A DNA stretch of 64,000 nucleotides from Geothrix paludis (lineage in GTDB: Bacteria; Acidobacteriota; Holophagae; Holophagales; Holophagaceae), in contig NZ_JAKZLC010000003.1 of the NCBI RefSeq assembly GCF_022808815.1, positions 124,001 through 188,000 of the forward strand, in the 5' to 3' direction. The position numbers were made by a program, and so were the translations under genes. Below the pieces are notes generated by a model that saw only the letters and a program-made list of their open reading frames with translations, was not told the DNA's origin and did no database searches. This document shows positions 1 through 64,000 of the stretch, piece after piece (within the stretch, counting starts at the first letter, position 1; each line of letters starts with the position of its first letter).

Positions 1-1
1 A

Positions 2-286
2 ACGAAGAACATGGAGCTGGCCGTGCGCAAGACCTACGACGCCATCCCGGGGCCCAAGCTCGTCATCGCCGTGGGGGCCTGCGCCATCGCCGGCGGGCCC
101 TACCACCGGCAGGAGGAGCAGCTCGGCGGCGCCGCGAGCGTGGTGCCCGTGGACCTCTTCATTCCCGGCTGCCCGCCCCACCCGCTGACCATCCTGGATG
201 GCATGCTGCGCCTGCTGGGGCGGATCGGAACCAATGGCCGAGATGGAACTAGGTCTTTGGATGGGGGCGAAACGTCACAAAAATAG
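2..286 (+). CDS. NuoB-family [Fe-S] small subunit (group 4 hydrogenase/complex I type), C-terminal part
   Basis: The gene enters from the left edge, so only its last 94 residues are visible; the reading frame is already open at base 2 and the true start lies outside. The visible part has VGACAIAGG and IPGCPPHP, which match the last two cysteine ligands of the [4Fe-4S] cluster in the NuoB/HycG/EchC family. The stretch VPVDLFIPGCPPHP followed by an ILDG(M)L(R)LLG helix resembles hydrogenase-4 or formate-hydrogenlyase small subunits as much as NuoB, so the host complex cannot be decided here. The tail after LLGRI is short, polar and unconserved. Confidence 0.85.
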   Translation, partial: TKNMELAVRKTYDAIPGPKLVIAVGACAIAGGPYHRQEEQLGGAASVVPVDLFIPGCPPHPLTILDGMLRLLGRIGTNGRDGTRSLDGGETSQK

Positions 287-294
287 ACACTCAG

Positions 295-345
295 CCGCCT
301 GTGATTTTTTTCGCCTTTCGATAATTTGTATAAATATTCATATTT
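295..345 (+). promoter_or_regulatory. AT-rich promoter region of the DUF4382 lipoprotein gene
   Basis: This is a strikingly AT-rich island in a GC-rich window. It holds a TATAAA-like hexamer near 328 inside a run of A/T, about 100 bases ahead of the lipoprotein start. A strong Shine-Dalgarno, GAGGAGG, sits at about 418-424. The exact -35/-10 pair was not resolved. Confidence 0.45.
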
Positions 346-428
346 CTATCGTTTGGCCCAGGTGGCGCCTCCTCCGCCCTTCAACCAAAGAATGGTTTCG
401 GGACTCAATAACCCCCGAGGAGGCAACC

Positions 429-1583
429 ATGAGCCGTTGGCGTGGATTAACCATCGTTGTTTTGGCAACCCTGGGATTGGCGTTCCTGATGGCCTGCGGG
501 GGCTCGTCGGGCTCCAGCACCGGCACCATGAATGTCCACCTGGTGGACGGCCCCATCACGGGCTACCAGGAGGTGAATGTCCACATCCAGTCCGTGGAGA
601 TCAGCGGCAATGGCGGCTGGATCACCCTCGGAACCCCGGACAAGACCTACAACCTGCTGAGCCTCACCGGCGGCGTGAGCGAGATGCTGGCCGCGGGGAC
701 CACCCTGCCCGCAGGCCACTACCAGCAGATGCGGCTGATCCTCGGAGCGGGCAACACCGTGAAGCTGGCGGATGGCAGCGTCCAGCCCCTCACCGTGCCT
801 TCGGGCCTCCAGTCGGGCGTCAAGCTGATCGTGAGCTTCGACGTGATGGCCGGCACCACGAAGGACGTGTGGATCGACTTCGACGCGGCCCACTCCATCC
901 AGGTGGTGCAGGCCGGGATGTCCAACCAGTACCTCCTCCGTCCCACGGTCTGGGCCTACGACAAGATCGTCACCGGCTCCATCTCCGGGAAGCTGACGGA
1001 TGCCGCGACCTCCACGGGTCTGGCCGGCGCCGTGGTTTATGCGGAGACCCTGGACACCACGGGGAACGCCCGGATCGCGCGCAGCGCCACCACGGACGCC
1101 ACCGGCGCGTACACCTTGGACCTCCTGCCCGTGGGCGCCACCTACTACGTGGTGAGCCAGCCCGTGCTGGGAACCACCACGCCGAAGGCCTATGACGCCA
1201 AGGCCAGCGACGGCTATGCCCTCAGCGCGGCCACGCCGGTCTTCACCTACAACGCGGCCTTCACCGCGGACGCGGCCACCGGCGGCGTATCCGGCGGCCT
1301 GACGCCTGTGGCCACCAGCAGCCAGAGCGACGCCGTGAACCTGCTCCAGACCCTGGCCGCGCCGACCTCGGGCAGCTTCGCCTTCATCGTGGACAGCGCC
1401 ATGGCCACCGTGGCGACCTCCACCGAGACCTATGCCTTCGCGACGGTGCCGGCGGGTCTCTACAGCGTCCAGGCGGTGCGGGCCACGCTGAACCTGGATG
1501 GCACCACCACGGTGACCTCCTCTACCCTCCAGCCCGCCACCGTGACGACCGGGCTCACCGTGACCGTGAACCTGGGGCTCTGA
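429..1583 (+). CDS. DUF4382 domain lipoprotein with carboxypeptidase-regulatory-like domain
   Basis: The predicted protein has 384 residues. The N-terminus is a lipoprotein signal: a hydrophobic stretch and the lipobox L20-M-A-C23, followed by a Gly/Ser linker. Residues about 30-175 read as a DUF4382 domain (start GTMNVHLVDGPI, with VNVHIQSVEI). Residues about 185-275 read as a beta-sandwich of the carboxypeptidase regulatory type (GKLTDAATSTGLAGAVVYA ... DATGAYTLDLLP). The rest is Thr/Ala/Ser-rich and probably a second beta-sandwich. It is likely anchored in an outer or inner membrane facing the periplasm or surface; its ligand is unknown. The start at 429 is chosen because GAGGAGG precedes it at the right distance and the signal begins there. 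Confidence 0.85.
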   Translation: MSRWRGLTIVVLATLGLAFLMACGGSSGSSTGTMNVHLVDGPITGYQEVNVHIQSVEISGNGGWITLGTPDKTYNLLSLTGGVSEMLAAGTTLPAGHYQQMRLILGAGNTVKLADGSVQPLTVPSGLQSGVKLIVSFDVMAGTTKDVWIDFDAAHSIQVVQAGMSNQYLLRPTVWAYDKIVTGSISGKLTDAATSTGLAGAVVYAETLDTTGNARIARSATTDATGAYTLDLLPVGATYYVVSQPVLGTTTPKAYDAKASDGYALSAATPVFTYNAAFTADAATGGVSGGLTPVATSSQSDAVNLLQTLAAPTSGSFAFIVDSAMATVATSTETYAFATVPAGLYSVQAVRATLNLDGTTTVTSSTLQPATVTTGLTVTVNLGL

Positions 1584-1603
1584 GCCCGGGAAGGCTTGCC
1601 ATG

Positions 1604-1631
1604 GGGGCGGTCCGAGCGGGCCGCCCCTTTT
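1604..1631 (+). terminator. Hairpin with T-run after the DUF4382 gene
   Basis: Arms GGGGCGG (1604-1610) and CCGCCCC (1621-1627) are followed by TTTT. The hairpin lies between two convergent genes and may serve both, although a T-run is clear only for the plus strand. Confidence 0.6.
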
Positions 1632-1633
1632 GT

Positions 1634-3175
1634 TCAGCCTGCCAGCCCGGTCAGCACGCTCAGAACCTCCTCATCCTCGGGTCGCTGGTCGGGGTCCTTG
1701 CGGCAGAGCCGTTCGACGAGGTCCACCAGGGCCGCGGGGATGTCGGGGCGAAGGGCCGACAGATCCGGCAGGGGATCCCTCCGGTGCTTGTCGAGGATCT
1801 CGAAGGGTGTCTCGCCATCAAAGGGCGGATGTCCGGCCAGCAGCTCGAACAGCACGATGCCGAGGGAGTACCGGTCCGCGGCGGGCCCCACCTGGGCCCT
1901 GGTCTGAGCCTCCGGCGCGGCGTAGCGGGGTGTGCCCAGGAAGGCGTAGGTGGTGGTCAGGGTGCTGGAGTCCACGATCCGTGAGATCCCGAAGTCCATC
2001 ACCTTGGCTTGATCGCCGTCGAAGATCACGTTGCCGGGCTTCAGGTCACGGTGGACGATGCCGAGGCGGTGGGCATGGGCCATGGCCCCGACAATCTGCA
2101 TCGCGAGGCGGTAGAAGGCGGGCAGGGAAGGGGGGCCATCTTCACGGAGGGCCTGGTCCAGCCGCCGGCCGGAGATGTACTCCATGGCCAGCCAAGGGGG
2201 TCCTGTCTCCGGGCCGGGATCCAGCATCCGCACCAGATTGGGGTGATCCAGCATGGCGCCCAGTTTCGCCTCCTGGCGGAACCGCCGCAGGAACTCGGGA
2301 TCATCGTGGCGGTAGGGATGCAGCAGCTTCAAGGCCACGGGCACCCTGGTGGTGCCGTGGCGGGCGAGGTAGGTGCTCGCGAACCCGCCCCGGCCGAGCA
2401 GCCGCTCGATCCGGTAGGGCCCCAGCTGCTCAGGGTCACCGAAGGAGGAGGATTCAGACGGGCGTCTCCGGCGCCGGAAGAGCAGCCAGGCGCCGGCCAC
2501 GGCCAGGGAGAGGCCGATGGCCCATCTCAGCCGCGAACCGGGTGCCGGGGCGATTTGGGGAGCCGCCGCGGGGGCGGGAGCGGTCGCCTGGGCCGGGGCC
2601 GGGGTGGCCTGGTCGGGGAGGCGGGGTGGGGGAGCATCCCGCTGGGGCGAGGGTGGTTGGTTCCTGGCCGTGGCTGCCGGTGCCGCCTCCCGGGGCGGCC
2701 CTGGCAGGGGAGCGGGCGTGGAGTCCGCGGGTGGCGGGACGGGTTGGCCCTGGGCCGGGGGCGCTGCCACGGGCTTCGGTGGGGTTGGGGCCGGATCGGG
2801 GTCTTTCGCGGGCGGAAGGGCCGGGGCCTTCGGGCTGAGGCGATGGGCGAGGGCCTCCCGGGCCGCCTCGGGTTCTCGCTGGTGGGCCGCCCGGTCCAGG
2901 GTCGCACGGGCCGCGTCGGTGTCTCCCAGCTCGATGAAGCAGCGGGCCAGATGGGTGTAGGGCGCGTAGTCGTTGAGCAGGTTGTTGCCGTAGATGACGA
3001 TCCGCGCGGCGGAGGCCGGCCGGAGCTCGATCGCCCGGCGGTAGGCCGCGGCTGCCACCTTCCACTGCCCCTGCCGCTCGGCATCCAGACCGTCCTGATA
3101 GGCGGCATAGAACGTGGGCTGGCTCTGGGCCGCCAGCAGGGGTGCGAGGCAGAGCATGAGCCCGCTCCGGCGCAT
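1634..3175 (-). CDS. Membrane Ser/Thr protein kinase with N-terminal TPR domain
   Basis: The protein has 513 residues. A signal peptide (to about residue 17) leads a TPR-like helical region (about 18-110), then a long Pro/Ala-rich linker, one membrane helix near 218-235 followed by an RRRRR stop-transfer, and a C-terminal Hanks-type kinase (about 253-513). Kinase motifs are complete: GRGGFAS glycine loop, VALK lysine, HRDLKPGN catalytic loop, DFG, APE. The topology implies a periplasmic TPR/Pro-rich sensor and a cytoplasmic kinase, the reverse of PknB-like enzymes. ATG at 3175 lies one base after the stop of the upstream barrel gene, so the two are probably co-translated. The target is unknown. 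Confidence 0.88.
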   Translation of the reverse strand: MRRSGLMLCLAPLLAAQSQPTFYAAYQDGLDAERQGQWKVAAAAYRRAIELRPASAARIVIYGNNLLNDYAPYTHLARCFIELGDTDAARATLDRAAHQREPEAAREALAHRLSPKAPALPPAKDPDPAPTPPKPVAAPPAQGQPVPPPADSTPAPLPGPPREAAPAATARNQPPSPQRDAPPPRLPDQATPAPAQATAPAPAAAPQIAPAPGSRLRWAIGLSLAVAGAWLLFRRRRRPSESSSFGDPEQLGPYRIERLLGRGGFASTYLARHGTTRVPVALKLLHPYRHDDPEFLRRFRQEAKLGAMLDHPNLVRMLDPGPETGPPWLAMEYISGRRLDQALREDGPPSLPAFYRLAMQIVGAMAHAHRLGIVHRDLKPGNVIFDGDQAKVMDFGISRIVDSSTLTTTYAFLGTPRYAAPEAQTRAQVGPAADRYSLGIVLFELLAGHPPFDGETPFEILDKHRRDPLPDLSALRPDIPAALVDLVERLCRKDPDQRPEDEEVLSVLTGLAG

Positions 3176-3176
3176 C

Positions 3177-4595
3177 TCAGTCCCCCACGAAGAGGTGGCG
3201 CAGGACCCGCTCCAGGGGCTTGCGGTCGAACTGGATGATGGTGGAGAGGTCCAGCCGGTGTTCGCGGATGCGCTCGGTGCCCAGGGAGGTCGATCCGGTG
3301 CGGGACAGGATCTGATCCACGTCGAGGGCCTTCGAGACGCGGCGATTGGACCAGCCGTACCGGTAGGCGATATCCAGGCCGAGGGGCCCCTGCTTGAGTC
3401 CGGTCCCAAGGGCGACCTGGTACATGACGCGCTGGAGGCCGGTGGTGGCATCGACCACGGGCTGGGGCTCACGGCTGATGCCCGCCCGGAGGGGGATCAC
3501 GGTGCCGTTGGAGGTGATGTGGAGGAACTCGGCTCCGAGGTGCAGGTCCGTGGCGTTGGGGGTCCGATCGCCCTTGTCGAAGTCGAAGAAACTCTGCCCG
3601 TTGAGCCGGGCGGAGTCGGACATGTACCGGGTGGTGGACCACAGGGTGTGGGAGAGGTCCGCCGTGATCAGCCACTGGTCCGTGGGGCGGTAGGCGTACC
3701 CCAGGCCGGTGCCCGAGGGCCAGTGGAGGCCCGTGGTCATGGGTGATCCCGTGAACCCGCCCCGGGGGAGGTTGGTGGCCAGCTGCGTCGCGAACGTATA
3801 GTCGGCGTGGAAGCCGGTGCGGTGGACGATTCCGAAGCTCCAGGTGGGCCAGCGCCAGATGAGCCCGAGGTTGAAGTTCCCGCCGTCCATGGCGTTCCCC
3901 TGCTGGAAGGCCGCCACGGTCTGCGTCGTGCCCGTGGTGCGCAGGCTGGTGGAGACGAGGTCCCAGCGTCCGCGCCACTGGTTGTACGAGAACCCCAGCA
4001 GGATGCGCTGGGACACCTCGTAGGCCGCGGCCAGGGAGTAGAGGTCGATCTGGCCGGTCTGGGTGATGTCCTGGACCAGCAGGGAGGATGGTTCGGTGGA
4101 GGTGAGCGGGGATTCGGTGAGGGTGCGGTGGCTGTGGTCGGTCAGGGGCAGGGCGCGCTGGATGGACAACTGCAGCACCAGGTTCCGCCCGGCCACCTGC
4201 AGGGGCGCGGTCGCCGAGATGAAGAGGGGATCGAAGCGGGTGCTGCTGACGAGGGAATCGCTCACGGCCAGGATGCGGCCCTGGCTGGAGGTCTCGAAAT
4301 CCTCGTAGCTCACGGAGCGCTGCGTCCCCCGGGCCACGAAGCTGACTTCGGGATGGAGAAGCTGCGCCAGGCCCGCGGGATTGAAGGAAACCGCCGTCGC
4401 ATCGTCAGCCACGGCGATGAAGGCGCCGCCCAACCCCATGGCGCGGGCGCCGGCGCCCTGGACGGTGAAGTTGGTGCGGGACTGTTCGGAGATCAGGGTG
4501 CCGATGGGGGTCTGCGCCCGCAGAACCCCAGCCCCTCCCACCGCGAGAAGCAGGCAGGGAAGGAGCGTCTGGCAGCGGCGGCGGGGGGATTTCAC
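3177..4595 (-). CDS. FadL/PorV-like outer membrane beta-barrel protein
   Basis: The protein has 472 residues with an arginine-rich signal peptide ending near LRAQ. The mature N-terminus (TNFTVQGAGARAMGLGGA then DDATAVSFNPAGLA) is the signature of the OMPP1/FadL/TodX and PorV/PorQ group. The rest alternates hydrophobic and polar residues as expected of a barrel. The start is a GTG at 4595: nearby ATGs are in another frame and run into a stop. It is followed directly by the TPR kinase gene, suggesting a functional pairing. The transported substrate, or a role in secretion, cannot be read from sequence. Confidence 0.75.
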   Translation of the reverse strand: MKSPRRRCQTLLPCLLLAVGGAGVLRAQTPIGTLISEQSRTNFTVQGAGARAMGLGGAFIAVADDATAVSFNPAGLAQLLHPEVSFVARGTQRSVSYEDFETSSQGRILAVSDSLVSSTRFDPLFISATAPLQVAGRNLVLQLSIQRALPLTDHSHRTLTESPLTSTEPSSLLVQDITQTGQIDLYSLAAAYEVSQRILLGFSYNQWRGRWDLVSTSLRTTGTTQTVAAFQQGNAMDGGNFNLGLIWRWPTWSFGIVHRTGFHADYTFATQLATNLPRGGFTGSPMTTGLHWPSGTGLGYAYRPTDQWLITADLSHTLWSTTRYMSDSARLNGQSFFDFDKGDRTPNATDLHLGAEFLHITSNGTVIPLRAGISREPQPVVDATTGLQRVMYQVALGTGLKQGPLGLDIAYRYGWSNRRVSKALDVDQILSRTGSTSLGTERIREHRLDLSTIIQFDRKPLERVLRHLFVGD

Positions 4596-4657
4596 ACGTA
4601 CATCATGCCTGTATCCAGGAACGGCGGGAACCAGGGCTCCTGCGCCTTCCGGGTGGA

Positions 4658-5578
4658 TCAGGAGGCGGTGAGGACGGTCCGGATCTGCCGGGAGAGGTCG
4701 TCCAGGAACTGATAGCGCTTGGTGTACATCGATCGCTTGTTGGGCTTGATGTCCTCTGCGGTCCTGCGCGGAGCCTTGATCGGCAATCGGTACCAGCCAT
4801 CCTGCTGGCGCTCCCCGCCGGACTCCCGCCAGAGGTCGTCGTAGTCGAACAGGATCTTCTTTCCCGGGCCCAGGAGCCTGCCCCGGGCGACGTGAATGCC
4901 ATTGCCCACGCCGAGCAGGCTGGCCACCCGCAGGGACCGGGTGATCTCCTGCGCCACGAAGACCATCAGGGCCTTGGGCCGGAGCCCATGCATGGCCTTG
5001 GTCGCGAGTTTGATGGTCTCCTCGTCGCCGCCCTTGCGCCCTTGGAGGGCGCCGAGGTAGCAGCACCATCCGGCGGCCTGGTGCTCGAGGGAGTAGGCGA
5101 AGGAGCTGATGGCTCCGGGAATGCCCTCCAGCTCGAGGAAGACCCCGATCTCGCCTTCCTTGCGGAACTGGGGGTCCGCCCGCATCAGGAGGCGCAGAGT
5201 GCCAGCCTTTTCCAGTGGGATGCGCGCCAGCAGGAGGCCCTCCTCCCGGAGCATGGCCTGCTGGAACGCGCCGCCCTTGGCGTTCACGAAGATGTAGGTG
5301 TCGCGGATGACCTTGAAGCGTTTGGCCCAGTCCCAGCGGCGGGACATGTAGGTTCCCATGGGACGGAAGGCCAGCCTTGGGCTGGCGGCCACGAAGGGGC
5401 GGACGACGGGTTCATCGAGAAAGGCGAACCAGCCCTGGACGGAGGCTTCCCGCAGAACCGCCAGGACCGCCCAGCGGAGGTGGCGCTTGATCTTCTTCCG
5501 CTCTTCAGGACGGGCTTCGTAGGCCTGGGTGCTGTAGTGCCAGGCCTTTCTGGAAACCAGGATGTAGCCTCGGATCAC
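4658..5578 (-). CDS. VirK/YbjX-family protein (DUF535)
   Basis: The protein has 306 residues, the usual length of the VirK/YbjX (DUF535) family. Recognisable family features include the mid-region IGVFLELEGIPGAISS followed by a tyrosine-rich stretch, the GALQGRKGGDEE segment and a C-terminal KRSMYTKRYQFLD. Family members have been linked to membrane integrity and antimicrobial-peptide resistance in enterobacteria; the molecular role is unknown. The start is GTG at 5578, overlapping the TGA of gdhA, which suggests translational coupling. No membrane segments are obvious. Confidence 0.75.
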   Translation of the reverse strand: MIRGYILVSRKAWHYSTQAYEARPEERKKIKRHLRWAVLAVLREASVQGWFAFLDEPVVRPFVAASPRLAFRPMGTYMSRRWDWAKRFKVIRDTYIFVNAKGGAFQQAMLREEGLLLARIPLEKAGTLRLLMRADPQFRKEGEIGVFLELEGIPGAISSFAYSLEHQAAGWCCYLGALQGRKGGDEETIKLATKAMHGLRPKALMVFVAQEITRSLRVASLLGVGNGIHVARGRLLGPGKKILFDYDDLWRESGGERQQDGWYRLPIKAPRRTAEDIKPNKRSMYTKRYQFLDDLSRQIRTVLTAS

Positions 5579-6837
5579 GCGTAGAAACCGCGGTACTTCA
5601 TGGCCTGGGCCACGCGGTCCAGGGCCAGGATGTAGGCGCCGATGCGGGGGTTGGTCTTGTACTTGTCGGTGGTGGCGAAGGTGGCCTGGAAGGCGTGGGT
5701 CATGTAGTCCACCAGGCGCTCGTTGATCTCGCGCTCCCGCCAGTAGAAGCCCTGGCGGTTCTGCACCCACTCGAAGTAGCTGACGGTGACGCCGCCCACG
5801 TTGGCCAGGATGTCCGGCACCACGAGGACGCCGTGCTCCAGCAGGATGGGATCCGCCTCGGGGGTGGTGGGGCCGTTGGCGCCCTCCACGATGACCTTGG
5901 CGCGGACCTGCGCGGCGTTGGCCTCGGTGATCTGGTTCTCCGAGGCGGCGGGCACCAGGATGTCCACGGGATGGGCAAGGACGGCGTTGGGGTCCATGGG
6001 CTCGGCGCCCCGGAAGCCCACGACAGTGCGGGCCTCGGCCACATGCTTGAGGAGGGCGTGGATGTCCAGGCCGCGGTCGTTCCGCACGGCGCCCTGGATG
6101 TCGCTGATGGCGACGATGCGCGCCCCGGCCTCGTGCAGCAGGCGGGCGGCCTGGCTGCCCACGTTGCCGAAGCCCTGCACGGCCACCGTGGCGCCGGCCA
6201 GAGGCTTGCCCAGCCGCTGCATGGCCTCGCGGGCGGTGATGAGGATCCCGCGGCCCGTGGCCTCGTTGCGGCCCAGGCTGCCGCCCAGGCCCAGGGGCTT
6301 GCCCGTGACGATGGCGTTCTCGGTGCGGCGCACGTGCATGGAGTAGGTGTCCAGCACCCAGGCCATGGTCTGCGCGTCCGTGCCCATGTCGGGCGCGGGC
6401 ACGTCGCGGTCGGGTCCGAGGATGTCCATGATCTCGGCGATGTAGCGGCGGGTGAGGCGCTCCTTCTCGCCCAGGCTCAGGCGCGAAGGGTCGCACACGA
6501 TGCCGCCCTTGCCGCCGCCGAAGGGCACGTCCACCACGGCGCACTTCCAGGTCATCCAGGCGGCGAGGGCCTTCACCTCGTCGAGGGTGACGTTCAGGTC
6601 GTAGCGGATGCCGCCCTTGGCGGGGCCGCGGGCGATGTTGTGCTGCACGCGGTAGCCCGTGAAGACCTCCCACTGCCCGTTGTCCATGAGCACGGGGAGG
6701 CTCACGATCATCGACCGGCTGGGGGCCATGAAGACTTTGAACAGTGCGTCATCCAGGCCGTAGAGCTGGGAAGCGACGCGGAGGCGGGCCTGCATGGCCT
6801 CGAAGGCGTTGGTCTGGTTGGTCAGCATGGAGGGCAT
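5575..6837 (-). CDS. gdhA: Glutamate dehydrogenase (Glu/Leu/Phe/Val dehydrogenase family)
   Basis: The protein has 420 residues, the normal size for hexameric GDH. It carries the family segment PFGGGKGG, where the catalytic lysine region begins, the conserved Asp in VPAPDMGT, the dinucleotide fold GFGNVGSQAA, and VEGANGPTTPEAD. It interconverts glutamate and 2-oxoglutarate plus ammonia in the cytoplasm. A second Met three codons in (6828) could be the real start. It stands at the end of the rplU-obgE-rsfS series, 3 bases after rsfS, so it may be co-transcribed. Confidence 0.93.
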   Translation of the reverse strand: MPSMLTNQTNAFEAMQARLRVASQLYGLDDALFKVFMAPSRSMIVSLPVLMDNGQWEVFTGYRVQHNIARGPAKGGIRYDLNVTLDEVKALAAWMTWKCAVVDVPFGGGKGGIVCDPSRLSLGEKERLTRRYIAEIMDILGPDRDVPAPDMGTDAQTMAWVLDTYSMHVRRTENAIVTGKPLGLGGSLGRNEATGRGILITAREAMQRLGKPLAGATVAVQGFGNVGSQAARLLHEAGARIVAISDIQGAVRNDRGLDIHALLKHVAEARTVVGFRGAEPMDPNAVLAHPVDILVPAASENQITEANAAQVRAKVIVEGANGPTTPEADPILLEHGVLVVPDILANVGGVTVSYFEWVQNRQGFYWREREINERLVDYMTHAFQATFATTDKYKTNPRIGAYILALDRVAQAMKYRGFYA

Positions 6838-6840
6838 CTC

Positions 6841-7215
6841 CTACGGACGGGCTTCTTGGGCGGGATGGGTCTCGGCCGGCAGTTCCAGATCGCGGCCGGC
6901 GCTCCAGAGCCCCTCGATGTTGTAGTGGCGGCGGGTCTCTTCGTCCATGACGTGGACGACCAGGTTCCCGTAGTCCAGGAGCACCCAGTTGCCGTTGGCC
7001 TCGCCTTCGCGGGAGATGGGGCGCTCCCCGGCGAGCTTGAGGGCATCCTCCACCGCCTCGGCGATGGCGCGGTTCTGGCGGTCGCTGCCCCCGCTCATGA
7101 AGGCGAAGGTGTCGGTGAAGCTGGCGATGTCCCTCACGTCCAGGAGGCGGATGCGGAAGGCTTTCTTGGACCGGGCGGCTTCGACGACGGTCGCGAGCCG
7201 GGAATCAAGGGTCAT
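6841..7215 (-). CDS. rsfS: Ribosome silencing factor RsfS
   Basis: The protein has 124 residues. It has the RsfS/Iojap core: LLDVRDIASFTDTFAFMSG, SDRQNRAIAEAVED, WVLLDYGNLVVHVM and the terminal aromatic YNIEGLW. RsfS binds ribosomal protein L14 and blocks subunit joining during starvation. Its placement between nadD and gdhA follows the common obgE-nadD-rsfS order, supporting the call. Confidence 0.95.
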   Translation of the reverse strand: MTLDSRLATVVEAARSKKAFRIRLLDVRDIASFTDTFAFMSGGSDRQNRAIAEAVEDALKLAGERPISREGEANGNWVLLDYGNLVVHVMDEETRRHYNIEGLWSAGRDLELPAETHPAQEARP

Positions 7216-7233
7216 GCGGGCTCCGAAACAGGG

Positions 7234-7851
7234 CTAACGATACAGGTTTTCCGCGCGGATGGCAGCGAGAACTTGGGGCGGGATGCCGCCTGGATCCTGG
7301 GCAGGATCCGCCGCCAGACGGTGCCGGAGCTCCGTGGAGGCGAGGTCCGTGTCCGTGGAGGGGAGCCAGACCAGCTCGCCGGTCCCGCCGGACCAGGCCG
7401 AGGCCGGTCGCAGCCCGGGAAAGGCTGGAACGTCCGCCGGGGCGCCGGGGCGCAGGGCCACGGCCAGGGAGGCCAGCTGGAGGATCCGCTCCGGGCGCCG
7501 CCAGGTGGCGAAGCCCGCAAGCTGGTCGCTGCCCATGACGAGGATCCAGGCCGTGTCGGGCTCCCGGGCGGACAGCGTCTCCAGGGTGTCCACGGTGTAG
7601 CTGGCGCCACCCCGCTCGAGCTCCGCGGTCTCGACGGCGCAGCGCGGGTCGAAGGCGCGGAGTGCCTCATCCAGCAGGTGCAGGCGGGTTCCGGGCGCGG
7701 GGCCGCCGGGGTCGGGCTTGTGGGGGCTGATGGCCGTGGGCACGAAGCGCAGCTCATCCAGGTCCAGGTGGTCCAGGGCCAGCCGCGCCAGCTTCAGGTG
7801 ACCTTCATGGGGGGGATTGAACGCCCCACCGAGCAGGCCCACGCGCTTCAC
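7234..7851 (-). CDS. nadD: Nicotinate-nucleotide adenylyltransferase
   Basis: The protein has 205 residues. It begins with the nucleotidyltransferase signature GGAFNPPHEGH and has the late STELRHRL (SxxxR-type) motif that holds the triphosphate. It makes deamido-NAD from nicotinate mononucleotide and ATP in NAD synthesis. ATG overlaps the obgE stop by four bases (ATGA). An 18-base gap separates it from rsfS. Confidence 0.95.
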   Translation of the reverse strand: MKRVGLLGGAFNPPHEGHLKLARLALDHLDLDELRFVPTAISPHKPDPGGPAPGTRLHLLDEALRAFDPRCAVETAELERGGASYTVDTLETLSAREPDTAWILVMGSDQLAGFATWRRPERILQLASLAVALRPGAPADVPAFPGLRPASAWSGGTGELVWLPSTDTDLASTELRHRLAADPAQDPGGIPPQVLAAIRAENLYR

Positions 7852-8870
7852 TGGGCCGCGTCCTTGTCCTTGAGGGCCGCATCCACCGCGAAGGCCAGCT
7901 CGCGCAGCCCCTCGCCCGTGACGCCCGAGATGAAGATGGGCTTCTGGCCGCGGTCGGCGCAGAGGGTTTCGAAGGCGGTGCGCCGGTCTTCATCCTGCAG
8001 GGCGTCGAGCTTGGTGCCCACCAGCCAGCGGGGCTTGGCGGCCAGCACGGGGCTGAAGGCCTCCACCTCGCCTTCGATGACGCGCACGGCTTCCGCGGGC
8101 TCCGTGACGGGATCGGAGAGGTCCACCAGGTGGAGCAGCATGCGGGTGCGCTCCACGTGCCGGAGGAACTGGATGCCGAGACCCGCGCCGTCCGCCGCGC
8201 CCTCGATGAGGCCGGGGATGTCCGCGATGACCCAGCTGTCGAGCAGGTCGCCGCCGAAGCGGTCCAGGCTCACCACGCCGAGCTGGGGCTCCAGGGTGGT
8301 GAAGGGGTAGTCGGCGATCTTGGGCCGGGCCGCGCTCAGGCGGCTCACCAGGGTGCTCTTGCCGGCGTTGGGGAAGCCCACCAGGCCTACGTCCGCGATG
8401 AGCTTCAGCTCCAGGTCCAGGGTGCGCTCCTCGCCTTCCTCGCCAGGCTGGTGGTGGCGGGGCGTGCGGTTGGTGGAGCTCTTGAAGTTCGTGTTGCCCA
8501 GGCCGCCGCGGCCGCCGCGGGCCACGCAGACGTCCTGGCCGTGCGCCAGCAACTCCGCCAGCACCTCGCCGGTGTCACCATCCTTCACCACGGTGCCCAG
8601 GGGCACTTCCAGGGTGATGTCGACGCCGTCCTTGCCGTGGCGCAGGCAGCCTTCGCCCTGGCGGCCGCGGTCGGCGGCGAAGTCGCGCTTGTGGCGATAG
8701 GGATTCAGGGTGTTCAGAGCCCGGTTGGCCCGGAGGAAGATGGAGCCGCCCTTGCCACCGTCGCCGCCATCCGGTCCGCCCTCGGGGGCGAACTTCTCGC
8801 GGCGGAAGCTCATGGCGCCGGACCCGCCGTGGCCGGCGACGACGCGGAGCTGGACATGGTCAAGGAACAT
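7848..8870 (-). CDS. obgE: GTPase Obg/CgtA
   Basis: The protein has 340 residues. The glycine-rich Obg fold occupies about 1-158 (GGSGAMSFRREK, GGPDGGDGGKGG), followed by the G domain with G1 GFPNAGKST, the DIPGL of G3 and a TKLD-type G4. It lacks the C-terminal OCT extension of about 50 residues found in longer Obg proteins. It acts in 50S assembly and stringent-response control. The neighbours rplU, rpmA and nadD are the classic context. Confidence 0.96.
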   Translation of the reverse strand: MFLDHVQLRVVAGHGGSGAMSFRREKFAPEGGPDGGDGGKGGSIFLRANRALNTLNPYRHKRDFAADRGRQGEGCLRHGKDGVDITLEVPLGTVVKDGDTGEVLAELLAHGQDVCVARGGRGGLGNTNFKSSTNRTPRHHQPGEEGEERTLDLELKLIADVGLVGFPNAGKSTLVSRLSAARPKIADYPFTTLEPQLGVVSLDRFGGDLLDSWVIADIPGLIEGAADGAGLGIQFLRHVERTRMLLHLVDLSDPVTEPAEAVRVIEGEVEAFSPVLAAKPRWLVGTKLDALQDEDRRTAFETLCADRGQKPIFISGVTGEGLRELAFAVDAALKDKDAAQ

Positions 8871-8904
8871 TTGGACCTTTGATTGCGGAAGATCGGGGAG
8901 GCAT

Positions 8905-9018
8905 AAGCATAGGCCGGGCTACGCCCGGCCTATGCGCGGGGGTCTCGGGGGTGTGCGCAGCGCGCCCTTAGATCCTTGCCGCGCCCCGCGCGACAAGGAG
9001 AACCCCCGGACAACATCA
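8905..9018 (-). repeat. Stop-anchored GC-rich intergenic element, copy A (after rpmA)
   Basis: Read on the minus strand, the element starts at the rpmA stop itself: TGATGTTGTCCGGGGGTT. It then has a GC-rich internal stem, the shared box GGATCTAAGGGCGCGCTGCG, ACCCCCG and ends in a perfect hairpin (8908-8934, arms CATAGGCCGGGC). The same start and boxes recur after rplU, the barrel gene at 11472, bamD and the response-regulator gene ending at 24003. Confidence 0.75.
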
Positions 9019-9276
9019 ACCCTCGATCGGGTCGATGTGGATGAAGCGGCCGGACTGGCCCTTGTCCTGGAAGCGCACCTTGCCGTCGATCTTGGCAAAG
9101 AGGGTGTGGTCCTTGCCCATGCCGACGTTGATGCCGGCCTTGAACTTGGTGCCGCGCTGGCGGACCAGGATGGAGCCGCCGGTGACGACCTCGCCACCGA
9201 ACTCCTTCACGCCCAGGCGCTGGGAATGGGAATCACGACCATTGCGGCTGGAACCGACGCCTTTTTTGTGAGCCAT
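9016..9276 (-). CDS. rpmA: 50S ribosomal protein L27
   Basis: The protein has 86 residues and the typical opening [16 protein letters not shown], with [11 protein letters not shown] and the C-terminal VRFQDKG segment. The N-terminus is the mature form without the cleavable extension seen in Firmicutes. It forms part of the peptidyl-transferase centre periphery. It follows rplU, separated by a copy of the intergenic element. Confidence 0.97.
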
Positions 9277-9320
9277 GGAAGTACCTCTTCAGAATCAGGA
9301 TTCATGGATAGGGGGAAGGA

Positions 9321-9398
9321 TGCGAGTGCGGGCTTGGCCCGGGCGAACATCGGGGGTCCGGGGGTGTGCCCGCAGCGCGGGACCCCCGGAGAGCATCA
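9321..9398 (-). repeat. Stop-anchored intergenic element, copy B (after rplU)
   Basis: On the minus strand it starts at the rplU stop: TGATGCTCTCCGGGGGTCCC, then the inner stem CGCGCTGCGGGC, ACCCCCGGACCCCCG and a GCCCGGGCCAAGCCC box. The outer arms TCCGGGGGT and ACCCCCGGA pair. It separates rplU from rpmA. Confidence 0.75.
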
Positions 9399-9707
9399 TC
9401 CCTTGATGCTCTTGATGCGCACTTCCGTATAACCCTGGCGGTGGCCCTGGGTGCGCTGGTAGGTGGTGGTGCGCTTCTTCTTGAAGATGATCACCTTCTT
9501 GGCGCGGTCGTGGGTGATGACCTCGGCCTCGACCTTGGCGCCCTTCACGGTGGGCTGACCCACCTTCAGGTCCCCGTTGTTGTCGATGAGGAGCACGTCC
9601 TCGAAGGTCACGGCCTGCTTGGGATCCTTCTCCAGCAGCTCCACGCGGAGGATATCGCCCTCGGCGACGCGGTACTGCTTCCCGCCGGTCTTGATGATTG
9701 CGAACAT
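9396..9707 (-). CDS. rplU: 50S ribosomal protein L21
   Basis: The protein has 103 residues. It starts MFAIIKTGGKQYRV, the invariant L21 opening, and has the C-terminal RTQGHRQGYTEVRI signature. ATG at 9707 is chosen because L21 begins there; upstream in-frame sequence is unrelated. It heads the minus-strand rplU-rpmA-obgE-nadD-rsfS series. Confidence 0.97.
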   Translation of the reverse strand: MFAIIKTGGKQYRVAEGDILRVELLEKDPKQAVTFEDVLLIDNNGDLKVGQPTVKGAKVEAEVITHDRAKKVIIFKKKRTTTYQRTQGHRQGYTEVRIKSIKG

Positions 9708-9892
9708 GGAAACCTCATTCGGTTGGGGCGCGGGGGCGGCGGTCCATCGGACGCACTTGGGAGCCCACGGCCAGGGCAAGGCCCATCAGTATGCGGGAAA
9801 ATCCCTGGCCCCTCAAGGGAAATTCCTGAATGACAGGGGATAGGGTTCCGGCGGCCGGGCCCGGATGGGATGATCGGGGTCCGGAGATTCCC

Positions 9893-11362
9893 ATGGGCCG
9901 TGATTTCCAGACCTTCCTCAAGCAGCTCGAGGCCGCGGGCGAGCTGGCCCGCGTGGGCGCCGAAGTGGATCCCTTCCTGGAGATGGGCGCCATCGCCGAC
10001 CGGGTGTCCAAGCAGCCCGGGGGCGGCAAGGCCCTGATCTTCGACCGGCCCAAGGGCAAGGCCATGCCCGTGGCCATGAACGCCTTCGGCAGCCTGAAGC
10101 GCATGGAGATGGCCCTGGGCGTGGACAAGGAGCCCCGCGGCCTAGACACCATCGCCGACCGCATCGAGAAGCTGGTGCAGGAGGCCATGCCCAAGCCCGG
10201 CACGGGCTTTTTCGAGAAGCTGGCCAAGCTGCCCGTGCTGGCGGAGGTCTCCAATTGGATGCCCAAGACCGTCCGCAAGGGGATCTGCCAGGAGGTGGTG
10301 CTGAAGGGCGACCAGGTGGAGCTCACGGACCTGCCGGTGCTCACCACCTGGCCCGAGGACGGCGGCCCCTTCATTACGCTCGGCATGAGCCACACCCGCA
10401 ACAAGCAGACGGGCCACCGGAACACGGGCCTCTACCGGCTGCAGGTCTATGACGACCGGACGCTCGGCTTCCACACCCAGCTGCACCACGACGGCGCGCG
10501 GAACCGCCACGGCTACTCGAAGGACGAGCGCATGCCCGTGGCCGTGAGCTTCGGCGGCGACCCGGCCCTGACCTACGCCGCCACGGCGCCCCTGCCGCCC
10601 TTCCTCAGCGAGGTCATGTTCGCGGGCTTCCTGCGCGGCGAAGGCATCGAGATGGTGCCCTGCGTGACGAACGACCTGGAGGTGCCGGCCGACAGCGAGC
10701 TCGTCATTGAAGGCTACGTGAACCCCGGCGAGCTGCGCCGCGAGGGCCCCTTCGGCGACCACACGGGCTACTACTCCCTGGCCGACGACTACCCCGTGCT
10801 GCACGTGGAAGCCATCACCATGCGGAAGAACCCCGTGTTCCCCGCCACCATCGTCGGCCGGCCGCCCCAGGAGGACACCTACCTGGGACTGGCCACCGAG
10901 CGGATCTTCTTGCCTTTGTTGAGAATGGTGCTGCCCGAGATCCGCGACATGCACCTGCCGGCTGCCGGCGCCTTCCACAACCTGGTGATCCTCTCCATGA
11001 AGAAGGAATACCCGGGCCACGCCCAGAAGGTCATGAACGCCATCTGGGGCACGGGCCAGATCATGTTCACCAAGGGCATCGTGGTTGTGGACGAGGACAT
11101 CGACCCCCACGACCTGACCGAAGTGCTCTTCCGCCTCACCAGCAACGTGGATCCGAAGCGCGACATGCTCTTCACGGAAGGGCCGCTCGACGTGCTGGAC
11201 CACAGCGCCGACCGCTTCGCCTTCGGCAGCAAGGTGGGCATCGACGCCACCCGCAAGAACCGCCCCTGGGACGGCTTCCCCCGCGAGTGGCCGCGCGACC
11301 TGGTGTTCCCCGACGAGATCCTCGACCGCATCGGCCAGCGGTGGAAGGAATACGGCCTATGA
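9893..11362 (+). CDS. UbiD-family prenylated-FMN decarboxylase
   Basis: The protein has 489 residues, the family length. It has the conserved block GELRREGPFGDHTGYYS, containing the Glu/Arg used with prenyl-FMN, and the VGRPPQEDTYLG and KGIVVVDEDID stretches. UbiD enzymes decarboxylate aromatic or unsaturated acids using prFMN made by UbiX, which is not in this window. In an organism of this kind it may act in menaquinone synthesis or aromatic degradation; the substrate cannot be assigned. The start is ATG at 9893 (MGRDFQ), where homology begins. Confidence 0.88.
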   Translation: MGRDFQTFLKQLEAAGELARVGAEVDPFLEMGAIADRVSKQPGGGKALIFDRPKGKAMPVAMNAFGSLKRMEMALGVDKEPRGLDTIADRIEKLVQEAMPKPGTGFFEKLAKLPVLAEVSNWMPKTVRKGICQEVVLKGDQVELTDLPVLTTWPEDGGPFITLGMSHTRNKQTGHRNTGLYRLQVYDDRTLGFHTQLHHDGARNRHGYSKDERMPVAVSFGGDPALTYAATAPLPPFLSEVMFAGFLRGEGIEMVPCVTNDLEVPADSELVIEGYVNPGELRREGPFGDHTGYYSLADDYPVLHVEAITMRKNPVFPATIVGRPPQEDTYLGLATERIFLPLLRMVLPEIRDMHLPAAGAFHNLVILSMKKEYPGHAQKVMNAIWGTGQIMFTKGIVVVDEDIDPHDLTEVLFRLTSNVDPKRDMLFTEGPLDVLDHSADRFAFGSKVGIDATRKNRPWDGFPREWPRDLVFPDEILDRIGQRWKEYGL

Positions 11363-11474
11363 CGAGCACAGCGCGACCTTAGATCCCGGTAGAGCAAAGT
11401 GAAGCCCGGCTATGCCGGGCTTCGCGCGGGGGTCCGGGGGTATGCGCGTAGCGCGGAACCCCCGGAGAACATCA
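11363..11474 (-). repeat. Stop-anchored intergenic element, copy C (after the 11472 barrel gene)
   Basis: It fills the gap between two convergent genes. On the minus strand it begins TGATGTTCTCCGGGGGTTCC, then GCGCTACGCGC, ACCCCCGGACCCCCGCGC, a GAAGCCCGG/CCGGGCTTC hairpin and the GATCTAAGGTCGCGCTGTGC box. It also supplies the only candidate terminator structure for the UbiD-family gene. Confidence 0.75.
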
Positions 11475-12008
11475 AAATCGGATCGTGACCCCCGCCTGCA
11501 GGGCGTCGGCTTGGAACTGACTGGTGATGCGCGAGTGGATGAAGCGGGCCTCGGTACCCACGGTGGCGTTCCACTGGTAGCCGGCGCCGATGGCCAGGCC
11601 CAGCTTGGTCGTGTGGGTGGAGACGTCGCCCAGGACGGGATCCTTCACTTCGAAGGACCAGCGCATGGCGGCTAGGCCCGCCGTCAGGTAGAGGCCCTCG
11701 GGCTTGCCGGCGATGAAGTAGAGGTAGTCGCCGCCCAGGCTGAGGTTGTTGGCGTCCTGCTTGAGGCTGCCGAAGCTGGACTCCGGATAGACCGAGTAGT
11801 CGAGGCGGGGGCGCAGCATGTGGCCATCGCCCAGGTCGAAGGTGCCATGCACGCCGATTCCCGGGCCCGGCTTGCTGTCCACGTAGTCCTTCAGGTCGCC
11901 CAGGGGGATGTTCACGAGACCCTGCACGCCGTATCGGGGTGCTTCAGCCTGGAGGGACAGAGTGGCGGCGGCCAGGATGGCCAGGGTCAGCGGGGACAGG
12001 ATCTTCAT
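11472..12008 (-). CDS. Small outer membrane beta-barrel protein (paralog of the 12721-13278 gene)
   Basis: The protein has 178 residues: a signal peptide (cleavage near LQAEA), alternating beta-strands, and the C-terminal Phe expected for Bam-dependent barrels (GVTIRF). Shared landmarks with the gene at 12721 include NIPLGDLKDYVDSK/NIPQSDLKDAVDSK, GGHM(L/I)RPRLDY, and a TTKLGLA(I/A)G(A/V)GYQ strand. It is preceded by GGAGGA. Function unknown; probably an OmpW/OprF-type eight-stranded barrel. Confidence 0.75.
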   Translation of the reverse strand: MKILSPLTLAILAAATLSLQAEAPRYGVQGLVNIPLGDLKDYVDSKPGPGIGVHGTFDLGDGHMLRPRLDYSVYPESSFGSLKQDANNLSLGGDYLYFIAGKPEGLYLTAGLAAMRWSFEVKDPVLGDVSTHTTKLGLAIGAGYQWNATVGTEARFIHSRITSQFQADALQAGVTIRF

Positions 12009-12111
12009 GGTTCCTCCGGAAGGCGCAGGCCCAGGGCGGGCCGACCGGCGCCGGGGCCCATGTTCCCACAAAAAAAGGAGAGGTCGCCCTCATTCGGAAG
12101 CGAAAAGATGA

Positions 12112-12133
12112 AACTAGAAATAAAGATCTAGTT
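12112..12133. promoter_or_regulatory. Palindromic site upstream of the barrel gene
   Basis: An inverted repeat AACTAGA-N8-TCTAGTT lies in an AT-rich stretch about 105 bases ahead of the minus-strand barrel start and after the rplS terminator. It is a plausible regulator-binding site; no protein is assigned. Confidence 0.35.
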
Positions 12134-12170
12134 CGAGTTGAGGCAAATCGAACTCCGGTTATTTCCAATG

Positions 12171-12196
12171 AAAAGGCGCCCTCGCGGGCGCCTTTT
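12171..12196 (-). terminator. Terminator after rplS
   Basis: Perfect 11-base arms (AAAAGGCGCCC and GGGCGCCTTTT) with a four-base loop. On the minus strand the right arm ends in TTTT. It separates rplS from the downstream barrel gene. Confidence 0.8.
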
Positions 12197-12213
12197 CAGG
12201 GAAGCAGGCGAAC

Positions 12214-12573
12214 CTACTCGCCGTTCTCGGTGCGGCGCTCCTTGAGGCGGCCGGCCTTGCCGAGCTTCTCGCGCAGGAAGTAGAGCTTGGCGCGGCGGAC
12301 CTTGCCGTGGCGCACGACTTCCAGCTTGTCGATGGTGGGGCTGTTCAGAGGGAAGATGCGCTCCACGCCCACGCCGCTCGCGATCTTGCGGACGGTGAAG
12401 GAGGTGCGCATGCCGCCGCCCTTGATGCCGATGACGATGCCCTGGAAGAGCTGGATGCGCTCCTTCTCGCCTTCCTTCACCTTCACGTGCACCTTGACGG
12501 TGTCGCCGGGCTGGATGCGGGGCAGATCGGAACGAAGCAGGCTCGCTTCGAGCTGGTCGATGATGTGGCTCAT
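12214..12573 (-). CDS. rplS: 50S ribosomal protein L19
   Basis: The protein has 119 residues. It has [19 protein letters not shown], the [15 protein letters not shown] stretch and [24 protein letters not shown]-type C-terminus, all diagnostic of L19. It lies near trmD as in most bacteria, but one of two paralogous barrel genes is inserted between trmD and rplS. Confidence 0.97.
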
Positions 12574-12675
12574 GTGGGCTCCTGGGCCAGCGGTCCCGGG
12601 CCGGAATCGGCGGACATGGCTCGATGTCCCCGGAGTCGGGGAGTCCATCAGTGTATCGGAAAAGGCCGGAAAGGA

Positions 12676-12704
12676 AAGGGGGCATTCCCGGAGGAGGCCC
12701 CCTT
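12676..12704 (-). terminator. Hairpin after the 12721 barrel gene
   Basis: Eight-base arms AAGGGGGC and GCCCCCTT with a 13-base loop, followed on the minus strand by a pyrimidine-rich TTTCCTTTCC. Confidence 0.55.
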
Positions 12705-12720
12705 ATCCCTGAACCTCAGC

Positions 12721-13278
12721 CTAGAAGCGGAAGGTGGCGCCCACCTGGATCATGTCGAGGTCGCCTTCCCAGGCGCTGCTCTTCAGGTAGCGGACTTCAG
12801 CTCCGACGGTCTTGTTGAACTGGTAGCCCACGCCGGCGGCCAGGCCCAGCTTGGTGGTGGTTTCGCTGCTCGAGCCCGAGCCGAACCCGGAGATGGAGAC
12901 ATTGGCCTCCATCTTCCACTGCATGGCGGCAGCGCCGGCGGTGAAGTAGAAGCCCTGGGGCTTGCCGTCCACGAAGTACATGTAGTCGGCGCCGAGGGAG
13001 ATGTTGGACATCTTGAGACTGGCCGACGCCCCGCCGCCACTGACGGAGTACTCGGGGAACCAGGTGTAGTCCAGGCGGGGGCGGATCATGTGGCCGCCCC
13101 GGAGGTCGAAGGTGGCCTGGGCGCCGATGTTGAATCCCACCTTGCTGTCCACCGCGTCCTTGAGGTCGCTCTGGGGGATGTTGAGGCCCGCCTGGAGCCC
13201 GAAGCGGGGGCCTTCCTGGGCGCTGAGGGCGGGGGCCACCAGCGCGGCGGCGGCCAGGATGAGTGCGCGGATCGTCAT
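12721..13278 (-). CDS. Small outer membrane beta-barrel protein (paralog of the 11472-12008 gene)
   Basis: The protein has 185 residues with a signal peptide cleaved near LSAQE and a terminal Phe (VGATFRF). It shares order and spacing of strands with the paralog downstream (NIPQSDLKDAVDSK, GGHMIRPRLDY, YMYFVDGKPQGFYFTAG) but has a Gly/Ser-rich loop the other lacks (SGFGSGSSSE). The two copies probably arose by tandem duplication with rplS caught between them. It is preceded by GGAG before the ATG at 13278. Confidence 0.75.
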   Translation of the reverse strand: MTIRALILAAAALVAPALSAQEGPRFGLQAGLNIPQSDLKDAVDSKVGFNIGAQATFDLRGGHMIRPRLDYTWFPEYSVSGGGASASLKMSNISLGADYMYFVDGKPQGFYFTAGAAAMQWKMEANVSISGFGSGSSSETTTKLGLAAGVGYQFNKTVGAEVRYLKSSAWEGDLDMIQVGATFRF

Positions 13279-13423
13279 GAGATCTCCTTGAGGCCCATGG
13301 GGGGCCGGGGTTCATTGGGCAGATCCGGGGCCTCCGAGGCCGCGGCCGCCCGATGGGGCTAAATGGTACCTACGCATCTTGTATCTGGAGGTCTAGTCCG
13401 GATCCAAGAAAATCAACCTGGTT

Positions 13424-14209
13424 CTACTTCCAGCCCTTCCAGCCCTTGGGCTTGGCCCGGTCCCAGTCCTCGGGATGCTCCACTTGCCAGGCGCACCACT
13501 GGGCGGGTCGATCCAGGGCGGGCAGGCGGTCCCGCAGGTAGGTGGTCCAGAGGTCCGGCCTCAGGCGCTTCGTGCGGGCCATGGCCTCCCGCAGGCGCCA
13601 GAGCCGGATGGCGCCGTGGTCGCCCCCCTGGAGCACCGCCGGCACCTCCAGGCCGTCGAAGGAGGCCGGGCGCGTGTAGTGGGGGTGGTCCAGCAGGCCC
13701 GTGGCGAAGCTGTCCTCCTCGGCGCTGGCCTCATTGCCCAGCACGCCCGGCAGCCAGCGGCACACGGCGTCGATGAGGAAGAGGGCCGGCAGCTCGCCGC
13801 CGCTGAGCACGGCCTCGCCCACGCTGAGTTCCTCGTCCACGTACCGCTCCACCGCCCGCTGATCCAGGCCCTCGTAGCGTGTGCAGACGAGGATCAGTTG
13901 ATCCAGGCGAGCCAGCTCCAGCACCTTCGCGTGGGTGAGGGGTGGCGCGGCGGGGCTGAAGTGGATGACGCGGTTCGACGCCGCCCGGGGTACGGAGGCC
14001 AGGGTGTCCCGCAGCACCTCGGGGCGCAGCACCATGCCCGGCCCGCCGCCGAAGGGGGCATCGTCCACATGGCCGAAGGGGTTGCCCGCGAAGGGGCGGT
14101 AGCTGTGGGTGACGAGGGCGTGCTCCAGCTCCCGGAAGGCGCGCCCCGTGACGCCGAGGCGGGCGGCCTCGAAGAACTCCGGAAAGAGGGTGAGGGCGTC
14201 GATGCGCAT
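13424..14209 (-). CDS. trmD: tRNA (guanine-37-N1)-methyltransferase
   Basis: The protein has 261 residues. It opens MRIDALTLFPEFF and has the trefoil-knot SAM-binding elements CTRYEGLDQRAVE and SVGEAVLSGGELPAL, plus the deep-knot Asp region HVDDAPFGGGPGM. It methylates G37 of several tRNAs to keep the reading frame. ATG at 14209 overlaps the exoD stop by one base (TGATG), arguing for coupling. There is a GTG immediately upstream, but the ATG matches family starts. Confidence 0.95.
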   Translation of the reverse strand: MRIDALTLFPEFFEAARLGVTGRAFRELEHALVTHSYRPFAGNPFGHVDDAPFGGGPGMVLRPEVLRDTLASVPRAASNRVIHFSPAAPPLTHAKVLELARLDQLILVCTRYEGLDQRAVERYVDEELSVGEAVLSGGELPALFLIDAVCRWLPGVLGNEASAEEDSFATGLLDHPHYTRPASFDGLEVPAVLQGGDHGAIRLWRLREAMARTKRLRPDLWTTYLRDRLPALDRPAQWCAWQVEHPEDWDRAKPKGWKGWK

Positions 14210-14811
14210 CACTTCATCATCGCGTGGAAGGCCTTCATGAAGGTGCGGGCGATGAGGTCGAAGCTGAAGGCGAAGTACAGGGTGTTGGCGAGGGCGGCGG
14301 CGGCCCCGATCCAGGCCCAGAGGGGACGTTCCTCCAGGAGGGAGGCGCCCAGAAGGCAGAGGATCGCGGCGGGGAGCTGGTTGCCGAAGGGAAGGGGCAC
14401 GGGGATGGCCAGCAGGAAACCCGTCCAGGCGATGCAGGCGCCCACCCAGCGGTGGTTGATGGGCCGCCGCTGGGCGCTGGGCCAGCGGAGACGGTCGAGC
14501 TGGGTCTCGAGCTTCGCCAGGGCGTTCTTGATGCGGCCCTTGTGGATGGGCTGGGTCTGCACCCGCCGGGGCATCCAGGGATGGGGCGTGCCCCAGGCCA
14601 GCTGGATCCCCAGGGCGATGAGTCCGATGCCGCCCACCGGAGCCAGCCCGAGGTTCAGGCCCGGCACCAGGCTCGGCAGGGACAGCAGCAGGGTCAGCAG
14701 GCCGTAGGTTTGCTCGCCCGCGGCGTCCAGCAACTCCCCGAGCGTGACCTCGCCTTCCGCGTCCAGCAGGGCGTGGAGGGTCTCGAAGAAGGGCTTCGGG
14801 GTGGGCAGCAC
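14209..14811 (-). CDS. ExoD-family exopolysaccharide-related membrane protein
   Basis: The protein has 200 residues. An N-terminal soluble part (LGELLDAAGEQTYGLLTLLLSLPSL) is typical of ExoD, followed by several hydrophobic helices (GLAPVGGIGLIALGIQLAWG, WTGFLLAIPVPLPFGNQLPA, and a C-terminal helix). ExoD was tied to exopolysaccharide synthesis and alkaline tolerance in rhizobia; its biochemical role is not known. It is co-transcribed with trmD by overlap. Confidence 0.8.
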   Translation of the reverse strand: MLPTPKPFFETLHALLDAEGEVTLGELLDAAGEQTYGLLTLLLSLPSLVPGLNLGLAPVGGIGLIALGIQLAWGTPHPWMPRRVQTQPIHKGRIKNALAKLETQLDRLRWPSAQRRPINHRWVGACIAWTGFLLAIPVPLPFGNQLPAAILCLLGASLLEERPLWAWIGAAAALANTLYFAFSFDLIARTFMKAFHAMMK

Positions 14812-14858
14812 CCCTCCAGGATGACGGAAAACGGCCTTCAGGCTCCGGTCTTCAGTCC

Positions 14859-15959
14859 TCAGTTCTCGGCCTTCGGTTTCCGGGTCTGGCCTTCCCGCAC
14901 CAGCTGGCCGCAGGCGCCGGCCACGTCCTGGCCCCGGCTGCGGCGGACGCTCACGGGCAGGCCCGCCTCCGAAAGCAGGCGGCAGAGGGCGGCGATGCGG
15001 GATTCTTCCGGGGGCTGGAAGCCGCTGCCCTCGTGGGGGTTGAAGGGGATCAGGTTCACCTTGGCGGGGAAGCGGCGGGCGAAGGCGGCGAGACGGCGAC
15101 CATCCTCTGGGCTGTCGGTGACGCCCTTCAGCAGCACGTATTCGAGGGTGATGCGCTCGCCGGATTGCAGGGGGAAGGCCGCCAGGGCCGCCGCCAGCGC
15201 CTCCAGGTTCCAGACGCGGTTCACGGGCATGATGGCCGAGCGGTGGGCGTCCGTGGTGGCGTTGAGGCTCAGGGCCAGGCGCGGCCGCTTCGGGAACCCG
15301 CCCAGTCGCTCGATGCCGCTCACCAGGCCCGAGGTGGACACGGTGACGCGCCGGGGCGGGATGGCCAGGCCCTTGGGATCCGAAAGAATGGCGAAGGCGG
15401 CCATGAGGTGGTCGAGGTTGTGCAGGGGCTCGCCCATGCCCATGAACACCAGGTTCACGGGGCGGCCTTCCGGGTGGCCGTGGTGATTCAGCATGGCCAC
15501 CACCTGGCCCACAATCTCCGCGGCCGTGAGGTTGCGGATGATGCCCATCTGCCCCGTGGCGCAGAAGGTGCAGCCCATGGCGCAGCCCACCTGGCTCGAC
15601 AGGCAGAGCGTCACCCGGTCGTCGTAGGGCATATATACGCCTTCGACCTGCTTCCCGTCCGCGAGCTCGAAGGCGTGCTTGGTGGACCCGTCCTCCGAGG
15701 CCTGGCTCTGGACGATGGTCGGCCAGGACAGGTCCACCTCGGCCTCCAGGCGCGTCCGCAGCGCCTTGGACAGGCTGGAGAACTGCTCCCAGCGGGTCCA
15801 GCGCTGCCGGTAGAGGCCCTCGAAGATCTGGCCGCCCCGCCAGGCCGGCTCGCCCAGGGCGGAGACCAGCGCCTTCAGGCCGGCGGTGTCCAGGCCCGCG
15901 GCATTGGGACGCGCGGCGCGGCCGGCTTCAGGGGCCGGCAGGTCCCACAGCTGGGGCAT
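14859..15959 (-). CDS. rlmN: 23S rRNA/tRNA adenine C2-methyltransferase RlmN
   Basis: The protein has 366 residues. It contains the radical-SAM cysteines in CAMGCTFCATGQMG, the preceding LCLSSQVGC, VFMGMGEPLHNLD, and VNLIPFNP with the C-terminal catalytic cysteine in DVAGACGQL. It methylates A2503 of 23S rRNA and A37 of some tRNAs. ATG at 15959 follows the upstream stop by two bases. The Cys that forms the intermediate (ACGQ) is present, so it should be active. Confidence 0.95.
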   Translation of the reverse strand: MPQLWDLPAPEAGRAARPNAAGLDTAGLKALVSALGEPAWRGGQIFEGLYRQRWTRWEQFSSLSKALRTRLEAEVDLSWPTIVQSQASEDGSTKHAFELADGKQVEGVYMPYDDRVTLCLSSQVGCAMGCTFCATGQMGIIRNLTAAEIVGQVVAMLNHHGHPEGRPVNLVFMGMGEPLHNLDHLMAAFAILSDPKGLAIPPRRVTVSTSGLVSGIERLGGFPKRPRLALSLNATTDAHRSAIMPVNRVWNLEALAAALAAFPLQSGERITLEYVLLKGVTDSPEDGRRLAAFARRFPAKVNLIPFNPHEGSGFQPPEESRIAALCRLLSEAGLPVSVRRSRGQDVAGACGQLVREGQTRKPKAEN

Positions 15960-15961
15960 CG

Positions 15962-16225
15962 TCAGTCCATCCGGATCTTGAAGGACTTCATCAGGCGCTT
16001 GTCGTCCTCGGAGAAGGGTTGCTCGGGGCCCTCCTGGGGCAGCCCTTCGCTGGGGCCCTCCCCGCGGAGCCGGATGGGCGCGGCCTCCAGGATGAGCATG
16101 AGCCCGTAGCCCTGGGCCTGGATCTGGAAGGTGAGGTCGCGGCAGTGATCGTCTTCGGCCAAGGCCTTCACCAGCGAATCGCCCAGTTCGCTGACCAGGT
16201 GATGCAGGTTCTCGGGCAGATCCAT
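15962..16225 (-). CDS. Small hypothetical protein upstream of rlmN
   Basis: The protein has 87 residues and is acidic with a basic tail (KRLMKSFKIRMD). It is not recognised. A Shine-Dalgarno (GGAGGC) precedes the ATG at 16225, and only two bases separate it from rlmN, so it is probably part of the same transcript. No signal or membrane segment is seen; the middle looks like an alpha/beta fold with a hydrophobic strand (YGLMLILEAAPIRL). Confidence 0.6.
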   Translation of the reverse strand: MDLPENLHHLVSELGDSLVKALAEDDHCRDLTFQIQAQGYGLMLILEAAPIRLRGEGPSEGLPQEGPEQPFSEDDKRLMKSFKIRMD

Positions 16226-16269
16226 GGAGCCTCCGCTTCCAGAATACCAGCCGGTTCCAGATCCGCCGG

Positions 16270-16827
16270 CTAGGAGCGCTCGCGGAAGGCCGCGACAGCA
16301 CGGCGCGGATCCCCGTCCCAGAAGGGCCGGATGGCGGCCGCTCCCGCCAGGCGCGGATGCCTGAGCAAAGCCGCGTTCGTGGGATCGACTCCGCCCAGGG
16401 CCAGGAGGCGCGGGCCCTCCGCGGGCAGGCCGTCGAGGAAGCGGCGCAGCCGTTCCGGCCCCCAGGGCGCGCCCTTGCCGGGGCTGACGAAGATCGGCGA
16501 GATGAGCAGCTGGTCCGCGCCGCGGCGCGCCGTCCACTGGTCTTCGTCGTGCAGGGGGCGGGACAGCGGCACCAGGCCCGGTTCCACCTCGGGATGGGCC
16601 TCCGGAGCGTGCAGGCCGCAGCCCGCGGCGAAGGCCACGTCCAGGCGGCCGGCCACCCAGAGCGCCACTTCGGGGGCGGTGTCCTGGCACCAGGTGGCGG
16701 CCTCCAGGAGCGCGCGCGCCTCCAGCTGCTTCTCGCGGATCAGGAAGCCGTCCACGCCCGAGCGCAGCACGGCCGCCCAGCGGTCGCGGTCGAAGCCGAG
16801 GCCCGGTGTGATGGCGAGGAGGATCAT
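16270..16827 (-). CDS. Thiamine phosphate synthase/TenI-like TIM barrel
   Basis: The protein has 185 residues, shorter than usual ThiE (about 210). Barrel landmarks are FLIREKQLEARALL (as in ThiE/TenI), LLISPIFVSPGKGAPWG, and the phosphate-binding LALGGVDP. The stretch between the first and third strands is shortened. It may be a ThiE-like enzyme or a TenI-type relative without full activity. ATG overlaps the upstream aldo/keto reductase stop by four bases. Confidence 0.7.
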   Translation of the reverse strand: MILLAITPGLGFDRDRWAAVLRSGVDGFLIREKQLEARALLEAATWCQDTAPEVALWVAGRLDVAFAAGCGLHAPEAHPEVEPGLVPLSRPLHDEDQWTARRGADQLLISPIFVSPGKGAPWGPERLRRFLDGLPAEGPRLLALGGVDPTNAALLRHPRLAGAAAIRPFWDGDPRRAVAAFRERS

Positions 16828-17813
16828 CCGAAGAGGCCCTCCAGCAGGGCCGGGTCCACCTTCGGCAGGGCCAGCACCGCAGCGTTCTCGGTGGCGTGGT
16901 CCGCGCGGCCCATGCCGCAGAGGGCCACCGTGACGCCGGGGCAGGAGCGGGTGAACTGGAGCGCCGCCTGCGCGGGAGTGGCTCCTCCCAGCGCTTCCAC
17001 CAGGTCCGCGGGGAGCTGTGAAAGGATGCGGGCCTGCATGATCGACGCGGAGGTCTGCACGGAGAGGCCGGCGGCACGGGCGGCCTGGAGCGGCGTGAGG
17101 CGTTCGCCCCGGAACGGCTGGGTGGGGGCGAGGAAGGCTTCGGGCAGGGCGAGGTTGAGAGGCAGCTGGATCCAGCGGAAGTGGTGATCCCGTCCTCCGG
17201 CGGCTTCCGCGGCGGCCAGCAGGCGCTCCAGGCTGAGGTGGTCGGGCCGACCCGGCGGCACCCGGAACCCGTTCCAGGTGGCCACGCCATAGGCGCGGAC
17301 CGCTCCGGAAGCCACGAACCCTTCGCAGGCTTCGAAGGCCTTTCGGACGGCGGAGTAGAAGGCCTCCGGCCCCAGGTGCGGGAGCTGCTGCTCGGGGTTG
17401 TGCAGGTGGAAGAGATCCACGGTCTCTACGCCCAGGGCGGCCCGGCTCACCTCCAGCTGGTGGGCCAGATAGCGGGGGGTCATGGCGTGGCAGCCGTCCA
17501 CCACCTCTTCGGCGGACAGGATGCCCGGGGCCTCCAGCGTGCGCCGGAACCAGTCCCGGGGGCTTTCGTCCGTGAGCCCGTCCCCCATGGGCAGGTAGCC
17601 GGCCTTGGTGGAGACGAAGACCGCCTCCCGGGGAAGCCCGGCGAAGGCCGAACCCAGGGCCCGTTCCGAGCGCCCGGCGCGGTAATTGGCCGCCGTATCG
17701 AAGACGGTCCCCCCGGCCGCGAAGAAGGCGCGGGCCGCGGCGACATAGCCCTCATCAACGGCGGAGGTGGCCTCCCCGAGGTAGGTGCCGAGGCCGAGGC
17801 TGCTCAGGTCCAT
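16824..17813 (-). CDS. Aldo/keto reductase family oxidoreductase
   Basis: The protein has 329 residues with the AKR tetrad in place: D and Y in FDTAANYRAGRSE, K in VSTKAGY and H in LFHLHNPE. The C-terminal half has the NADPH-binding end region (ALCGMGRADHATEN). The central region is longer than in small AKRs. The substrate is unknown. It is coupled by overlap to the ThiE-like gene. Confidence 0.85.
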   Translation of the reverse strand: MDLSSLGLGTYLGEATSAVDEGYVAAARAFFAAGGTVFDTAANYRAGRSERALGSAFAGLPREAVFVSTKAGYLPMGDGLTDESPRDWFRRTLEAPGILSAEEVVDGCHAMTPRYLAHQLEVSRAALGVETVDLFHLHNPEQQLPHLGPEAFYSAVRKAFEACEGFVASGAVRAYGVATWNGFRVPPGRPDHLSLERLLAAAEAAGGRDHHFRWIQLPLNLALPEAFLAPTQPFRGERLTPLQAARAAGLSVQTSASIMQARILSQLPADLVEALGGATPAQAALQFTRSCPGVTVALCGMGRADHATENAAVLALPKVDPALLEGLFG

Positions 17814-17872
17814 GGCGCCTCCGGATGGGTGGAGAGCCCAGGAGGCGTTCGCTCACCTGAGGGCTTCCGTAT

Positions 17873-17956
17873 GAGTCGAAGCGAGGTCCGGCTCAGCCGG
17901 GCCAAGCGCGGGGGCCCGGGGGTGTCCGCGTAGCGGGGAACCCCCGGACAACATCA
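17873..17956 (-). repeat. Stop-anchored intergenic element, copy D (after bamD)
   Basis: On the minus strand it begins at the bamD stop: TGATGTTGTCCGGGGGTTCC, then CCGCTACGCGG, ACACCCCCGGGCCCCCGCGC, a CCCGGCTGAGCCGG hairpin and ACCTCGCTTCGACTC. The last box reappears near the end of copy E (GGACCTCGCTTTGACGC). Confidence 0.75.
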
Positions 17957-18886
17957 ACTATCCAGGTCTTCCTTCACGCCGTCGGTGCCCATGCTCACCA
18001 GGCGGTCCGCCGCACGCCGGGCCCACTCGGAGCCCGGGTAGCTCTCCACCAGCTTCTGGTAGTAGCTCCTGGCTTCGTCGCGGAAACCCTTGATGCGCTC
18101 GGTGGTGAAGGTGGTGAAGTCCTTCTGGTACTGCATGCCCTGCTCCCGGGTGAGCTCCTTCAGCTCCTCCTTCTGGAGCTTCTTGGCGTAGTCCTTCTCG
18201 AACTGGTTCACCTCTTCGGGAAGCAGCAGCCGCTGGCGCAGGGCCTCGCCGAGGTAGAAGTAGGCCCGCTCGCGGTCCACGTAGTCCGGATAGGTCTCCA
18301 GCAGGGCCTTCAGGCGCCGCTCGGCCCCCGGGTAGTAGTAGACGTTCACATAGAATATGCCCACGATCAGCTCGTGCTCGGCGATGCGCCGCCAGCACTG
18401 GACCACCTTGGACCTGGCTTCAGGGGCGTAGGGGCTGCCCGGGGATTCCGTCAGCAGCTGCTGGAACCCATCGAGCGCCTTGCGGGTCTCGGTCTGATCA
18501 CGCTCGGCGCTTTCGATGGACGAGAAGTGGCACAGGGCCCGGTGGTAGAGGGCGTAGTCCCGCAGCTCGTGGCGGGGGAAGTAGTTCAGGAAGCTTGTGT
18601 ACTCCACTTCCGCTTCGGGAAAGCTGGGGTTCGACTGGAAGAAGAAGCTGTCGCCCAGCATGAGCTTGGCCTTGGGGAACTCCGGAGAGCCTGGAAGGTA
18701 CTGCTCCAGCTGGCGGAGGGTCGTCCGGGCCTCGTTGAACTTGCCCTGCTTCATCTGCTTCTCCGCCTCGGCCATCAGGACGGTGGAGCTGAGGGTCGTC
18801 TGGCTGGCGGTCTTCGGCTTGCGGCAGCCCAATCCCAGCCCCGCGAGGAGGAGGCTGACGGACAGGGCGGTGAGGATGCGCTTCAT
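17954..18886 (-). CDS. bamD: Outer membrane assembly lipoprotein BamD
   Basis: The protein has 310 residues. A lipoprotein signal ends at LGLGC. The body is TPR-like: KQGKFNEARTTLRQLEQYLPGS, AEVEYTSFLNYFPRHE, ERRLKALLETYPDY and a final SYYQKLVESYPGSEWA. BamD is the essential partner of BamA in inserting beta-barrels. It is somewhat longer than E. coli BamD (245), with a charged insert near KLQKEELKELTREQG. The stop of the upstream hydrolase gene overlaps its start. Confidence 0.85.
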   Translation of the reverse strand: MKRILTALSVSLLLAGLGLGCRKPKTASQTTLSSTVLMAEAEKQMKQGKFNEARTTLRQLEQYLPGSPEFPKAKLMLGDSFFFQSNPSFPEAEVEYTSFLNYFPRHELRDYALYHRALCHFSSIESAERDQTETRKALDGFQQLLTESPGSPYAPEARSKVVQCWRRIAEHELIVGIFYVNVYYYPGAERRLKALLETYPDYVDRERAYFYLGEALRQRLLLPEEVNQFEKDYAKKLQKEELKELTREQGMQYQKDFTTFTTERIKGFRDEARSYYQKLVESYPGSEWARRAADRLVSMGTDGVKEDLDS

Positions 18887-19884
18887 GCGGACTCCGGGGA
18901 CAGCATTTCAGACATGACGGGACGGAGCGAAGGGTTCCGGGGGCGCTGGGAGGGATTCCATGCCTGGCACAGGCGGTCCAGCCAGGGCTCGGCCAGGGCC
19001 TGGGCCTCCGCGCGCCGGCGGTCGTGGAAGACCTCATGGTAGAAACCGGGCAGGCGGTGCCGCTCCAGCAGGCCCGGCTTCACGGCGGACCACAGCACCT
19101 CGGAGGCGTCTGGATCCACCACCGTGTCCTCGCCGGATTCCAGCAGGAGCATGGGGCGATCCAGTTCCTGGCCCAGGGGCAGGAGCTCGGCCCGGCCCTC
19201 GTCCAGGGCGGCGCCGAAGGCGGCGGTGGCCCAGCGGTGGCAGAGGGGATCGGTCTGGTAGCGCTGCACGAGGACGGGATCCGAGCAGACCCGGCTCTTG
19301 TCGCCATGGAGCTGGATGGGACGGTGGGGCATGAGCCAATTGAGGAGACGGGAGAGCACGACCAGGGCCTTCGAATTGGATCGCACGGCCACGCTGGGGC
19401 TCGACAGGATCAGTCCGTCCAGGGTGTCCGCGTGCCAGAGCAGGGTGAGCAGGGCGACCAGTCCCCCGAAGCTGTGGCCCAACACCACCTGGGGGCAGAC
19501 GGGCAGGGGCGGCATGGGCACGCCGTCCACCACCCGGGGCGCGGCGCCCGTGCGCTCGGCGTCGTGGCGGCGCTCCTGGCGGAGGAAGAGGGCGAAGTCG
19601 TCCACGAAGGCGCGGATGCCATGCGCATCGCCCCGGATGCCTCCGGACCGTCCGAAGCCGCTGTGGTCCATGGCGGACACGGACCAGCCCAGCCCGTGCA
19701 GCCAGCGGGCCGTGTGGCGGTAGCGCTCGCCGTGCTCGCCGTAGCCGTGGGAGATGACCACCCGGCCCTTGGGCTCCGGGTGCTCCCAGCGCGCGTAGGC
19801 GAGCGTCACGCCCCCATGGCCCGACAGGACCCCACGGGCGGTGGGCTCCAGATCGGCGGGCAGCACGGGGGTGGGATCATGCAT
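18883..19884 (-). CDS. Alpha/beta hydrolase, monoacylglycerol-lipase-like
   Basis: The protein has 333 residues. The nucleophile elbow is GHSFGG, the oxyanion HGYGEHGERY, the acid LLLESGEDTVVDPDA and the terminal His FYHEVFHD, as in Hydrolase_4/serine aminopeptidase S33 lipases. No signal peptide, so probably cytoplasmic. ATG at 19884 follows no strong ribosome site but homology begins there. Overlaps bamD by four bases. Confidence 0.85.
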   Translation of the reverse strand: MHDPTPVLPADLEPTARGVLSGHGGVTLAYARWEHPEPKGRVVISHGYGEHGERYRHTARWLHGLGWSVSAMDHSGFGRSGGIRGDAHGIRAFVDDFALFLRQERRHDAERTGAAPRVVDGVPMPPLPVCPQVVLGHSFGGLVALLTLLWHADTLDGLILSSPSVAVRSNSKALVVLSRLLNWLMPHRPIQLHGDKSRVCSDPVLVQRYQTDPLCHRWATAAFGAALDEGRAELLPLGQELDRPMLLLESGEDTVVDPDASEVLWSAVKPGLLERHRLPGFYHEVFHDRRRAEAQALAEPWLDRLCQAWNPSQRPRNPSLRPVMSEMLSPESA

Positions 19885-19969
19885 CCGATCAGAATACCGT
19901 GGGGACGGCCGATCCCCGATTGGCATAAACTTGAAGGTTCCCCGGAAGGCCGGGCTGGAGACGCGGACG

Positions 19970-21076
19970 ATGGATTTCGAGACCCTGGTGCGGGCCAAGA
20001 ACGAACTGGAGCCCCGGGTCCGGCAGCTGGTCGCCCACCTGGATCCCGAGCGCAAGGCCCTGGAACTGGAACAGATCGAGGAGCGGACCACCGCCCCGGG
20101 GTTCTGGGACGATCCCGAGGCCGCCAAGCCCCTGCTCCAGAAGCGGGGCTCCATCAGCGACGACATCGCCCTGGCCAAGCGTCTGTCCGGTGGGCTGGAG
20201 GACCTGGAGACGGGCTTGGAGCTGGCCCGCGAGGACGCCGAGATGCTGGTCGAGGCCGGGGCCGTGGAGACGGGGCTCCGCAAGGCGGTGGAGGATGCCG
20301 AGCTGCGGATGATGCTCAGCGGCGACCTGGACAACAACCACGCCATCGTCGCCATCGCGCCCGGCGCCGGCGGCACCGAGAGCCAGGACTGGGCGGCCAT
20401 GCTGCTGCGCATGTACCTGCGCTTCTGCGAGGCCAAGGGCTGGGCCACGGAGATGATCGACTACCAGGACGGGGAGGAGGCCGGCATCAAGGGCGCCACC
20501 TTCATCGTCGACGCCCCCTTCTCCTACGGCTACCTGCGGGCCGAGGCGGGCGTCCACCGGCTCGTGCGCATCAGCCCCTTCGATGCCGCCAAGCGGCGGC
20601 ACACCAGCTTCGCGGCCGTCTACGTGAGCCCTGAGCTGGACGACACCATCAACGTCGAGATCCCCGAGAAGGACCTCAAGATCGATGTCTTCCGCGCCAG
20701 CGGCGCCGGCGGCCAGCACGTGAACCGCACCGAATCGGCCGTGCGCTTCACCCACCTGCCCACGGGCATCGTGGTGAGCTGCCAGAACGAGCGCAGCCAG
20801 ATCAAGAACCGCGCGACGGCCATGAAGGTGCTCCAGGCCCGGCTCTACGAGCTGGAGCAGCGCAAGTTCCAGGAGAAGGTGGCCGCCGCCAGCGGCGACA
20901 AGGCCGACGTGGCCTGGGGGAGCCAGATCCGCAGCTACGTCCTCCAGCCCTACCAGATGGTGAAGGACCACCGCACCGGCGAGGAGACCAGCCAGACCCA
21001 GAAGGTGCTGGACGGCGACATCGACGCCTTCATCCGCGCCCAGCTCCTGGCCAAGTCGCTCAAGACCGAAGGCTGA
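19970..21076 (+). CDS. prfB: Peptide chain release factor 2
   Basis: The protein has 368 residues in one continuous frame. It has the GGQ loop (GAGGQHVNRTESAVR) that triggers hydrolysis and the SPF anticodon tripeptide of RF2 (RISPFDAAKRR). Many prfB genes carry an in-frame UGA with a +1 shift site after about 25 codons; here the equivalent region (VAHLDPERKALE) has none, so RF2 is not autoregulated in that way. The start is ATG at 19970. Confidence 0.96.
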   Translation: MDFETLVRAKNELEPRVRQLVAHLDPERKALELEQIEERTTAPGFWDDPEAAKPLLQKRGSISDDIALAKRLSGGLEDLETGLELAREDAEMLVEAGAVETGLRKAVEDAELRMMLSGDLDNNHAIVAIAPGAGGTESQDWAAMLLRMYLRFCEAKGWATEMIDYQDGEEAGIKGATFIVDAPFSYGYLRAEAGVHRLVRISPFDAAKRRHTSFAAVYVSPELDDTINVEIPEKDLKIDVFRASGAGGQHVNRTESAVRFTHLPTGIVVSCQNERSQIKNRATAMKVLQARLYELEQRKFQEKVAAASGDKADVAWGSQIRSYVLQPYQMVKDHRTGEETSQTQKVLDGDIDAFIRAQLLAKSLKTEG

Positions 21077-21105
21077 CAGCCGTTAGCTGACAGCTGATAG
21101 CCGGC
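21074..21105. repeat. Short AGCTGACAGCTGATAGC repeat between convergent genes
   Basis: It consists of near-repeats of AGCTGACAGC and fills the gap between prfB and the membrane-protein gene. A related sequence in inverse orientation lies at 30888-30912 just upstream of pth, sharing GACAGCTGATAGC. Confidence 0.5.
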
Positions 21106-21107
21106 GA

Positions 21108-21608
21108 CTACTCGCCCTTGGCGATCTTCTCCTGCTCGTCCTTCGGCAGGCGGAAGACCCAGCGGCCGGTGATGCGATCCCAGAGGTCGAAGCAGCAGAG
21201 CCAGTTGAGCAGGCCGGCGACCATCACGTAGGTGGCCCCGTACTCCTGCGTGAGCGTGCGCACGGGCTCGGTGCCGGCGCCGCCGAAGGCCCAGGCGAAG
21301 AAGCCGTACACCGGTCCGATGCCCGCGGTGGCGAAGGCGCCCAGGGTGGGCAGCCAGGCCCCGGCCTGGGGCACGAAGACGCCGCCCTTCACGCCCGCCA
21401 CCGCGCCGTGCTGCATCTGCAGGGCGCCCAGGAGGCAGAAGAGGATCCAGACGCCGAAGAACGCCTTGGCCCGGCCCTTCTCGCCGATCATCCAGTAGCC
21501 CGCTCCCGGCACCAGCCACTGGAACAGCAGCAGCTTCCACGCGGCCTGGACGGCCTTCTGGCGGCGGAGGGGCATGGGGAGCCGTGGAACAGACTTGTCG
21601 TCGGTCAT
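21108..21608 (-). CDS. Predicted inner-membrane protein, unknown function
   Basis: The protein has 166 residues with three or four hydrophobic helices (LLLFQWLVPGAGYWMIG, KAFFGVWILFCLLGALQM, IGPVYGFFAWAFGG, VMVAGLLNWLCCFDLWD) and a short basic N-terminus. The pattern PGAGYWMIGEKGRAKAFFG resembles a group of small acidobacterial membrane proteins (DUF6677-like), but that is recall, not proof. No operon partner: it converges on prfB. Confidence 0.55.
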   Translation of the reverse strand: MTDDKSVPRLPMPLRRQKAVQAAWKLLLFQWLVPGAGYWMIGEKGRAKAFFGVWILFCLLGALQMQHGAVAGVKGGVFVPQAGAWLPTLGAFATAGIGPVYGFFAWAFGGAGTEPVRTLTQEYGATYVMVAGLLNWLCCFDLWDRITGRWVFRLPKDEQEKIAKGE

Positions 21609-21676
21609 GCCCCTAGGTTACCCCAGAACGGACGGGCCTCCGCCGGCCTCGCCTTTCCTCGTCCTTCCGCCCTACG

Positions 21677-23290
21677 ATGGTCCCTACCATGCCGCGGATG
21701 CGCCCGTTCCTCCAGCTCCGGACCCGGATCACCATCCTGGTCTCGCTGATCCTGGCCTTGGCCCTGACCGTCACGGGGGCCATGGTGGACTGGCGCATGG
21801 CCCGCCAGACCCGGGACGCCCTGGGGCAGAAGGTGGTCCTGCTGTCGCGGATCACCGCCGAGGCGGAGGTGGTGCGGGACGCCCTGGCGGGAAGCCGCCC
21901 CCAGGCGGACGTCCAGGACCTTGCGGAGCGGATGCGGATCGAATCCGGCGTGGACTACGTCGTGGTCATGGACATGAACGGGATGCGGCTCTCGCACCCC
22001 AATGCGTCCCTCCTCGGCGCCCGGTTCGCCGGCGGCGACGATGCGGAGGCGTACCAGGGGCGGTCCTACCTTTCCATCGCCAAGGGCACCCTCGGCCTTT
22101 CGCTGCGCGCCTTCACGCCCGTGTGGAAAGGCGACCGGCAGGTGGGGGCGGTGGCGGTGGGCATCCTCCAGTCGGGGGTGGACCGCACGATCGTGAGCGT
22201 GCGCAAGCGCATCGTCATCGGGGGCGTCATCGGGTTCGCCGCGGGGATCCTGGGGGCCATGTACCTGGGCGGCCGCATCAAGAAGATCCTGCTGGGTATG
22301 GAGCCGCAGGAGATCGCCACCATGCTCCAGCAGCGCAACGCCATGCTGCATTCGGTGCGGGAGGGCATCATCGGCGTGAACCGGGAGATGGTGGTCACCA
22401 TCGTCAACGAGGAGGCCCTGCGCCTGTTCGCGCTGGCGGGAAGCCACGGCGAGCTGGTGGGCCATCCGGTGGAGGAGGTCCTCCCCAGCTCCAGGCTGGG
22501 CACCGTGATGGAGACCGGCCAGGCGGAGTACGACCAGGAGGGCGACATCCTGGGTCTGCCGATCCTGACGAACCGCGTTCCTGTCATGGTGGGCGGCCGC
22601 ATCACCGGGGCCCTGGCCACCTTCCGCGACATCACGGAGATGAACCGGCTGGCGGAGCAGCTGACGGGCGTCCGCCTGTACGCCAATGCCCTGCGGGCCC
22701 AGGCCCACGAGTTCATGAACAAGCTCCACGTGATCCTGGGGCTGGTCCGGCTGGAGGAGTACGAGCGCCTCAAGACCTACATCGCCGGCGTGGCGGGCCG
22801 GCTGGACGACGAGGTGGGCTTCGTGGTCCAGCGGATCAAGGATCCCGTCATCGCGGGCTTCCTGCTGGCCCGGTTCGCCTCAGCGCGGGAGCAGAACATC
22901 CATATGGAGCTGGACCAGGACGCCTCGCTGCCCCCCTGTCCCGATGACGCGGCCTCCCACGATCTCGTCACCGTGCTCGGCAACCTGCTGGAGAACGCGG
23001 TCGAGGCCATCGGCGACGGCGCGCGCCGCGAGATCCAGGTCTCGCTCCGGCCCGAGGGCACCCTGCTGCACCTGTCCGTCGCGGACAGCGGTCCGGGGAT
23101 GCCCGAGGACATCCTGGCCGAGGCCTTCAACCTGGGGTTCTCCACCAAGGGGGAGAACCGCGGTTTCGGCCTCTGGCAGGCCGCCCGGGCCATCGAGACC
23201 CGGGGCGGGCGCCTGGTCGCGCAGAACCGCGAAGAAGGCGGCGCCCTCTTCACGGCCACGTTTACCCTGTTCCTCCGGGAGGAACCATGA
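21677..23290 (+). CDS. Sensor histidine kinase of the CitA/DcuS type
   Basis: The protein has 537 residues. Order: membrane helix (about 15-37), a periplasmic sCache-like sensor with VDYVVVMDMNGMRLSHPN, a second membrane helix (about 175-195), a PAS domain (about 215-320) and the kinase. The phospho-acceptor box is RAQAHEFMNKLHVILGL with His344; N, G1 and G2 boxes follow (LGNLLENAVEA, DSGPGM, RGFGLW). This order is that of C4-dicarboxylate/citrate sensors. It overlaps the regulator gene by four bases and lies next to a dctA-type carrier, which it probably controls. The start could be 21677 or a Met four codons later. Confidence 0.88.
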   Translation: MVPTMPRMRPFLQLRTRITILVSLILALALTVTGAMVDWRMARQTRDALGQKVVLLSRITAEAEVVRDALAGSRPQADVQDLAERMRIESGVDYVVVMDMNGMRLSHPNASLLGARFAGGDDAEAYQGRSYLSIAKGTLGLSLRAFTPVWKGDRQVGAVAVGILQSGVDRTIVSVRKRIVIGGVIGFAAGILGAMYLGGRIKKILLGMEPQEIATMLQQRNAMLHSVREGIIGVNREMVVTIVNEEALRLFALAGSHGELVGHPVEEVLPSSRLGTVMETGQAEYDQEGDILGLPILTNRVPVMVGGRITGALATFRDITEMNRLAEQLTGVRLYANALRAQAHEFMNKLHVILGLVRLEEYERLKTYIAGVAGRLDDEVGFVVQRIKDPVIAGFLLARFASAREQNIHMELDQDASLPPCPDDAASHDLVTVLGNLLENAVEAIGDGARREIQVSLRPEGTLLHLSVADSGPGMPEDILAEAFNLGFSTKGENRGFGLWQAARAIETRGGRLVAQNREEGGALFTATFTLFLREEP

Positions 23291-24003
23291 TCCGGGTGCT
23301 GCTGGTCGAAGACGACCCCATGGTGGCCGAGCTCAACCGCATGTTCTTGAGCCGAGTGCCGGGTTTCGAGGCCGTGGCCTCCGCCGGCAGCGCCGCCGAG
23401 GCCCTGGACCTGCTGCGGCGCCACACCGTGGACCTGCTACTCATGGACATCTTCATGCCCGGGCAGAGCGGCATCGAGCTCATGGGGGAAATTCGCCGCC
23501 AGGCCCTGGATGTGGACGTCATCTTCGTGACGGCCGCGAGGGATGCGGCGACCATTGATCGGGCCCTGAAGCTGGGCGCGGTGGACTACCTCATCAAGCC
23601 CTTCGAGTTCGAGCGGCTCAAGCAGGCCCTGGATCGCTACGGCGAGACCCGCCGCCTGATCCGGGGCGGGCAGGTCCTCGACCAGACCGAGCTCGACAAG
23701 CGCCTGGCCGGGCGGGCCGCGGAAGGCCGGAAGGCGGAGGGGCTCCCCAAGGGCCTGGACCGGAACACCCTGGAGAAGGTGGTGAAGGCGGTCGCGGCTT
23801 GGCAAGGGCCGTCCCCATGGTTCACCGCCGAGGAGATCGGCCACCAAGTGGGCATCTCCAGGGTCTCCGTCCGGAAGTACTTCGAGTTCCTCGGCGCGCT
23901 GAAGGTGCTCCGGATGGAGCCCGGTTACGGCACCGGGGGGCGGCCAGTCCACCGCTTCCAGTTCCAGAAAGGGTACTTGCGCGAGGTCCAGAAATACCTG
24001 TGA
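23287..24003 (+). CDS. Response regulator of the CitB/DcuR family
   Basis: The protein has 238 residues. The receiver has D9, D10, phospho-acceptor D54 (LLMDIFMPG) and Lys in LIKPFEF. After a linker comes a helix-turn-helix (FTAEEIGHQVGISRVSVRKYFEFL), the CitB-type output. It presumably activates the dicarboxylate carrier downstream. The stop codon TGA opens copy E of the intergenic element. Confidence 0.9.
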   Translation: MIRVLLVEDDPMVAELNRMFLSRVPGFEAVASAGSAAEALDLLRRHTVDLLLMDIFMPGQSGIELMGEIRRQALDVDVIFVTAARDAATIDRALKLGAVDYLIKPFEFERLKQALDRYGETRRLIRGGQVLDQTELDKRLAGRAAEGRKAEGLPKGLDRNTLEKVVKAVAAWQGPSPWFTAEEIGHQVGISRVSVRKYFEFLGALKVLRMEPGYGTGGRPVHRFQFQKGYLREVQKYL

Positions 24004-24200
24004 TTCTCCGGGGGTCCTCCTGGCCACGCAGGCGTGGCCAGGATCTAAGGTCGCGCTGCGCGCCTCCACCTGACGCCACGCGGGGCGTGGCTCCCACTCG
24101 CCCTTTGGGCTCGCGGAGGTGGAGCCTCCCCCCGGACCCCCGCGCTCGACCCGGCGGAGCCGGACCTCGCTTTGACGCTTCGGGTTGAGTTGTTGGTCAT
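24001..24200 (+). repeat. Stop-anchored intergenic element, copy E, the longest
   Basis: It begins TGATTCTCCGGGGGTCC at the response-regulator stop, then a GGCCACGC/GCGTGGCC hairpin, the GGATCTAAGGTCGCGCTGCG box, an extra module (GCCACGC/GCGTGGC and CTCCCACTCGCCC), then CCCCCGGACCCCCGCGC, CCCGGCGGAGCCGG, ACCTCGCTTTGACGC. The extra module recurs in the DNA inserted in the sodB remnant (56115-56150), in inverse orientation. It is on the plus strand, so element orientation follows gene orientation. Confidence 0.75.
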
Positions 24201-24446
24201 CCGGGGGGGATCCGCTTTCAAAAGTTCCAAATCGGGGAATCAACTTCCAGAACGGTGCGTTCCGGGAAGGCTGACCGAGAATCAGGAAACCTACCCGCAG
24301 GTCGTGTGAGCAGTGCATCTGTTCGGCACCCGGGACCCCTCCCGGGTTTCCGCTCAGACCTCCGGCATCTTTCCCACCACGTTTCCTTCCGGCCCCCTCG
24401 GGGCCGCCTGTCCCCCATGTCTGGATCTTCTGAAAGGACCATCCGC
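24004..24446. other. 443-base gap upstream of dctA
   Basis: The first 200 bases are element E. The rest (24201-24446) holds no credible gene. It contains GC-rich local dyads (ACCCGGGACCCCTCCCGGGT near 24330; GGCCCCCTCGGGGCC near 24391) and the dctA ribosome site GAAAGGA at about 24432. The dctA promoter should be here; no clear -35/-10 or sigma-54 site was found. Confidence 0.6.
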
Positions 24447-25757
24447 ATGTTCAAGCGTGCCGCATCAAAACTGTACAACTGGGTCGCCGTCATGATCGTC
24501 CTCGGGGCGATGCTGGGGCACTTCTACCCCGCCGTCGCCGTGAAGATGCAGCCCCTGGCCGACGGGTTCATCAACCTGATCAAGATGCTCATCCCGCCGG
24601 TGATCATGTGCAGCGTGGTGCTGGGCATCGCCGGCTCCGGCAGCATCAAGAAGGCCGGCCGCGTGGGCGGGAAGGCCATCCTCTACTTCGAGATCGTCAG
24701 CACCCTGGCGCTGGTGATCGGCCTCGTCATGGCCAACGTGTTCGGGCCCGGCCGCGGCTTCCACGCCGACCCCTCGAAGCTCGATCCCAAGCTCGTGGCC
24801 AACTACGTCACCCAGGCGCAGCACCTCACCGTGACGGACCACCTGCTGAAGATGATCCCCAAGACGCTGTTCAGCGCCTTCACGGAGGGCGACATCCTCC
24901 AGGTGCTGCTGATCTCGGTGCTCATGGGCTTCTCCCTCGCCGCCCTGCCCGACAAGGTCAAGGATCCCGTCGTCTCCATGCTGGACAACCTCAGCAAGAT
25001 GTTCTTCGGCGTCATGAAGCAGATCCTCTATCTCGCCCCCCTGGGCGCCGGCGCCGCCATCGCCTACACCATCGGGAAGTTCGGCCTCAAGTCGCTGATC
25101 CCCATGGCCCAGCTGATCTTCCTCTTCTACGCCACCTGCGCCGTCTTCATCTTCGTGGTGCTGGGCATCATCGCGCGGCTGGCGGGCTTCAACATCTTCA
25201 AGGTGGTGGGCTACATCAAGAGCGAGCTGCTGCTGGTCATGGCCACCAGCTCCTCCGAATCCGCCCTCATCCCCCTTATGGAGAAGATGGAGAAGCTGGG
25301 CCTCTCCAAGTCCATCGTGGGCCTGGTGATCCCCACGGGCTACTCGTTCAACCTGGACGGCACGAACATCTACATGACTCTGGCCTCGCTCTTCATCGCG
25401 CAGGCCCTGGGCATCGAGCTCACCCTCGGCCAGCAGCTGGGCATCCTCGTGGTGGCCATGATCACCAGCAAGGGCGCCGCCGGCGTCACGGGCTCGGGCT
25501 TCATCACCCTGGCCGCCACCCTGGCTGTGGTGCCCACCATTCCCGTGGCCGGCATGGCGCTGATCCTCGGCATCGACAAGTTCATGTCCGAGGCCCGCGC
25601 CATCACCAACCACATCGGCAACTGCATCGCCGCCGTCGTGATGGCCAGCTGGGAGAAGGAGCTGGACTGGGACACCTTCCACGCCACCCTGGGCGGCAAG
25701 GCCGAAGCGGCCGCGCCCGTGGTCGAGGTGCCCGTCCTGGCCAACGAGATGGAATAG
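24447..25757 (+). CDS. dctA: C4-dicarboxylate:cation symporter, DctA/GltP family
   Basis: The protein has 436 residues with about eight membrane helices and two re-entrant loops. The signature ATSSSESALIPLMEKME (serine-rich loop), the GYSFNLDGTNIYMT stretch and SKGAAGVTGSGF are typical of the DAACS family, and the opening LGHFYPAVAVKMQPLADGFINLIKM matches DctA. It probably imports succinate, fumarate or malate (possibly glutamate) with H+ or Na+. It follows a DcuS/DcuR-type system. ATG at 24447 is selected by GAAAGGA and by alignment to DctA. Confidence 0.9.
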   Translation: MFKRAASKLYNWVAVMIVLGAMLGHFYPAVAVKMQPLADGFINLIKMLIPPVIMCSVVLGIAGSGSIKKAGRVGGKAILYFEIVSTLALVIGLVMANVFGPGRGFHADPSKLDPKLVANYVTQAQHLTVTDHLLKMIPKTLFSAFTEGDILQVLLISVLMGFSLAALPDKVKDPVVSMLDNLSKMFFGVMKQILYLAPLGAGAAIAYTIGKFGLKSLIPMAQLIFLFYATCAVFIFVVLGIIARLAGFNIFKVVGYIKSELLLVMATSSSESALIPLMEKMEKLGLSKSIVGLVIPTGYSFNLDGTNIYMTLASLFIAQALGIELTLGQQLGILVVAMITSKGAAGVTGSGFITLAATLAVVPTIPVAGMALILGIDKFMSEARAITNHIGNCIAAVVMASWEKELDWDTFHATLGGKAEAAAPVVEVPVLANEME

Positions 25758-25776
25758 GGCCGTCGGGCTGCATCAG

Positions 25777-25804
25777 AAAGCGGGGGCTCCGGCCCCCGCT
25801 TTTT
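25777..25804 (+). terminator. Terminator after dctA
   Basis: Eleven-base arms (AAAGCGGGGGC and GCCCCCGCTTT) with a four-base loop and a T-run. Confidence 0.85.
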
Positions 25805-26007
25805 GTCGGGCCGCCGCAAAAATCTTCGCGGCCGTGGCTTCGATGGACCCCTTTCTGAGTGAAGAGATCACAGCCTTTAAGTGAGGCGCACCTCCGCAGG
25901 GATGGGCTGATGGTAGAACAAATGGTGTATATACATTGACTTGCGTGAATTCGGAGGCGGCACCACCCTTCAGGTCCAGCGTTTCCCCGCTCCCTGAGGA
26001 GGTGTGC

Positions 26008-27123
26008 ATGACATTCCTGAAACCCTTCGCCCTCGGGGCCGCCCTCGCGGTCCTCCCGCTCGCCCTTGCGGTCGGGTGCAATCAGAAGTCGCAGTCCGAG
26101 TCCACGGAATCCAAGGATTTCGCCAGCAAGGTCGCCGAGACCCAGCAGGCTGAAGGCCAGGCCCAGGGCGTCACCAAGGCCCAGGCCGAAGCCATGGCCA
26201 AGGCCGGTTTGCAGCCCAACGCCGCGGGCATCCAGCTGACGGAGGACCAGCGGGCCCTCCTGGAGGCGCGCATCAAGGCCGAGAAGAACAACGGCACGGC
26301 GGCCCTCCTGCAGGAGATCCTCGACCGCGACAAGCAGATCGGCGAGCTCAACACCAAGGTCGCCAGGCTCCAGTCCCAGCTGCCCAAGCCCCAGATCGCC
26401 ACCGAGAAGGACAACCACTTCGCCATGGCTGTGCGCTTCCTCAAGGGCAAGGGCCTCTCGGAGGAGAAGGCCAAGACCCTCGCGGCCCGGGCGAACATCC
26501 TGGAAGAGCTCCAGCCCGGCTGGCAGGTCTACCAGCAGTACGCCGGCGGCGCCTACTTTACTGCCGTCACGCAGGGCAAGGCCGAGATCGGCCCCACCGA
26601 GTACCTGCACAACCAGCGGGCGGCCCTGCAGAAGGATCGCGATGACCTCTCCACCCAGGTGCAGGACCTGAAGACCGAGCGCTCCAAGGTGCAGGAGGAA
26701 GTGGACGCCCTCCATTCCGAGAAGACCACCTTGACGGCCCAGGTGAGCGAGCTGACGACCCTGAGCCAGGCCCAGAAGGTCAAGCTCAACTCGATGCACT
26801 ACCTGGTCGGCCAGCGCAAACAGCTGGAGAACGAAGGCGTCATCGTGGTGCCCGTCTTCGCCAAGGACCGCATGGGCCCCAAGGCCGTGGCCTCCCGCTT
26901 CGTGAAGGATCTCCCGCTGGATGATCCGAATCCCCAGGTCCAGATCCAGGCCTCGGACGTGGGCCTCGCCAAGATCAGCAAGGTGAACGTGGTGCCCGGC
27001 TCCCTCCAGAAGGACAAGGACTACACCGTGATCCTCGCCGACGACCGGAAGAACGCCACCATCCGCATCCTGGACCCCGAGCGCCTGCGCAACGACCGCG
27101 TGGTGTTCGCGGTGACGGATTGA
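26008..27123 (+). CDS. Coiled-coil lipoprotein, unknown function
   Basis: The protein has 371 residues. The signal ends in a lipobox (LALAVGC). The body is Gln/Glu/Lys-rich with a helical coiled coil (KDRDDLSTQVQDLKTE followed by heptads to about residue 270). The C-terminal third (SMHYLVGQRKQLENEGVI ...) looks like a small folded domain. It is preceded by GAGGAGG. It is probably a periplasm-facing outer-membrane lipoprotein. Not recognised beyond this. Confidence 0.7.
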   Translation: MTFLKPFALGAALAVLPLALAVGCNQKSQSESTESKDFASKVAETQQAEGQAQGVTKAQAEAMAKAGLQPNAAGIQLTEDQRALLEARIKAEKNNGTAALLQEILDRDKQIGELNTKVARLQSQLPKPQIATEKDNHFAMAVRFLKGKGLSEEKAKTLAARANILEELQPGWQVYQQYAGGAYFTAVTQGKAEIGPTEYLHNQRAALQKDRDDLSTQVQDLKTERSKVQEEVDALHSEKTTLTAQVSELTTLSQAQKVKLNSMHYLVGQRKQLENEGVIVVPVFAKDRMGPKAVASRFVKDLPLDDPNPQVQIQASDVGLAKISKVNVVPGSLQKDKDYTVILADDRKNATIRILDPERLRNDRVVFAVTD

Positions 27124-27154
27124 GTGAGGACGACCACAACTCAAATTTGTGGCA

Positions 27155-27192
27155 TGCGAAAAAGCGGGGGCTGTGGCCCCCGCTTTTTCGCA
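27155..27192 (+). terminator. Terminator after the coiled-coil lipoprotein gene
   Basis: Near-perfect 17-base stem built on GAAAAAGCGGGGGC / GCCCCCGCTTTTTC with a four-base loop. A and T runs on both sides make it usable in either direction. Confidence 0.85.
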
Positions 27193-27543
27193 GGTTCAAA
27201 ACCGAACCTCATCCGTGGCGAATGGCAGCAGCGCGATGCGAGGGGCGGGTGGGCTCCCGTTGAGCCTGCCCGAGGGAGGTTTTCGTCCGGGAAACGAAGG
27301 GGGCCGGATGGCTCCCACTGTTGAATGTCTGCCGCGCCTGGCCTCTTCCGGGGCCCTTGAGATGGAACCACCCTGTCTGCGCTGAGTTCCAGCTCGGCTC
27401 GTCTGACATTCCCAGAGCGCCCGCTCCGAATTCTCTGACTAAGGTCCAAAAGGCAGATCAATGTAGGTTTATTGCCCTCCCCCATGCGCAGTACTTGTCC
27501 TTGGGGCGTCAGGTGTTCACAGTGACCTCATCTGGAGCCTCCA
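27193..27543. other. Gap with an rpsR 3'-end-like fragment
   Basis: No credible gene. It contains a fragment resembling the rpsR 3' end (27212-27238), then GC-rich repeat-like DNA (27239-27330) and a non-repetitive stretch before the sulfatase gene. The latter lacks a clear Shine-Dalgarno. Confidence 0.55.
27212..27238 (-). pseudogene. Fragment resembling the rpsR 3' end
   Basis: This matches the rpsR 3' end at 29528-29554 in 26 of 27 bases and would encode IALLPFATD on the minus strand. It is then followed by CGAGG, which the 29343 fragment also has but rpsR does not, so these two fragments are sisters rather than independent copies of rpsR. Confidence 0.6.
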
Positions 27544-29166
27544 GTGGTCACGGAATCGATCCTGCCCAGACCTCTCGAGTTGACCCGACGAGCGCAGGCG
27601 CTGGTTGCGTGCGCGCTGCTGGTGGCGCTATCGCTGTGGATGAATCCCCAGATCCCCCACCGGATGGCCGCCTTGGGGCACCCGCTGAAACGGTTGATCT
27701 ACCTGGTGGAAATCCTGACTGCAGTCTTGGCGCTGGTGGGTTGCGGGCTCGCCCGTCGCCGGTGGGCGATCCTGGGGGGGCTTTTCTTCTCGCTCAATTT
27801 TCTGGTCGGTACCTCCTTCTTCAGGATCAGGGGGCGGCCCCTGACCCTGGTCGACGGGAAGACTCTCCTGGAATCCGTCGGGAACACGGGAGATGCGCTA
27901 TCCCAATTCACGGCACCCATCGTCATCGTGGTGCTGCAGGTCCTGGGGGTGCTTGTCCTGCTTATCTGGGTCCGCGTCGCCCTGCGGATCAGGAACAGCA
28001 TCCCCATGATCACCGCCAGCCTGACCGCGGTCGTCATGTACGTGGCGATCCTGGCCATCGGTGGAGACACGGCACTGAATGGGTTTCCCATGCAGTTCCA
28101 GGCGGGCCTACACGCCGGAACTCTGGCCGTGGATGCCGCGGCCCGCCGATGGGTGCAAGACGGGAAGGCCGCGGCGGCGGCGTTCCAGCACGTTCCCATG
28201 GACCCCACGGTGCGGCACCTCGTTCTCGTCATCGACGAATCGGTGGAAGGGGGCGCGTTCCGGGACCTGGTCGATCGGGCCCACCTCCCGAACCTCCGCA
28301 ATCTCGGTCTGGGGTACAGCTTCGCCAATTCCAGCGCCGCGTCGAACCTGATGCTCAGGCGGGGCGCTGATCCGAAAGATCCGGGAACATCCCTTCGCCA
28401 CTTCCCCAGCCTTTTCCAGGTGGCGAAGGAGGCTGGGTTCCGGACCACCTACATCGATTGCCAGGGTGTGTTGAACGACCTGGCCATCCAGGACTACTTC
28501 GATGACTTCGAGAAGTCCTTCATCGACGAAGTCCTGCCGTCCGGGGCGTTGGGTGTGCGAACGGAACGGGATCTCAATGCCATCCCCGCGCTGATCGGCC
28601 GGCTGGGGAAGGCGGAGCGGACGTTCACCCTCATCAACAAGGTCGGGACCCACTTCCCCTATGCGCATAGCCTTCCGCCTGAGCTGGCCGGGGCCCCGAA
28701 CCCCTATTCCATCTCGATCTCCCGGGCCTCGCTGGCGTTCCTACAGGGCCTGGCTGGGCGGCTTCCGGAGGGCACCCTGGTGTTCTATACCAGCGACCAT
28801 GGGCAAAATTTCCAGGCCAAGGCCCCCCATGGGAATCTGCCCGGGGAATGCGGCATTTCCGAGTGGACCGTCCCCGCGATCGTGCTTTCCAGCCCTGATC
28901 TGGCAGGCAGGCTCCAGGGCATCGATCCAGGCTGGCAGGACCATGCGTCGCACGCCCTGATAAGTGAATCCATCCGGAATCTCCTGGGCCAGCGGATGCC
29001 CGGGATGCCGACGCTCTGGTCGGCGCCCAGCCCCGAAGACGCCTCCAGGCACCGGGCCTTCTACGGCTCGCCCATGGGATTGTTCGGCAAGCCCATTTCC
29101 TATCTGATCATCGACAAGGATAAACGTGTGTTCCTGCCCCAGCCGGGGGTGCCGGACCTCCCTTGA
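27544..29166 (+). CDS. Membrane-anchored sulfatase-fold (phosphoethanolamine-transferase-like) protein
   Basis: The protein has 540 residues with about five N-terminal hydrophobic helices (for example QALVACALLVALSLWM, VVLQVLGVLVLLIWV), then an alkaline-phosphatase-like domain. Metal-site landmarks are VLVIDESV and, late, FYTSDHGQNF; the region LINKVGTHFPY is also family-like. It resembles lipid A/phosphoethanolamine or phosphoglycerol transferases (EptA/LtaS group), likely modifying envelope glycolipid on the outer side. The start is GTG at 27544. GC content seems lower than its neighbours, a weak hint of transfer. Confidence 0.75.
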   Translation: MVTESILPRPLELTRRAQALVACALLVALSLWMNPQIPHRMAALGHPLKRLIYLVEILTAVLALVGCGLARRRWAILGGLFFSLNFLVGTSFFRIRGRPLTLVDGKTLLESVGNTGDALSQFTAPIVIVVLQVLGVLVLLIWVRVALRIRNSIPMITASLTAVVMYVAILAIGGDTALNGFPMQFQAGLHAGTLAVDAAARRWVQDGKAAAAAFQHVPMDPTVRHLVLVIDESVEGGAFRDLVDRAHLPNLRNLGLGYSFANSSAASNLMLRRGADPKDPGTSLRHFPSLFQVAKEAGFRTTYIDCQGVLNDLAIQDYFDDFEKSFIDEVLPSGALGVRTERDLNAIPALIGRLGKAERTFTLINKVGTHFPYAHSLPPELAGAPNPYSISISRASLAFLQGLAGRLPEGTLVFYTSDHGQNFQAKAPHGNLPGECGISEWTVPAIVLSSPDLAGRLQGIDPGWQDHASHALISESIRNLLGQRMPGMPTLWSAPSPEDASRHRAFYGSPMGLFGKPISYLIIDKDKRVFLPQPGVPDLP

Positions 29167-29216
29167 ATGGGCCAGGCGGCTGACATCCGAGTCGCCGCGG
29201 GCATGGAAGCCGGATA

Positions 29217-29250
29217 CGACAATGCGGGGGCACCCACCCCCGCATTGTCG
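29217..29250 (+). terminator. Strong hairpin after the sulfatase gene
   Basis: Fourteen-base perfect arms (CGACAATGCGGGGG and its complement) with a six-base loop, 50 bases after the stop. There is no T-run, so it could be an mRNA end-protecting structure rather than an intrinsic terminator. Confidence 0.5.
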
Positions 29251-29342
29251 ATAACTATGATCAGGGTAAGCCTCAAACTTCCTGCGGAAGTACGGGACTG
29301 GGCGCTGTAACGTTCGAGCAGCCTCGGCCTCACAGCGCCTGG

Positions 29343-29369
29343 TCCGTGGCAAACGGCCGCAGCGCGATG
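29343..29369 (-). pseudogene. Fragment resembling the rpsR 3' end, 185 bases downstream of rpsR
   Basis: It matches rpsR 29528-29554 in 25 of 27 bases and would encode IALRPFATD. Upstream (minus-strand sense) is GC-rich repeat-like DNA. A sister fragment is at 27212. Confidence 0.65.
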
Positions 29370-29470
29370 CGAGGAACGATGCGGGTCGCGGAGAAGGCTC
29401 CGAGGGAGCCTTCGGAGGGGGGCCCCGCCGACCCGAGTGCGCGCGTAGCGCGCGCGGAACATCGCCATAG

Positions 29471-29502
29471 AAAAAGGAAAGCCGCCCGGAGGGCGGCCTT
29501 CC
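29471..29502 (-). terminator. Terminator after rpsR
   Basis: Twelve-base arms with one mismatch (GGAAGGCCGCCC, read on the minus strand) and TTTTT after the stem. Confidence 0.8.
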
Positions 29503-29523
29503 GAAGGAGAACGGACGATGAGG

Positions 29524-29790
29524 CTAATCCGTGGCGAACGGCAGCAGCGCGATGTTGCGAGCGCGCTTGATGGCTTCCACGAGGGCGCGCTGGTGGACGG
29601 CGCACACGCCGCTGGTGCGGCGGGGCAGCACCTTGCCGCGCTCGGGGGTGAAGGCCTGGAGGGTCTTCACGTCCTTGTAGTCGATGAGGGTGCTCTTCTC
29701 GACGCAGAACTTGCAGAACTTGGCGCGTCGTCCCCCAAAGGCCTTCTTCTTCTTGGGCTTGCCCTTCTTGGCATCGGCGCGGCGCTTCAT
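29524..29790 (-). CDS. rpsR: 30S ribosomal protein S18
   Basis: The protein has 88 residues with [39 protein letters not shown], and the terminal [13 protein letters not shown]. Cysteine pairs suggest a zinc-binding C+ form. It overlaps rpsF by four bases. Two fragments like its 3' end lie downstream. Confidence 0.96.
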
Positions 29791-30176
29791 CCCATCACCT
29801 CTTCAGCGGAACGTTCCTTGATGCCGGCCTGGGCCTTGCGCTTGGCCTCGCGCTCGATGCGCTGCTTGGCGCGGCCCGCGGCCTTCTCGGCCTCGTCCAT
29901 GCGGACGCTCAGGTACTTGATGACCGAATCGTGGTTGCGGAAGCGGCGCTCCAGCTCGGCGATGAGGTCGGGACCCGCGTTCATCTCGAACAGCGTGTAG
30001 TAGCCCTCGCTGAACTTCTGGACTTCGTAGGCCAGCTTCTTGCGGCCCCACTTGTCGGTCTTGAGCAGCTCGCCACCCTGCTCGGCAATGATCCCCTCGA
30101 ACTGCTTGACGAGCTCATCGCTCTGCTCGTCCGTCAGTGTGGGGGAGGCGATGAAGATGGTCTCGTAGTGACGCAT
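29787..30176 (-). CDS. rpsF: 30S ribosomal protein S6
   Basis: The protein has 129 residues. It has [39 protein letters not shown] and [14 protein letters not shown], all S6. The C-terminal tail is charged and about 25 residues longer than minimal S6. ATG at 30176 is preceded by GGAGGAC. No rplI or ssb follows, unlike many genomes. Confidence 0.96.
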
Positions 30177-30301
30177 CTGTCCTCCTTGTGGATGTGAAGC
30201 CCCCCTCTGGGTTCCGGGGAGCAAGGAAGACGCCTCCAGCGGAGGCGCGAACGGATAGTTTCGCGTGGAAAGGCAGGAAATTCAATGGAAAGTCGTGCGG
30301 C

Positions 30302-30880
30302 TCAGCCCTCGGCCGGGACCCAGAACGCCGCCGGATTCACCAGGTTCGCCAAGCCGCCCAGATCCTCCGTCTGCCCGAGCAGCTCCAGGAACCGGGCGAA
30401 GGGGGCGTCCAGCCGGTCGATGACCTCCCATTCGGGGTCGGTCCAGCGCTGCAGCACGTAGTCCACCAGGGGGCGCTGGAAGGGGCCGATGCCCAGGCGG
30501 AGGCGGGCGATGTCCGTGGTGCCCAGGCTCTCGAACACGGAGCGGAGGCCGTTGTGGCCGCCGCTGGAGCCGTCGAGCCGGAAGCGGCCCGTGCCCAGGG
30601 GCAGGTCCTTGTCGTCGTAGAGCAGCACCAGCTTGCGGGGGTAGATCCCCACCGCCTCGGCCTGGAGGCAGGCCTCCCCGGAGAGGTTCATGTAGGTGGC
30701 GGGCACCAGGGCCTGGAGGCGGTCCGTCAGCGGGTAGAGCGTGCCCGAGGGGAATCGCTTGGCCGGAGATGGTGTCAGCTCCCGGTCCGCCATCCAGCGC
30801 TGGAGCATGAGGCGGCCGAGGTTGTGCCGGGTGTCTTGGTACTCGGGGCCGGGGTTGCCGAGGGGAACGAGGGTCCACAT
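30302..30880 (-). CDS. pth: Peptidyl-tRNA hydrolase
   Basis: The protein has 192 residues. It has GNPGPEYQDTRHNLG with the catalytic His, LVPATYMNLSGEA, LLYDDKDLPLG and SSGGHNGLRS. It frees stalled peptidyl-tRNA. Often found after rplY in other bacteria; here rplY is nearby but separated by two genes. Confidence 0.95.
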   Translation of the reverse strand: MWTLVPLGNPGPEYQDTRHNLGRLMLQRWMADRELTPSPAKRFPSGTLYPLTDRLQALVPATYMNLSGEACLQAEAVGIYPRKLVLLYDDKDLPLGTGRFRLDGSSGGHNGLRSVFESLGTTDIARLRLGIGPFQRPLVDYVLQRWTDPEWEVIDRLDAPFARFLELLGQTEDLGGLANLVNPAAFWVPAEG

Positions 30881-30887
30881 GGGTTGA

Positions 30888-30912
30888 AGCTATCAGCTGT
30901 CGGCTGTCAGCT
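30888..30912. repeat. Second copy of the AGCTGACAGCTGATAGC-type short repeat
   Basis: AGCTATCAGCTGTCGGCTGTCAGCT lies just upstream of pth. In reverse complement it shares GACAGCTGATAGC with the copy at 21074-21105. Confidence 0.5.
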
Positions 30913-30924
30913 CTCGGGAAAGGC

Positions 30925-30948
30925 AGCGGGCGCCGTCTGGCGCCCGCT
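30925..30948 (-). terminator. Hairpin downstream of the DUF6448 gene
   Basis: Ten-base arms (AGCGGGCGCC / GGCGCCCGCT) with a four-base loop. The T-run on the minus strand is poor (GCCTTTCCC). Confidence 0.4.
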
Positions 30949-30965
30949 CGCGGAGTGGAGAGCCT

Positions 30966-31598
30966 TCAATGCTGGTGGTGGGGCTCGGGCTTGGCGGGGG
31001 CGGCATGGGCTTCCGCTTCGGCACCTTCGGCGTGGGCGCCGCCACCAGCGGCGGCCTGGTAGACCCCGTCCACGTAGTGGAGGAAGTCCACGTAGGCGGC
31101 CACGGCCTTCCGGCCGGAGGCGGGATCGGACGTGGCCTGGCCCCGGGTGGCGCGGGCCTCCTTGAAGCGGGCCTCGAGGCCGGGCTTGAGGACGCCGTGC
31201 ATGAGGTCGAACACGGGCTTCAGGTCGCCGGAGGCCAAGGCCTTGTCCGCGGCGGGGATGGCTGGGCCGAAATCCAGGCCCGCGGGCTTGAGGCCCGTGT
31301 AGGGCGCACCCTCGCCGGCGCGGTGCACGCGCACCAGGGTCTCGAAGAAGTAGGCCTCGGCCAGCTCCTTCGCCTCGGGGCCCAGCGCGCCGACCTTGAG
31401 GGTGCGGGCGAAGGCCGCGCGGATCTGCGCCTCGTCCCCGGCCTTCACCCAGGCGAGCACCGGGTTGACGTCGCCCTTCGCCAGCGCCTTCCGGGCGGTG
31501 ACGATCACGGGGCCGTCCAGGGCATCGCAGTGGGCGCTCAGGGGCAGGGCGCTGAGGCCGGCCAGGAGGGCCGTGAGCAGGATGGGAAGCTTTCGCAT
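30966..31598 (-). CDS. DUF6448 family secreted protein
   Basis: The protein has 210 residues with a signal peptide ending near PLSAHCD. The mature start AHCDALDGPVIVTARKALAKGDVNPVL is the mark of the DUF6448 group, whose function is unknown. The helical body has repeated 'AR..LA.GD..PV' elements, and the tail is Ala/His-rich (EPHHQH), perhaps metal-binding. It is 24 bases after the tetR gene in the same direction, so it may be under TetR control. Confidence 0.75.
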   Translation of the reverse strand: MRKLPILLTALLAGLSALPLSAHCDALDGPVIVTARKALAKGDVNPVLAWVKAGDEAQIRAAFARTLKVGALGPEAKELAEAYFFETLVRVHRAGEGAPYTGLKPAGLDFGPAIPAADKALASGDLKPVFDLMHGVLKPGLEARFKEARATRGQATSDPASGRKAVAAYVDFLHYVDGVYQAAAGGGAHAEGAEAEAHAAPAKPEPHHQH

Positions 31599-31622
31599 GG
31601 GGAACTCCGGGAAGCCGCCGGC

Positions 31623-32216
31623 TCAGGGGGCTGGCGGGGGTTGCAGTAACGCCAGAAGGGTGGCGCAGGTTTCATCGGCGTCCTGGGGCCGGCCCTGGCC
31701 GGCGGCCTGGGCATGCACGAGTTGCATGAGCATTCCGAAGACCACGGACAGCAGGGCCCCCGCCGTGAGATCGCCGCGAATGGCACCTTCCCGCTGCCCC
31801 TCCTCAAGGGCGGCCTGAAGGAAGGCTCGGGTCCGCATGACCACGGAGCGGAGCCGCTCGGCGGCGGCGGCCGGCAGGGCCAGGGCGAACTGCTCGGAGA
31901 ACATCAGCCGGCCGATACCCCGGTGGCCGCCCACCACCCTCGCCCGGGCCCGAAGCAGGGCCAGGAGGCGCTCCAGGGGCGGATCTGTCTCCGGGGGGAA
32001 GGTGCCGAGGATCAGCTCCTCCACCCGCAGGACCACGGCCTCGAGGATCTCGTCGCGGTTCGCGAAGTGGCGGAAGGGCGCGCCGCTGCTCACCCCCAGC
32101 TCCGCGGCTAGGGCGCTGGTCGTCAGGGCGGCGATGCCCCGGGTCTCGATGATTCGGAGCGCCGCATCCGTAATTTCGATGCGCTTGGCAGTGAGTTCCA
32201 GGGCAGATCCAGCCAT
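31623..32216 (-). CDS. TetR-family transcriptional regulator
   Basis: The protein has 197 residues. The N-terminal helix-turn-helix (residues about 10-55) has IETRGIAALTTSALAAELGVSSGAPFRHFANRDEIL. The ligand-binding C-terminal domain has no recognised specificity. It is probably the autorepressor of its own promoter through the 16-base palindrome upstream and may co-regulate the DUF6448 gene. No in-frame start exists upstream; ATG at 32216 coincides with the predicted transcription start, so the mRNA may be leaderless. Confidence 0.85.
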   Translation of the reverse strand: MAGSALELTAKRIEITDAALRIIETRGIAALTTSALAAELGVSSGAPFRHFANRDEILEAVVLRVEELILGTFPPETDPPLERLLALLRARARVVGGHRGIGRLMFSEQFALALPAAAAERLRSVVMRTRAFLQAALEEGQREGAIRGDLTAGALLSVVFGMLMQLVHAQAAGQGRPQDADETCATLLALLQPPPAP

Positions 32217-32221
32217 GTCTT

Positions 32222-32250
32222 GAATGTAAGTAAGTACTTACTTCTGTCAA
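32222..32250 (-). promoter_or_regulatory. tetR promoter with a perfect 16-base palindromic operator
   Basis: On the minus strand: TTGACA (32250-32245), a 16-base spacer and TACATT (32228-32223). AAGTAAGTACTTACTT (32228-32243) fills the spacer and is perfectly palindromic, a standard TetR operator position that blocks RNA polymerase. Confidence 0.75.
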
Positions 32251-32254
32251 TCCC

Positions 32255-32284
32255 AAAAAAAACGGGCGCCGAAAGACGCCCGCT
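32255..32284 (-). terminator. Terminator after rplY
   Basis: Read on the minus strand, a GC stem (GCGGGCG / CGCCCG plus wobble) is followed by eight T. It separates rplY from tetR. Confidence 0.85.
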
Positions 32285-32301
32285 TTCCTGATAGTTGAGA
32301 A

Positions 32302-32943
32302 CTACTTCTTCTCTTCCTTCTTGCCCTTCTTGGCCACTTCGGGCTCGGCGGCGGCGGGAGCGGCAGCTTCCTCTTCCTCGGCGGCCTTGCCGCGGACGGA
32401 GCAGACCGTCTGGTGGGCGTCGCCCACGAAGGCCACGTTGGGCATGAGGGCGATCTGCTCGAAGCGGATGCTGTCACCCACGTTGAGGTTGGTCACGTCC
32501 ACGTCGATGTGGGCGGGGATGATGCTGGGCAGGCACTCGAGCTCGATCTCGCGGTGGGCGAAGTCGAGGATGCCGCCCATGCTCTTCACGCCGATGGAGG
32601 TGCCGATGAGGCGTACGGGCACCTTCACACGCACCTTGTGGGTCATGTCCACGCGCATGAAGTCGACATGGCGGAGACGGCCGGTGACGGGGTCGCGCTG
32701 CAGGTCCTTGATGATGACGTGGCGCTTGATGTCCGTGCCCTCGCGCTGGAGGAACATCACGGAGTTCATGCCGGCGTCGCTGGCCAGCACGCGGGCCACG
32801 GCCTTGGGGCTGATGGCGATGGCGATGGGCGCCTCGTTCAGGCCATAGACCACGGCGGGGATCATGCCGTTCTTTTTGAGATCGCGGATGGCGGCCTTGC
32901 CGAAGGTCTCGCGCTTGGGGACGACCAGGACTTCCTGGGACAT
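32302..32943 (-). CDS. rplY: 50S ribosomal protein L25/general stress protein Ctc
   Basis: The protein has 213 residues, the long CTC form: an N-terminal L25 domain (residues 1-95; RETFGKAAIRDLKKNGMIPAVVYG, HVIIKDLQRDPVTGRL, HVDF) and a C-terminal CTC beta domain (VPVRLIGTSIGVK, GILDFAHREIELECLP). The tail is rich in Glu/Ala/Lys. It binds 5S rRNA. ATG at 32943 is preceded by GGAGGA. Confidence 0.94.
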   Translation of the reverse strand: MSQEVLVVPKRETFGKAAIRDLKKNGMIPAVVYGLNEAPIAIAISPKAVARVLASDAGMNSVMFLQREGTDIKRHVIIKDLQRDPVTGRLRHVDFMRVDMTHKVRVKVPVRLIGTSIGVKSMGGILDFAHREIELECLPSIIPAHIDVDVTNLNVGDSIRFEQIALMPNVAFVGDAHQTVCSVRGKAAEEEEAAAPAAAEPEVAKKGKKEEKK

Positions 32944-33124
32944 GTCTTCCTCCTACCTGGCGGCTGGATGCCGCCCTCTCGTTGGGGTGGGTCCGGGCGG
33001 ACCATTCGGCGCCTCCCCATGGAGGGCCGAACCACCGATTCTGCCTGAAAAAGCCCCGGAACCAAAGGGGATATTCCCCGCGGCCCGGCACACGGCGGTC
33101 ACAGGCCGGGATTATCCTGCTTCC

Positions 33125-35257
33125 ATGTTCCACCCCATCCCCCGTCCCGAGGAGCTGCTCAACCGCGAGCTGAGCTGGCTGGACTTCAACGCCCGGGTCA
33201 TGGAGGAGGCGGAGGATCCCTCGGTGCCGCTGCTGGAGCGGGTGAAGTTCCTCGGCATCGTATCGAACAACTGGGACGAGTTCTTCATGGTGCGGGTGGC
33301 AGGCATCTGGCGCCAGATCGACGCTGGGATCACCCAGCCCGGCCCGGACGGCCTCACGCCCCGCCAGCTGCTGGAGCGGGTGGCGGGGCGGATCCACGCC
33401 TACTCCGCCCGGCAGCACGAGCTGTTCCACGCCATCCTCGAGCCCCAGCTGGAGGCCGCGGGCATCCGCATCCTCGACCCGAAGGCGCTGGATGGGGTCC
33501 AGGAGGCCTTCGTCCTCGACTACTTCGAGCGCAGCATCCTGCCCCTGATCACGCCCCTGGCCGTGGACACGGGCCATCCATTCCCCCGCCTGGGCAACCG
33601 GGCCCTGGTGCTGGTGGTGGAGCTGGTGCCGGACGAGGACCTGCTGGATGGGGACCTGCCGGCCTCGGAGCTGTCCTTCATCCACGTGCCCACGGGCCTC
33701 GCCTCCCGCTTCCTCCGCGTGCCCTCGGGGCCGGACGCCCATGCCTTCGTCATGCTCGAGGACGTGGTCCGCCACCACCTGTCCCGCCTCTTCCTGGGCT
33801 ATGCGGTGAAGTGCTGCCACGCCATTCGCGTCACCCGCGACTCGGACCAGCCGGTGGAGGAGGACCCCTCCGAGGACCTGCTCAAGACCGTGGAGGAGAG
33901 CCTGCGGGACCGCCGCCGCGGCGCTGTCGTGCGCCTTCAGTACGAGCACGGCCTGTCCGCCAAGGTGCTGGACCTGCTCATCGAGGAGATGGAGCTGAGC
34001 CCCGAGGACCTCTACCCCAGCTCGGGCCTTACGGCCTTCTCCGACCTCATGCAGCTCTACGTGCAACTGGACCTGCCGCACTTGAAGGACTCGCCCCTGC
34101 CGCCCCTGCCGGTACCCCAGCTGGACCAGGCGGGCAGCGTCTTCGACGCCATCGCCAAGAACGACATCCTCCTCCACCACCCCTACCAGAGCTTCGACGA
34201 CAGCGTGGTGCGCTTCGTGCGGGAGGCCGCCGAGGATCCCAAGGTCCTCGCCATCAAGATGACGCTCTACCGGGTGACGGCCAACAGCCCCGTGGCCGCG
34301 GCACTGGAGCGCGCCGCGGAGCGGGGCAAGCAGGTGGCCGCCATCGTGGAGCTGCGGGCCCGCTTCGACGAGGCCGCCAACATCGCCTGGGCCCGGCGCC
34401 TGGAGAAGACCGGCGTCCACGTGGTCTACGGCCTGCCCAACCACAAGATCCACTGCAAGGCCTGCCTCGTGGTGCGCCAGGAAGCCGCCGGCATCCAGCG
34501 CTACTGCCACCTGGGCACGGGCAACTACAACGAGCGGACCAGCCGCCTCTACTCGGACCTGGGTCTCTTCACGGCCCGCCCGGAATTCGGCGAGGACCTC
34601 TCCAACCTCTTCAACATGCTCACGGGCTACACCCGCCCCCCGAAGTTCAACCAGATCCTCCTGGCGCCCCAGCACCTGAAGAAGGCGCTCAAGGAGCGCA
34701 TCCAGCGGGAGATCGGCCACGCGCGGAAGCAGCGCCCGGCGCGGATGGTGCTCAAGATGAACGCCTTGGTGGACCCGCAGCTCATCCAGCTGCTCTACGA
34801 GGCCAGCCGCGAGGGTGTGAAGGTGGACCTCATCGTGCGGGGCACCTGCTGCCTGCGGCCCGGCGTGCCGGGCCTGTCGGAGAACATCCGCGCCCTGTCC
34901 ATCCTCGACCGCTTCCTGGAGCACGCCCGGATCTACCACTTCGCCAACGACGGGCGGCCCGAGACGCTGCTCGCCAGCGCCGACCTCATGCCCCGCAACC
35001 TGGATCGCCGCGTGGAGCTGGCCTTCCCCCTGGTGGATCCGGTGCTGGCCGCCCAGGTGATGGAGATGGTGGAACTCCAGCTGCATGACACCCTGAAGGG
35101 CCGGGTCCTCGGCCCCGAGGGCGACGTGTTGCGCCGGGGCCTGGATCCCCAGGACCCGCCCCTCCGCAGCCAGCTCCGCATCTACGAGCACACCCTCCTG
35201 GCCAGTGGGGTGGGGGCTTTGACCCAGAAACTGGGGCCGCTGGACCCTGACATTTGA
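33125..35257 (+). CDS. ppk1: Polyphosphate kinase 1
   Basis: The protein has 710 residues, near the normal length. The N-terminal domain (LLNRELSWLDFNARV, then FLGIVSNNWDEFF) and the two phospholipase-D-like C-terminal domains are complete. The catalytic-histidine region LPNHKIHCKACLVV and the later VRGTCCLRPGVPGLSENI are present. It makes polyphosphate from ATP. pstS lies 1.8 kb downstream, on the other strand. Confidence 0.93.
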   Translation: MFHPIPRPEELLNRELSWLDFNARVMEEAEDPSVPLLERVKFLGIVSNNWDEFFMVRVAGIWRQIDAGITQPGPDGLTPRQLLERVAGRIHAYSARQHELFHAILEPQLEAAGIRILDPKALDGVQEAFVLDYFERSILPLITPLAVDTGHPFPRLGNRALVLVVELVPDEDLLDGDLPASELSFIHVPTGLASRFLRVPSGPDAHAFVMLEDVVRHHLSRLFLGYAVKCCHAIRVTRDSDQPVEEDPSEDLLKTVEESLRDRRRGAVVRLQYEHGLSAKVLDLLIEEMELSPEDLYPSSGLTAFSDLMQLYVQLDLPHLKDSPLPPLPVPQLDQAGSVFDAIAKNDILLHHPYQSFDDSVVRFVREAAEDPKVLAIKMTLYRVTANSPVAAALERAAERGKQVAAIVELRARFDEAANIAWARRLEKTGVHVVYGLPNHKIHCKACLVVRQEAAGIQRYCHLGTGNYNERTSRLYSDLGLFTARPEFGEDLSNLFNMLTGYTRPPKFNQILLAPQHLKKALKERIQREIGHARKQRPARMVLKMNALVDPQLIQLLYEASREGVKVDLIVRGTCCLRPGVPGLSENIRALSILDRFLEHARIYHFANDGRPETLLASADLMPRNLDRRVELAFPLVDPVLAAQVMEMVELQLHDTLKGRVLGPEGDVLRRGLDPQDPPLRSQLRIYEHTLLASGVGALTQKLGPLDPDI

Positions 35258-35278
35258 TCCGCGCTGTCGCAGGGCGAT

Positions 35279-35398
35279 AAAAGATCTCCACGAAGGGCAC
35301 GAAGGAAGGGCAAAAAGGGCACGAAGGGAAGGCGGGGCATTTCCAAATCTCCTTCGTGTTCTTGTGGTTTCATTCGCGCCCTTCGTGGAGATCCTTTT
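35279..35398. repeat. Foldback element with CACGAAGG repeats
   Basis: The arms AAAAGATCTCCACGAAGGGC (35279-35298) and their near-perfect inverse (35378-35398, one extra G) enclose about 80 bases with repeats of GGGCACGAAGG. The TCTCCACGAAGG end motif is met in intergenic DNA of many genomes. No gene inside. It lies between ppk1 and mrp. Confidence 0.65.
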
Positions 35399-35451
35399 GA
35401 ATGTTCGAACCTTGATTTCGCCCATGGCAGACTAATGAGCTGGAGACACGC

Positions 35452-36486
35452 ATGACGAAGATCAGCCGCGCCGCCCTGTTCGAAGCCTTGAACGCCTATG
35501 TCGTCCCCGGCACCAACGCCACCCTCACGAACCTGAAGGCGGTGAAGGGCATCGATGTCACCGAGGGCAAGGTGACGGTGCTGCTCCAGCTCATGGATGC
35601 CTACCGGGACCGTGTGGCGGTCATCAAGCAGGCGCTGGAGGAGATCATCCTCAACCAGCCGGGCGTCACGGCGGCGGACATCGAGATCGGCTGGGAGAAG
35701 ACGGCCCAGGTGGAGTTCAAGAACCTCATCCCCGGCATCAAGCGCTGCGTGGTGGTGGGCTCCGGCAAGGGCGGCGTGGGCAAGAGCACAGTCACCGCCA
35801 ACCTCGCCATCGCCCTGGCCCAGGAGGGCCTCAAGGTGGGCCTGCTGGACTCGGACATCTACGGCCCCTCCATCCCCATGATGCTGGGCCTGAAGGACTC
35901 GCCCCTGGGCACGCCGGACGGCCAGATCCTGCCCCTCGAGAAGTTCGGCATCAAGGTCATGTCCATGGGCCTGCTCATCGAGGAGGATCGGCCGGTCATC
36001 TGGCGCGGCGCCATGCTCAACAAGGCCCTCCAGCAGTTCCTGAAGGACGTGGCCTGGGGCGACCTGGACGTGCTGCTCATCGACCTGCCGCCCGGCACCG
36101 GCGACGTGCAGCTCACCCTCATCCAGAACGCCCAGGTGGATGGTGCCGTCATCGTCAGCACACCCCAGGACGTGGCCTTCCTCGATGCGAAGAAGGCCAT
36201 CGGCATGTTCGGCACGGTGAAGGTGCCCGTGCTCGGCATCATCGAGAACATGAGCAGCTTCATCTGCCCCGGCTGCGGGAAGGAGACCCAGATCTTCGGC
36301 CACGGCGGCGTGAAGGCCGCGGCCATCCGCATGGAGCTGCCCTTCCTGGGCGAAGTGCCCATCGACCTGGCCATCCGCGAAGGCGGGGACAGCGGCAAGC
36401 CCTTCGTGGCGGAGCATCCCCACAGTGTCCAGACGAAGGTCTTCCAGGACATGGCCGAAACCCTCAAGAGCGTGCTGAAACTCTAG
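35452..36486 (+). CDS. Mrp/NBP35-family Fe-S carrier ATPase (ApbC)
   Basis: The protein has 344 residues. An N-terminal DUF59/MIP18-like region (about 1-90) precedes the P-loop GSGKGGVGKST. A later DIYGPSIPMMLG, DLPPGTGD and the cluster-holding CPGCGKE complete the Mrp fold. It probably loads or transfers [4Fe-4S] clusters to apo-proteins. It has its own promoter in the gap holding the foldback element. Confidence 0.92.
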   Translation: MTKISRAALFEALNAYVVPGTNATLTNLKAVKGIDVTEGKVTVLLQLMDAYRDRVAVIKQALEEIILNQPGVTAADIEIGWEKTAQVEFKNLIPGIKRCVVVGSGKGGVGKSTVTANLAIALAQEGLKVGLLDSDIYGPSIPMMLGLKDSPLGTPDGQILPLEKFGIKVMSMGLLIEEDRPVIWRGAMLNKALQQFLKDVAWGDLDVLLIDLPPGTGDVQLTLIQNAQVDGAVIVSTPQDVAFLDAKKAIGMFGTVKVPVLGIIENMSSFICPGCGKETQIFGHGGVKAAAIRMELPFLGEVPIDLAIREGGDSGKPFVAEHPHSVQTKVFQDMAETLKSVLKL

Positions 36487-36489
36487 GCT

Positions 36490-37029
36490 CTAAGGTTTCC
36501 CAAAGGCCTCCACGCGGAGGGGCCGGGCCACGGTGAGCGTGGCCTGGCCGCCGTCAAGGATGTCGAGCCGAGTTCCGGGGCCGAGGCGGAACCCTTCCTC
36601 CGGAGCCCCCAGGCTGCGGCCGTCCGGGAGGGTCAGGGACTGGAAGGCCACGAACCGGTACTCGCCGCGCAGCAGGTGGACCAGGCCCACCAGGCGGGTG
36701 CCGGCCGGCAGCAGCAGCGCGCGGCGGCGCGCGTCATAGACCGGCGCTTCCAGGCTGAAGTGGATCAGGGTGCGGCCGGGATCCGTCGGAGGCGCCGTGA
36801 GGTCGCCTTCGATCCGCAGGGGCACTTCGAGCCCCGCGGGCACCGGGTAGGTCGAGCCGTCCTCCTGGAGGCGCAGATCGACAGCTCCTCGCGTCGCGGG
36901 CGCGGCCGGCAGTTGCAGGACGGTGCGGTGGGGAGGCGGCGCGGGAAGGGGTTCCGGCCCGGGCCCGAGCAGGGCACCGAGCATCACCGGCATCAGCAAG
37001 GGCATCATCAATGGCCTCAGAAGGGACAT
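36490..37029 (-). CDS. Hypothetical proline-rich secreted/membrane protein
   Basis: The protein has 179 residues. A hydrophobic N-terminus (MMPLLMPVMLGALLG) suggests a signal peptide or anchor, then a Pro/Ala linker. The beta-rich C-terminus (RALLLPAGTRLVGLV ... LTLPDGRSLGAPEEGF) faintly recalls the C-terminal barrel of VirB10/TrbI-like proteins, but no conjugation genes are near. It converges on mrp (three bases) and lies just after pstS. Confidence 0.55.
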   Translation of the reverse strand: MSLLRPLMMPLLMPVMLGALLGPGPEPLPAPPPHRTVLQLPAAPATRGAVDLRLQEDGSTYPVPAGLEVPLRIEGDLTAPPTDPGRTLIHFSLEAPVYDARRRALLLPAGTRLVGLVHLLRGEYRFVAFQSLTLPDGRSLGAPEEGFRLGPGTRLDILDGGQATLTVARPLRVEAFGKP

Positions 37030-37036
37030 GGCGGCC

Positions 37037-38035
37037 TCAGTTGAGCTTGCCCACGCCCATGGCCGCGAGGTCGCCGGGGATGGACACGGCCCCGAAGCTG
37101 GCCACCGCCGCCTGGCCCTCCCGGGACAGGACGAAGTGGAGGAACTCCTTCACAGTGGGATCCAGCGCGCGGCCCGGGGCCTTGTTCACGTAGATGTAGA
37201 GGAAGCGGGTCAGGGGGTAGGTGGCCTTCTGGATGGTCTCCAGGGCCGGTTCCACGAAGGTGTCGCTGCCGAAGGAGGCCACGGGCACGCCCTTCACCAT
37301 GCGGTTGGCGTACTGCAGGGGACCGTAGCTGATGCCGCCGCCGTCCACCGCCGGCGCCTCCACCACGGCGAACTGGTCCATGAAGGCCTTCACGCCGGGC
37401 TTGAAGTCGCCCTTCTTCATGACGTGCTCCCGGAAGAAGGCGCGGGTGCCGGAGTTCTCGTCCCGGCCGTAGGCCTGGATGTCGCGCTGCTTCCAGTCAC
37501 TGCCGAGGCCCAGGTCCCCCCAGCGCAGGATGTCGCGCTTCGCGCCGCTCTTGCGGGTGGTGGAGAAGATGGCGTCGATCTCCTCCATGCGGAGCTGCTT
37601 GATGGGGTTGTTGGCGTTGACGTAGACCACCAGGGCGTCCACGGCGACGGGGATGCGCGTGGGCGCGTAGCCGTACTTGGCCTGGAAGGCCGCCAGCTCC
37701 GCGTCGGTCATCTCGCGGCTCATCTGGCCCATGATGGCGCTGCCCTCAATGAGGGCCTTGGGGGCCGTGGCGGAGCCCTTGCAGATGAACTGCGTGGCGA
37801 CGCGGGGGTGGACCTTCTTGAAGTCCTCGCCCCAGAGCACCATCAGCGGTTCCATGGAATCCGAGCCCACGCTCTTCAGCTCGCCCGACACCGGCCGTTC
37901 CGCGGCGTAGGCGGGCAGGGCCACTTCCCGGGCCGCGGGAGCCGAGGGAAGTGCGGGCGCGGGGACCGCTCCGGGCGGCTGGCAGGCCAGGCCGAAGGCG
38001 AGCAGGGCGATGGGCGCGATCGCGCGAATGGTCAT
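37037..38035 (-). CDS. pstS: Phosphate ABC transporter substrate-binding lipoprotein PstS
   Basis: The protein has 332 residues with a lipobox (LLAFGLAC). It has the phosphate-binding family landmarks VGSDSMEPLM, KGSATAPKALIEG, GRDENSGTRAFFREHV and GISYGPLQYA. No pstCAB genes are in view, so the permease must be elsewhere or this is a stand-alone binding protein. It lies near ppk1. Confidence 0.85.
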   Translation of the reverse strand: MTIRAIAPIALLAFGLACQPPGAVPAPALPSAPAAREVALPAYAAERPVSGELKSVGSDSMEPLMVLWGEDFKKVHPRVATQFICKGSATAPKALIEGSAIMGQMSREMTDAELAAFQAKYGYAPTRIPVAVDALVVYVNANNPIKQLRMEEIDAIFSTTRKSGAKRDILRWGDLGLGSDWKQRDIQAYGRDENSGTRAFFREHVMKKGDFKPGVKAFMDQFAVVEAPAVDGGGISYGPLQYANRMVKGVPVASFGSDTFVEPALETIQKATYPLTRFLYIYVNKAPGRALDPTVKEFLHFVLSREGQAAVASFGAVSIPGDLAAMGVGKLN

Positions 38036-38133
38036 GGGGATTCCTCCGGAACCATTGCCCCACGGCGGCGTGACGCGGTCGTGAAGCCCCGGCTCCTTTG
38101 CCGTGACCTCGGTGAATGGAGCTATCCTGGACC

Positions 38134-38577
38134 ATGGTCAAGCCGCACATACCCGAGACCCTCGCGCCGGATCTCCTGGAGCGCCTGCGCGACCGCTTCC
38201 ACCCCTGGCCGCTCATCAGCGGATGGGGGCTCACCATCGAGTCCGTCACCCCTGGCCAGGCAGTCATGGTGCTGGCGCCCACCAAGGCCGTCATCAACGG
38301 CAGCCGCGGCACGGTGAACGGCGGAGTGCTGGCCACCATCGCCGACATGGTGAGCGCCCTCGCCCTCAGCACCGCCTTTGACGGCGCCATGCCCTTCGCC
38401 ACCTCCGACCTGCACATCCGCTACCTGGAGCCCGCCCGGGGCGAGGTCCGTGCAGAAGCCCAGGTGGTGCGGATCTCCGGGCGCAGCGGCATCCTCGCGT
38501 GCCGGCTCACCTGCGGCCCGGACCTGGTGGCGCACAGCACCGCCAACTTCGCCATCAAGGCCGGTCTCGGAGGGTGA
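38134..38577 (+). CDS. Hotdog-fold thioesterase (PaaI type)
   Basis: The protein has 147 residues from ATG 38134 (153 from an alternative ATG at 38116). The PaaI/hotdog motif is NGSRGTVNGGVLATIADMVSALA, then a beta-sheet ending in VAHSTANFAIK. It probably hydrolyses acyl-CoA. Its stop lies one base before the K+ channel start. Confidence 0.8.
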   Translation: MVKPHIPETLAPDLLERLRDRFHPWPLISGWGLTIESVTPGQAVMVLAPTKAVINGSRGTVNGGVLATIADMVSALALSTAFDGAMPFATSDLHIRYLEPARGEVRAEAQVVRISGRSGILACRLTCGPDLVAHSTANFAIKAGLGG

Positions 38578-38578
38578 C

Positions 38579-39622
38579 GTGAGGGCCGGGACGCCATTCC
38601 CCGAGAAGCGGAACGGGCGCCAAGCCGTCCCCCTGAGGCGCCTGCAGTACACCCTGGCCCTGCTGGTGGCGGTCATCGTGTGCGGGGGGCTCGGCTACCA
38701 CCAGCTCGCGCATCTCAACGCCCTCGACAGCCTCTACATGGCCGTCACCACCCTGTTCACCGTGGGCTTCCGGGAGCTGGGCGACGTGAACGCCCGGACC
38801 AAGCTCTTCACGATCTTCTATCTGGTCATCGGCCTGGGCGTGGCTTCCTACGCCGTATCGAACCTGACCGCCCTGCTCCTGGAGGGGGACCTCAAGGGCT
38901 ACATCATGGAGCGCCGCATGCAGAAGCGTCTGGATGACCTCAAGGACCACATCATCGTCTGCGGCTTCGGGAAGATGGGCTTCCAGGCCGCCTGGGAGCT
39001 GAAGAAGGCGGGCATCCCCTTCGTCATCATCGAGCAGGACGAGACCAAGGGCCGCAGCCCCCGCTTCGCCGGCGAGATGATCCTCTACGGCAACGCCATG
39101 GAGGAGATGGTGCTGGAGCGCGCAGGCGTCCGCCGGGCCCGCGGCCTCATCACGGCCCTCACCACCGACGCCGACAACGTGCTGGTGACCCTCACCGTCA
39201 AGCAGATGCGCCCCGACATTCCCGTCGTGGCCCGCAGCGCCAAGTTGGGCACCGAGCGCCAGCTGAAGGCGGCCGGCGCGGACCACATCGTGAGCCCCTA
39301 CGAGATTGGGGGTCGGCGCATGGCCGGCCTTCTGCTCAAGCCCGAGATGATGAACTTCTTCGACATCGTGCTTCAGCAGGAGCAGCTGGAGCTGGGGCTG
39401 GAGCGCATCGCCATCGCCACCGGCTCGCCCCTGGTGGGCCAGACCCTGCGGGAGGCCCGGTTGCGCCACGCCACCGGATCGCTGCTGGTGGGCCTCGTGC
39501 ATCCCGGCTCCGGCCTGCGGTTCAATCCCTCCGGCGAGGAGCGCTTCCAGAAGGGCGACGAGCTGCTGGTGATGGGGCCGCCGGACGCCCTGGAGACGCT
39601 CACACGATTGGCCCGGGGCTGA
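38579..39622 (+). CDS. Potassium channel with RCK/TrkA-N and TrkA-C domains
   Basis: The protein has 347 residues from a GTG at 38579. Two membrane helices (about 24-42 and 78-98) flank a pore loop TTLFTVGFRE, a TVGF variant of the potassium filter TVGYG. Then comes RCK-N (IIVCGFGKMG, residues about 116-245) and a TrkA-C domain. This is a MthK/GsuK-like ligand-gated channel. An adjacent CPA2 antiporter gene starts four bases later, so the two are co-transcribed. Confidence 0.88.
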   Translation: MRAGTPFPEKRNGRQAVPLRRLQYTLALLVAVIVCGGLGYHQLAHLNALDSLYMAVTTLFTVGFRELGDVNARTKLFTIFYLVIGLGVASYAVSNLTALLLEGDLKGYIMERRMQKRLDDLKDHIIVCGFGKMGFQAAWELKKAGIPFVIIEQDETKGRSPRFAGEMILYGNAMEEMVLERAGVRRARGLITALTTDADNVLVTLTVKQMRPDIPVVARSAKLGTERQLKAAGADHIVSPYEIGGRRMAGLLLKPEMMNFFDIVLQQEQLELGLERIAIATGSPLVGQTLREARLRHATGSLLVGLVHPGSGLRFNPSGEERFQKGDELLVMGPPDALETLTRLARG

Positions 39623-39625
39623 GGC

Positions 39626-41650
39626 GTGGAGGGGCACGCGCGCCTCCTGCTGGACCTGGCCATGGTGCTGGGCGTCGCCGCGCTGACCTCGGTGCTCTTC
39701 CAGAAGCTGAAGCAGCCGGCGGTCCTGGGCTACCTCCTGGCTGGCATGATCGTCGGGCCCCATGTGCCCGTGCCGCTGGTGGCGGACCTGGACAACGTGC
39801 GGCTCATGGGCGAGCTGGGCGTCATCCTGCTGATGTTCACCATCGGCCTGGAGTTCAGCCTGTCGAAGCTGCTGCAGGCCGGGCCCCAGGCCCTGCTCAC
39901 GGGCACGCTGCAGGTGGGGACCCAGCTGGTGGTGGGCTTCCTCGCGGCGCGGCTGCTGGGGTGGCCGCCCCTGGAGAGCGCCTTCTTCGGCGCCAGCCTC
40001 GCCATCGCCTCCACCATGATCCTGGCCAAGCTCTTCGACGAGCGCGGCATCCGGGGCCCGCTGAAGGAGACGATCCTGGGCGTCCTGCTGGTGGAAGATC
40101 TCCACGCCGTGCTGCTCCTGGCGGCGCTCACGGCGGCGGCCTCCCTGGGCGGACCCAGCGGCAGGGCCATCGCGGGCACGCTGCTCAAGCTGGCCGCCTT
40201 CCTGGCCGTGCTCATCGGTCTGGGCCGCCTGGTGGTGCCCCGCGCCGTGCGCTGGGTGGCGGACCATGCGCGGGACGAGGTGCTGCTGGTGGCGGCGGCG
40301 GCACTCTGCTTCGGCCTGGCCCAGCTGGCGGCCTGGGCGGGTTTCTCCGTGGCCATGGGCGCCTTCGTGGCGGGCATGCTGGTCTGCGAATCGGGCCGGG
40401 GCCGCAAGGTGGAGCACCTGGTCCACCCATTGCGGGACCTCTTCGCGGCCATGTTCTTCGTAGCTGTGGGCATGCTGATGGAGCCGGCGGTGGTGGCGCG
40501 CGACTGGCCGCTGGTGCTGCTCTTCACCGCCCTGGTCATCGTCGTGAACGCGCTTTCCGTCACCGTGGGGGCCACGCTCGCGGGCCTGCCCCTGGCCCTC
40601 GGCGTGCGCGCGGGCCTCGCCCTGGGGCAGGTGGGGGAGTTCGGGTTCATCCTCCTCAGCGCGGGCATCGGCCTGGGCGTGGTGGACCCTTCTCGCTACG
40701 CCCTGCTGGCGGCCATCGGCGTCGCCACGGCCCTGGCCACGCCGGCGCTGCTCAGCGGAGGGGAGCCCGCGGCCCGGTTCGTGGAGCGGCACCTGCCCGT
40801 GGCCCTGAAGACCTACCTGGGCCTCTACCAGTCCTGGGCCGCCGCTCTGCGCGCTCCGGCGCTCCGCAAGGCCCCGGGGGCCGCGGCGCGGCGGACCTTC
40901 CTGCGCCTGCTGCTGGATGCGGTCCTCATCGGCCTGGTGGGCGTCCTCGCCCCGCGGGTGATGCGGCTGGGGGCCACCTGGCTCGAGGGGCGGGGCGCGC
41001 TGGGCCACACCCTGGCCCAGGGCGCGGTCCTGCTGGCGGCGGTGGTCGTGGTGGGCTTCCTGGTGAGCCGCATGGTGCGCCGCACCCGGACCCTGGCCGA
41101 GCGCCTGCTGGACCTGCCGGGTCCCGGCGGCCTGGGCAGCCGTCCCGACATGCGCCGCGCCTTCCGCACGGGCCTGCGCCTCGGCGTGCTGCTGCTCACG
41201 GGCCTACCCGTGCTGGCGGCGGTCTCGGCCCTCATTCCCCTGGCCTCCCTGGGCGCGCTGGGCGCGGCCGCAGCCCTGGCGATCCCGCTGCTGCTCTGGC
41301 GGCGGGCCCGGAGCCTTCAGCGGGACCTGGATGCCGGCGCTGACTGGATGGGCGCGGAGGCCCGGGATCCCTGGGGCGATCCAGATGCGGCGCCGGCGGC
41401 TCCGGCTGGGGGCTGGCGCACCCTCCGCATCGGGCCCCGCTGCCCCTCGCTGGGTCGCAGCCTCGGGGATCTGGACCTGCCGGGCGGTTCGGGTGCGGCC
41501 CTGGTGGCCCTGCTGCGGGAGGGCCACCTGCTGGAGCCCCGGCCCGACGCGCGCCTGCAGGCGGGCGACCTGCTGGCCCTCAGCGGCCCGGCCTCGGCCC
41601 TGGATCAGGCCGAGGCGCTGCTGGGACGGGAACCGGGCCCGGGGGCCTGA
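39626..41650 (+). CDS. CPA2 (KefB/C-like) monovalent cation:proton antiporter with extra membrane block
   Basis: The protein has 674 residues and a GTG start. The transporter domain (about 1-390, 12 helices) has GLEFSLSKL, ASTMILAKLFDERG, VAMGAFVAGML and GQVGEFGFILL. A second hydrophobic block (about 415-565, four helices) and a TrkA-C-like end (SLGRSLGDLDLPGGSG ... LLALSGPASAL) follow. It exchanges K+ or Na+ for H+. Together with the channel it likely sets potassium flux. Confidence 0.85.
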   Translation: MEGHARLLLDLAMVLGVAALTSVLFQKLKQPAVLGYLLAGMIVGPHVPVPLVADLDNVRLMGELGVILLMFTIGLEFSLSKLLQAGPQALLTGTLQVGTQLVVGFLAARLLGWPPLESAFFGASLAIASTMILAKLFDERGIRGPLKETILGVLLVEDLHAVLLLAALTAAASLGGPSGRAIAGTLLKLAAFLAVLIGLGRLVVPRAVRWVADHARDEVLLVAAAALCFGLAQLAAWAGFSVAMGAFVAGMLVCESGRGRKVEHLVHPLRDLFAAMFFVAVGMLMEPAVVARDWPLVLLFTALVIVVNALSVTVGATLAGLPLALGVRAGLALGQVGEFGFILLSAGIGLGVVDPSRYALLAAIGVATALATPALLSGGEPAARFVERHLPVALKTYLGLYQSWAAALRAPALRKAPGAAARRTFLRLLLDAVLIGLVGVLAPRVMRLGATWLEGRGALGHTLAQGAVLLAAVVVVGFLVSRMVRRTRTLAERLLDLPGPGGLGSRPDMRRAFRTGLRLGVLLLTGLPVLAAVSALIPLASLGALGAAAALAIPLLLWRRARSLQRDLDAGADWMGAEARDPWGDPDAAPAAPAGGWRTLRIGPRCPSLGRSLGDLDLPGGSGAALVALLREGHLLEPRPDARLQAGDLLALSGPASALDQAEALLGREPGPGA

Positions 41651-41653
41651 GCC

Positions 41654-43141
41654 TCAGCGAGGTCCCTGGGGGTTCACCGCCGCCACGGGCGGCCGGAGGT
41701 TCATCCCGTGGGGCAGGCGGACCGGCATCTCTGCCAGCTCCCAGGCGGTGATGGCCATGGCCTGGGCGCCCTGCACGAGCTGGTCCGGGATCAGGTGGTC
41801 CGGGAAGTCCATCTGGCTGTGGTGGGTGCCCAGGAAGTAGTCCGCCGGATCCTGGATGGCGGCGAAGGCGGGCACGCCGGCTCGGTCGAAGGGGGCGTGG
41901 TCCGTGCTGCCCATGACGCGCAGTGAAAGGTCCTTCACGCCCAGGTCGTTGAGGGGCGCGATGGCCTGGGCCATGCGGCCACGGCAGTCCTCCCGGCCCT
42001 GCAGGGTGAAGCCCTTCACCATGCCCGTGCCCATGTCGTGGATCAGCACCGCCTGGATGGCGTCCAGCTCGGCCCGGTGGGCCTCCACGTAGGCGCGGGA
42101 GCCCAGCAGGCCCTGCTCCTCGCCACTGAAGAGCACGAAGCGGATTGTGCGCTTCGGCTTCAGGCCCGTGGCCTGGAAGGCGCGCAGGGCCTCCAAGACG
42201 ATGGCGCTGCCCGTGGCGTTGTCCGTGGCGCCGGTGCCCAGGTCCCAGCTGTCCAGGTGGGCGCCGAGGATGACCACCTCGTCGGGCTTTTCGGTCCCCT
42301 TGAGCTCGCCCACCACGTTGAAGGCCTGCACGGGGGCCTTGGAGAAGGCACCGCCGAGGCTCAGCTCCAGTTTCACGGGCTCCTTCCGGGCCAGGAGGCG
42401 CAGCAGCATCTTGTAGGGTTCCTGGGGGACGTAGGCCGCGGGAAGGCCCGCCTTCTTCGGGTCGTGGCCCGCGCCGCCGGCGGCGAAGCCCAGGCCGTTC
42501 TTCCGGGCGGACATGGTCAGGGCGGCCAGGGCACCTTCGTCCTTGAGGAGTTGGTTCATGGCGGCCTGCTCGGCCTGGTAGGTGGCGAAGTCCGCCCCCC
42601 GGCGCGCCAGCGGAGGGCGCTTGTCATCGGGGTTGGTGCGCAGGAGGATCTTCCCCTTGAGCTGGCCCTTGAAGGGCTGGAGCTCCTCGAGGTTTCGGGC
42701 ATCTACCAGGATCAGCTCGCCACGGACCGGGCCCCCGGTGGCCGGCGTCCAGGCCTGCTGGTCCACCCGAAACCGGATGCCATTGTGCGTGAGCAGGCGG
42801 GCGCTGTCTGTGCCCCGGGTCCAGGCCAGGCCGAAGTCGTAGGCCTCCTCGTGGACGTTCGCCGCGCCGAACCGCGTCAGCTCGCCCATGGCCCAGGCCT
42901 GGGCCCGGCGAAGCTGCTCCGAGCCCGTGAGGCGGGGGCCGATGGTGTCGCAGAGCTGCTCCACCCGCGCCACCACCTCCGCATGGTCATGGATCTCCCG
43001 GAGCAGGCGGCCGGCCGGCGTGGCGGGATACTCCTTCAGGACCGGCACCGGGGAGGGGGCCGGCGCAGTCGGAAAGGGGGCCTGGGCCCGGAGGAGGGCG
43101 GCCAGGGCCAGCCAGGGCAGGGCGGAGGGGAACCGCGTCAT
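41654..43141 (-). CDS. Secreted M28-family zinc aminopeptidase
   Basis: The protein has 495 residues with a signal peptide (LALAALLRAQ). It has a PA-like insert (about 120-260) and the M28 domain with co-catalytic metal ligands: GAHLDSWDLGTG (His, Asp), SGEEQGLLGS (Glu-Glu), STDHAPFDRA (Asp), and GTHHSQMDFP (His). It probably cleaves N-terminal residues from peptides outside the cell or in the periplasm. It is divergent from the ars island. Confidence 0.88.
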   Translation of the reverse strand: MTRFPSALPWLALAALLRAQAPFPTAPAPSPVPVLKEYPATPAGRLLREIHDHAEVVARVEQLCDTIGPRLTGSEQLRRAQAWAMGELTRFGAANVHEEAYDFGLAWTRGTDSARLLTHNGIRFRVDQQAWTPATGGPVRGELILVDARNLEELQPFKGQLKGKILLRTNPDDKRPPLARRGADFATYQAEQAAMNQLLKDEGALAALTMSARKNGLGFAAGGAGHDPKKAGLPAAYVPQEPYKMLLRLLARKEPVKLELSLGGAFSKAPVQAFNVVGELKGTEKPDEVVILGAHLDSWDLGTGATDNATGSAIVLEALRAFQATGLKPKRTIRFVLFSGEEQGLLGSRAYVEAHRAELDAIQAVLIHDMGTGMVKGFTLQGREDCRGRMAQAIAPLNDLGVKDLSLRVMGSTDHAPFDRAGVPAFAAIQDPADYFLGTHHSQMDFPDHLIPDQLVQGAQAMAITAWELAEMPVRLPHGMNLRPPVAAVNPQGPR

Positions 43142-43190
43142 GGGACCTCCAGGAGGGATGAGGCCTCTAGAAAACATCAAAAAACGAGGT

Positions 43191-43244
43191 ATGACAAGAC
43201 TCGGGTTTGAGCGTATGCTGACGATGTTTCGGGAAATAGCGAAA
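43191..43244 (+). promoter_or_regulatory. ars promoter 1 and ArsR operator
   Basis: Candidate -35 ATGACA (43191-43196), 17-base spacer, -10 TATGCT (43214-43219). The inverted repeat TTTCG-N8-CGAAA (43227-43244) follows immediately and reaches the first base of the arsR start codon. The same repeat with the same spacing occurs upstream of the second arsR. Confidence 0.65.
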
Positions 43245-43633
43245 TGACCTTTGAACCCCTCCGTCCCCTCGTGGACACCCTCAAAGTCCTGGCCCACCCC
43301 GTGCGCCTGCGCATCCTCGCACTCCTGCACGGGGGCGAGCTGTGCGTCTGCGAGGTGGCCGAGGTGCTGGGCCTGGCGCCCTCCACCGTCTCCGAGCACC
43401 TGACCGGCCTGCGCCGCACGGGGCTGGTGCGCGAGTGGAAGGTGGGCCGCTGGGTCCACGTGGCCCTGGCCGACGAGGCCGCCACCCGGCCCCTGCTGGA
43501 GGCCCTCTGGCCCCTCATGGCCGGCGCCGAGGCCGAGCTTTCCCGGGACCGGGCCCAGGCCCGCGCCCTCCGCTGCGATCCCTGCGACCCCGTCGCCTGT
43601 CCCCCTTCCCGCACCCTCCAGGAGCACGCATGA
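43244..43633 (+). CDS. arsR: ArsR-family metalloregulator (ArsR1)
   Basis: The protein has 129 residues. It has a winged helix (VLAHPVRLRILALLHGGELCVCEVAEVLGLAPSTVSEHL region) with the classic As(III) box ELCVCEV (C34, C36), and extra cysteines in the C-terminal CDPCDPVACP. As(III) binding should release DNA. It heads the island and overlaps the next gene by four bases (ATGA). Confidence 0.93.
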   Translation: MTFEPLRPLVDTLKVLAHPVRLRILALLHGGELCVCEVAEVLGLAPSTVSEHLTGLRRTGLVREWKVGRWVHVALADEAATRPLLEALWPLMAGAEAELSRDRAQARALRCDPCDPVACPPSRTLQEHA

Positions 43634-43968
43634 CCACCCAGGCCCAGACTGAGACCTCGACCGACTCCGGCCTCAGCGAGACCACCCTCAACCTCATCGC
43701 CCTGGGCGCCGCCATCGGCTCCAACGCCGAGCGCGCCTTCCGCGCCCACCAGAGCCGCCTGGAAGAGTTGGGCGTCTCCAAGGACGACATGATCGAGGCC
43801 GTGAACATGGCCCTGCGCGTGAAGGGCGATCCCCACTCGCGGATCATGGCCCTGGCCCAGACGACGCTGGTGGGCGAGAGCGCCGGCGGCTGCTGCGGCG
43901 GCGCCTGCGCCTGCGAAGAGGCCGGCGGCCAGAAGGGCGACTGCGGCGACGACTGCGACTGCGGCTAG
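43630..43968 (+). CDS. CMD/AhpD-like small protein with Cys-rich tail
   Basis: The protein has 112 residues. Residues about 15-80 are homologous to the CMD domain in the next gene (IGAA(I/V), LGV(S)(R/K)(E/D)DM). The AhpD-type CxxCxxxH is degenerate: A33 and A36 replace both cysteines while H40 is kept. The C-terminus holds seven cysteines (88, 89, 93, 95, 105, 109, 111; GGCCGGACAC ... DCGDDCDCG), suggesting metal or As(III) binding. It probably buffers or hands on As(III). It is not a standard ars gene. Confidence 0.7.
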   Translation: MTTQAQTETSTDSGLSETTLNLIALGAAIGSNAERAFRAHQSRLEELGVSKDDMIEAVNMALRVKGDPHSRIMALAQTTLVGESAGGCCGGACACEEAGGQKGDCGDDCDCG

Positions 43969-44095
43969 GAGCGCCCATGTCTCCGGATCGCCTGTCCCCC
44001 CAGAGCGCGGCCTTCCCGGCCCGCGACGGGGCGGGCCGGAGTCCGGAATCGAAATGGGTGACATCCGCGCCAGAGCCCACACCAGGAGAGGTCCC

Positions 44096-44719
44096 ATGAT
44101 CCGCGTCCAGGTGTTCGATCCTCCCATGTGCTGTTCCACCGGCGTCTGCGGCCCTTCCGTGGACCCCAGGCTCGTGCGCTTCTCCGCGGACCTGGACTGG
44201 GTGAAGACACAGGGCGTGGCCGTGGAGCGGTACAACCTCGCGCAGCAGCCCCTCGCGTTCGCCCAGGATCCCGAGGTCAAGGCGGCCCTCCAGGGCGAAG
44301 GCGAGAAGGCCCTGCCGCTGATCAAGGTGGAGGGCCAGGTCCAGAGCCGCGGACGCTACCCCTCGCGGGAGGAGCTCGCCGCATGGCTGGGGCTGGGCGC
44401 TCCGGAACCCTCCCGCTTCACGGAGGCGGTCCAGGAGCTCGTCGCCATCGGCGCCGCCGTGGCCGCGAACTGCGAGAGCTGCTTCAAGTTCCACTACGAC
44501 AAGGCCCGGCGCCTCGGCGTCTCGCGGGAGGACATGCTCCGGGCCGTCCAGACAGCCCAGAGCGTCAAGCAGGTCCCCGCCAAGTCCGTGCTGAGCCTGG
44601 CGGAGCGCTACCTGGCCCAGCCATCTCGCAGCCGGATCGAGGCCTCGGACCTCGGGCCCGGGCTCGGGGCTTCCTCGCTGGAAGACGGCGCCGGCCAGAC
44701 CCCCGGTTCCTGCGGTTGA
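44096..44719 (+). CDS. arsD: ArsD arsenic chaperone fused to a CMD/AhpD-like domain
   Basis: The protein has 207 residues. Residues 1-100 are ArsD: C12-C13 and C18 in PMCCSTGVCG, with NLAQQPLAFAQDPEV and GRYPSREELAAWLG as in E. coli. In place of the usual short Cys-pair tail there is a CMD domain (about 107-175) with an intact C126-E-S-C129-F-K-F-H133 redox motif. It hands As(III) to ArsA. The fused domain could reduce ArsD's own or a substrate's cysteines. ATG at 44096 is preceded by GGAGAGG. Confidence 0.85.
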   Translation: MIRVQVFDPPMCCSTGVCGPSVDPRLVRFSADLDWVKTQGVAVERYNLAQQPLAFAQDPEVKAALQGEGEKALPLIKVEGQVQSRGRYPSREELAAWLGLGAPEPSRFTEAVQELVAIGAAVAANCESCFKFHYDKARRLGVSREDMLRAVQTAQSVKQVPAKSVLSLAERYLAQPSRSRIEASDLGPGLGASSLEDGAGQTPGSCG

Positions 44720-44729
44720 AGCGCATCTT

Positions 44730-46478
44730 ATGGCTCTCCTCGTCCCCCATCCCACGCAACTCCTGTTCTTCACGGGAAAGGGGGGCGTCGGCAAGACCTC
44801 CGCGGCCTGCAGCACGGCCATCGCGCTGGCGGACGCGGGGAAGCGGGTCCTGCTCGTCAGCACGGATCCGGCCTCCAACCTGGATGAGGTGTTGGGCACG
44901 GAGCTGTCTGGCGAGCCTCAGTCCGTTTCCGGGGTGCCGGGCCTCCGGGCCCTGAACATCGATCCGGAGGAGACGGCCCGTGCCTACCGGGAGGGCATCA
45001 TCGCACCCGTCCGGGGCCTGCTCCCCGAGGCGGTCGTCGCCAGCATGGAGGAGCAGCTCTCGGGGGCCTGCACCACGGAGATCGCGGCCTTCGATGTGTT
45101 CTCCCGGCTGCTGGGCGATCCGGCCCGGACGGCGGACTTCGACCACATCCTCTTCGACACGGCGCCCACGGGCCACACCCTGCGGCTGCTGGAGCTTCCC
45201 GCGGCCTGGTCCACCTTCATCGAGACCAACGTCGGCGGGAACTCGTGCCTCGGGCCGCTGTCGGGGCTCTCGGCCCAGCGGGGGCTCTACGAGGCCGCCC
45301 AGGCCGCGCTCCGGGACACCGGCCGCACCACCCTCGTGCTGGTGGCCCGGCCCGATGACGCATCCCTGCGGGAAGCGGAGCGCACCCGGATCGAGCTGGC
45401 CCACCTGGGCCTCCGGCAGGTCCACCTGATCCTCAACGGCCTCTTCCGGGCGATGGGTTCTTCGGATCTCATCGCCGCGGAGTTGCAGGCCCGGGAAGCC
45501 CAGGCCCTGGATCACCTCCCCGAGGGGCTCCGGGAGCTGCCCCGCACGACCGTCCCCCTGCTGCCCTACGGCCTCGTCGGCCTGGGGGCCCTGCGGAGCA
45601 TGGGCGGCGAGAAAGGTTCGCCGCGTATCGAAGCGGCCGGCGAGGCGGTCGACCCGTCCCGGTTCGACACGCTGGAAGCCCTGGCGGATCGCCTGGTGGC
45701 TCAGGGCAAGGGCGTGGTGATGACCATGGGCAAGGGCGGCGTGGGGAAGACCACCCTGGCGGCCCGCCTGGCCCTGCGGCTGGCCGGCGCAGGCTTCCCG
45801 GTCACGCTCACCACCACGGACCCGGCGGCCCATGTGGAGGCGGCCGCCCCCGTGCGGCCGCCCACGCTGCGCGTGACCCGCATCGATCCCGAGCGGGTGA
45901 CGGAACGGTACCGGGCGGAGGTCCTGGCCGCGGCGGCGCCGGACCTGGACGCCCCGGGGCGCGCGCTCCTGGAGGAGGATCTGCGCTCGCCCTGCACGGA
46001 GGAGATCGCCGTCTTCCGGGCCTTCGCGGAGACCGTGGCCCAGGGCCGGGAGGGCTTCGTCATCATCGACACCGCCCCCACAGGACACACCCTGCTCCTG
46101 CTGGACGCGGCGGAGGCCTACCACCGGGAGGTGCTGCGCCAGTCCAGCGATGCGCCGGAAGCCGTGAGACAGCTCCTGCCGCGCCTTCGCGATGCGGCCT
46201 TCACGCGCATCCTGCTCGTCACCCTTCCCGAGGCCACGCCCATCCACGAGGCCATGCAGCTGGAAGGGGACCTCGCCCGCGCCGGGATCCGTCCCTTCGC
46301 CTGGGTGGTGAACCAGAGCCTCACGCCCCTGGCGGTCACGGATCCCGTCCTGAAAGCGCGCCGGGCCCAGGAGGCCCGCTTCCTGAACGAGCTCCTCCGC
46401 CACACCTCCTCCATCGTGCTCGAGCCCCTCGCCTGCGTTCCGGCAGACCCCGTTCTTTCCCCTGGAGTCCACCCATGA
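44730..46478 (+). CDS. arsA: Arsenite-transporting ATPase ArsA
   Basis: The protein has 582 residues in two homologous halves, like E. coli ArsA (583). P-loops are GKGGVGKTS (A1) and GKGGVGKTT (A2). Metal-site cysteines are kept: [22 protein letters not shown] and [10 protein letters not shown] (equivalents of C113, C172 and C422). [12 protein letters not shown] signals occur in both halves. It energises As(III) efflux; here its partner is probably the Acr3 permease. Overlaps acr3 by four bases. Confidence 0.94.
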
Positions 46479-47578
46479 CAGCGCCCATGACCGCGCCCAA
46501 GCGCCTCGCCTTCCTGGACCGCTTCCTCACCCTGTGGATCTTCCTCGCCATGGGGCTGGGCATCCTGCTGGGCTACGCCGTCCCGGGCTTCAACCGGGCG
46601 GTGAACAGCCTCAACGTGGGGACCACCAGCCTGCCCATCGCCGCGGGACTCATCCTGATGATGTACCCCGTGCTGGCGAAGGTGCACTTCGAGGAGATGG
46701 GGAAGGTGTTCCTGAACCGGAAGGTCCTGACCTTCTCCCTGATCCAGAACTGGGTGGCGGGGCCGGTGGTCATGTTCCTCCTGGCGGTGCTCTTCCTCCG
46801 CGACAAGCCCGAATACATGGCGGGCCTCATCCTCGTGGGGCTCGCGCGGTGCATTGCCATGGTCATCGTCTGGAACGACCTGGCCTGCGGGAACCGCGAG
46901 TACTGCGCGGGGCTCGTGGCCTTCAACGCCGTCTTCCAGATGCTGCTCTACTCCGTCTACGCGTGGTTCTTCCTCACGGTGGCCCCGGGCTGGCTGGGCC
47001 TGCACGGGGTGGCCATCCATATCACCATGGGCGAGATCGCCAAGACGGTCCTCATCTACCTGGGCATCCCGTTCGCGGCGGGGCTCATCACCCGCCTGGT
47101 CCTGGTCCGGATGAAGGGCCACGAGTGGTACGACCACCGCTTCGTGCCGGCCATCAGCCCCATCACCCTGGTATCGCTGCTGTTCACCATCGTGGTGATG
47201 TTCAGCCTGAAGGGCGACAGCATCGTCCGGGTCCCCTTCGATGTCGCGCGGGTGGCCCTGCCCCTGCTGCTCTACTTCCTCATCATGTTCTTCGTCTCGT
47301 TCTGGATCAGCCACCGGCTTGGCGCCCCCTACGGCCACACGGCCACGCTCTCCTTCACGGCCGCCTCCAACGACTTCGAGCTGGCCATCGCCGTGGCCGT
47401 CGGCACCTTCGGCATCGCCCACGGGGCGGCTTTCGCGGCCGTCATCGGGCCGCTTGTGGAGGTTCCCGTGCTCATCGGCCTGGTCAACGTGGCCCTCTGG
47501 CTGCGGCGGAAGTGGTACGCCGCCGGCGCGGAGGAAGTCGCAGCCACCGGATCCGCGGCGGATTCTCACGGGAGGTGA
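46475..47578 (+). CDS. acr3: Acr3-family arsenite efflux permease
   Basis: The protein has 367 residues with ten membrane helices. It has the Acr3 core [17 protein letters not shown] with the essential Cys in the fourth helix, and [19 protein letters not shown] in the late region. It exports As(III). Acr3 is unusual as the direct partner of ArsA, where ArsB is classic, though Acr3-ArsA pairs are known. Confidence 0.94.
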
Positions 47579-47581
47579 ACC

Positions 47582-47995
47582 ATGGACATCTTCGAGGGCA
47601 GGGGCATGGTGATCGCGGGGCTGCGCTTCCTGGCGCCGAAGGACGCGCTGGCCGCGCTGAACGAAGGCGCGATCCTGGTGGACCTTCGCCTCGACGAGCT
47701 GGCGGAGATGAAGGCCTTCCAGGTGGCCGAGACCATCCGCATCCCCCATGAGGAGCTGGCCGGCCTGCTGTCCGAGCTGCCCACGGACCGGCCCCTGCTG
47801 CTGGCCGACAGCGCCGGCGTCTACACCAAGGAGGCCGCGCACCTGCTGCTGGACCACGGCTTCACCGAGGTGGCCTGTCTCAACGGCGGCATGCTCCTCT
47901 GGGACCAGGAGGGCTGGCCCGTGACGACCGACGCCGCCGCGCTCCTCCACGGCCAGTGCCCCTGCGTGCTGCGCCCCCGGAAAGGCCACCGATGA
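47582..47995 (+). CDS. Rhodanese-like protein without catalytic cysteine
   Basis: The protein has 137 residues. The rhodanese fold is clear: ILVDLRLDELAEMKAF, RIPHEELAGLL and ACLNGGMLLWDQEGWPV. The active-site loop ADSAGVYT (75-82) has Asp at the position of the catalytic Cys. A new CxC (C126, C128 in GQCPCVL) sits at the C-terminus. It should not be a normal sulfurtransferase. A metal-sensing or binding role in the operon is possible. ATG at 47582 follows a GGAGG site. Confidence 0.78.
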   Translation: MDIFEGRGMVIAGLRFLAPKDALAALNEGAILVDLRLDELAEMKAFQVAETIRIPHEELAGLLSELPTDRPLLLADSAGVYTKEAAHLLLDHGFTEVACLNGGMLLWDQEGWPVTTDAAALLHGQCPCVLRPRKGHR

Positions 47996-48474
47996 TCCGC
48001 CCCGTCCTGCCCACGGATGCCCCGGCCCTGGCCGAGATCTACAACCCCTACATCCGGGACACCATCATCACCTTCGAGGAGCAGCCCGTGACCGCCGAGG
48101 AGATGGGCGCCCGCATCGCCAAGGTGACGGCCACCTACCCCTGGCTTGTGTGGGAGGAGGACGGCCGCGTGCTCGGCTACGCCTACGCCTCCACCTGGCG
48201 GACCCGGCACGCCTACCGCTTCGCCGCGGAGACCACCATCTACCTGGACCGCGGCCACCACGGGAAGGGTCGGGGCGCCGCGCTCTACCAGACGCTGCTG
48301 GACGAGCTCCGGAAGCGGGGCTTCCATTCCGCCCTGGGCTGCCTGAGCCTGCCCAACGAGCCCAGCGTGCGGCTCCACGAGAAGCTCGGCTTCAAGAAGG
48401 TGGGCCACATGACCGAGGCCGGCTGGAAGTTTGGCGCCTGGGTGGATGTGGGCTTCTGGGAACTGCTCCTGTGA
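47992..48474 (+). CDS. GNAT N-acetyltransferase, PAT/ArsN-like
   Basis: The protein has 160 residues. It resembles phosphinothricin acetyltransferase: [54 protein letters not shown] and [18 protein letters not shown]. In ars operons such proteins are ArsN1 enzymes that acetylate the antibiotic arsinothricin; the location supports that role, but phosphinothricin-type activity cannot be excluded. It overlaps the rhodanese gene by four bases. Confidence 0.78.
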
Positions 48475-48484
48475 CGGAGACCGC

Positions 48485-48904
48485 ATGACCTCGATCCTCT
48501 TCCTCTGCGTGGCCAACAGCGCCCGGTCCCAGCTGGGCGAAGGCCTGGCGCGCCAGCTGTTCCCGGGCTTCCGTGTCCAGAGCGCCGGCAGCTGGCCCAG
48601 CCGCGTGAACCCATACGCCATCGAGGTCCTGGCGGAGCGGGGCATCGACGCCTCGGCCCACACCTCGAAGCCCGTGTCGGACATCGACCCGGCTTCCGTG
48701 GACCTGGTCATCACCCTCTGCGCTGAGGAGGTGTGTCCCGCCTTCCTGGGCAAGGCCGAGCGCCTGCACTGGCCCATCCCCGATCCCGCCAGCGACGATC
48801 CTTCGCTCACGCCCGAGGACCTGCGTGCCCGCTTCCGCGCCGCCCGGGACGAGATCGCCCGACGGCTGGAAGCCTTGGGGCGCGAGCAGGGTTGGGTTTC
48901 ATGA
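48485..48904 (+). CDS. arsC: Arsenate reductase ArsC, low-molecular-weight phosphatase type
   Basis: The protein has 139 residues. The P-loop is C8-V-A-N-S-A-R14, followed by the shuttle cysteines C79 and C84 ([10 protein letters not shown]) and the acid in WPIPDP. It reduces As(V) to As(III) using thioredoxin. A mini-thioredoxin gene is nearby in the island. The start is ATG at 48485, ten bases after the acetyltransferase stop. Confidence 0.93.
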
Positions 48905-48975
48905 ATTTCGAAAAAAATCGAAATTAGGCCTTGCGCCCTATTTCGATAAATCTAGAATTAAGTCAGGAGGAGACC
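48904..48975 (+). promoter_or_regulatory. ars promoter 2 and ArsR operators
   Basis: AATTTCGA-N6-TCGAAATT (48904-48925) contains TTTCG-N8-CGAAA, identical in spacing to the site ahead of arsR1. A candidate promoter follows: -35 TTGCGC (48931-48936), 16-base spacer, -10 TAGAAT (48953-48958). A degenerate second site (TTTCG-N8-AGAAT) overlaps the -10. AGGAGGA precedes the start. Confidence 0.65.
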
Positions 48976-49311
48976 ATGACCGGGCGTGTGGAACAGGCGG
49001 CGGAGCGGCTGAAGGCCCTCGGGCATCCCCTCCGTCTGTCCATTCTGCGCCGCCTGGTGCAGGGCCCCGAGGCTGGGACACCCGCCGGGGAGCTGCAGAC
49101 GCGCCTGGACATCCCGGCCTCCACCCTCAGCCATCACCTGGCCACCCTCGCCGACGCCGGCCTGGTGCTGGTGGCCCGGGAAGGCACCACACTCCGCTAT
49201 CGCGCCGACTACGGCACCCTGCGGGCCCTGACTGAATACCTCTGGCAGGACTGCTGCGCCGGCGGCGCGGCGGACGACCCCCAACCTTCGCCCTGCTGCC
49301 GCAGGGACTGA
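48976..49311 (+). CDS. arsR: Second ArsR-family regulator (ArsR2)
   Basis: The protein has 111 residues. It has the winged helix (ALGHPLRLSILRRLVQGPEAGTP to LSHHLATLADAGLV) without the ELCVCEV box; cysteine pairs at the end (WQDCCAGG, SPCCRRD) probably form the As(III) site, as in other ArsR types. It likely controls the arsM-arsP part. Start chosen by AGGAGGA. Confidence 0.9.
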   Translation: MTGRVEQAAERLKALGHPLRLSILRRLVQGPEAGTPAGELQTRLDIPASTLSHHLATLADAGLVLVAREGTTLRYRADYGTLRALTEYLWQDCCAGGAADDPQPSPCCRRD

Positions 49312-49378
49312 CCTTCCACCGTCCTGGGATGTGGATGCCTCCGGTGTCCCAGGTGATCTCTATCCGAAAGGCGCCACC

Positions 49379-50239
49379 ATGAAACCCGAGACCCTCAAAT
49401 CCGCTGTCCGCGACCGCTATGCCGGCTTCGTGACGAAAAATCAAAGCTGCTGCGGGCCTTCCGCTTCCTGCTGCGCGCCGGGTGACGCCAGCCTGGACGT
49501 GGGCTACGACCCGAAAGACCTCGCCGCCGTGCCCGAAGGCGCCAACCTGGGCCTGGGCTGCGGCAACCCCGTGGCCCTGGCAGGCCTGAAGCCCGGCGAG
49601 ACCGTGCTGGATCTGGGCTCGGGCGCGGGCTTCGACGCCTTCCTCGCCGCCCAGCGCGTGGGACCCGAAGGCCGCGTCATCGGCGTGGACATGACACCCG
49701 AGATGATCGAACGCGCCACGTCCCTGGCCCGGAAGCACGGCTACGGGAACGTCGAGTTCCGCCGGGGCGACATCGAGGCCCTGCCCGTGGACGACGCCAG
49801 CGTGGACGTGATCCTCTCCAACTGCGTGGTGAACCTCGCCCCGGACAAGGCCAAGGTCTTCCGCGAGGCCTTCCGTGTGCTCAAGCCCGGCGGGCGCCTC
49901 CAGGTGTCCGACCTCGTGCTGGCCCGGCCCCTGCCCGAGGCGCTGCTTCAGGATCTGGACGTCTACGCGGCCTGCATCTCCGGCGCGATGTTGAAGGACG
50001 ACTACCTGGCCGCCATCCGCGCCGCGGGCTTCCAGGGCGTGACCGTGGCTTCCGAGCGGCGCTTCGGCCTGGCGGAACTCTCGCCGGAGCTGATGGAGCT
50101 GGCGAAGCAGCGCTATCCGGGCATGAGCCCGGAGGAGCTGGAACAGCTGGCCGGCTCGGTGCTGAGCGTCCAGGTGGAAGCCACCAAGGCGGCCACAGCG
50201 GTGGATCGCGCCTGCTGCGCGCCCGGCTGCTGCGGGTGA
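49379..50239 (+). CDS. arsM: Arsenite S-adenosylmethionine methyltransferase ArsM
   Basis: The protein has 286 residues. The SAM fold is VLDLGSGAGFDAFLAAQ, then GVDMTPEM and SNCVVNL. Arsenic-binding cysteines are seen in SCCGPSASCC, LGLGCGNP, SNCVVNLA and CISGAM. The tail ends with CCAPGCCG. It makes methylated arsenicals. The downstream arsP could export the trivalent products. Confidence 0.93.
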   Translation: MKPETLKSAVRDRYAGFVTKNQSCCGPSASCCAPGDASLDVGYDPKDLAAVPEGANLGLGCGNPVALAGLKPGETVLDLGSGAGFDAFLAAQRVGPEGRVIGVDMTPEMIERATSLARKHGYGNVEFRRGDIEALPVDDASVDVILSNCVVNLAPDKAKVFREAFRVLKPGGRLQVSDLVLARPLPEALLQDLDVYAACISGAMLKDDYLAAIRAAGFQGVTVASERRFGLAELSPELMELAKQRYPGMSPEELEQLAGSVLSVQVEATKAATAVDRACCAPGCCG

Positions 50240-50246
50240 GGATGCC

Positions 50247-51320
50247 ATGACCGACACTTCGAAAAGCTGTGCCTGCGCCGCGCCGGTCCCTGCCGCAGGG
50301 CCCGGATTCTGGAGGTCGGGAGGGTGGTTGCTGGCCGCCCTCCCGCTCTGGATCGGCCTCTACCTCCTGCTCCATCCCGCCGCCGACTGGCTGGCCTTCC
50401 GGGTCTTCGGCCTGGCGCCAGGCAGCCGCCTGGGTGAGGCCGTGGCCTTCTTCGCCTACGACGCGCCCAAGGTGCTCATGCTCCTGGCGGCCGTGGTGCT
50501 GGGCGTGAGCTTCGTGCAGACCTTCCTCAGCGCGGAGCGCACCCGCGACCTGCTGGCCAAGCGCACGGGCGCCTGGAGCAACCTGCTGGCCTCCCTGCTG
50601 GGCATCGCCACGCCCTTCTGCTCCTGCTCGGCGGTGCCGCTTTTCATCGGCTTCGTGCGGGTGGGTGTACCCCTGGGCGCCACCTTCAGCTTCCTGGTGT
50701 CGGCCCCCATGGTGAACGAGGTGGCGCTGTTCCTGCTGTGGGGCCTCTTCGGCTGGCGCATCGCCCTCCTCTACACCGCGACGGGCCTGGCGGTGGCCTT
50801 CGTCTCCGGCTGGATCCTCGGAAAGCTCCGCATGGAGCGGCACCTGGAGCCCTGGGTGATGGAGATCCCCTTCGAGGCCTCCAAGGCGTCGGACGCTTCT
50901 CTGGGCTTCGCGCAGCGCCTGGACCTGGCGCTCCAGGCCACGAAGGACATTGTCGGCAAGGTCTGGCCCTATATTCTCGCTGGCATCGCCGTCGGCGCCT
51001 TCCTGCACGGCTACGTGCCCGCCGAGCTGATGGCCCGCGTCATGGGCAAGTCCGCCTGGTGGAGCGTGCCCCTGGCGGTCCTCATCGGCGTGCCCCTGTA
51101 TTCCAACGCGGCCGGCATCATCCCCATCGTCCAGGTGCTGCTGGCCAAGGGCGCGGCGCTGGGTACAGCCCTCGCCTTCATGATGGCGGTGACGGGGCTG
51201 TCCCTTCCCGAGACCGTCATCCTCCGCAAGGTGCTCAAGCCCCGGCTCCTGGCGGTCTTCCTCGGCACCGTGGCGGCGGGCATCGTGCTCGTCGGGTTCC
51301 TGTTCAACCTCGTGATGTAG
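50247..51320 (+). CDS. arsP: ArsP-like organoarsenical permease (COG0701)
   Basis: The protein has 357 residues with about eight helices. It carries TPFCSCSAVPLFIGF, the signature of the COG0701/DUF318 permeases to which ArsP belongs. A short Cys-rich N-terminus (SCACAAP) precedes the first helix. Placed between arsM and the mini-thioredoxin, it is likely to export methyl-As(III), though COG0701 members have other substrates. Confidence 0.8.
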   Translation: MTDTSKSCACAAPVPAAGPGFWRSGGWLLAALPLWIGLYLLLHPAADWLAFRVFGLAPGSRLGEAVAFFAYDAPKVLMLLAAVVLGVSFVQTFLSAERTRDLLAKRTGAWSNLLASLLGIATPFCSCSAVPLFIGFVRVGVPLGATFSFLVSAPMVNEVALFLLWGLFGWRIALLYTATGLAVAFVSGWILGKLRMERHLEPWVMEIPFEASKASDASLGFAQRLDLALQATKDIVGKVWPYILAGIAVGAFLHGYVPAELMARVMGKSAWWSVPLAVLIGVPLYSNAAGIIPIVQVLLAKGAALGTALAFMMAVTGLSLPETVILRKVLKPRLLAVFLGTVAAGIVLVGFLFNLVM

Positions 51321-51328
51321 GAGAGGCC

Positions 51329-51559
51329 ATGAAGATCGAAGTGCTGGGCAGCGGCTGCGCCAAGTGCAAGCTGCTGGCGGAGCGGACGGAGGAAGCCGCG
51401 AAGGGGTTGGGCCTGGACTTCACGCTGGTGAAGGTCACGGAGTATCCGGACATCGTGGCCCGGGGCGTGATGTCCACGCCGGGGCTGGTGGTGGATGGCG
51501 TGGTGAAGAGCCAGGGCCACGTGCCCACGGTGGCGGCCATCAAGGACCTGCTGCGGTAG
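51329..51559 (+). CDS. Mini-thioredoxin (redox-active disulfide protein)
   Basis: The protein has 76 residues. It has a glutaredoxin-like fold with CxxC in LGSGCAKCKLL and the cis-Pro segment GVMSTPGLVVDG, like TM0996/MTH895 proteins. It may reduce ArsC or keep ArsM and ArsP thiols reduced. It is nine bases after arsP and closes the island. Confidence 0.88.
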   Translation: MKIEVLGSGCAKCKLLAERTEEAAKGLGLDFTLVKVTEYPDIVARGVMSTPGLVVDGVVKSQGHVPTVAAIKDLLR

Positions 51560-51586
51560 GATTTCCCCACACCGCGAGGGGATTTC

Positions 51587-52633
51587 ATGCGCATCGGCAT
51601 CCTGGGCTATGGCCGCTTCGGGCGCGCGCTGGGCGAGCTGCTCCGCGAGGCCGGCCATGGCTATCGGGCCTGGGATCCCGCCGTGGAGGTCCCCGCCGAG
51701 CGCCGGGCCGCCGGCCTCCGGGACCTGGTGGAGGCGGAGGCCCTGGTGCTGGCGGTGCCCGTGGCCGCCCAGGTCGCGGCCCTGGCGAGCCTGCGGCCCC
51801 ACCTGCGGCCAGACCAGCTGGTCTTCGATGTGGGCAGCGTGAAGTCGGGCCCCTGCGCCCTGATGGACGCCCAGCTGGGCGCGGCCATCCCCCACGCGGG
51901 GACGCATCCTCTCTTCGGGCCCGTGAGCCTGGCCCGGGCGGAGCGGCCCCTGCGCGTGGTGCTCTGCCCCTCGATCCACCACCCCGCTGCCGCCGATCGG
52001 GTGCAGGCCCTGTTCGAGAGCTTGGGCTGCGAAGTGCTGCGCCAGAGCCCCGAGGACCACGACCGCGTGATGGCCACCACCCACGCCCTCACCTTCTTCA
52101 TCGCCAAGGGCCTGCTGGCCGTGGGCGCCGGGGCCGAGCTGCCCTTCACGCCGCCCTCCTTCCACGCCATCGCCCGCACCCTGGAATCCGTGCGCGAGGA
52201 TGCCGGCCACCTCTTCGCCGCGCTGCAGAACCAGAACCCCTTCGCCAAGGGAGCCCGCGAAGGACTGCTGGAGGCCCTCTCCGCCATCCACCAGACCCTG
52301 GCGGAAGCCGTGGCGGAAGGTGCGGACGAGCAGCAGTTGGCCATCCCCAGCCTGGGGGAGCGCTCCCCCATCCTCCAGGAGACCCGCGACCACATCGACG
52401 CCCTGGACCAGGAACTGGTGGCTCTGCTGGCCCGCCGCACCGAGCTGGTGCTCCGCGCCGGCCGCGCCAAGGCCGAGCTGGGCCTCCCCGTGCACGACCC
52501 TGACCGGGAAGCCTCGCAGCTCCAGGCCCGCCGCGCCTGGGCCCAGGAGGCCCATCTGGACGCGCAGGGTGTGGAGGACGTCTTCCGGGCCGTGCTGCGG
52601 GCGTCGCGGTCGGCTCAGGGCGGCAGGGGCTGA
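51587..52633 (+). CDS. tyrA: Prephenate dehydrogenase-chorismate mutase fusion
   Basis: The protein has 348 residues. The N-terminal prephenate dehydrogenase domain (about 1-255) has the NAD motif ILGYGRFGRALGE and GTHPLFGP. The C-terminal AroQ-type chorismate mutase (about 262-340) has ETRDHIDALDQELVALLARRTELV. The order is the reverse of enterobacterial TyrA (mutase first). It acts in tyrosine synthesis. Its 3' end overlaps the convergent sigma factor gene by 19 bases. Confidence 0.88.
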   Translation: MRIGILGYGRFGRALGELLREAGHGYRAWDPAVEVPAERRAAGLRDLVEAEALVLAVPVAAQVAALASLRPHLRPDQLVFDVGSVKSGPCALMDAQLGAAIPHAGTHPLFGPVSLARAERPLRVVLCPSIHHPAAADRVQALFESLGCEVLRQSPEDHDRVMATTHALTFFIAKGLLAVGAGAELPFTPPSFHAIARTLESVREDAGHLFAALQNQNPFAKGAREGLLEALSAIHQTLAEAVAEGADEQQLAIPSLGERSPILQETRDHIDALDQELVALLARRTELVLRAGRAKAELGLPVHDPDREASQLQARRAWAQEAHLDAQGVEDVFRAVLRASRSAQGGRG

Positions 52634-53670
52634 CCGGCCGCCGCCGGTTCCGGCCACGCCACCACCAGAGCCGCGCCGGGCTGGGCTCCGGGTCGGGATT
52701 CCCAGGTGATGCGGAGCTCCAGGGGCCAGGCCTCGGCCAGGCCGGGGGCTTCAAGGATCTGGAGGGCCTTGCCCTCGGCATCGGGGCCCCGGAGGTCCAG
52801 GTGCTGCCAGCCCGCGGCGGTCCGGAGCCACAGCATGGGGCGCGTCCCGGCCGGCGGCGCAGGGAAGCGGGACAGGGTGAGCACCGCGATCCCGGCACCG
52901 GGGGCGCTGCGGAAGGCGGCGTGGAGGCCGGCCTCCCCGGCGGTCGTTCCGGGCGGCGCCAGGCGCAGAACCTTCGTCTGGCTGTCCGCCAGCAGGTGGA
53001 GGGCCCTTCCATGCTGGCGGTCCCCTTCCGCATGGCGGCGGTAGATCCAGGCTCCCGTGCCGGTCAGGGCCACGGCCAGGACGGCCACCAGGCCGCCCAG
53101 GTGCCGCTCCAGTGACTTCAGGCCGCTACGGATCCGTGTCTTCGCGGTGCCCAGGGGCACCTGGAGCGTCCGGGCCACCTCTTCGTGGGTGAGGTCGGCG
53201 AAGAAGGCCAGTCGCAGCGCGGTGCGCTGGGATTCCGGCAGGGCGGCCAGCGCTTCCGACACGGCGTCCCGCTGGTACTCCCGCCAGAGCGTTTCGTCCG
53301 GCAGGGGCTCCTCCGCCGACAGGGCGGCCTGCTCGAGCAGAGGATCGCCGGCGGACTGGGGCCGCCGGGCGCGGGAGCGCAGCTCGTCCAGCATCCGGTG
53401 GCGGCTGATGCCAAGCAGCCACGAGCGGAAGGAGCCCCGCGCCGGGTCGAACTCGCCGGCCTTCCGCCACACGGCGAGGAAGGTGTCCTGCACGACCTCC
53501 TCAGCCGCGGGGCGGTCCAGGGAGCGGCAGGCCAGGTGGAACACCAGGGGCGCGTAGCGCCGGTGCAGCTGCTGGAGTGCCTCCTCCCGGCCTTCCCGCA
53601 CCTGCTGAAGAAGGCGCGCGTCCTCCTCGCCGAGGGGGCTGGCAGGGGAAGGGGGGACAAGGGCGGTCAT
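52615..53670 (-). CDS. ECF sigma factor with fused transmembrane RskA-like domain
   Basis: The protein has 351 residues. Sigma region 2 (about 20-85; FRSWLLGISRHRMLDELR) and region 4 (about 125-185; LPESQRTALRLAFFADLTHEEVA) are followed by a membrane helix (GGLVAVLAVALTGTGAWIY) and an outer domain (about 225-345; LRLAPPGTTAGEAGLHAA, MLWLRTAAGWQHLDL) like the C-terminal half of RskA anti-sigma-K proteins. A zinc anti-sigma domain is absent. This would tether the sigma factor to the membrane. ATG at 53670 is preceded by GGAG. Confidence 0.8.
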   Translation of the reverse strand: MTALVPPSPASPLGEEDARLLQQVREGREEALQQLHRRYAPLVFHLACRSLDRPAAEEVVQDTFLAVWRKAGEFDPARGSFRSWLLGISRHRMLDELRSRARRPQSAGDPLLEQAALSAEEPLPDETLWREYQRDAVSEALAALPESQRTALRLAFFADLTHEEVARTLQVPLGTAKTRIRSGLKSLERHLGGLVAVLAVALTGTGAWIYRRHAEGDRQHGRALHLLADSQTKVLRLAPPGTTAGEAGLHAAFRSAPGAGIAVLTLSRFPAPPAGTRPMLWLRTAAGWQHLDLRGPDAEGKALQILEAPGLAEAWPLELRITWESRPGAQPGAALVVAWPEPAAAGQPLPP

Positions 53671-53732
53671 CGTGGCTCCATCCTCTTCCCTCAAGCGTTC
53701 CTGGGCCAGCCCCGGTGGGTCCGGAATCCGGG

Positions 53733-54212
53733 TCAAAGCCGGGTCTCCGGGGGCACGGTGCTGGCGGTGTCCACCAGCAGCAGCCCCTGCGGGTCGGTCT
53801 CCTTCACGTCCAGGTGCCGCAGGTGGCGCTTGGCCGGGCCCTGGGTGACCTCGCCGTGGGCGTCGTACTCGCTGCCGTGGCAGGGGCAGGCGAAGCCGGC
53901 GGCGCCTTCCGTATGGACGATGCAGCCGAGGTGCGTGCAGATGCCGGACAGGGCGTAGATCCCACGCTCGTCCGCCATGAGGAAGAAGGCTCCGAGTCGC
54001 CGGTAGTCCAGCACCTTGCCGGGCGTCAGGTCCGGCCGCGTGGCCTCGGTGAGCTTCAGCGGGTGGGGATCGGGGGGCAGCTTCGGCGGGGCGGGAGGCT
54101 GCGCCCCGCCCGGGAGGCCCGCGCTCGCCAGCAGGAGGCCGAGGGTGGCGCAGAAGGCCCGTCGCGGGTGGACCTGATCGAAGGCTGGACCATCGGGGGG
54201 CTTCGTCGTCAT
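53733..54212 (-). CDS. Rieske [2Fe-2S] protein with signal sequence
   Basis: The protein has 159 residues. Rieske ligands are C-T-H-L-G-C and C-P-C-H-G-S. The N-terminus has a Tat/Sec-like signal (RRAFCATLGLLLASAGLPGGA). It probably transfers electrons at the periplasmic membrane face. It overlaps the phosphoesterase gene by four bases and precedes the sigma factor gene in the same direction. Confidence 0.88.
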   Translation of the reverse strand: MTTKPPDGPAFDQVHPRRAFCATLGLLLASAGLPGGAQPPAPPKLPPDPHPLKLTEATRPDLTPGKVLDYRRLGAFFLMADERGIYALSGICTHLGCIVHTEGAAGFACPCHGSEYDAHGEVTQGPAKRHLRHLDVKETDPQGLLLVDTASTVPPETRL

Positions 54213-55150
54213 GCTGGCGCCCCAGCGCCCTTCAGCGAGTCGGCTAGGGGCTTCTCGGCCAGCACCAGGAGTCCATCGCTGCCTTTGAGCTGGGGCTGGG
54301 TGTGGATCTGCCGGAAGCCGAGGTCCCGGTAGGGATGGGCAGGGTCCCAGGGCAGGGGCGCCCGCTTGGGGGCGGAGCCGGGCGCGGGCAGGGGGAAGAT
54401 GAGCGAGGTGGCCGCGTGGTGCTGGATGTGGCCCGTGCGGTGGTGGTGCTCCTGGTGGATGTGGCCGTAGAACACCGTCACGAAGCGATGGTCCTTCAGC
54501 AGGTCCAGGGCCTTCTGCCCGTCCAGGGTGGCCCAGTCCCAGTCGGGATAGAGGTCGAAGAGGGGCCGGTGCGCGAAGATCACCAGGGGCTCGTCCTTGG
54601 GCGTGTGGCTCAGCTCGCCCGCCAGCCACTTCAGCTGCTCGGCGCCGAGGACGGAGCCCACCTGGGAGACGTTGTCCAGGGCGATGAAGTTCACGCCCCG
54701 GTGCGTGAAGGCGTAGTGCGAGATTCCGAAGGCCTCCCGGTAGGCTTCGCCGCGGTCCTCCTGAGCGTCATGCTCCCCCGGCAGGTAGCGGATCTGCCGG
54801 ACCCGCAGCCGGCCGGCCTGCTGCTTGAATTCCGCCATGCGCTTGCGGCGGAGTTGCGGATCGTCGGTGTCGTGGGTGAGGTCGCCCGTGAAGATGACGA
54901 AGTCCGGCTGGGGATCGAGCGCATTCACCGTATCGATGGCCTTGCCCAGGGTGCCGGTCGCATCGGGATTGACCTTGGGCCCCTCGAAGCCCCAGTGGGT
55001 GTCCGACAGCTGCACCCAGTAGAAGTCCGAGGCTTTGGCTGCGCCCGTCGGACCCAGGGCCTCCGCGAAACCTGGCAGGCCCGTGGCGAACACGGCCCCG
55101 CCGATGCCCATGACCTTCAGGAACGTGAGCCGATCCATCTGCGATCCCAT
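54209..55150 (-). CDS. Calcineurin-like metallophosphoesterase
   Basis: The protein has 313 residues. Metal ligands: LSDTHWG, TGDLTHD, PGEHDAQ (a GEHD variant of GNHD), FAHRPL and YGHIHQEHH. A hydrophobic N-terminal signal lacks the twin Arg. It is probably secreted. ATG at 55150 follows GGAGG. It heads the phosphoesterase-Rieske-sigma run. Confidence 0.85.
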   Translation of the reverse strand: MGSQMDRLTFLKVMGIGGAVFATGLPGFAEALGPTGAAKASDFYWVQLSDTHWGFEGPKVNPDATGTLGKAIDTVNALDPQPDFVIFTGDLTHDTDDPQLRRKRMAEFKQQAGRLRVRQIRYLPGEHDAQEDRGEAYREAFGISHYAFTHRGVNFIALDNVSQVGSVLGAEQLKWLAGELSHTPKDEPLVIFAHRPLFDLYPDWDWATLDGQKALDLLKDHRFVTVFYGHIHQEHHHRTGHIQHHAATSLIFPLPAPGSAPKRAPLPWDPAHPYRDLGFRQIHTQPQLKGSDGLLVLAEKPLADSLKGAGAPA

Positions 55151-55263
55151 GCACCCCCCTCCCGGGCCGGGCCCGGCGCTGTCCTCCTCTCGGGGGGACA
55201 TAAGAGGAATACGCCGGTCCTGGGGGATTGGATGTCGGGTCGCGAGATCGATCTCGATCCGGT

Positions 55264-55965
55264 CTACCAGGGCAGGTCCAGCGCCTTGCACAGGAAGGCG
55301 ACGAGCGGAGAGGCCTGCCGGCAGGCAGCGGCCACCTGGTCGACGAAATCGGGAGCCAGCACCTGGGCGTTGGTGAAGCCGGTGGAGGTGTAGAAGTCCT
55401 TGAGCTTGAGGTCCTCCGCGCAGGGGTGGGCGGGATCGAAGCCCTGAGGGACCCGCTTCAGCGCATCGCCCTCAATCTCCAGACCCGACTTCCGGAGGGC
55501 CTTCCAGGCTGCGGGCTTGGCGGCGATGGCCTGGCGGACCTTGAGCAGTGAATCGGGATCCGGGTGCCAGAGGCCGCCGCCCGCGAAGCTGCCACCGGGC
55601 TCCAGGTGGAGGTAGAAGCCGGGCCCGTGGACGCCCCCGGCCAGCATGGCCCGATGGGGGAAGTGGGCCGCGACGTGCGTCTTGTAGGGCGTCTTGTCCT
55701 TGGCGAACCGCGTGTCGCGGTAGATCCGGAACATGGAGCCGCCCGAAGGCCGCGGATCGGCGATGAAGTGGCGGCTGAGGGACGCCAGCGGGCCGCTGAA
55801 GGCGGCGATGAGCCGCAGCATGGGCTCCCGGGCCTCGGCCTCGTACCGCGCCTTGTTCTCCAGGAACCAGGCGCGCTCGTTGTTCGCCTTCAGGTCCTTC
55901 AGGAACCGGAAGAGGCCGGGGCCCAGCGGATTTTCCAGTCCAGAGGAAGTCGTCTTCGACGCCAC
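55264..55965 (-). CDS. DUF2461 family protein
   Basis: The protein has 233 residues. It has LFRFLKDLKANNERAWFLENKARYE, FRIYRDTRFAKDKTPYKTH and GFYLHLEPGGSFAGGG, the DUF2461/TIGR02453 pattern. Function unknown. No signal peptide. A terminator-like hairpin lies upstream (56009). Confidence 0.85.
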   Translation of the reverse strand: MASKTTSSGLENPLGPGLFRFLKDLKANNERAWFLENKARYEAEAREPMLRLIAAFSGPLASLSRHFIADPRPSGGSMFRIYRDTRFAKDKTPYKTHVAAHFPHRAMLAGGVHGPGFYLHLEPGGSFAGGGLWHPDPDSLLKVRQAIAAKPAAWKALRKSGLEIEGDALKRVPQGFDPAHPCAEDLKLKDFYTSTGFTNAQVLAPDFVDQVAAACRQASPLVAFLCKALDLPW

Positions 55966-56008
55966 ATCGCCTCCTGCGGGTGCTTCCAGGGTAGGCCCAA
56001 AACGATGC

Positions 56009-56028
56009 GGGCCCCCTTGCGGGGGCCC
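56009..56028 (-). terminator. Terminator after the sod region
   Basis: Eight-base arms GGGCCCCC/GGGGGCCC with a four-base loop, followed on the minus strand by GCATCGTTTTG. Confidence 0.65.
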
Positions 56029-56055
56029 GTACGCAGGCGATGAATCGCCTGCGCC

Positions 56056-56207
56056 TTACTTGCCGAAGCGCTTGGAGACCTCGCTCCACTTGATGTTCTC
56101 GACAACGGGGCCCCCTCCACGAGCCGAAGGCGAGTGGGAGGACACGCCGGGGGCGTGTCCGATCGGGGGGTAGTCCCGGCCTCGAGGTACTTCGCGCGGG
56201 CGGTGCC
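56056..56207 (-). pseudogene. Interrupted duplicate of the sod 3' end
   Basis: Bases 56056-56103 match the end of sod (56311-56358) with one mismatch, including the stop (SEVSKRFGK). Bases 56178-56207 match sod 56362-56391 (GCACCGCCCGCGCGAAGTAC-type sequence on the minus strand). Between them 74 bases of repeat DNA replace three bases of sod. The duplicate starts 255 bases downstream of sod's own stop. Confidence 0.85.
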
Positions 56208-56310
56208 AGCGGGGCCCCGTCCGTGAAGCCGAGCGAAGCGAAAGCTGAACGGGAGCAGGCCCCATGCGGGGCCTGCGATCCGGGGGGCGACGAGGTTCAC
56301 CCGCGCCCTC
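56104..56310 (-). repeat. Repeat DNA inserted in and beside the sod duplicate
   Basis: The 74-base insert (56104-56177) contains CGAGCCGAAGGCGAGTGGGAGG and GACACGCC/GGCGTGTC, related to the extra module of element E at 24090-24120 (read in inverse). The second part (56208-56310) has CAGGCCCC-ATGC-GGGGCCTG and AAGCCGAGCGAAGCGAAAGCT. It belongs to the same intergenic family in a looser sense. Confidence 0.6.
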
Positions 56311-56889
56311 TTACTTGCCGAAGCGCTTGGAGACTTCGCTCCACTTGATGTTCTCGACGAAGGCCTCGAGGTACTTCGCGCGGGCGGTGCCGTAGTCGAC
56401 CATGAACGCGTGCTCCCAGCTGTCCAGCACCACGAGCAGGTCCTGCTCGATGGGCAGGCCCAGGTGGTGCTCGGCCACGAAGTAGGTGTGCAGCTTGCCG
56501 TCGCGGCGGTTGCGGGTGAGCAGGGCCCAGCCGGGACCGCCCAGGGCGCAGGCCTTGAGGTCGGCCAGCACCTTGTCCTTGCCGCCCACGGCGTCCAGGG
56601 CGGCCTTGAGGCCGGCGCTGATGTCGCTGTCGGCGCCCAGGTTCTCGAAGTAGAGCTCGTGCAGGAAGGAGCCGTTGAAGGCCACGGCCTCGCGGCGCTT
56701 CAGCTCGCTGTACTCGTTGTAGGAGTAGTTGGGCTTGGTGTTGTCGGCGGTCGCCAAGCGCTCCTCGATCTCGTTCAGCTTGGTGACGTAGCCCTTGTAG
56801 AGGCCGAAGTGCTGGTCCAGCTGGGAATCGCTGAGCCCCTTCAGGGCGCCGCCCTTCAGGTGGTCGTAGTTCTTGGCGGTGTAGGCCAT
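56311..56889 (-). CDS. sod: Fe/Mn superoxide dismutase
   Basis: The protein has 192 residues. Metal-ligand regions are DQHFGLYKGYV, FNGSFLHELYFENL and VLDSWEHAFMVDYG. The Gly/Gln residues that separate Fe from Mn types are not decisive here. It detoxifies superoxide in the cytoplasm, near dps and rubrerythrin. Its 3' end is duplicated downstream. Confidence 0.9.
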   Translation of the reverse strand: MAYTAKNYDHLKGGALKGLSDSQLDQHFGLYKGYVTKLNEIEERLATADNTKPNYSYNEYSELKRREAVAFNGSFLHELYFENLGADSDISAGLKAALDAVGGKDKVLADLKACALGGPGWALLTRNRRDGKLHTYFVAEHHLGLPIEQDLLVVLDSWEHAFMVDYGTARAKYLEAFVENIKWSEVSKRFGK

Positions 56890-56969
56890 GGGTGTCTCCT
56901 TGGCTGCGCGACGCGCGGATGAGTAGTTTACTTAAAAAGTCGGAAATTGGATGAAACAGGCACAATGTT

Positions 56970-57151
56970 CAGGTGCGGGTCCGGTATCGGACGCGGTGGC
57001 CGGGCTTGGCCCGGACCCCGCATGGGGGTGCACGAGGGGGGACAGGGGCCCCGGATCCGCGAGCACATGCGAGCGGGAACACGCTCCAGCGGAGCGTGCG
57101 ATAACCGGGGAGGACGCGAAGCGTCCGGGCGGTCCCCCCTCGTTTAGATCA
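56970..57151 (-). repeat. Multi-hairpin element abutting the dps stop (copy F)
   Basis: An 11-base inverted repeat (CGAGGGGGGAC, 57033-57043; GTCCCCCCTCG, 57132-57142) encloses hairpins CACGCTCC/GGAGCGTG (57080-57098) and GGACGC/GCGTCC (57112-57126). CCGGGC/GCCCGG lies beyond. It starts at the dps stop (TGATCTAAACGAGG). It is related in design to elements A-E but only distantly in sequence. Confidence 0.6.
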
Positions 57152-57592
57152 ACCCAGCATCTCCCTCAGGAACCAGGCCTCTTTCTGATGGACCTGCACG
57201 AAGCGGGTGAGCAGGTCGGCGGTGCCGGGATCGCCGGCGTCGTTGGCGAGCTCGATGCCCTCGTGCATGAGCGACACGGTGACCTCCTCGTTGGCCAGGG
57301 CCTCCTTCAGCATGGCCTCGGGATCCAGGCGGGCGGAGGGGTTGGAGATGGCGGCCTTGGTCTGGGCCTCGATCTGGGCCGGGGCGTGGATCGGCACGCC
57401 GCCCATCATGCGGATCCGCTCCGCCAGCTCGTCCACGGTGCCGTCGGCGGCGGTGTAGAGGTCCTCGAAGCGCAGGTGGTAGTCGCGGAAGTGGGGGCCG
57501 GTGACAGTCCAGTGGTAGCGCTTGGCATTGAGGGCCAGCACGAAGGCAGTGGCCAGCTCGGCGTTCAGGTGATCGATGACGGAACGGTTCAT
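57149..57592 (-). CDS. dps: Dps ferritin-like DNA-protection protein
   Basis: The protein has 147 residues. It has the dinuclear ferroxidase motif ALNAKRYHWTVTGPHFRDYHLRFEDLYT with conserved His, Asp and Glu, and a C-terminal TADLLTRFVQVHQKEAWFLREM helix. It oxidises and stores iron with peroxide. It is followed by element F and sod. Confidence 0.93.
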   Translation of the reverse strand: MNRSVIDHLNAELATAFVLALNAKRYHWTVTGPHFRDYHLRFEDLYTAADGTVDELAERIRMMGGVPIHAPAQIEAQTKAAISNPSARLDPEAMLKEALANEEVTVSLMHEGIELANDAGDPGTADLLTRFVQVHQKEAWFLREMLG

Positions 57593-57601
57593 GGCTTCTC
57601 C

Positions 57602-58165
57602 TCAGGAAGGCCAGGACGTCCAGGCGGCCGGCGCGGGCCAGCGGCCGGGAAGCCCGGCGTGGGTGGAGACGAGGGCGGCGATGGGGCGGCCGTCCGGAAT
57701 GAGGTAGCGCAGGGCCAGCACGGAGGGCAGCCGATCCTCCGGGCCGGCGGCGCCGCGATCCACGGAGGGCGCGACGAGGGATCCATCCGCCAGCTCCAGC
57801 GCCAGCTGGTCCGGGAACGTGTGCAGGGCCGCCAGGTGGCGGTCCCGCACGCCGTCGGGGAAGCCCAGCATGAGCGTGGCGGCCAGGCTCATGCCCCCCG
57901 GCTCGCGCCGGGGCGCCAGCACCGCGAAGGAGGCGCGGGCCTCGGCCAGGTCCTCCGCCGGGGCGGAGTCCAGGGTCATGCCTTCGGCCCAGAGGGTCTC
58001 GACCACCTGGTCCTCCACGCTTTCCGCCGTTTCGGGCTGGAAGCTGACCCCCTCGGCGAGGTCGAGCCGCAGGGCGGCCTGGCGGGCCAGGAAGGCCTGC
58101 CGGGCCTGGAAGCGTGCGCGCTCGGTGGCGGGGTCGAAGGAAGGGGCCACCAGGAACTCAGACAT
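57602..58165 (-). CDS. Hypothetical protein between rubrerythrin and dps (DUF3501-like?)
   Basis: The protein has 187 residues. The pattern FQPETAESVEDQVVETLWAEG, then FAVLAPRREPGGMSLAATLML, faintly resembles DUF3501, a family often encoded near rubrerythrin; the resemblance is weak. It overlaps the rubrerythrin gene by eight bases and lies nine bases from dps, so it is probably a member of the same oxidative-stress operon. Confidence 0.55.
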   Translation of the reverse strand: MSEFLVAPSFDPATERARFQARQAFLARQAALRLDLAEGVSFQPETAESVEDQVVETLWAEGMTLDSAPAEDLAEARASFAVLAPRREPGGMSLAATLMLGFPDGVRDRHLAALHTFPDQLALELADGSLVAPSVDRGAAGPEDRLPSVLALRYLIPDGRPIAALVSTHAGLPGRWPAPAAWTSWPS

Positions 58166-58631
58166 GCTGGGCGATGTCGGCGGCGGGCTGGGCGAAGGCG
58201 GGCTTGGCGCCGGCCTGCAGCTTGGTCAGGGCCTCCTGGAAGCGGCCGGCGTGGAAGCGCTCGACCTTGGCCAGGGTCTCGAACCAGGCGGCGATCTCGG
58301 GGTAGCCCTCTTCCTTGGCCAGGCGGGCGAACTCGGGATACATGTCCGTGTACTCGTAGGTCTCGCCGGCCACGGCGGACTTCAGGTTGGTGAGCGTGTC
58401 GCCCAGGGGCAGGCCCGTGGCGGGATCGCCGGCCTTCTCCGCCAGGAACATCAGGTGCCTCAGGGCGTGGCCCGTCTCGCCGTCGGCGCTGTGCTTGAAG
58501 AGGTCTGCCACTTCCTTCAGGCCTTCCTTCTCGGCCACCTGGGCCATCCAGGTGTAGCGGCGGTTCGCCTGGCTCTCGCCGGCGAAGGCGGCCTTGAGGT
58601 TCTGGTGGGTCTTGGAATCGGTGAAGGACAT
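58158..58631 (-). CDS. Rubrerythrin (diiron domain only)
   Basis: The protein has 157 residues. The diiron carboxylates are in AFAGESQANRRYTWMAQVAEKEG, HSADGETGHALRHL and AVAGETYEYTDMYPEFA, AKVERFHAGRF. The C-terminal rubredoxin domain is missing. It reduces hydrogen peroxide using an unknown electron donor. It heads the rubrerythrin-DUF-dps run. Confidence 0.9.
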   Translation of the reverse strand: MSFTDSKTHQNLKAAFAGESQANRRYTWMAQVAEKEGLKEVADLFKHSADGETGHALRHLMFLAEKAGDPATGLPLGDTLTNLKSAVAGETYEYTDMYPEFARLAKEEGYPEIAAWFETLAKVERFHAGRFQEALTKLQAGAKPAFAQPAADIAQHV

Positions 58632-58798
58632 GGCATCTCCTCGTGGGCCGCGATCGGCGGCATCAAGGTAGAGCCATCCTCATGCCAAAGCAATAAGTCA
58701 AATCATTGAACAAATTCTGTAAATTCCAAGCCAGGCTTTCCCAAGAGAATCCCGACCGGTCGAGAGCCGGATCCTCGGCATGCCGTGAGTTGGGCCGG

Positions 58799-59278
58799 TC
58801 AGGGAATCGCGCGGAGGCTGGTCTGGATCTGAGCGGCGTCCAGGCTGAGGGCCCGGCCGAAGCCCAGCACCAGGCGCCCCGATGCCGGGCGGATGAGGAA
58901 GAAGGAGAAGTCCCCCAGGCCCAGGGTCATCTCCGCCTCCGGGAACCGCGCCAGATAGGCTTCGGCCGCCTGGTCATGGCGGCTGGATTCCCCGGGGATC
59001 TCCTCGGCCACGCCCTGTAGGGTCACCCGGGGCAGGGCCAGCGGATTCTGGCCTTCCTCCATGGGCACCACGAGCAACAGGCTGGCGCGGGCATCCGCCC
59101 GCAGGTCGCGGGTGTGCTGGGCCAGGCCGCTCACGTGGATGAGGAAGCCCGCGCCGTCCGGCGCCGGGACCACGGGCACCATGGAAACGAAGGGGGCCCC
59201 TTCCTGCAGTGTGCCGAGGGAGGCCACGGGAAGTCCCGTCAGCAGCGCGTGGAGGGTCGATTCCGTGTTCGGATCCAT
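58799..59278 (-). CDS. Pyridoxamine 5'-phosphate oxidase-like flavin protein
   Basis: The protein has 159 residues. The split-barrel opening LLTGLPVASLGTLQEGAPFVSMVPVV and VVPMEEGQNPLALPRVTLQG match the PPOX/HugZ-like group, which binds FMN, F420 or heme. Specific cofactor and substrate unknown. It is adjacent to the beta-lactamase gene. Confidence 0.8.
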   Translation of the reverse strand: MDPNTESTLHALLTGLPVASLGTLQEGAPFVSMVPVVPAPDGAGFLIHVSGLAQHTRDLRADARASLLLVVPMEEGQNPLALPRVTLQGVAEEIPGESSRHDQAAEAYLARFPEAEMTLGLGDFSFFLIRPASGRLVLGFGRALSLDAAQIQTSLRAIP

Positions 59279-59296
59279 GGGGGCTCCTCGGCCTGG

Positions 59297-60181
59297 TCAG
59301 TTCGGGAAGGCGGCGGCCACGATGCGTCCCACCTTCGCCAGCACGGCGTTGCGGTCCTTCATGGGGGCCCGGGAGCCGGTGTAGTAGGCGGCCACCAGGA
59401 TCGGCGCCCGGCCCGGCGGGCGCAAGATGGCCACGTCGTTCACGGTGCCGCGCGCCCCGGTGCCGGTCTTGTCGCCGATGGCCCAGATGACTGGGAGGCC
59501 CGCCCGGAGGCGATCCCCGCCGGTGAGGCAGCCCCGCATCCAGCCCTCCAGGCGCTGGCAGGAGGCCGGCTCGAGAGCTCCGCCCAGCAGCATGGCCTTC
59601 AGGGAGTCCACCATGGCCGCGGGGCTGGTGGTGTCCCGGGGGTCGCCGGGGATGGCGGTGTTGAGGGCGGGCTCGGTGCGGTCCAGCCGCGTCACGGGAT
59701 CACCCAGGCCGCGTGCGAAGGCTGTCACCTCGGCGGGACCGCCCAGGGCCTGGAGCAGCAGGTTGGCGGCGGTGTTGTCGCTGGCCTCCACGGCGGCGGC
59801 GCAGAGCTCTGCCACGGTCAGGCGCCCCTCGGCCACGCGGGCCGCCGTGACGGGCGCGTAGTCCAGCAGGTCCGCCTTCGTGTAGGTGATGGGCCGGTCC
59901 AGGCGCTCCCGGCCCCGCTCCACCCGGGCGAGCACCGCCCCCGCCAGCAGGACCTTGAAGGTGCTGCACAGGGGGAACCGCTCCTCGCCGCGGTGGGCGA
60001 TGCGGCGGCCCGTGCCCGTGTCCAGCGCCACCACGCCCAGACGCCCGCCCGTGCGGGCCTCCAGGGCGGCGAGGCGGGCCGGGGCTGGAGCTTGGGCCGG
60101 GGTTCGGGCCGAAGCTGGGGTTGGGGGTGCGGCCTGGAGGGCCTGGATCAGGAGAAGGGCGGTGCACAGGATCCGGCTCAT
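59297..60181 (-). CDS. Class A beta-lactamase
   Basis: The protein has 294 residues with a signal peptide (LLLIQALQAAP). The catalytic set is complete: S73-T-F-K76, S134-D-N136, E170 in EPALN, K238-T-G240. C72 precedes the active Ser, but the partner Cys of carbapenemases after KTG is not present (KTGTGARG). A Pro/Ala linker leads the domain. It is presumably a resident enzyme that hydrolyses penicillins or cephalosporins; spectrum cannot be predicted. No mobile elements flank it. Confidence 0.9.
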   Translation of the reverse strand: MSRILCTALLLIQALQAAPPTPASARTPAQAPAPARLAALEARTGGRLGVVALDTGTGRRIAHRGEERFPLCSTFKVLLAGAVLARVERGRERLDRPITYTKADLLDYAPVTAARVAEGRLTVAELCAAAVEASDNTAANLLLQALGGPAEVTAFARGLGDPVTRLDRTEPALNTAIPGDPRDTTSPAAMVDSLKAMLLGGALEPASCQRLEGWMRGCLTGGDRLRAGLPVIWAIGDKTGTGARGTVNDVAILRPPGRAPILVAAYYTGSRAPMKDRNAVLAKVGRIVAAAFPN

Positions 60182-60232
60182 GGCGACTCCTGGAAGGCCC
60201 TTCCTTCTACCACGGTGCGATCGCGGCGTCGG

Positions 60233-60418
60233 TTACTCGGGATCCTGGTCGGGGCCTTGACCGCCCTCGGGGGTCTCGTCCTGACCTTCGACTTCCGGAA
60301 TGTCGTTGCCCTGGGCGTCCTTCTTCAGCGCCTTCTTCTGCAGCTTCTCTTCCTTCTTCTTCTGGCGGGCCAGGTCCTTCTGCCGCTTCTCGAAGTTGTA
60401 GTTGGGCTTTCTGGCCAT
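60233..60418 (-). CDS. Small charged hypothetical protein (61 residues)
   Basis: The opening MARKPNYNFEKRQKDLARQKKKEEK is a common start of short, basic bacterial proteins of unknown role. The end is acidic (EVEGQDETPE). Probably unstructured. Confidence 0.6.
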   Translation of the reverse strand: MARKPNYNFEKRQKDLARQKKKEEKLQKKALKKDAQGNDIPEVEGQDETPEGGQGPDQDPE

Positions 60419-60469
60419 GGCGCGTCCGATCTCGAAAAAGGTTGAAGCCTGTGAAGCCCTTTCCTTAGT

Positions 60470-60955
60470 CTACCGCCTCGTCCGCCGGAGCGCCTGGATG
60501 AGGTCGTCCAGTCGCTGCAGGAAGGTGGAGCGGTCCTTCGCACTGAACGGAGCCGGGCCCGTGCCCAATTCGCCCATGGCGCGCAGGTGGCTCATCAGCT
60601 CGCGACTGGCCAGGGCGTCGCCGATGGAATCGGGCGTGTAGACGCGGCCCCTCGCGTCCAGGGCCCGGGCGCCTTTTTCGAGGCAGCGGGCCGCCAGGGG
60701 GATGTCGGCGGTCACGGCGATGTCCGAGGCCGTGATGTTCGCCACGATCCAGTCGTCGGCGCCGTCGAACTGCCCTCGGGCCACCACCACGGCCTCGAAC
60801 AGGGGGTCGCGGGGCACCCGCAAAGGCGCGTTGGACACCAGGAAGACTCGCAGGTTGCACCGCGTGGCCACCCGGAAGACCTCCTCCTTCACCGGGCAGG
60901 CGTCCGCGTCCACGAAGATGCGGATGGCAGGGCCTTCCACGCTCATGCCATTCAT
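60470..60955 (-). CDS. YaiI/YqxD family protein (DUF188)
   Basis: The protein has 161 residues with FVDADACPVKEEVFR, VARGQFDGADDWIVANI, TADIPLAARCLEKGA and the C-terminal FSAKDRSTFLQRLD. The family has a PIN-like fold; function unknown. ATG at 60955 overlaps the upstream stop (ATGA). Confidence 0.9.
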   Translation of the reverse strand: MNGMSVEGPAIRIFVDADACPVKEEVFRVATRCNLRVFLVSNAPLRVPRDPLFEAVVVARGQFDGADDWIVANITASDIAVTADIPLAARCLEKGARALDARGRVYTPDSIGDALASRELMSHLRAMGELGTGPAPFSAKDRSTFLQRLDDLIQALRRTRR

Positions 60956-61485
60956 ACGGCGGCCCCGGCGGCGATCAGGGCCTGGATCGCCGCCGCCACG
61001 CGGGCGGTCTGGGTGGGATCCGCCAGGCGCCCCTCCGCGTCCAGTCTGGAGGCGGCCAGGGTGAGGCAGAGCGAAGCCTCCGGCACCACCCGCGCCGACA
61101 TCACCTCCAGCGTGTGGGCCAGGGAGGCCTGGGCCTTCGCGCCGCCCTCCGGCGAGGGCGAGGCGCTCCAGGCCGCCGCGGGCTTGCCCACGCAGGCGCC
61201 CGACGAGACCACCCACTCCAGCAGGTTCTTCAGCACGGCGGGCATGGCGTGGATGTACTCGGGCGTGCAGACGAGCAGGGCGTCCGCCGTCAGGATCCGG
61301 GCCCGCAGGTGGGCCACGGGCTCCGGCGCGGGCTCGACGTCGCGCTCCGGGCTGAAGTGGGGCAGGTCGTCCAGGCGCTCCCAGAACTCGAACGTGGCCT
61401 CCGGCGCCAGGCGCGCCGCCTCCCGCAGCAGCCGCGCGTTGAGGGAGCCGGCCCGCAGGCTGCCGGCCAGGGCTAGGATCCGCAT
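60952..61485 (-). CDS. NADPH-dependent FMN reductase family protein
   Basis: The protein has 177 residues. FMN and NADPH motifs are GSLRAGSLNARLL and TPEYIHAMPAVLKNLLEW. It may reduce quinones, azo compounds or chromate. The start is ATG at 61485, overlapping the upstream stop by one base. Confidence 0.88.
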   Translation of the reverse strand: MRILALAGSLRAGSLNARLLREAARLAPEATFEFWERLDDLPHFSPERDVEPAPEPVAHLRARILTADALLVCTPEYIHAMPAVLKNLLEWVVSSGACVGKPAAAWSASPSPEGGAKAQASLAHTLEVMSARVVPEASLCLTLAASRLDAEGRLADPTQTARVAAAIQALIAAGAAV

Positions 61486-61709
61486 CAGGCCTTCCGCCGC
61501 CACACGAGGATCGTCCCGGCGGCGATCGCGGCGAGCCCCGCCCAGGCGGGGATGCGGACCGTGTCCTTTTCCTTCAGGGTGAACTCCAGGGGGCCCAGCT
61601 TGGCGTCGTGGGAGTCCTTCGTGTAGCTGAATTCAGGCCAGGCTAAGGCCGCGGCGCCCAGGGCGATGAGGGCCAGACCCGCGAGGGACTTGAGGGTGGC
61701 GGCCTTCAT
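61485..61709 (-). CDS. Small membrane protein (74 residues)
   Basis: Two hydrophobic helices (SLAGLALIALGAAALAW and AGLAAIAAGTILVW) separated by a polar loop, with a basic end. Function unknown. It is coupled to the DoxX gene (ATGA) and the reductase. Confidence 0.6.
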   Translation of the reverse strand: MKAATLKSLAGLALIALGAAALAWPEFSYTKDSHDAKLGPLEFTLKEKDTVRIPAWAGLAAIAAGTILVWRRKA

Positions 61710-62092
61710 GCGGTCTTGTCCAGGCACCACTTCACGCCACCCTTGGCGGCGATGAAGAGGAACAGGAAGCAGAACACCACCGCCAGCTCGCCCTTGTTCA
61801 CGGCGGGCCAGAAGGCGGCGCCGAACTGGAACTTCCAGTGGAACTGCATGTAGGCCACCGCCATCATGCCGCTGCAGAGGAAGGCCGCCAGCTGCGTCCG
61901 GAAGCCCACCAGGATCGCCGCGCCGCCCACCAGCTCGATGAGGCCGCCGATCCAGAGCTGGGAGCCCACCGGGGGCTGGAAGCCGCTCACCACCCCGAAG
62001 ATCTTCTGGAGCCCGTGGAATGCCAGCAGCACGCCCGACACGATGCGCAGCAGCGCGTAGGTGTGGTCGGCGTACTTCTCAAGCCATGACAT
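61706..62092 (-). CDS. DoxX family membrane protein
   Basis: The protein has 128 residues with four helices and the DoxX pattern ALLRIVSGVLLAFHGLQKIFG, GGLIELVGGAAILVGF and MAVAYMQFHW. Members take part in redox or thiosulfate metabolism; no specific role is evident. It is the first gene of the coupled group with the small membrane protein and flavin reductase. Confidence 0.85.
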   Translation of the reverse strand: MSWLEKYADHTYALLRIVSGVLLAFHGLQKIFGVVSGFQPPVGSQLWIGGLIELVGGAAILVGFRTQLAAFLCSGMMAVAYMQFHWKFQFGAAFWPAVNKGELAVVFCFLFLFIAAKGGVKWCLDKTA

Positions 62093-62185
62093 GGGACGTC
62101 CTCCGAGCGGATGTAGTGACATTCTGCCCAGATCCGGCGGCGAAGCGGATAACCCTTGCACCTACATGCGCAGGCGCTTGCAGGC

Positions 62186-62485
62186 CTACGCGTGCACCGG
62201 CGTGGCCGCGTCCGCGCCCACCACGGTGATCCAGGGGCGCACCTGCCAGCGATGCACCAGGCCGTGGAGCACGTAGGGATCCGCCGCGGCGAAGCGCTGG
62301 GCCGCCGCCGGGGAGTCCCCCTGGAAGAGGAGGATGGACATGTCCACGGGGTCCGCCACCGCTCCACCCAGCACCAGCTCGCCCCGCTCGTGGGCGGCCC
62401 AGGCCAGGGCCAGGTGCTCCTTCCGGAATTCCCCTCGGCGATCCACATATTCCGGACCGACCTCGTAGATCAGGAGGTAATGCAT
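62186..62485 (-). CDS. YCII-related domain protein
   Basis: The protein has 99 residues. It has LLIYEVGPEYVDRRGEFRKEHL and LVLGGAVADPVDMSILLFQGDS, then DPYVLHGLVHRWQVRPW, typical of YciI. Possibly an enzyme or dimer with unknown substrate. Confidence 0.85.
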   Translation of the reverse strand: MHYLLIYEVGPEYVDRRGEFRKEHLALAWAAHERGELVLGGAVADPVDMSILLFQGDSPAAAQRFAAADPYVLHGLVHRWQVRPWITVVGADAATPVHA

Positions 62486-62653
62486 AGATGCCTCTCATCG
62501 GTGGGAGGCGGTCGTCATGATGGCCGCATCCACCGGAAAAGATGGAGCAAGATGGCTCGCCGTTCCATCGTATTTTTCCACGAGCATCGTTGGCTGCAAA
62601 GGCTGCCGGCCTTCGGATGGTGAGGCCTGCTGGGCCTGATCAGGCCCGGGCCC

Positions 62654-62971
62654 TCAGCCCTTGGCGCCAGGCTCCTTCTTGACGGCTCGCCGGCGGCGAT
62701 CCGGCTTCTTCGCCTTGGCGGCCGGCTGGGTGGCGTTGTCGTACAGGTGCTCCAGGCGCACGGCCTTGGCCGAAGTGTCCGCCGCCTTGTGGATCTCCTT
62801 CAGCACCGAGGCCACCAAGTCCAGGTCCGCCGCGTCGCCCTTCAGCAGTTCCTGGAAGGCCCTGGACTTCAGCTCCTCCAGCCGCTTCGACTGCCGCTTC
62901 CCCGCCGCCCAGTTCAGCAGCTTGGAGAACAGCTCATAGCCGAGCTTCAGTTCGGGGGTGGGGAGGGACAT
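62654..62971 (-). CDS. Hypothetical protein with basic tail
   Basis: The protein has 105 residues, mostly helical with a Lys/Arg-rich tail (KAKKPDRRRRAVKK). It is not recognised. The basic end suggests nucleic-acid contact. Confidence 0.5.
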   Translation of the reverse strand: MSLPTPELKLGYELFSKLLNWAAGKRQSKRLEELKSRAFQELLKGDAADLDLVASVLKEIHKAADTSAKAVRLEHLYDNATQPAAKAKKPDRRRRAVKKEPGAKG

Positions 62972-63060
62972 GGCGGAAGGTTAGCTGAAGGTACGCGTCA
63001 GGGCTTGTCCACTCGGGCATGGAGCAGGCCAGGTGGGGCCGGTCTCCGTGGCCGCCGCAG

Positions 63061-63687
63061 TCAGCGGATGGGCTCGCGGGGCAGGAGGTCGATCCTTTGG
63101 AGGTCGGCGACGATCCAGCGGGCCAAGCCCCTGGCCTGCTCGCGGGCCCGGTTCGCGGCGACCAGCTTGGCGTCGCCGGAGAGCGGGTCCATGAAGGCCA
63201 TGAGGTGGGCCTTCATGAAGATCGACGTGTAGGGGTGGGCCGCGGTGGCTCTGCCGTAGATCCGGATGTCCCCCTGCATGTCGTCCGCGTCGTAGCCGAG
63301 CCGGTCCCGCTGGATGGCCTCGGGGTTCCTGGTGGCTGGACGGGGCCTGTCGCGATCGAAGAGGGAGGCCAGCTCCATGGTGGCGTCGGCCTGCTTGGCG
63401 AATTCGCTCCGGCACGCGCAGCTGATGCGGATCCGCAGGGTGATGTCGCCTTCCTTCGCGGGCTCGGCCTCGGGCAGGATCTCCGCCCAGGACGAAAGCC
63501 CCTCGCGGATGGAGTCCACGTAGAGCTTCTGGACCTCGGGCGTGAGCTTGGCCTTGGGGTCGAACTGGGTCTGGATGCGGAGGGCGATGGGAGTGCTCGC
63601 GGCGTTCGGAGCGGTCCGCCAGGTGTAGTGGGGCCTTCCGCATCCGAGGAGGGCCAGCCCGAGGACGAGCAGGAATCGGTGTCGCAT
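63061..63687 (-). CDS. Hypothetical lipoprotein
   Basis: The protein has 208 residues. Its signal ends in a lipobox (LALLGC). The body has ISCACRSEF, which could hold a disulfide, and a C-terminal WIVADLQRIDLLP. Function unknown. Start at 63687 is preceded by GGAC. Confidence 0.65.
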   Translation of the reverse strand: MRHRFLLVLGLALLGCGRPHYTWRTAPNAASTPIALRIQTQFDPKAKLTPEVQKLYVDSIREGLSSWAEILPEAEPAKEGDITLRIRISCACRSEFAKQADATMELASLFDRDRPRPATRNPEAIQRDRLGYDADDMQGDIRIYGRATAAHPYTSIFMKAHLMAFMDPLSGDAKLVAANRAREQARGLARWIVADLQRIDLLPREPIR

Positions 63688-63744
63688 GGAGGTCCTTTGG
63701 GGAGGAGTCGATCGCTGGTTGCCATACAGGCACAGCAACTGGGC

Positions 63745-63999
63745 TTATTTCGGGTCGATCATCAGATCCAGCAGCAGCGGCGAGTGGTAGTTGAACTCGA
63801 CGATCTTGTAGGCGTCGCCGCGCTTGACAAGGCGGAAGCGGATCGTGCCCTCTCCGTTCGTGAACTTGCCCGAGTACTGGATCCTCGACCATTTCCCCGC
63901 CTGGTCGAAGCCGGACTCGACGTTCTGCACCTGCTTGGATTCGAGCTTGCCCAGCTTCCCGTAGACGGCGCTCAGCAGGGCCCGGTGCTTCTCCCGGGT
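63745..63999 (-). CDS. C-terminal part of a hypothetical protein
   Basis: The frame stays open to the right edge, so 84 residues are visible. Beta-strand-rich with YSGKFTNGEGTIRFRLVKRG and ending in LLDLMIDPK, it resembles small export-stress or DUF4019-type domains, but this is not certain. Confidence 0.55.
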   Translation of the reverse strand, partial: TREKHRALLSAVYGKLGKLESKQVQNVESGFDQAGKWSRIQYSGKFTNGEGTIRFRLVKRGDAYKIVEFNYHSPLLLDLMIDPK

Positions 64000-64000
64000 C

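Follow-up and report, generated by a model that had tools for sequence, protein, structure and literature searches.

The cysteines of ArsD oxidise easily, and the means by which they stay available for As(III) are, to our knowledge, not settled. A gene in the window, the 64,000-nucleotide stretch of Geothrix paludis DNA analyzed here, bears on this question, as it joins ArsD to an AhpD-type domain in a single protein. The fusion suggests that the bacteria carrying it may keep their arsenic-gripping cysteines reduced on the spot.

Architecture of the ArsD-AhpD protein

The arsD-AhpD fusion gene (44096..44719, + strand) encodes a 207-residue protein and is identified by ORF, Pfam, NCBIfam, and fold evidence. 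In the ORF reading of the window, it is one uninterrupted frame with no frameshift. The start codon at 44096 is preceded by AGGAGAGG, and its nearest relatives, the approximately 90% identical fusions of Geothrix fuzhouensis and G. terrae, begin at the same residue. The first-pass annotation had proposed a fusion of ArsD with a CMD domain, to be abandoned if a frameshift split it into separate genes. The fusion stands: the frame is unbroken, Pfam and NCBIfam models of both parts score above their cut-offs, and the arrangement recurs, with PF06953 and PF02627 both matched by 29 of 29 aligned members. A frameshift or assembly artefact was rejected on the basis of the single frame and its presence in many genomes, including the isolates G. 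fuzhouensis, G. terrae, and Anaeromyxobacter sp. PSR-1. The AlphaFold2 model, built with 29 aligned relatives, has a mean pLDDT of 87 and a pTM of 0.66, with low confidence towards the end of the protein in the tail region. The protein contains six cysteines, at positions 12, 13, 18, 126, 129, and 206.

The ArsD domain spans residues 1-105 (44096..44410, +). It matches PF06953 over residues 1-105 (E 7e-43, 146 bits against a cut-off of 27) and the chaperon_ArsD model NF033727 (128.6 bits against 90), and residues 1-103 of the model fit the solved ArsD structures 3ktb (Z 16.9) and 3mwh (Z 16.0). Alignment to ArsD places the As(III) site codons at 44129-44131 (C12), 44132-44134 (C13), and 44147-44149 (C18) on the + strand, exactly the cysteines first reported as retained. 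A family score above the curated cut-off and the presence of all three cysteines place the protein within ArsD. PMC4562236 cites these same three residues as required for the chaperone activity of R773 ArsD. The window protein shares its N-terminal fold, C12/C13/C18, and a neighboring arsA gene with R773-type ArsD (3mwh, 3kgk, 3ktb), but it adds an AhpD domain after residue 105 and its tail has decayed, whereas most fused relatives place the Cys-pair tail after the AhpD domain.

The AhpD/CMD domain occupies residues 105-176 (44408..44623, +). It scores above the cut-offs of PF02627 (residues 105-163, E 8e-10, 39 bits against 23) and the AhpD core model TIGR00778 (29.3 against 27.8). Its motif residues E114 (44435-44437), C126 (44471-44473), C129 (44480-44482), and H133 (44492-44494), all on the + strand, are invariant in alignment A1, and the pattern E-x11-CxxCxxxH arose in only 2 of 200,000 shuffles of the domain. 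Residues 107-176 of the model fit the AhpD-like protein RclX (7y4r, Z 10.6, rmsd 1.3 over 70 residues) and O27018 (3bey, Z 9.9), so the AhpD identity is supported by fold as well as motif. The C126xxC129xxxH133 pattern of the first-pass annotation is thus confirmed by Pfam, NCBIfam, and fold, with exact numbering, and family scores together with fold place the domain in the AhpD/CMD family.

The proton relay of M. tuberculosis AhpD consists of E118, C130, H132, C133, and H137 (PMC3141380). The window domain contains four of the five relay residues (E, C, H/Y/F, C, H) and Ser128 at the fifth, a position that is His, Tyr, or Phe in AhpDs and Pro, Ser, Asn, Thr, or Val in the fused proteins. The missing fifth residue argues against classical AhpD peroxidase chemistry. 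RclX, an AhpD-like protein required to survive thiol oxidants, also retains four of the five (PMC7950407), and its fold is the closest match to the window domain. The domain therefore shares the helical hairpin, E-x11-CxxCxxxH, and four relay residues with M. tuberculosis AhpD, RclX (7y4r), and the MTH protein O27018 (3bey). Unlike these proteins, it is a single, short domain attached to ArsD within an ars operon, with the His/Tyr between the cysteines replaced by Ser in the window and by Pro in most relatives. C126 and C129 are both encoded by TGC. A selenocysteine form of the fusion was rejected, as none of the 40 fused proteins has an in-frame TGA at either position; the TGA flagged in one relative (L087) is an ordinary stop.

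The remaining residues, 177-207 (44624..44716, +), form a decayed tail with C206 as its single cysteine, where relatives mostly have CC..CC. At least two cysteines, typically CC..CC, follow the AhpD domain in 36 of the 40 fused proteins, and the usual order is therefore ArsD, AhpD, Cys tail. Tail cysteines are lost only in the Geothrix copies (one Cys) and in one other Holophagaceae copy (no Cys). The suggestion that the CMD domain replaces the Cys-pair tail thus holds for a few Holophagaceae including the window; generally, the domain follows the ArsD core and precedes the tail. The vicinal pairs C112-C113 and C119-C120 of R773 ArsD are tied to repressor function and are not universal, and the window protein, with one tail cysteine, has no C-terminal vicinal pair. 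As described in PMC4562236, Bacillus CDB3 ArsD also lacks C-terminal Cys pairs, so such pairs are no condition for membership among the chaperones.

The ars cluster of the window

The cluster lies entirely on the + strand and begins with arsR, an ArsR/SmtB repressor gene (43244..43633, +; NF033788, 84.8 bits, above cut-off). A small CMD-family gene, CMD0 (43630..43968, +; PF02627, 23.6 bits, just above cut-off), precedes the fusion. The gene for the two-domain arsenite pump ATPase ArsA (44730..46478, +; TIGR04291, 748.5 bits) begins 10 bp downstream of arsD-AhpD and is followed by the arsenite efflux transporter gene acr3 (46475..47578, +; TIGR00832, 445 bits). Further along are a rhodanese-like gene, an arsN1b-like acetyltransferase gene, a low-molecular-weight phosphatase/ArsC-like gene, a second arsR, and an arsM-like methyltransferase gene.

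CMD0 is conserved across Geothrix. It lacks the CxxC, reading NAERAFRAH at the motif, and ends in a Cys-rich tail, CCGGACACEE..CGDDCDCG. Its model, from 13 similar sequences, has a pLDDT of 70, and a Foldseek search with it returned no match. From its sequence, CMD0 is perhaps a metal(loid)-binding scaffold. Compensation by CMD0 for the lost tail of the fused protein was rejected, as CMD0-like matches also occur where the fused ArsD retains its tail (G005, G027).

Distribution and conservation

The fused ArsD-AhpD form is real and recurrent in many bacterial phyla. Searches for ArsD with a C-terminal CMD domain, a check first proposed with the annotation, yielded 40 distinct fused proteins; their sources are Acidobacteriota, Myxococcota, Nitrospirota, Planctomycetota, Verrucomicrobiota, Atribacterota, and Alpha- and Gammaproteobacteria. 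A scan of GTDB contigs found the fusion in 28 of 60 loci, a share that leans to close relatives and is no census because the scan patterns were derived from the window protein. Its Pseudomonadota carriers are Methylococcaceae, Novosphingobium, and Rhodospirillales. Among genomes with an ArsD match, the fusion is present in 7 of 16 Acidobacteriota, 8 of 12 Myxococcota, and 2 of 3 Nitrospirota, as counted from match ranges with a fused search profile that may favor fused proteins. Plasmid-borne spread was rejected: among 72,556 plasmids, 2126 match ArsD but none reaches 80% coverage of the fusion, and a search of the plasmids with the window's CMD domain alone gave no match.

The E-C-C-H residues are kept in 38 of the 40 fused proteins; the other two have S..A at the CxxC and retain the Glu and His. 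Pro stands directly before the second Cys in 32 of 40; otherwise this position holds Asn, Thr, Ser, or Val. The ArsD cysteines C12/C13/C18 persist in 39 of 40. Judged by dN/dS against close relatives (0.13-0.20 for the ArsD part and 0.11-0.20 for the AhpD part), both domains are under purifying selection.

The fusion seems to be previously undescribed. In the open-access literature searched, with subscription journals mostly outside the search, ArsD was not found together with AhpD and arsenic or with alkylhydroperoxidase, and ArsD with carboxymuconolactone decarboxylase gave only an unrelated match. A review and an ArsA survey describe ArsD-ArsN and other ars fusions and do not mention ArsD-AhpD. 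Annotation would tend to hide the fusion, because the equivalog NF033727 scores fused proteins above its cut-off as plain ArsD.

Gene neighborhoods and related redox systems

Where the contig extends far enough, the fused arsD has arsA as its neighbor; L031 is among the few exceptions. AhpD-type and ArsD genes also occur separately within ars clusters: one locus (L120) has arsD, a small zinc-ribbon-like gene, CMD, and arsA, and two others (L061 and L068) have arsA, CMD, and arsD. A standalone CMD gene adjoins arsM in L112, and arsR and arsC in L079. In Geothrix (L122:2929-3897), a standalone AhpD-like gene closely related to the ArsD-type domain is not part of an ars cluster and has a sigma-factor-like gene just downstream.

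Thioredoxin-like/permease cassettes of the ArsEFG type are likewise thiol-redox proteins encoded with ars genes, but they are separate genes and are absent from the window's cluster. ArsE-like, thioredoxin-like, and DsbD-TM-like genes follow the fused arsD in L033, L031, and L117. Enrichment of such ArsEFG-like thiol genes at fused loci was rejected, as thioredoxin/DsbD-TM neighbors are present at 7 of 28 fused and 6 of 31 unfused loci.

The ArsM-AhpD selenoprotein families NF041537 and MduS (NF045649) are the top NCBIfam matches of the standalone CMD relatives. Like the window protein, they join a related AhpD domain to an As(III)-thiol protein; their partner is ArsM, whereas that of the window is ArsD with the motif CxxC. 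Their motif is CxxU (PMC13188914), in keeping with redox chemistry at the second Cys position. The window domain matches NF041537 and NF045649 weakly (21 and 23 bits), and the protein has neither an ArsM domain nor selenocysteine. AhpD domains on both ArsM and ArsD raise the general idea that thiol-redox modules may be attached to arsenic-handling proteins.

Proposed mechanism

The leading reading, to which we give about an even chance, is that the protein would be an ArsD metallochaperone for As(III) whose own AhpD domain carries out thiol-disulfide exchange and so maintains the As(III)-binding cysteines in reduced form. C126 and C129 would act as a reducing dithiol; in the majority of relatives, the CxxC has Pro ahead of its second Cys, like the CGPC of thioredoxin. 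The dithiol may draw electrons from a cellular thiol donor, such as a dihydrolipoyl protein, thioredoxin, or a low-molecular-weight thiol. With these it could reduce disulfides that link the vicinal As(III)-binding cysteines in ArsD, the Cys tail, or ArsA. The reduced chaperone would load As(III) and hand it to ArsA for export via Acr3. A thiol-exchange module is favored because of the conserved E-CxxC-H, the three cysteines that must be reduced, the adjacency of ArsA, and the ArsM-AhpD CxxU fusions. Separate AhpD genes beside arsD/arsA and the ArsM-AhpD families point the same way.

The first-pass annotation had likewise suggested that the domain could couple thiol redox state or As(III) transfer to ArsA. 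Such a role is the best-supported reading, given the near-invariant E-CxxC-H, the arsA adjacency, and the separate AhpD genes. Counting against it are the Cys tail, which mostly persists behind the AhpD domain, and the CxxC, which is not essential everywhere. Two CxxC-less fused relatives and Anaeromyxobacter copies without the domain or its core speak against an essential catalytic role, and the many ArsDs that occur without an AhpD domain count against the leading reading.

Vicinal dithiols bind As(III), and C126/C129, with the Cys tail, could instead gather arsenite and pass it to C12/C13/C18 with no net redox. In most members, the domain has the ArsD core on one side and the Cys-pair tail on the other, a position consistent with such a relay. 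So are the extra CC repeats ahead of the CMD domain in one relative (L042) and the highly Cys-rich tail that accompanies an AhpD-type domain in CMD0 and in a Holophagaceae ArsD-CMD relative (L111:2865-3524, -; tail GGCGCGCGEGECSEEGCGESSCGEGGCGCN). However, a binding site alone leaves the conservation of E114 and H133, the residues of the AhpD proton relay, unexplained, and the sister AhpD families carry CxxU at the same motif. On balance, this alternative is possible but unlikely.

Gain and loss of the domain

In the ArsD tree, fused and unfused sequences are intermixed, with 15 changes on the best tree, three of them forced by starred branches. Losses can be followed in Anaeromyxobacter. In one copy (L162), 117 bp of the CMD core are deleted in frame, and a relative (L156) carries GCCGTC at both edges of the missing segment. 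In another (L048), the whole CMD domain is lost and SLYT runs directly into the Cys tail. In L087/L115, a fused protein beside arsA has lost the CxxC and kept C12/C13/C18, while L111 lacks both these cysteines and the CxxC. As natural CxxC-less and domain-less forms exist, the function of the domain is dispensable in some lineages. Nature thus offers a matched set of ArsD proteins, some carrying the complete domain, some lacking it, and some in which the domain has no CxxC, that can serve as a direct experimental handle. In Anaeromyxobacter oryzisoli (L110:2700-3262), the terminal part of an ArsD-CMD gene continues in frame into the terminal part of an ECF-sigma-like frame, and a broken arsA start comes next; the joined frame looks like a relic.

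In the CMD tree, the fused domains and a group of standalone domains from Holophagaceae fall together, separated from the remaining standalone CMDs (99/95). A single clade of all fused CMD domains was rejected (AU p 0.008), although the same hypothesis without the two CxxC-less domains was not (p 0.07). The history of the fusion is unsure because the trees rest on 77-100 columns. The CxxC-less domains of L087, L111, L129, and Geothrix CMD0 form one group (91/86, best CMD tree), whose observed members all come from the window's family and G340 (Holophagaceae). This grouping, of moderate support and from a short alignment, would fit an origin of CMD0 from a fused protein that may have lost the CxxC first and ArsD second, with L111 as a stage.

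Retention of the domain without CxxC in this group also bears on a scaffold role, in which the AhpD domain would mainly oligomerise ArsD into trimers or hexamers so that chaperone sites or Cys tails cooperate, with the CxxC secondary. AhpD-like proteins are commonly hexamers or trimers (PMC3141380). Yet CxxC, E, and H persist in 38 of 40 fused proteins and the CxxC-less group is narrowly confined, making this role rather improbable.

Dihydrolipoyl groups are a classic target of arsenite, and dihydrolipoyl SucB serves as the reductant of M. tuberculosis AhpD. The fusion would unite these two links if the AhpD head docked arsenite-poisoned dihydrolipoyl groups, stripped off As(III), and passed it to the ArsD head and ArsA; it would then detoxify enzyme-bound rather than free arsenite. 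Lipoyl genes were not noticed in the clusters, and we regard this as very unlikely. It is scarcely credible that the domain hitch-hikes with little effect and is retained by chance, since repeated loss and the mixed ArsD tree would fit this but the low dN/dS, invariant active-site residues, and spread over many phyla would not.

Other ArsD extensions

ArsD also carries other extensions. In L061:5274-6326, L068:5284-6285, and L063:543-1457, it is followed by a hydrophobic stretch, which by its composition is probably membrane-spanning, and a further domain with a Cys-rich end; the L068 fusion adjoins a permease-like gene. Anaeromyxobacter sp. PSR-1 encodes, besides its fused copies, two further ArsDs with a different C-terminal extension (L114:759-1058 and 9966-10292, -).

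Follow-up and report, generated by a model that had tools for sequence, protein, structure and literature searches.

A SigK/RskA-like ECF sigma factor fused to a predicted membrane helix and an RskA_C-related outer domain in Geothrix

How might a sigma factor be controlled when its own chain continues into a predicted membrane helix and an outer domain related to that of an anti-sigma factor, with no anti-sigma domain present? A gene of this kind lies in the 64,000-nucleotide stretch of Geothrix paludis DNA analyzed here (the window). An earlier note had read it as ECF regions 2 and 4 followed, in one frame, by a membrane helix and an RskA-like outer domain without a zinc anti-sigma domain, and had suggested that proteolysis may free the sigma factor and that the response may include the adjacent Rieske and phosphoesterase genes. 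It called for domain searches, structural prediction, and a search for homologous fusions, and it named as risks to its reading a sequencing error joining two genes and a C-terminal region unrelated to RskA.

The gene occupies positions 52615–53670 of the minus strand, exactly as delimited earlier, and forms a single open frame from ATG to stop that encodes 351 residues with no internal stops. Pfam identifies sigma-70 region 2 at residues 35–103 (53362–53568, minus strand; PF04542, Sigma70_r2, 69.4 bits) and region 4 at residues 135–187 (53110–53268, minus strand; PF08281, Sigma70_r4_2, 44.5 bits), and the ECF-type model TIGR02937 scores 100.4 bits against a cut-off of 42.9. The protein is thus an ECF sigma factor of the sigma-70 family, containing regions 2 and 4 only. 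A single membrane helix is predicted at residues 191–213 (53032–53100, minus strand), leaving a gap of about three residues after region 4 (187 to about 191). In all 16 proteins from the genus, the most hydrophobic 19-residue segment directly follows region 4, with a mean Kyte-Doolittle hydropathy of 1.62–2.46 as against 0.64–1.12 for the runner-up segment elsewhere in the chain. The remainder, residues 214–340 (52651–53031, minus strand), comprises a linker and an outer β-domain.

This outer domain is related to RskA_C (PF10099), an assignment that is secure across the homologs. The window protein alone scores 17.7 bits from residue 195, below the curated Pfam cut-off of 29.4; we nevertheless accept its membership because 15 of the 18 aligned fusion members match at E ≤ 0.01 and three divergent members exceed the cut-off (L016, 35.8 bits; L092, 41.0 bits; L194, 62.5 bits). 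The second risk named in the earlier note, a C-terminal region foreign to RskA, is thereby set aside. Pfam finds no zinc finger (zf-HC2) or other anti-sigma domain in the window protein, whose only cysteine lies within sigma region 2, so that no sign of a hidden zinc anti-sigma domain is seen in the fusion chain. The N-terminal sigma-binding domain of an RskA-type anti-sigma factor is also absent, since the distance between the end of region 4 and the start of the helix leaves no room for it. The domain layout first read from the sequence is therefore borne out by Pfam, hydropathy, and the homologs.

Structural prediction supports part of this picture. Modeled alone, the outer β-domain is predicted with a pLDDT of 84 and a pTM of 0.79, better than the full-length model, which was built from 16 sequences (pLDDT 74, pTM 0.41). 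In the latter, one helix spanning residues 173–228 encompasses the recognition helix, the membrane helix, and the linker, and is followed by an eight-stranded β-domain. Continuity of this helix from region 4 into the membrane is only suggestive, because the pLDDT falls to 57–64 around residues 191–210. The modeled sigma part matches ECF sigma structures, including that of SigK-RskA (4nqw). Comparison of the outer-domain model with the PDB by Foldseek yields no match at E ≤ 0.001 (best 0.054), and neither a PDB sequence search with the outer-domain profile nor a search of an anti-phage library returns a match. The top rows from VIA-align are sandwiches of the Cu,Zn superoxide dismutase type (Z 8.2–9.4 over 94–101 residues at approximately 3 Å), a modeled likeness barely above the level that VIA-align calls common, which we treat as a lead from which no function follows.

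The search for homologous fusions recovered at least 19: 16 among 47 Geothrix genomes, one in another genus of the same family, and two in genera of another Acidobacteriota family. These totals are lower bounds, as the large searches scored the best candidates per genome and the phylum was sampled. A search with the protein itself found the full fusion in 13 of 37 Geothrix genomes (its own and 36 others), and three more were added from loci that were read, giving 16 carriers. The adjoining phosphoesterase likewise occurs in 16 of the 47 Geothrix genomes, and every one of these carries the fusion. Among the 31 Geothrix genomes without the phosphoesterase, 24 and a further five gave no fusion match; the two left out, G062 and G064, are 64% and 58% complete. 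Outside the genus, the fusion is present in one frame in G419 (another genus of the family) and G314 (a genus of another family), and a search of 148 genomes from the class of G314 added G867. In 349 genomes from the phylum of G425, a set containing no positive control, no fusion was found at E ≤ 1e-40 among the best five candidates per genome, a negative that carries little weight.

In the window, the fusion is the last of three genes on the minus strand. It is preceded by a Rieske 2Fe-2S protein (53733–54212, minus strand; PF00355, 46 bits) with a Tat-like start and the motifs CTHLGC and CPCHGS, and this gene overlaps by four bases a calcineurin-like phosphoesterase (54209–55150, minus strand; PF00149, 52.6 bits) with an export-signal-like start, whose ATG at 55150 was set from alignments. 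All 15 loci compared (13 distinct) show the order phosphoesterase-Rieske-sigma, coordinates give the same order in the window genome, G063, and G068, and it holds in all 16 fusion-bearing Geothrix genomes. G419 preserves this order with an inserted DUF2231-like membrane protein (24 bits, below the cut-off of 26.4), and in G314 a cupredoxin replaces the Rieske protein between the phosphoesterase and the fusion. The locus in G867 (L195) is an exception to the operon pattern and counts against our main proposal: there the fusion, whose RskA_C score (62.5 bits) is higher than that of any other member, adjoins an upstream DoxX gene (59.3 bits), with neither the phosphoesterase in the 9 kb read nor the promoter-like element described below. 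The phosphoesterase and Rieske partners are probably exported, given the Tat-like start of the window Rieske protein and the twin-arginine-like starts of phosphoesterase relatives, where 8 of the 11 readable sequences from other Acidobacteriota carry a DRRxFLK-like start; the phosphoesterase of the window no longer carries the second arginine of this signal.

Several further features surround the operon. The convergent neighbor at 51587–52633 (plus strand) encodes a prephenate dehydrogenase with a C-terminal chorismate mutase domain (Pfam), and the 3′ ends of this gene and the sigma gene share 19 bases. Beyond it, an arsenic-resistance-like run at 44730–51559 (plus strand) includes ArsA-, ACR3-, ArsC-, ArsR-, and ArsM-like genes by reading and an ArsP_1 permease by Pfam, parts of which adjoin the fusion in several other Geothrix loci. 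The other flank holds an oxidative-stress-like cluster at 56311–58631 (SodB, Dps, and rubrerythrin by reading) that is conserved in several Geothrix loci; in two of the loci (L035:1188–1283 and L037:2205–2300) the SodB-like gene has its final 32 codons repeated just 3′ of the full copy, a partial tandem duplication. An open reading frame at 59297–60181 resembles a class A β-lactamase by eye.

A promoter-like element, CATCC-N14-GRYGTAT, lies at 55209–55234 (minus strand), approximately 60–85 bases 5′ of the phosphoesterase start. Its two parts keep a constant length of 26 bases amid variable surrounding sequence in every one of the 17 aligned rows, which represent 15 distinct loci and include G419 and G314; the G419 site has GATCC, which the exact pattern does not capture. 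Across the 47 Geothrix genomes there are 50 exact matches, 16 of them just before the phosphoesterase (in 16 of 16 fusion genomes) and 34 elsewhere, as compared with two matches when the pattern is read backwards; the 34 count against our main proposal. The only exact match in this genome is the one at the operon head, and a large regulon is unsupported at this stringency. A slightly stricter pattern with one mismatch allowed gives two matches in the window against 0.09 expected, of which only the operon site is exact. Near the RskA-paired sigma factors of other lineages, a looser pattern occurs upstream in 3 of 21 cases, on the reverse strand in 1 of 21, and downstream in 2 of 21, a distribution that is uninformative. 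Because the element heads the operon in all 16 fusion-bearing genomes and has its sole exact match in this genome there, the fused sigma factor most likely drives its own operon. Together with the conserved gene order, the element also lends good support to the suggestion that the Rieske protein and the phosphoesterase would be part of the response.

These features point to a mechanism in which a SigK-type ECF sigma factor, joined at its natural C-terminus to an RskA-type membrane helix and outer domain with loss of the anti-sigma domain, would keep its sigma part in the cytoplasm and its RskA_C part outside. Since scarcely any chain separates the recognition helix of region 4 from the membrane helix, tethering is most likely in itself what keeps the sigma factor from engaging RNA polymerase. 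The outer domain would respond to a signal, which from the gene content might be a redox or envelope condition, and a site-1 protease would then trim that domain, after which an RseP-like site-2 protease would cut the membrane helix and free the sigma factor, by analogy with IutY and RskA. Once freed, it would recognize CATCC-N14-GRYGTAT and transcribe the phosphoesterase, the Rieske protein, and itself, a positive feedback loop confined essentially to its own locus. Taken together, a SigK/RskA-derived fusion that is silenced by its tether, released by site-1 and RseP-like proteases, and set within an autoregulated operon is the account we favor, with confidence somewhat better than even.

The membrane location of the fusion in the cell and its proteolytic release are predictions that draw on the hydrophobic helix, an RseP-like protease in this genome (HEGGH and LDGGH motifs), and the analogy with IutY. 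Release by stepwise proteolysis is suggested by this protease together with two precedents. IutY of Pseudomonas putida (ECF243, FecI/FecR-type) is described as a cytosolic sigma factor linked through one membrane segment to a FecR-like domain in the periplasm; Prc is reported to trim it and RseP to cleave it, and truncation to its sigma part to make it constitutive (PMC9249621, PMC5411451). RskA is reported to be cleaved by Rip1 in M. tuberculosis (PMC7509140). The protease itself is weak evidence for proteolysis, because enzymes of the RseP type are near-universal, with one in each of the 14 control genomes.

Regulators of the ToxR and CadC type act from within the membrane, and the fusion might do likewise, with the outer domain shifting its oligomeric state or conformation so that the tethered sigma factor recruits RNA polymerase uncut. 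A factor that does not diffuse would suit the single exact target site in this genome, and a Gly-Thr motif of the kind at which some anti-sigma factors are reported to cleave themselves (PMC7509140) is not conserved, since the position following the invariant G275 varies. However, the roughly three residues between region 4 and the helix leave little room for contacts with promoter and polymerase, and the analog IutY is reported to require both Prc and RseP (PMC5411451). We consider activity from the membrane unlikely. A silencer other than the tether, such as one of the two operon partners or an anti-sigma factor encoded elsewhere, would leave the RskA_C part mainly as an anchor or sensor platform, and it would fit the constant adjacency of the partner genes in Geothrix and their presence alongside the fusion in all 16 genomes. 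The partners look exported, however, and so would have no direct contact with the sigma part in the cytoplasm, and an RskA acting in trans finds no candidate, as this genome holds no second RskA_C protein at E ≤ 0.05; we regard a separate silencer as slightly less probable still.

The C-terminal extension could also be a degenerate remnant of stop-codon loss or of an anti-sigma deletion, with no regulatory role. In four close pairs, dN/dS is 0.14–0.22 for the sigma part, 0.12–0.51 for the outer domain, and 0.46–0.94 for the membrane helix, a pattern that fits a retained outer domain and a helix conserved for its hydrophobicity rather than for particular residues. While the helix values and the window protein’s own sub-threshold RskA_C score would be compatible with decay, the constraint on the outer domain, the single frame that stays open in 19 genomes, and the three homologs above the RskA_C cut-off make a remnant quite improbable. 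The remaining risk raised in the earlier note, a sequencing or assembly error (or a chance frame) joining two genes, is refuted by the identical single-frame layout in independent assemblies of 19 genomes (16 of the genus, named Geothrix strains among them, and three from further genera) and by the outer-domain dN/dS, and its probability is negligible.

The favored account of a tethered, proteolytically released fusion also implies an origin from a SigK-RskA pair. The SigK subfamily model is the second-best NCBIfam match of the sigma domain (129.6 bits, under its cut-off of 226). In a tree without G867, the 18 fusions of the alignment group together as a single clade (support 0.976). Of the 20 unfused close sigma relatives whose loci were read, 15 are directly followed by an RskA homolog at E ≤ 1e-10; of the other five, L109 has a weak RskA match (1e-4) and L098, L102, L110, and L111 have none that is convincing. 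The node joining the fusions with the RskA-paired sigma factors has a support of only 0.46, so the proposed origin rests on domain content and neighbors more than on the tree. In 16 unfused RskA-paired sigma factors, 15–28 residues separate the lysine of the conserved GT-x-K motif from the protein end, and about 14 separate it from the start of the membrane helix in four fusions (L001, L016, L092, and L093), which places the join at the natural C-terminal end of the sigma factor with the anti-sigma domain gone. An unfused related sigma factor (46–47% identity) is found at L073:4645–5313 (G001) and in L074 (G027), beside amine-oxidase-, lipocalin-, and DUF1365-like genes by reading, a setting that we take to resemble the singlet-oxygen RpoE/ChrR cluster.

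The phosphoesterase also occurs apart from the fusion. Its relatives are present in 41 of 396 genomes of the phylum, ten with the fusion and 31 without, and we read one locus each from 14 of the latter (the complete set of 11 at E ≤ 1e-120, plus three with weaker matches). In 12 of the 14, an ECF sigma gene of another clade diverges from the phosphoesterase and is followed by a gene whose product combines a membrane helix with an N-terminal motif resembling a zinc finger; Pfam confirms the zinc finger in L146 and L153, the two of these anti-sigma-like proteins tested, and it was recognized by eye in the rest. The two other loci are L150, with no sigma gene in the 1.1 kb available upstream, and L159, with a same-direction sigma gene and no anti-sigma gene. 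A cupredoxin lies 3′ of the phosphoesterase in 11 of the 14. The membrane proteins of L146–L158 share an outer motif, SSDRHTVKPWF or close variants, with no Pfam outer-domain match in the two tested. These divergent pairs resemble the Geothrix locus in adjoining a phosphoesterase of that family, with a cupredoxin after it in most cases, but they differ in their sigma factors, 12 of which, lying beside the phosphoesterase in other lineages, form a separate clade (support 0.962), and in being two proteins of divergent orientation with a zinc finger (in the two tested). The phosphoesterase and redox protein thus look like an ECF-associated module in their own right, in which the membrane-fused sigma factor would fill the regulatory place in Geothrix. 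An uncharacterized and probably exported phosphoesterase/redox module would then be accompanied by two unrelated ECF systems in Acidobacteriota.

We also put forward, more tentatively and as a reading that falls a little short of an even chance, that all of these features belong together: an anti-sigma-free, one-protein transmembrane switch, silenced purely by the recognition helix continuing into the membrane, in which one cut would both unlock the sigma factor and release it onto a single autoregulated operon, and which would have arisen once from a SigK-RskA pair, independently of IutY, to replace an unrelated conventional ECF pair controlling the same phosphoesterase/redox module. If so, an anti-sigma domain would be dispensable, membrane tethering of a sigma factor would be enough for control, and such tethering would have evolved at least twice, in IutY from FecI/FecR and in the Geothrix fusion from SigK/RskA. 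Made up of a single protein, a single predicted promoter, and a small operon, the locus would be an unusually compact signaling device and offers a clean, testable case.

The general idea of a membrane-tethered, proteolyzed sigma factor is not new, because IutY already works in this way, and fused, proteolysis-activated ECF sigma factors listed in PMC8999054 include IutY/ECF243, ECF36, ECF48, ECF52, ECF53, and ECF270. Literature searches, whose scope did not extend to the reference ECF re-classification (Nucleic Acids Res. 2021), turned up no published sigma-RskA_C fusion. ECF48, ECF52 (SCO4117), and ECF53 share with the Geothrix protein an ECF sigma factor whose C-terminal extension bears membrane helices and an outer part, and proteolysis has been proposed for them (PMC8999054, PMC5826349); as described there, they differ in having a zinc-finger domain between the sigma factor and the membrane (for ECF52, PMC5826349) and other outer domains, and they are reported from Actinobacteria. 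SigK-RskA (ECF19) pairs resemble the fusion in their sigma domain, whose subfamily model the Geothrix sigma part matches well though under the cut-off, and in their membrane helix with RskA_C, but they divide these between two proteins, with an N-terminal sigma-binding domain in RskA that the single Geothrix protein lacks. IutY is described as having the same overall plan, with a cytosolic ECF sigma factor, a single membrane segment, and an anti-sigma-derived periplasmic domain in one chain and no separate anti-sigma gene. It differs in its FecR-like outer domain, its TonB-type outer-membrane siderophore receptor partner, and its iron-uptake target (PMC9249621, PMC5411451), whereas the Geothrix locus features neither a FecR-like outer domain nor a TonB-dependent transducer gene and combines RskA_C with phosphoesterase and Rieske or copper protein partners. 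The Geothrix fusion therefore differs from these systems in its RskA_C outer domain without any anti-sigma domain, its sigma lineage, its partners, and its phylum, and is apparently a second IutY-type one-protein membrane sigma factor, independent of IutY.
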